A stretch of 9,216 nt of DNA from Clostridiales bacterium. Lineage in GTDB: Bacteria; Bacillota_A; Clostridia; Peptostreptococcales; Anaerovoracaceae. The notes under the pieces were generated by a model. That model saw only the letters and a program-made list of their open reading frames with translations. It had not been told where the DNA came from and did not search any database. The stretch covers positions 1 to 9,216 of the forward strand of contig JAAZHB010000201.1 in NCBI GenBank assembly GCA_012510935.1. Reading direction: 5' to 3'. The translations under genes were made by a program, and so were the position numbers. Position 1 is the stretch's first letter. Every line of letters begins with the position of its first letter. This document shows, piece by piece, positions 1-9,216 of this stretch.

Positions 1-5
1 AAAAA

Positions 6-121
6 TCCGGTGATTATAGCAAAGAGGTCACACCTGTTCCCATCCCGAACACAGAAGTTAAGCTCTTTAGCGCTGATGATACTTGGAGGGCAGCCTCCTG
101 GGAAAGTAGGTCGTCGCCGGT
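6..121 (+). rRNA. rrf: 5S ribosomal RNA
   Basis: This is the RNA component of the large subunit central protuberance. The internal block at about 33-61, with the hallmark CCCATCCCGAACACAGAAGTT, is the conserved loop B/helix III region of bacterial 5S rRNA. The 3' portion GGGAAAGTAGGTCGTCGCC is also typical. Helix I is visible: bases 7-14 (CCGGTGAT) pair with 113-120 (GTCGCCGG), allowing two G.U pairs, and close a molecule of about 115 nt, the normal size. The ends are set from this helix and are good to a few bases. It is presumably the last gene of an rRNA operon whose 16S and 23S genes lie left of the window. Confidence 0.96.
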
Positions 122-136
122 TTTTTTGTTTTTTGA
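117..136 (+). terminator. U-tract directly after 5S rRNA
   Basis: The 3' strand of 5S helix I (CCGG at 117-120) runs straight into seven T residues (121-127) and, after one G, further T residues. A-run 1-5 can also pair with this T-run. Helix I plus U-tract could end transcription here, or the tract could be a processing spacer ahead of the stronger hairpin downstream. Confidence 0.5.
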
Positions 137-146
137 ATATTTTATG

Positions 147-209
147 AGAGCCTTTCTTTTGATATGTACCATGAATCATGGACACATATCATTAATAGGT
201 TCTTTTTTT
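147..209 (+). terminator. Long composite hairpin terminator of the rRNA operon
   Basis: An outer stem pairs AGAGCCT (147-153) with AGGTTCT (197-203), with one G.U. After an internal loop, GATATGT (161-167) pairs with ACATATC (184-190), and an apical stem pairs CCATG (169-173) with CATGG (177-181) around an AAT triloop. The right arm ends in a run of seven T (203-209). The shape and position fit a Rho-independent terminator backing up the one next to 5S. It is longer than usual and its tip is a near-perfect palindrome. Confidence 0.72.
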
Positions 210-277
210 GATTTATGTAATTTCTGTCATTTTTATGGCATTTACTTGCCTTCAGTTTCTTATTATTGTGTATATTA

Positions 278-286
278 TGTTATAAT
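278..286 (+). promoter_or_regulatory. Extended -10 promoter for the MurT-like gene cluster
   Basis: TG-T-TATAAT at 278-286 is a perfect extended -10 element for the vegetative sigma factor. No good -35 box is seen at the expected distance (258-263 reads TCTTAT), which is tolerated when the TGn extension is present. Transcription would begin near 293 and give a leader of about 48 nt before the ATG at 341. No riboswitch-like structure is visible in so short a leader. The rest of 210-340 is AT-rich and shows no gene. Confidence 0.65.
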
Positions 287-340
287 ATATATTCAAAGAA
301 ATTGATTTTTCGTAGATACTAAACGAGATGAGGTAATACA

Positions 341-1777
341 ATGATAAGATTTTATTTTGCGCTATGGGCAGCAAAATTATGCGATTGGTATTTTAAAATT
401 AAAGGACAGAAGAGAAACGACTGGCCGGGACTCCTTGCTTTCAAGATCTGTTCAGATTTTCTTAAGAGAATTGCTAAACCTAAGCTTGTTATAACAGTTA
501 CAGGTACCAACGGCAAGACCACCACTTCTGCTCTTATCAATAATATGCTTTTGGAAGAAGGCTACAAGGTTAGCTTTAACGACTGGGGTGCTAATTTGCA
601 CGCGGGATATTGCCTTAACCTTATGCGTGGAGTAAATGCTTTCAACAAATGCGTAATTGATGCGTCTGTTCTTGAAGCTGATGAGAAAACCCTAGGCTAT
701 ACCATGGGCATGGTTGAGCCGGATTATATTTTAGTTACAAATATTTGCAAGGACTCACTTCGTAGGAACGGCCATCCAGAATATATTTTCGACTGTGTGA
801 ATAAGGCTTTCAATAAACTTGGAAGTAAGACCACAGCTATTCTAAATGCAAATGATCCAATAAGCTCTAAACTAGCAGAAGGAACTGGCACTAAGAGAGT
901 TTTCTTTGGAATGGCTGATGCGCATACAGAGCCTTTTGAAAATAGAGTTAAAGATATTTGGGTATGCCCAAATTGCGGGGCTGACATAAAGTATCACTAT
1001 AGACACTACAGACATATCGGAGATTTTTACTGCCCTGAGTGCGGTTTTGCACCACCTGAAGCAAAATACTATGCTGAGAGCGTTAACCTTGATGGTAGAG
1101 AGGCTGTTGTGTGCGAGAATGGGGTTAAAACAAGTTATCCGCTTATTTCCGAGACAGTATATAATGCGTTCAATGTAATGTCTGCAATTGCTGTACTAAG
1201 AGAGGCGGGGATTGCTTCACAGAAAATTGCTGATTTTCTCAGCACACAGAAGGTAACGAAGATTCGCGAGAACTTTATTGAGTATAATGGCATCGAGTAC
1301 CATGCTTATGGAACTAAGAGCCAGAATGTCAGCGCTGCATCAACCGTATTTGAACATATGGCGAAAGAACCTTCTATAAAGGAAGTTGTTTTTTGCATGG
1401 ACGAGGTTCAGGATAAAAACCATCCAACTGAGACGATTACTTGGATTTACGAGACTGACTATGAGTTCTTGAAGTCTCCTAATATCAAGAAAATCGTGTG
1501 CGCAGGGCATATGTTCTTGAACCACAAGCTGAGACTCCTTCTCGCCGGTATTCCTGAGGAGAAAATCGTATGTGTTGAAGACGATTCTCTTGTACCGGAG
1601 TTTATCGATACAGAGGGAATTGAGAAGGTCTATGTTTTATTTGAAATAGATTATGTCGTTAAAGGCGCTAGCTGGCGAGATGCGATTGTCGAAAGAGCTA
1701 TGAGACTTAATGGGGACGAGAGTAAACTGGAGTCCGAAGATGTATTCAAGAATCTTGACAAGGAGGCTTCAAAATAA
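341..1777 (+). CDS. MurT-like Mur ligase (divergent MurT paralog, DUF1727-type C-terminus)
   Basis: The protein resembles MurT, the ATP-dependent Mur ligase subunit that with GatD amidates D-Glu of lipid II in Gram-positive bacteria. What is seen: an N-terminal stretch with a PGL element (29-31), the Mur ligase P-loop TGTNGKTTT (54-62), an acidic LEADE motif (111-115), a four-Cys zinc ribbon (CPNCG at 209-213, CPECG at 231-235) and YNAFNVMSAIAVL (274-286). At 478 aa it is in the MurT size range. Several MurT signatures are altered. The usual TNLFRDQLDRYGE is here TNICKDSLRRNGHPEY (133-148). The KNPAG segment reads KSQNVS (326-331). The ADGxDxSWIWD block is DKNHPTETITWIY (358-370). The C-terminal PTYTAM is not recognisable. 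The SD-like GATGAGGT at 327-334 supports the start. The stop overlaps the next ATG (TAATG), so the two are probably coupled. Family membership is fairly sure; the reaction is unknown, since a classical MurT role would need an active GatD. Confidence 0.85.
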   Translation: MIRFYFALWAAKLCDWYFKIKGQKRNDWPGLLAFKICSDFLKRIAKPKLVITVTGTNGKTTTSALINNMLLEEGYKVSFNDWGANLHAGYCLNLMRGVNAFNKCVIDASVLEADEKTLGYTMGMVEPDYILVTNICKDSLRRNGHPEYIFDCVNKAFNKLGSKTTAILNANDPISSKLAEGTGTKRVFFGMADAHTEPFENRVKDIWVCPNCGADIKYHYRHYRHIGDFYCPECGFAPPEAKYYAESVNLDGREAVVCENGVKTSYPLISETVYNAFNVMSAIAVLREAGIASQKIADFLSTQKVTKIRENFIEYNGIEYHAYGTKSQNVSAASTVFEHMAKEPSIKEVVFCMDEVQDKNHPTETITWIYETDYEFLKSPNIKKIVCAGHMFLNHKLRLLLAGIPEEKIVCVEDDSLVPEFIDTEGIEKVYVLFEIDYVVKGASWRDAIVERAMRLNGDESKLESEDVFKNLDKEASK

Positions 1778-2493
1778 TGAAAAAGTTAGAATTACTATTT
1801 CCAGAGCTTTGTAACATATATGCAGAGAGCTACAATGTTACATATTTACAGAAGTCATGTAAAGAACTTGAGGTAATCGAGACTAGACATACTGACAAGC
1901 CGGCCTTTGTTTCGGAAGATGTTGATATGATTTATCTTGGTTGTGCATCCGAGAGAAAACAGGAACAGATTATTGAAATTCTCAGACCTTACAAGAATAG
2001 GATTGTAGAATTAATTGATAAAGGCGTCGTTTTCCTAGTTACTGGAAATGCATGCGAAATCTTTGGGAAAAGCATCAAAGATGAGGACAGAATTATTGAT
2101 GGACTTGGAATTTTCGACTTCAATGCAGTTCGTGATTTGAACGGGGAAAGACATAACAGTCAATATGTTGGAACCTTTACTGACGATAATGGAGAATCCA
2201 TTCTGATGCTAGGGCACAGGAGCCAGTTCTCTTTCTCCTATGGGGACTTTGAGCAAAATAAGTTCATCGACATTGAGATTGGCATTGGAATGAATCCTGA
2301 GACGAAAGCTGAAGGACTTTATAAGAATAATTTTTTCGCAACATACTCACTTGGACCATATTTGATTATGAATCCACTTTTTGCAAAATATCTTCTGAGA
2401 AAAATTGGAGTTGATGATAGTCTAGCTTTCGAGAAGGAAGCTGTTGAAGCATATGAGTATAGAAGAGATGAGTTAAGAAAGAATTTGGGTTAA
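1777..2493 (+). CDS. GatD-like glutamine amidotransferase, apparently catalytically dead
   Basis: This is a class I glutamine amidotransferase-like protein of GatD length (238 aa). GatD normally hydrolyses glutamine and channels ammonia to MurT. The fold landmarks align: YLGCASERKQ (53-62) corresponds to the GGGSDREQ region, DGLGIFDF (108-115) to GLGILDF, and TYSLGPYLIMNP (189-200) to the TYLHGPxLxxNP motif. The nucleophile site is not conserved. Where GatD has ICGGYQFLG this protein has TGNACEIFG (89-97), so the catalytic Cys falls on Gly90 (codon GGA at 2044). The catalytic His falls on Leu192 (codon CTT at 2350). A Cys at 93 is three residues late. Glutaminase activity is therefore unlikely. 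The reading frame is intact and its codons look like those of its neighbours, so it is not a decaying pseudogene. AGGAGG at 1761-1766 and the one-base overlap fix the start. It may be a structural or allosteric partner of the MurT-like protein. Confidence 0.82.
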   Translation: MKKLELLFPELCNIYAESYNVTYLQKSCKELEVIETRHTDKPAFVSEDVDMIYLGCASERKQEQIIEILRPYKNRIVELIDKGVVFLVTGNACEIFGKSIKDEDRIIDGLGIFDFNAVRDLNGERHNSQYVGTFTDDNGESILMLGHRSQFSFSYGDFEQNKFIDIEIGIGMNPETKAEGLYKNNFFATYSLGPYLIMNPLFAKYLLRKIGVDDSLAFEKEAVEAYEYRRDELRKNLG

Positions 2494-2526
2494 GATTGTT
2501 TTAGGACTTTGAGTTTTATTTTGGTG

Positions 2527-2546
2527 GCAAGTTGGAGACGACTTGC
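2527..2546 (+). other. Small stem-loop ahead of the ATP-grasp gene
   Basis: GCAAGT (2527-2532) pairs with ACTTGC (2541-2546) around an 8-base loop. No T-run follows, so it is not an intrinsic terminator. It lies about 22 bases upstream of the Shine-Dalgarno sequence. It could stabilise or process the polycistronic mRNA or be accidental. Confidence 0.3.
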
Positions 2547-2568
2547 AGAACGAAAAATGCTCTGAAAA

Positions 2569-2573
2569 AGGAG
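2569..2573 (+). promoter_or_regulatory. Ribosome binding site fixing the ATP-grasp start
   Basis: AGGAG at 2569-2573 lies six bases before ATG 2580. The longer open frame from 2532 has no such site and would add 16 residues without family character, so 2580 is the better start. Confidence 0.8.
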
Positions 2574-2579
2574 ATAAAA

Positions 2580-3593
2580 ATGAATGTAGTATATCTTTTT
2601 AGAAGACTTAAAGGCATGAATTATGGGCGTGCGCTTCAATCTGCAAAGCATGTTGCAAATATTACGGGCAAGAGCACAGCCTCAGTAATGATGGATATTG
2701 TAGATTGTTATAAGAAGCATGGCACTGGCTATGTAGATTATGAAACTTTTGAAATGTACAATATGAATGATGCTCAGCGTGCAGAAATTCTTTCGGTAAG
2801 TAAGAATAATATGATGGTTAGAAAGCTGAACCAGGCTGACAAAAGGTTCTATCTTGACGATAAGGCGGTCTTTAATAAGCATTATGATAAGTTTATTAAG
2901 AGAGACTGGCTCTTGATTGATGGAGATAATTTTGATGCTTTTGATAAGTTCTGTGAAGACAAGGAAAGCATATTTATGAAGCCTCTTGATCAGAGCTGTG
3001 GAGCGGGAATCGAGAAGCTTCGTATGGAGGATTATCCTACGAGGGAAGATAGACATGCTTTATACCAGAGACTTTTGGCAGATAAATGCGTGCTTGCTGA
3101 GGAAGTTGTTGTTCAATGCGAGGAGATGAGTAAGCTTTGCACAACATCTGTTAACACAGTAAGACTTGTTACTATACTTAAGGATGGCGTCGTTCATGTT
3201 GCTGCTGGTGCAATTCGTATGGGTAAGGAAGGCGCTTTTGTAGATAACTTTAACCATGGAGGACTAGCAGTTCTAGTTGATGTTAATAAAGGTGAATCTG
3301 TCACCGATGGATATGACAAATGGAGAAAAACCTACGAGTACACACCGATTCTTGGAACTAAGTTGAAAGGCTTCAAAATCCCTCAATGGGAGGCCTGCGT
3401 AGAACTTGTTAAAGAAGCGGCCCTCGTTGTCCCTGAAGTAAGATATATAGCGTGGGATGTATGTATAACAGAGAACTATGGTCCATTACTAATTGAAGGG
3501 AACGCATATCCAGGGCAGGATGTAACGCAATACCCTAAACTCAATCTTGGTACATACAAAGAGTTCAAGAAGATTTTGGGTGACGAGATATAA
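2580..3593 (+). CDS. ATP-grasp protein, sugar-transfer associated type
   Basis: The 337-aa protein has the features of the ATP-grasp family often filed as 'sugar-transfer associated ATP-grasp'. ATP-grasp enzymes activate a carboxylate as acyl-phosphate and join it to an amine or similar nucleophile. Visible motifs: FMKPLDQSCGAGI (132-144), with the nucleotide-binding Lys and glycine loop; an acidic pair EE (174-175); NTVRLVTI (192-199); DNFNHGG (222-228); WDVCI (292-296); and a C-terminal metal-binding segment LIEGNAYPGQD (304-314) with Glu306 and Asn308. The first 100 residues resemble no domain I can name. It follows the GatD-like gene by 86 bases with no clear terminator or strong promoter between, so co-transcription with the Mur ligase pair is likely. 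The substrate is unknown. The neighbourhood suggests a cell-wall or surface-polymer precursor, which is inference. Confidence 0.82.
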   Translation: MNVVYLFRRLKGMNYGRALQSAKHVANITGKSTASVMMDIVDCYKKHGTGYVDYETFEMYNMNDAQRAEILSVSKNNMMVRKLNQADKRFYLDDKAVFNKHYDKFIKRDWLLIDGDNFDAFDKFCEDKESIFMKPLDQSCGAGIEKLRMEDYPTREDRHALYQRLLADKCVLAEEVVVQCEEMSKLCTTSVNTVRLVTILKDGVVHVAAGAIRMGKEGAFVDNFNHGGLAVLVDVNKGESVTDGYDKWRKTYEYTPILGTKLKGFKIPQWEACVELVKEAALVVPEVRYIAWDVCITENYGPLLIEGNAYPGQDVTQYPKLNLGTYKEFKKILGDEI

Positions 3594-3679
3594 TAACGCA
3601 ATGCTTTAAATAAAGCGATGAGAGAAGTTAAAGAGAAATAAATAGTCTATTACTATTAAAGAGATGAGGTGGATTCAAT

Positions 3680-4966
3680 ATGCTAAGATTTAGCGAGGAT
3701 GGGCAGGTACTTAATGAGGACGAATATAGTGCAATTCTAGTTGGCCTTGAGTTAAATGAGGATATCTCATATTCTATGAAAGAATTAGAAGGTCTTGCTG
3801 AGGCCGCAAATGTCGATGTTGAAGCCATAATGGTGCAACATCTTGAGAGACCCAACAATGCAACCTTTATTGGCAAGGGAAAGGTTGAAGAACTTGCTGA
3901 TCTTGCAGCGAAGCTCGAGGTTGACACAGTGATTTTTAATGATGAACTAACTGGAGTTCAAATTCGTAATCTGGAGGATGCAACTGGCAAAAGAGTAATT
4001 GATAGAACGATTCTAATATTAGATATTTTTGCAGCAAGAGCGAGCTCTAAAGAAGGAAAATTGCAAGTTGAACTTGCACAGCTGCAATATAGAATGCCAA
4101 GATTAACGGGTTTTGGTAATTCACTATCTAGATTAGGCGGTGGAATTGGGACTAGAGGCCCTGGAGAGAAGAAACTTGAGACTGATAAGAGGCACATCCG
4201 AAGAAGAATTGACGATATTCGGGCTGAACTTAAAGAGATAAAGAGTACAAGAGAGACTCAGCGTTCAAGAAGAGTGAAGAACGAAATTCCGCTTGTTGCA
4301 TTGGTAGGTTATACAAATTCTGGAAAGTCTGCTATCATGAATCGGCTTATGTCGATTACTGACAAAGATGAGAAAATGGTTTTTGAGAAGGACATGCTTT
4401 TCGCGACTCTCGACACTGCGCAAAGAAATGTAGTGCTTGACTCTAACCACCAATTTATTCTTATTGATACTGTCGGTTTTGTAAGTAAGCTTCCACACTC
4501 TCTTGTAAACGCGTTTAAATCTACTTTGGAAGAAGTATGTTATGCGGATTTGCTCGTGCATGTCGTTGATGCGGCTTACGATAATCACGAATTTCAGATA
4601 GAGGTAACAGACAAGGTTATTAAAGAGATTGGTGCGGGCGATAAGGAGAAAATTATCGCATACAACAAATGTGATTTAATAAGAGAAGAGGACGAGACTC
4701 TTCTGCCAAGATATGGTTGCGATACAGTATATGTGTCTGCTAAAGAAGGAAGAAACATAGACGAACTGATTGAGCAAATTAAGTCCAAAATATATAAGAA
4801 CCATGTTATTGCAGATTTGCTTATTCCTTATTCTAGGGGAGATTTATCATCATATTTGTGCGAGAAAGCCTCAGTCAATGTTATGGAGTATCGAGATGAT
4901 GGTACTTTCTTTAATGCTGAACTGAAGCTTGAAGATTACAATCGTTATAAAGAATTTGAAATTTAA
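3680..4966 (+). CDS. hflX: GTPase HflX
   Basis: HflX is a ribosome-binding GTPase that splits stalled or heat-damaged 70S ribosomes. The order of domains is standard. An N-terminal HflX domain contains FIGKGKVEEL (63-72). The glycine-rich linker TRGPGEKKLETDKR (158-171) follows, then a helical region and the G domain: G1 GYTNSGKS (210-217), G2 FATLD (241-245), G3 DTVGF (263-267), G4 NKCD (329-332) and G5 SAKEG (353-357). The short C-terminal domain extends to residue 428, a normal length. GAGGTGG at 3666-3672 lies seven bases before the ATG. The leader GAGATGAGGT matches that of the MurT-like gene, so both use the same style of initiation region. It stands 86 bases after the ATP-grasp gene. 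Whether it has its own promoter is not clear; no convincing -35/-10 pair was found. Confidence 0.96.
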   Translation: MLRFSEDGQVLNEDEYSAILVGLELNEDISYSMKELEGLAEAANVDVEAIMVQHLERPNNATFIGKGKVEELADLAAKLEVDTVIFNDELTGVQIRNLEDATGKRVIDRTILILDIFAARASSKEGKLQVELAQLQYRMPRLTGFGNSLSRLGGGIGTRGPGEKKLETDKRHIRRRIDDIRAELKEIKSTRETQRSRRVKNEIPLVALVGYTNSGKSAIMNRLMSITDKDEKMVFEKDMLFATLDTAQRNVVLDSNHQFILIDTVGFVSKLPHSLVNAFKSTLEEVCYADLLVHVVDAAYDNHEFQIEVTDKVIKEIGAGDKEKIIAYNKCDLIREEDETLLPRYGCDTVYVSAKEGRNIDELIEQIKSKIYKNHVIADLLIPYSRGDLSSYLCEKASVNVMEYRDDGTFFNAELKLEDYNRYKEFEI

Positions 4967-4977
4967 TAGAGAAAAAT

Positions 4978-5010
4978 GAGAGCTGTCAAAGAAAATGTTT
5001 GACAGCTCTC
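4978..5010 (+). terminator. Hairpin after hflX, possible terminator with a weak U-tract
   Basis: A perfect 13-bp stem pairs GAGAGCTGTCAAA (4978-4990) with TTTGACAGCTCTC (4998-5010) around a 7-base loop. It starts 11 bases after the hflX stop. The following bases (TCTAGTTATGTT) are only partly T-rich, so termination may be incomplete. The right arm contains the -35 box of the next promoter. Confidence 0.55.
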
Positions 5011-5027
5011 TCTAGTTATGTTATAGT
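4999..5027 (+). promoter_or_regulatory. Consensus vegetative promoter for ylxM-ffh, predicting a leaderless mRNA
   Basis: TTGACA (4999-5004, perfect -35) and TATAGT (5022-5027, one base off the -10 consensus) are separated by exactly 17 bases. The expected start of transcription is about 5033-5036, and the ylxM ATG is at 5036, so the mRNA would have essentially no leader. No Shine-Dalgarno sequence precedes this ATG, which fits. Confidence 0.65.
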
Positions 5028-5035
5028 ACCTAAGT

Positions 5036-5398
5036 ATGAAAGAAGATATTAGCACAGTTGAATACGCAAGTCTTTTATATGATTTTTACGGAGACCTTCT
5101 GAATGATAAGCAGTCAAATGTAATGGGCTTATATCATGAAGATAATTTGAGTTTATCGGAAATAGCCGATGATCTTGGTATGACAAGGCAGGCCGTACAT
5201 TACACTCTTAAGAAAGCTGAAGGAAGCCTAGAGAAGTATGAGGAGAAGCTTAAGCTGATTTCCAAGTATTTGAATAATGAGGCGGAGATTAACAGTGCTC
5301 TTAAGAAGCTTGATGAGATTGAAGAAGAAGGATTAAGCGCTGATAATATGAAGCGTTTTGCAGATATAAAGAAGATTTTAGAGAGGTTAGCAGACTAG
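5036..5398 (+). CDS. ylxM: YlxM/p13-family SRP-associated helix-turn-helix protein
   Basis: This small protein is found next to ffh in most Firmicutes and is linked to the signal recognition particle. In streptococci a YlxM is reported to bind SRP components. The 120 residues show the family pattern: LLYDFYGDLLNDKQ (13-26); a sigma-70 region 4-like helix-turn-helix, LSLSEIADDLGMTRQAVHYTLKKAE (38-62, shown here in outline only); then a charged helical tail. It is slightly longer than the usual 105-115 aa. The start is forced: a stop (TAG at 5024) lies just upstream in frame, and no other start codon precedes the conserved YDFYG. The ATG has no ribosome binding site. ffh begins three bases after the stop, so the pair is one unit. 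Confidence 0.92.
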   Translation: MKEDISTVEYASLLYDFYGDLLNDKQSNVMGLYHEDNLSLSEIADDLGMTRQAVHYTLKKAEGSLEKYEEKLKLISKYLNNEAEINSALKKLDEIEEEGLSADNMKRFADIKKILERLAD

Positions 5399-5401
5399 AC
5401 T

Positions 5402-6745
5402 ATGGCATTTGAAGGTTTATCTGAAAAACTACAGAATACATTTAAGACTCTTCGTGGTAAGGGTGTCCTGACAGAGAAGGATATCGATGCGGCGATGAAG
5501 GATGTTAAGATGGCGTTGCTTGAGGCAGACGTCAACTTTAAGGTTGTTAAACAGCTGGTTGCTTCTATCAAGGAGAAGTCGCTTGGCTCAGATGTTATGT
5601 CAAGCCTTACACCAGGGCAGCAAGTTGTAAAGATTGTAAACGAAGAGCTCGTTACTCTAATGGGTGGCGCAGGAAGTAAGCTCACCTTTTCACCTAGTGG
5701 GTTTTCCATCTATATGATGGTTGGATTGCAAGGTACTGGTAAGACCACAACAACTGGTAAGCTCGCAAATTACATGAAGCAACAGGGGAAGAAACCTATG
5801 CTTTGCGCATGTGATGTATATAGACCGGCTGCTATAGATCAGCTCGAAGTTGTTGGTAAGGCTGTAAATACACCAGTGTTTACAATGCGCGAGTCAAACA
5901 ATCCAGTTGAGATTGCCCAAGCGGCAGTCAAAGAAGCACAGCGCAAAGGTTGCAATGTACTTATTGTGGATACCGCCGGAAGACTTCAGATAGATGAAGC
6001 ACTGATGGATGAGCTAGTTCAGATTAAGAAGACTATTAGACCACATGAGATTCTTCTTGTAGTTGATGCTTTGACTGGACAAGATGCCGTTAACATTGCA
6101 TCAGGATTTGACGATGCGCTTGGTGTTGATGGAATCGTAATGACAAAGATGGACGGTGACTCAAGAGGAGGAGCTGCTCTTTCAGTAAAGTCTGTAACAG
6201 GCAAGCCAATTAAGTTCATGGGAACTGGCGAGAAGTATGATGCTCTCGAGCCTTTCCACCCAGACAGAATTGCATCAAGAATTCTTGGAATGGGTGATGT
6301 AATGAGCTTGATTGAGCAAGCTGAGACAGCCTTTGACGAGCAAGAAGCAAAGAAGCTTGAAGAGAAGATGAGAAAGAATAAGTTCGATTTGGACGATTAT
6401 CTGGCTCAGTTCAAGCAAATTAACAAGCTCGGTGGAGTATCTAAGATTATTGATATGATGCCTGGAATTAGTGCATCAGATAAGAAAGATATAGATATAG
6501 ACAAGACAAACAAGGACCTTTCACACATGGAAGCAATTATCAAGTCCATGACAAAGCAAGAGAGGAAAGATCCGTCAGTGCTGAACGCAAGTAGACGTAA
6601 GAGAATTGCGGCTGGAAGCGGCAGACCAGTGTCTGAAATAAATAAGCTTATCAAGCAATATGATGAGATGCGCAAGATGATGAAGAAATTCACGCAAGGT
6701 GGTCTTGGCGGCATGGGAAAGAAGATGTTTAGAGGCTTTAAGTAG
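5402..6745 (+). CDS. ffh: Signal recognition particle protein Ffh (SRP54)
   Basis: Ffh binds signal sequences of nascent membrane and secreted proteins and, with SRP RNA and FtsY, delivers ribosomes to the translocon. The 447 aa follow the N-G-M layout. The N domain helical bundle spans about 1-95. In the G domain are G1 GLQGTGKTTT (108-117), DVYRPAAIDQL (138-148), DTAGR (190-194), TKMDGD (248-253) and GTGE (274-277). The methionine-rich M domain runs from about 300, with the SRP-RNA binding part SGRP (406-409) and a Met/Lys-rich tail (422-443). Length is normal. Only a weak AGAGG (5382-5386) lies 15 bases upstream, so translation is probably coupled to ylxM, which ends three bases before. 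It shares the ylxM promoter. The 102 bases after it hold a weak AT-rich dyad but no convincing terminator. Confidence 0.98.
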   Translation: MAFEGLSEKLQNTFKTLRGKGVLTEKDIDAAMKDVKMALLEADVNFKVVKQLVASIKEKSLGSDVMSSLTPGQQVVKIVNEELVTLMGGAGSKLTFSPSGFSIYMMVGLQGTGKTTTTGKLANYMKQQGKKPMLCACDVYRPAAIDQLEVVGKAVNTPVFTMRESNNPVEIAQAAVKEAQRKGCNVLIVDTAGRLQIDEALMDELVQIKKTIRPHEILLVVDALTGQDAVNIASGFDDALGVDGIVMTKMDGDSRGGAALSVKSVTGKPIKFMGTGEKYDALEPFHPDRIASRILGMGDVMSLIEQAETAFDEQEAKKLEEKMRKNKFDLDDYLAQFKQINKLGGVSKIIDMMPGISASDKKDIDIDKTNKDLSHMEAIIKSMTKQERKDPSVLNASRRKRIAAGSGRPVSEINKLIKQYDEMRKMMKKFTQGGLGGMGKKMFRGFK

Positions 6746-6847
6746 TCTTAGCATATAGCAACGTTCAATATACAGAATATAATGTTGGACTGTTTGCACT
6801 TTAAATAGTTACCAATTTTTAAAATTATTGTTTAGGAGGAAATACCA

Positions 6848-7090
6848 ATGGTAAAGATTAGACTTAAGAGAATGGGCGCTCACAAGAGACCTTTCTACAG
6901 AGTAGTAGTAGCGGATTCAAGAAATCCAAGAGATGGAAAGTTCATCGAGGAGATTGGAACATTCAATCCACTTACAGATCCAGCAGAGATCAAAATTGAT
7001 AATGAAGCAGCGCAGAAGTGGCTTGCTAACGGAGCTCAGCCAACAGATACAGTAAGAGCTCTTCTTAAGAAGTCCGGCGCAATAAAGTAA
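6848..7090 (+). CDS. rpsP: 30S ribosomal protein S16
   Basis: S16 is a small structural protein needed for 30S assembly. The 80 residues begin with the family signature [20 protein letters not shown] (2-21), followed by [20 protein letters not shown]. The length is normal for Gram-positive S16. AGGAGGA (6834-6840) seven bases before the ATG is the strongest ribosome site in the window, as expected for a highly translated gene. It is followed 18 bases later by khpA. A dedicated promoter between ffh and this gene could not be identified with confidence. Confidence 0.98.
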
Positions 7091-7108
7091 GCAAGGAAGG
7101 TTTATGAG

Positions 7109-7342
7109 ATGGCTAGTCTAGTTGAAGCGATTGCTCGAGCACTGGTATCTAAGCCTAACGAAGTTAGTGTTGTTGAAGAAGTCAATGGCAAGGATGTAGT
7201 GATTAAGCTTTCTGTTGCAAAGGAGGATATCGGTAAAGTTATCGGTAAATCTGGAAGAATTGCGAAGGCATTGAGAACTGTAGTTAAGGCAGCTGCAATT
7301 AAGCAGAAGATGAGAGTCACAGTCGAGATTGTAGAGGACTAA
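7109..7342 (+). CDS. khpA: KH-domain RNA-binding protein KhpA (YlqC family)
   Basis: This small RNA-binding protein, in streptococci and others, works with KhpB as an RNA chaperone affecting cell division and elongation. The 77 residues form a single KH domain with the GxxG loop GKSG (46-49) inside VIGKSGRIAKALRT, the standard YlqC pattern. AAGGAAGG (7093-7100) is eight bases before the ATG. A nearer ATG at 7104 is out of frame. Its location between rpsP and rimM is the usual one. It is followed by a strong terminator, so it closes the rpsP transcript in part or in whole. Confidence 0.95.
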   Translation: MASLVEAIARALVSKPNEVSVVEEVNGKDVVIKLSVAKEDIGKVIGKSGRIAKALRTVVKAAAIKQKMRVTVEIVED

Positions 7343-7367
7343 GACCTATACGCAGGGCAATCAAACA

Positions 7368-7400
7368 GCATGTGGGCATTGCCTGCATGCTTTTTTCTTT
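7368..7400 (+). terminator. Intrinsic terminator between khpA and rimM
   Basis: GCATGTGGGC (7368-7377) pairs with GCCTGCATGC (7381-7390), including two G.U pairs, around an ATT loop. It is followed at once by TTTTTTCTTT (7391-7400). This is the best-formed terminator in the window. Upstream, GCAGGGCAAT (7352-7361) can pair with ATTGCCTGC (7378-7386) with one bulged G, which would break the terminator stem. Confidence 0.85.
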
Positions 7401-7426
7401 AAACAATATTAAAGAGGAGATAAAAT

Positions 7427-7948
7427 ATGCAAAATAGCATGATCAAAATTGGCAAAATCGGCACCGCGGTTGGAATTAAAGGTGAGATGAGAATCAACCT
7501 TTACGCTGCGTCGTCAGACACTTTGAGAAATGGGCTCGAGGTCGAACTTAGTTTTGGCAAGAACACAATGAAAGATGTTATTGAGAATGTAAGATTCCAA
7601 GCAAACAAGACAGTAATAAGACTTGCGGGTGTATCTGATAGAACAATGGCTGAATCAATGAGAGATTACGAGGTGGCCGTTGCAGAGGACAACCTGCCAG
7701 GGCTTGAAGAGGGAGAATTCTATGTGAAGGACCTCCTTGGCTTTGATGTTTACGATATAGCTTCGGAACAAAAAATAGGGCAGGTCGGAGATTATCTTCA
7801 GAACAGAGCGCAACCACTATGGGTTGTCGAAGGTGCTGACGGAAAGCAAGTTTTTATCCCGGATGTGGATGCTTTTGTTAAGAAGATTGAGACAAGTCGC
7901 AGGGTTATTGAGGTTGAATTGATACCAGGTTTTATTGATGAAAATTAA
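7427..7948 (+). CDS. rimM: Ribosome maturation factor RimM
   Basis: RimM binds S19 and helps mature the 30S head and 3' domain of 16S rRNA. The N-terminal RimM domain is recognisable from IKIGKIGTAVGIKGEMRINLY (6-26, in outline). The C-terminal PRC-barrel half begins near GEFYVKDLLGFDVYD and includes PLWVVEG and VFIPDVDAFV. At 173 aa it has the usual length. AGAGGAG (7413-7419) is seven bases before the ATG at 7427; the internal ATG at 7439 is too far from it. It overlaps trmD by 11 bases. As it follows a terminator directly, it must depend on read-through or on a promoter I could not see. Confidence 0.96.
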   Translation: MQNSMIKIGKIGTAVGIKGEMRINLYAASSDTLRNGLEVELSFGKNTMKDVIENVRFQANKTVIRLAGVSDRTMAESMRDYEVAVAEDNLPGLEEGEFYVKDLLGFDVYDIASEQKIGQVGDYLQNRAQPLWVVEGADGKQVFIPDVDAFVKKIETSRRVIEVELIPGFIDEN

Positions 7949-8663
7949 TATTATGACACTTTTTCCAGAAATGTTCGCACCACTCAAAGAAAGCATGATA
8001 GGCCGAGCAGTGGACAATGGAATCATGGAAATTAACATTATTAATATAAGAGATTACACGAAGAACAAGCATAATCGTGTTGACGATACTCCATATGGTG
8101 GAGGCGCTGGGATGCTGATGCAATGCCAGCCAATTTGGGATGCATATACGGAGAATAGATTTAGCGGGGATGTTCTATATATGTCACCACGAGGAGAGAT
8201 GCTAAGTGGGAGTATGGCAGAGGATATTTCACACAAAGAAGAAATTACTATTCTCTGTGGTCATTATGAGGGAGTCGACCAAAGAGTACTTGATAAACTC
8301 GGTGCTAAGGAGGTATCGATTGGCGATTATATCCTTACAGGCGGAGAATTGCCGGCTATGGTTCTTATCGATACAGTCGCTAGATTCATTGATGGAGTTC
8401 TGGCTTCGGAAGAATCTGCAATGGAAGAGTCTGTATATTTGGGACTTCTAGAATATCCACACTATTCCAAACCAAGAGAATGGGAAGGCATGGAGGTGCC
8501 AGAGACCCTGCTTTCTGGTAACCATGGGATGATTGATTTATGGCGCTTTGAGGAGGCATTAAAGCTTACTAAAGAAAGAAGACCAGATATGTTTGAAGAT
8601 TTTTTAAAGAGTGAAAGAACCTTCAGCAAGCAGGAAAAGAAAATAATCGAAAAATACAGATAA
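7938..8663 (+). CDS. trmD: tRNA (guanine-N1)-methyltransferase TrmD
   Basis: TrmD uses S-adenosylmethionine to methylate G37 next to the anticodon, preventing +1 frameshifts. It acts as a dimer in the cytoplasm. The 241 residues contain the SPOUT trefoil-knot elements: MSPRGEMLS (82-90), LCGHYEGVDQRV (106-117) and SIGDYILTGGELPAMVLID (127-145). The C-terminal tRNA-binding part has GLLEYPHYSKP (169-179) and VPETLLSGNHGMIDLWR (187-203). The frame opens at a TTG at 7935, but the ATG at 7938 gives the family start MKINIMTLFPEMF. It overlaps rimM by 11 bases and has only a weak AGG upstream, so translational coupling is likely. Length is normal. Confidence 0.98.
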   Translation: MKINIMTLFPEMFAPLKESMIGRAVDNGIMEINIINIRDYTKNKHNRVDDTPYGGGAGMLMQCQPIWDAYTENRFSGDVLYMSPRGEMLSGSMAEDISHKEEITILCGHYEGVDQRVLDKLGAKEVSIGDYILTGGELPAMVLIDTVARFIDGVLASEESAMEESVYLGLLEYPHYSKPREWEGMEVPETLLSGNHGMIDLWRFEEALKLTKERRPDMFEDFLKSERTFSKQEKKIIEKYR

Positions 8664-8704
8664 CCACTAAATGTAGTTATAGAGAGTTCGTAGATAAATA
8701 GATA

Positions 8705-8733
8705 TTGTATTAGAATCAATTCTGATGTAAAAT
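8705..8733 (+). promoter_or_regulatory. Possible promoter for the HlyD-like gene, with an internal dyad
   Basis: TTGTAT (8705-8710) and TAAAAT (8728-8733) are 17 bases apart. The -10 has five of six consensus bases and the -35 has three. Between them lies the inverted repeat AGAAT-CA-ATTCT (8712-8723). A start near 8740 would leave a very short leader before ATG 8753. The match is moderate in AT-rich DNA. Confidence 0.4.
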
Positions 8734-8752
8734 TCATAGTAGGTATATTATT

Positions 8753-9216
8753 ATGAAAAAGAAAAAGGCTAAGTATTTTATTATATATATAGTTGCGATT
8801 ATAATATGCATTTTGTTGATTTACGTAGTGCCATATTTAATGGGAGCTATGGAAAGAACTTATGTAGCAAAGAATGGAACTATAGAGAAGTCAGTTGAAA
8901 CAAGCGCCTATGTTTTGCGTGAAGAAACGGTTTTCCTTTCTAGCAAGGCTGGGACTGTTGAGAGACTTGCTGAAGAGTCAGAACTGGTAAGAGCAAATCA
9001 GCAAATCGTTACAATTGACGGCAAGGGCAATGAAGAGTTTAACGAGAAGTATAAGAATATAAAGACGAATTTAGGAGATAGTGCGACTAGCTCAGAGGCT
9101 GGGGTGTCTACTGTAGCAGGATATGTAACATATTCTGTTGATGGCGCTGAATACATATTAAGCAATGCAAATTTAGAGAATCTTAAGAAGAGCGATTTAG
9201 ATACTTTCTCCTCGTT
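8753..9216 (+). CDS. HlyD-like membrane-anchored protein (partial, 5' end)
   Basis: The frame runs off the right edge after 154 codons without a stop. It starts with a Lys-rich N-terminus (MKKKKAK) followed by one hydrophobic segment (about residues 8-30), giving a signal-anchor topology with the rest outside. The outside part has a barrel-sandwich (lipoyl-like) half, SKAGTVERLAEESELVRANQ (64-83), followed by QIVTIDG. A spacer and a second glycine-containing stretch, STVAGYVTYSVDGAEYILS (119-137), come next. This resembles the HlyD-family or adaptor-like proteins of Clostridia often found near sepF-type division genes. Those genes, if present, lie beyond the window. AGTAGG (8738-8743) is a weak ribosome site nine bases before the ATG. 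The function is not known from sequence; the family assignment rests on the barrel-sandwich pattern and topology. Confidence 0.7.
   Translation, partial: MKKKKAKYFIIYIVAIIICILLIYVVPYLMGAMERTYVAKNGTIEKSVETSAYVLREETVFLSSKAGTVERLAEESELVRANQQIVTIDGKGNEEFNEKYKNIKTNLGDSATSSEAGVSTVAGYVTYSVDGAEYILSNANLENLKKSDLDTFSS

Follow-up and report, generated by a model that had tools for sequence, protein, structure and literature searches.

The window, by which we mean the whole 9,216-nucleotide stretch of DNA analysed, carries the following genes, with the probable ribosome-binding site of the second.

341..1777, + strand: MurT-like ligase of 478 aa, with a Mur ligase middle domain, a Cys4 zinc ribbon and MurT_C (Pfam, PDB)
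1761..1766, + strand: probable ribosome-binding site AGGAGG for pseudo-GatD, read from the sequence
1777..2493, + strand: pseudo-GatD of 238 aa, with an ATG start and no internal stop; glutaminase triad absent
2580..3593, + strand: ATPgrasp_ST ligase-like gene, a conserved neighbour (PF14397, 173.1 bits)

In Gram-positive cell walls, D-Glu is known to be amidated by MurT/GatD, which takes the nitrogen from glutamine. The two genes are tightly packed here, as the murT stop codon TAA (1775-1777) and the gatD ATG share one base in the sequence, and the frame of pseudo-GatD is intact over its 238 codons, as the first-pass annotation had described it. The protein contains a GATase_3 domain and shows the GatD fold, and its gene lies adjacent to murT, as expected of a GatD. 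Its AlphaFold model (pLDDT 89) has the GatD fold, the six best structural matches of that model are GatD chains, and the best matches by sequence in the PDB are to Staphylococcus aureus GatD (5n9m, E 8e-13; 6gs2, E 9e-13). Its scores fall under both NCBIfam GatD equivalog cut-offs (51.4 bits for a cut-off of 450 and 42 bits for one of 400). The same pattern is seen in the MurT-like protein. Two Pfam models match it above their cut-offs (Mur_ligase_M with 55.7 bits, MurT_C with 64.5), it matches MurT structures in the PDB (7q8e, E 2.1e-42; 6gs2, E 2.9e-42), and its scores of 164.2 and 127.3 bits with the two MurT equivalog models lie under the cut-off of 800 that each of them sets. It retains both domains, the P-loop Lys, the GAN Asn, the ExDE motif and the Cys4 zinc ribbon.

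The ATPgrasp_ST gene likely starts at the ATG at 2580, with AAGGAG at 2568-2573, as read from the sequence. Its ATP-grasp family (F2) was found in 26 of 36 loci, on the same strand in 21 of those 26, and the protein has no match among PDB sequences at E 0.01.

We aligned 159 MurT/GatD pairs, chosen so that Cys-less loci are enriched, and sorted them by the state of both subunits. In the canonical class (39 pairs) GatD keeps the catalytic Cys and His, and MurT is canonical in all 39. Cys and His are always missing together, in 120 of the 159 pairs; 117 of these have an altered MurT (107 of type B, to which the window pair belongs, and 10 of type C), and three, type A (loci L213, L217 and L218), are canonical in the MurT motifs checked. 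Pairs with a MurT shorter than 380 aa or a GatD outside 180-340 aa were left out (truncated or split cases, for instance L012, L015, L021, L025 and L033), and at L109, L141 and L143 a MurT is present and no GatD was detected. For the class sample, 71 of the 212 genomes with MurT_C were read (33 type B, 33 canonical, 3 type A and 2 type C) and 141 were not, the genomes read being those ranked at the top by the MurT_C model or by a Cys-less GatD profile, together with a hand-picked set. Because the sampling was enriched and ranked, neither 117 of 159 nor 33 to 33 is a frequency.

The positions of pseudo-GatD that matter for catalysis are as follows.

1942..1944, + strand: Cys56 in the former oxyanion loop (GCA here, GGG in canonical GatD); candidate alternative nucleophile
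2041..2049, + strand: Thr89-Gly90-Asn91, the former nucleophile elbow, with Gly90 at the position of S. aureus Cys94 (alignment; predicted strand/helix junction)
2056..2058, + strand: Glu94, replacing the Gln four residues past the catalytic Cys (alignment columns)
2149..2151, + strand: Arg125, aligned with the glutamine-capturing Arg (S. aureus Arg128) and kept (alignment columns)
2350..2352, + strand: Leu192, at the position of the catalytic His189 (alignment columns)

Judged from the sequence alignment and from the predicted junction of a strand (85-89) and a helix (90-96), Gly90 is at the position of the GatD nucleophile Cys. This register is supported by L218, a near relative of canonical GatD, whose motif VGNSYPMLG has Gly at the Cys position and keeps the Tyr at +3. 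The proposal that both catalytic residues had been replaced is borne out by these columns, as all 39 canonical GatDs have Cys at Gly90 and His at Leu192, the latter in none of the 107 type B rows. The oxyanion loop is also lost, with Gly55-Cys56-Ala57 in pseudo-GatD versus GGG in all 39 canonical rows. Cys93, which had been set aside by the first-pass annotation as lying past the elbow, does lie there, inside helix 90-96. It was rejected as a nucleophile, as it occurs in only 3 of 121 near-family rows, the others having mostly Val or Ile.

These 121 rows comprise the query and the best 120 of its 279 matches, including one with the same sequence as the query. None of the rows departs from Thr89-Gly90-Asn91 or from Ser191-Leu192-Gly193-Pro194, so neither chance nor a sequencing error explains Gly90 and Leu192. 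The loss of catalytic residues, and the split MurT frames in two relatives (L015 and L021), could be read as a decaying relic or an annotation or sequencing artefact. We consider this hardly conceivable, given the conservation of the catalytic-site motifs, the presence of an adjoining MurT gene wherever the contig covers that side, and the dN/dS values of 0.025-0.20 in 6 of 12 relative pairs with estimable, finite dS, two of those 6 coming from the near family and the pairs that include the window itself being saturated. The earlier idea of a protein selected as a non-glutaminase and still paired with its Mur ligase agrees with these values, and also with the near relatives, as every one read lacks Cys and His and keeps the fold and the pairing with murT.

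The best candidate for a substitute nucleophile that we saw is Cys56, which might act with His126 or His147 in a relocated glutaminase. Within the near family Cys56 is found in 120 of 121 rows and both His residues in 121 of 121, though Cys56 is not conserved across the wider clade: position 56 in the 107 type B rows is C in 31, T in 27, S in 20, P in 15, A in 10, G in 2 and N in 2. His126 is found in only 32 of those 107 and His147 in only 26, and even inside the near family His147 is Gln in L029. We know of no precedent for a relocation of this type, and we regard it as very improbable. A four-ligand metal site made of Cys12, Cys56, His126 and His147 was also considered and rejected, as L020, L022-L024 and L026 have Thr in place of Cys12, and L029 lacks His147.

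In canonical GatD the glutamine is captured by an Arg (S. aureus Arg128), according to the excerpt of PMC6085368 available. The equivalent Arg125 is kept: all 39 canonical rows have Arg there, as do 104 of 107 type B rows (the other 3 having Lys), and none of the 10 type C rows does. Position 94 is Gln in 38 of 39 canonical rows and, in type B, Glu in 94 of 107 and Asp in 12. The rest of the elbow is also well conserved in type B (Thr89 in 100 of 107 and Asn91 in 105 of 107). Together with the retained Arg125, this conservation would suit a regulatory subunit that has given up nitrogen supply and instead controls MurT when the former pocket is occupied by glutamine or another amino acid. We find this role improbable, since both the change from Gln to Glu and the missing oxyanion loop speak against glutamine being what is bound.

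The MurT-like subunit differs from the canonical form at three places.

749..778, + strand: KDSLRRNGHP, MurT residues 137-146, a rewritten active-site/ammonia-channel loop (canonical RDQxDRxGEx; 159 pairs compared)
1319..1324, + strand: two-residue insertion, MurT residues 327-328, past the conserved Lys326 (canonical K-N; alignment)
1433..1435, + strand: Thr365, where S. aureus MurT has Asp349, the third residue of the triad (alignment with that protein)

In the loop, position 141 is Asp in 39 of 39 canonical rows and in 1 of 107 type B rows, and position 145 is Glu in 38 of 39 canonical rows versus His in 100 of 107 of type B. The two inserted residues are present in every type B row (107 of 107) and every type C row (10 of 10), and absent from all 39 canonical and all three type A rows. 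D349 is the MurT residue that completes the glutaminase triad in S. aureus, as stated in the excerpt of PMC6113224. Its column, that of Thr365, has Asp in 39 of 39 canonical rows and in 19 of 107 type B rows; a motif rule finds the Asp in ten altered pairs. The core of the type B ligase is conserved (Lys59, Asn85, Glu112 and Asp114 in 106 of 107 each, Glu115 and Lys326 in 107 of 107, Arg142 in 105 of 107), and according to PMC6085368 the binding of ATP and of the acceptor depends, or has been proposed to depend, on the Streptococcus pneumoniae counterparts of most of these residues. The first-pass account needs an amendment here: on the aligned residues, the partner is not an ordinary MurT, the triad Asp, the acceptor loop and the C-terminal loop being changed as well.

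MurT_C is present in 35 of 35 relative genomes, twice in 25 and four times in one. A second, canonical MurT/GatD pair in the same genomes was considered and rejected, as none of the 65 distinct GatD-like sequences from the relative loci and the window has the Cys. Canonical and Cys-less pairs are mixed in none of 135 genomes, among the pairs read, which do not cover every second murT copy. Cys-less pairs are not a one-off: many Clostridia have them and, among the pairs read, no canonical one is found there. Baileyella intestinalis and Mobilibacterium timonense are cultivable carriers. A related Cys-less class, type C, is present in Acetobacterium woodii and Acetobacterium carbinolicum, and the loss of the catalytic residues is common to a deep clade. 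A tree of 73 representatives, built by a quick method and with type A as one row only, requires no more than two changes at the Cys and a single one in the MurT loop. On this tree both subunits changed jointly just once, so the 117 pairs cannot be counted as that many independent cases. Neighbours of the type C loci mostly belong to tRNA modification, MiaB and M50 peptidase families, with no family common to all the type C loci examined; one VanY and one polysaccharide exporter/MurJ-like protein were also seen.

Taken as a whole, the pair very probably consists of a non-glutaminase GatD and a glutamine-independent ligase partner. Most likely this is a ligase on the D-Glu alpha-carboxyl with GatD as its structural partner and free ammonia or another amine as donor. 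The MurT-like protein would use ATP to activate the D-Glu alpha-carboxyl of the lipid-linked stem peptide. Pseudo-GatD would dock on the MurT C-terminal domain and be required for MurT to adopt its active conformation, while the amine that attacks would come from a source other than glutamine.

If that amine is free ammonia, MurT would make D-isoglutamine in lipid II from the ambient pool, and pseudo-GatD would be structural only. According to the excerpt of PMC3266927, the S. aureus GatD C94G mutant loses glutamine-dependent lipid II amidation and keeps the NH3-dependent reaction at pH 8.5, and neither MurT nor GatD is active alone. The same Cys-to-Gly change is found in the window's pseudo-GatD, the type A pairs lack Cys and His while their checked MurT motifs are unchanged, and database records of many relatives point to rumen or faeces. 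Ammonia is high in both environments. Against this, the same excerpt (PMC3266927) reports no use of ammonia by S. aureus MurT/GatD at pH 7.5, and ammonia alone explains neither the rewritten MurT loop and two-residue insertion of types B and C nor why 25 of 35 genomes have murT twice. We take ammonia to be a realistic donor, though one that falls short of probable.

The nucleophile at the D-Glu alpha-carboxyl may instead have changed to an amino acid or another amine, which we tentatively favour at not quite an even chance. Our reasons are the combined change of the MurT loop, the C-terminal loop and the former glutamine pocket (Arg125 kept, Gln replaced by Glu at 94), and the finding that no genome read has both Cys-less and canonical pairs. 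The frequent linkage to the ATP-grasp gene also counts in favour. Acetobacterium has group B murein, in which the D-Glu alpha-carboxyl carries the cross-bridge. By this analogy, Cys-less pairs could be the missing ligases that add an amino acid or diamine to the D-Glu alpha-carboxyl in the lipid-linked precursors of Clostridia, the first committed step towards cross-bridges of group B type, with pseudo-GatD docking or binding the amine and the ATP-grasp protein extending the bridge. We consider this extension unlikely, and the group B argument holds by analogy only, since the window's class (type B) is distinct from that of Acetobacterium (type C). The literature consulted on group B peptidoglycan, Acetobacterium murein and the Anaerovoracaceae wall type, including an excerpt of PMC11382707, gave no peptidoglycan type for the window's organism or its family, and the literature matches listed included no publication on a Cys-less GatD, which may still be in print.

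The names given to several homologues include "type 1 glutamine amidotransferase" and "predicted glutamine amidotransferase". If many clostridial pairs hydrolyse no glutamine and have a re-tooled ligase, such names would be wrong, as would wall structures deduced from them, and the genes would become candidates for an unassigned step in cell-wall chemistry, one open to direct tests on lipid II. The results suggest that these Clostridia modify their cell wall without using glutamine, and the naturally replaced triad offers a ready system to separate the structural role of GatD from its catalytic one.

Compared with the known GatD structures of lipid II isoglutaminyl synthase (S. aureus 5n9m, 6gs2 and 6h5e; S. 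pneumoniae 6fqb; Streptococcus pyogenes 9sq9 and 9sqj), pseudo-GatD has 19-24 % identity in structural alignment and lacks the catalytic Cys, the His and the GGG oxyanion loop. The MurT-like protein shares with known MurT the Mur ligase middle domain, the zinc ribbon, MurT_C and the ATP and carboxylate residues, and differs in having Thr for the triad Asp, the loop KDSLRRNGHP and the two-residue insertion. Among natural amidotransferases, mammalian carbamoyl-phosphate synthetase I also has a glutaminase domain without the Cys and works with free ammonia, although it is a different synthase with a fused chain. The C94G mutant of S. aureus GatD, as described in the excerpt of PMC3266927, resembles the window pair in its Gly at the nucleophile position. 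Its GatD is still needed by MurT and it works with ammonia only, as may be the case for the window pair. Unlike the window pair, it is an artificial single change, in which His189, MurT Asp349 and the canonical loop remain.

The pseudo-GatD gene and its surroundings are arranged as follows (window coordinates):

341-1777, + strand: murT-like gene; the last base of its stop codon is the first base of the pseudo-GatD ORF
1761-1766, + strand: AGGAGG, by sequence the probable ribosome-binding site of the pseudo-GatD gene
1777-2493, + strand: pseudo-GatD ORF, 238 codons
2580-3593, + strand: ATPgrasp_ST gene (PF14397, 173.1 bits), downstream of pseudo-GatD

The pseudo-GatD matches Pfam GATase_3 at 32.9 bits, barely above the cut-off of 27, and two NCBIfam GatD models weakly (51.4 and 42 bits, far below the equivalog cut-offs of 450 and 400), while its closest PDB sequences are those of Staphylococcus aureus GatD (E values of 8e-13 and 9e-13). 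Catalytic roles belong in S. aureus to GatD Cys94 and His189 and to MurT Asp349 (PMC6113224), and residue roles are also described for the Streptococcus pneumoniae enzyme (PMC6085368). The first-pass annotation had proposed a GatD-like protein with Cys replaced by Gly90 and His by Leu192, and the alignment confirms both substitutions: among 159 aligned MurT/GatD pairs, these columns hold Cys and His in all 39 canonical GatDs, while in type B, the Cys-less class of the window, the first is Gly in 103/107 and the second is never His (0/107). A His lies one or two positions upstream of the canonical place in 14 of the 107 type B rows, five of which read TYHTGP, so that a shifted His is possible in those 14; the window protein has none at these two positions. 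Across the near family, made up of the query plus the best 120 of 279 database matches, Thr89, Gly90, Asn91, Glu94, Phe96, and Ser191-Leu192-Gly193-Pro194 do not vary in any of the 121 rows. Cys93, earlier suggested as a fallback nucleophile, fails as such, being found in only 3 of these 121 rows, and a relocated site with Cys56 is very improbable.

Selection was assessed in 12 pairs of relatives. For six of them dS was finite and dN/dS lay at 0.025-0.20 (two pairs from the near family and four from the TYHTGP group); in the other six, including all three with the window, synonymous sites were saturated. Together with the invariant motif, these low ratios speak clearly against the pseudo-GatD being a relic, which we consider extremely unlikely.

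The MurT-like protein exceeds the Pfam cut-offs for both Mur_ligase_M and MurT_C and aligns with S. aureus MurT at an E value of 2.1e-42. Its ATP and carboxyl-activation residues (P-loop Lys59, GAN Asn85, Glu112, Asp114, Glu115, Arg142, and Lys326) and the four zinc cysteines are each kept in at least 105/107 type B sequences. The MurT-side triad residue (S. aureus Asp349) is Thr365 in the window, with Asp in just 19/107 type B, and the canonical loop RDQxDRxGE, whose S. pneumoniae counterpart is located where it could form the ammonia channel (PMC6085368), reads KDSLRRNGHP. Within this loop, position 141 is Asp in 39/39 canonical versus 1/107 type B sequences, position 143 is Tyr or Phe in 35/39 versus Asn in 99/107, and position 145 is Glu in 38/39 versus His in 100/107. 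A two-residue insertion following Lys326 is present in all 107 type B sequences and in none of the 39 canonical ones.

Both subunits vary together. The 159 distinct pairs were chosen to be rich in Cys-less members, so their counts are not frequencies: 39 have Cys and His, all with the canonical MurT loop and Asp, and 120 lack both residues, 117 of them with an altered loop (by the motif rule, Asp is missing as well in 107 and kept in 10). The other three (L213, L217, and L218), designated type A, have lost Cys and His with a MurT that is canonical in the motifs checked. No pair among the 159 had lost Cys alone or His alone. An unrooted tree of 73 representatives, built by a quick method with the trait columns masked, places the canonical pairs and its single type A row (L218) on one side of a branch with an SH-aLRT of 99, and requires two changes for the Cys trait and one for the MurT loop. 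The tree therefore points to a single deep split in which both subunits changed jointly, besides at least one independent loss that affected the glutaminase only. The replacement of both catalytic residues is confirmed by sequence, the pair being a variant of MurT/GatD and a predicted ligase, and the core interpretation of the first-pass annotation, a Mur ligase paired with a non-catalytic GatD, is supported and widened. No report of Cys-less GatD pairs was found among the matches listed in the open-licence literature.

When one genome per species was scanned, 35 loci were recovered; the named carriers are Baileyella intestinalis, Mobilibacterium timonense, and Candidatus Crickella merdequi, the last of which NCBI places in the Anaerovoracaceae. 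Thirty belong to the near family, one of them ending with its contig before the His position, and five (L030, L031, L032, L034, and L035) combine TGNAFELFG with TYHTGP, so that they lack Cys and have a His that precedes the canonical position by one residue. Cys was absent from all 65 distinct GatD-like sequences read in these loci and the window. MurT_C occurs in all 35 genomes, twice in 25, four times in one, and once in nine. In the order of genome G028 it was found in 44/198 genomes; of the 40 read, 6 are canonical and the rest Cys-less (25 type B, 9 type C). At class level it was found in 212/391, and the 71 read, picked by score and not at random, divide into 33 canonical genomes and a Cys-less remainder (33 type B, 3 type A, 2 type C). 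Among the copies read, none of the 135 genomes with a read pair had canonical and Cys-less pairs together.

Several loci have unusual arrangements. Two Cys-less pairs lie a few kb apart on one contig in L004, L005, L006, L009, L010, L014, L016, and L019; in L019 a GatD (2969-3676) follows the ATP-grasp gene and precedes a MurT (3679-5058), and a MurT paralogue (2-1216) has a damaged ligase motif (P-loop LGTDDAAD). Another paralogue, in L148, has changed GAN and ExDE motifs. The MurT frame is two ORFs in L015 (5629-7001) and L021 (5630-7001), by either assembly error or decay, and one ORF in their relative L017. In L109, L141, and L143, no GatD was detected beside the MurT-like gene within the stretch fetched.

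Type C, the third Cys-less class, was first met in genomes of the G028 order and for the most part combines an elbow TGT[ST] with FTNxLGP. It comprises loci L136, L137, L139, L140, L142, L144-L147, and L214, in which the MurT loop is KDQVQRNG[DE]P, and proteins P0232 and P0242. Homologues of one type C protein, among the best 120 of 320 matches, come from Acetobacterium woodii (LVTGTT), A. carbinolicum (LVTGTS), Aminicella lysinilytica, and Eubacterium spp., with FTNTLGP in both Acetobacterium proteins. Acetobacterium and E. limosum have group B murein, in which the cross-bridge sits on the D-Glu alpha-carboxyl; such walls would therefore leave no task for an amidating MurT/GatD, but they would for a MurT that uses another nucleophile. 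Eubacterium is listed at genus level with B2alpha beside A types (Table 1 of PMC11382707).

Of the 36 loci formed by the window and its 35 relatives, 26 carry the ATPgrasp_ST family, and in 21 of these a member shares the strand of the pair; the second commonest neighbour family reaches 8/36. A further member adjoins a type B pair in L230. No PDB sequence relative of the gene product was found at an E value of 0.01. An ATP-grasp ligase next to a modified Mur ligase would suit a pathway for peptide bridges, though it is no proof of one. Elsewhere in the window, Pfam identifies an HflX-like GTPase, a YlxM-like protein, and an HlyD-like protein, and the other genes presumably code for a signal recognition particle protein, ribosomal protein S16, a KH protein, RimM, and TrmD.

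For type A, free ammonia is the best fit, as its MurT is unchanged in the motifs checked. In type B, joint changes affect two MurT loops, the acceptor loop and the C-terminal one, as well as the old GatD pocket; because the three moved together we tentatively favor a changed amine for the window pair. The old pocket has Glu instead of Gln at position 94 and keeps Arg125; a purely regulatory role for it is unlikely. Free ammonia as the nitrogen source of the window pair is possible, if somewhat doubtful. The closest experiment to the natural pseudo-GatD is S. aureus GatD C94G, in which, according to PMC3266927, glutamine-dependent amidation is gone and ammonia-dependent amidation at pH 8.5 is unaffected; at pH 7.5 ammonia is used by neither the wild-type nor the mutant enzyme, and either subunit alone is inactive. 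This shows that Gly at the elbow does not prevent GatD from acting as an obligatory partner without catalysis of its own, and such a partner seems, from the tree, to have arisen in nature at least twice.
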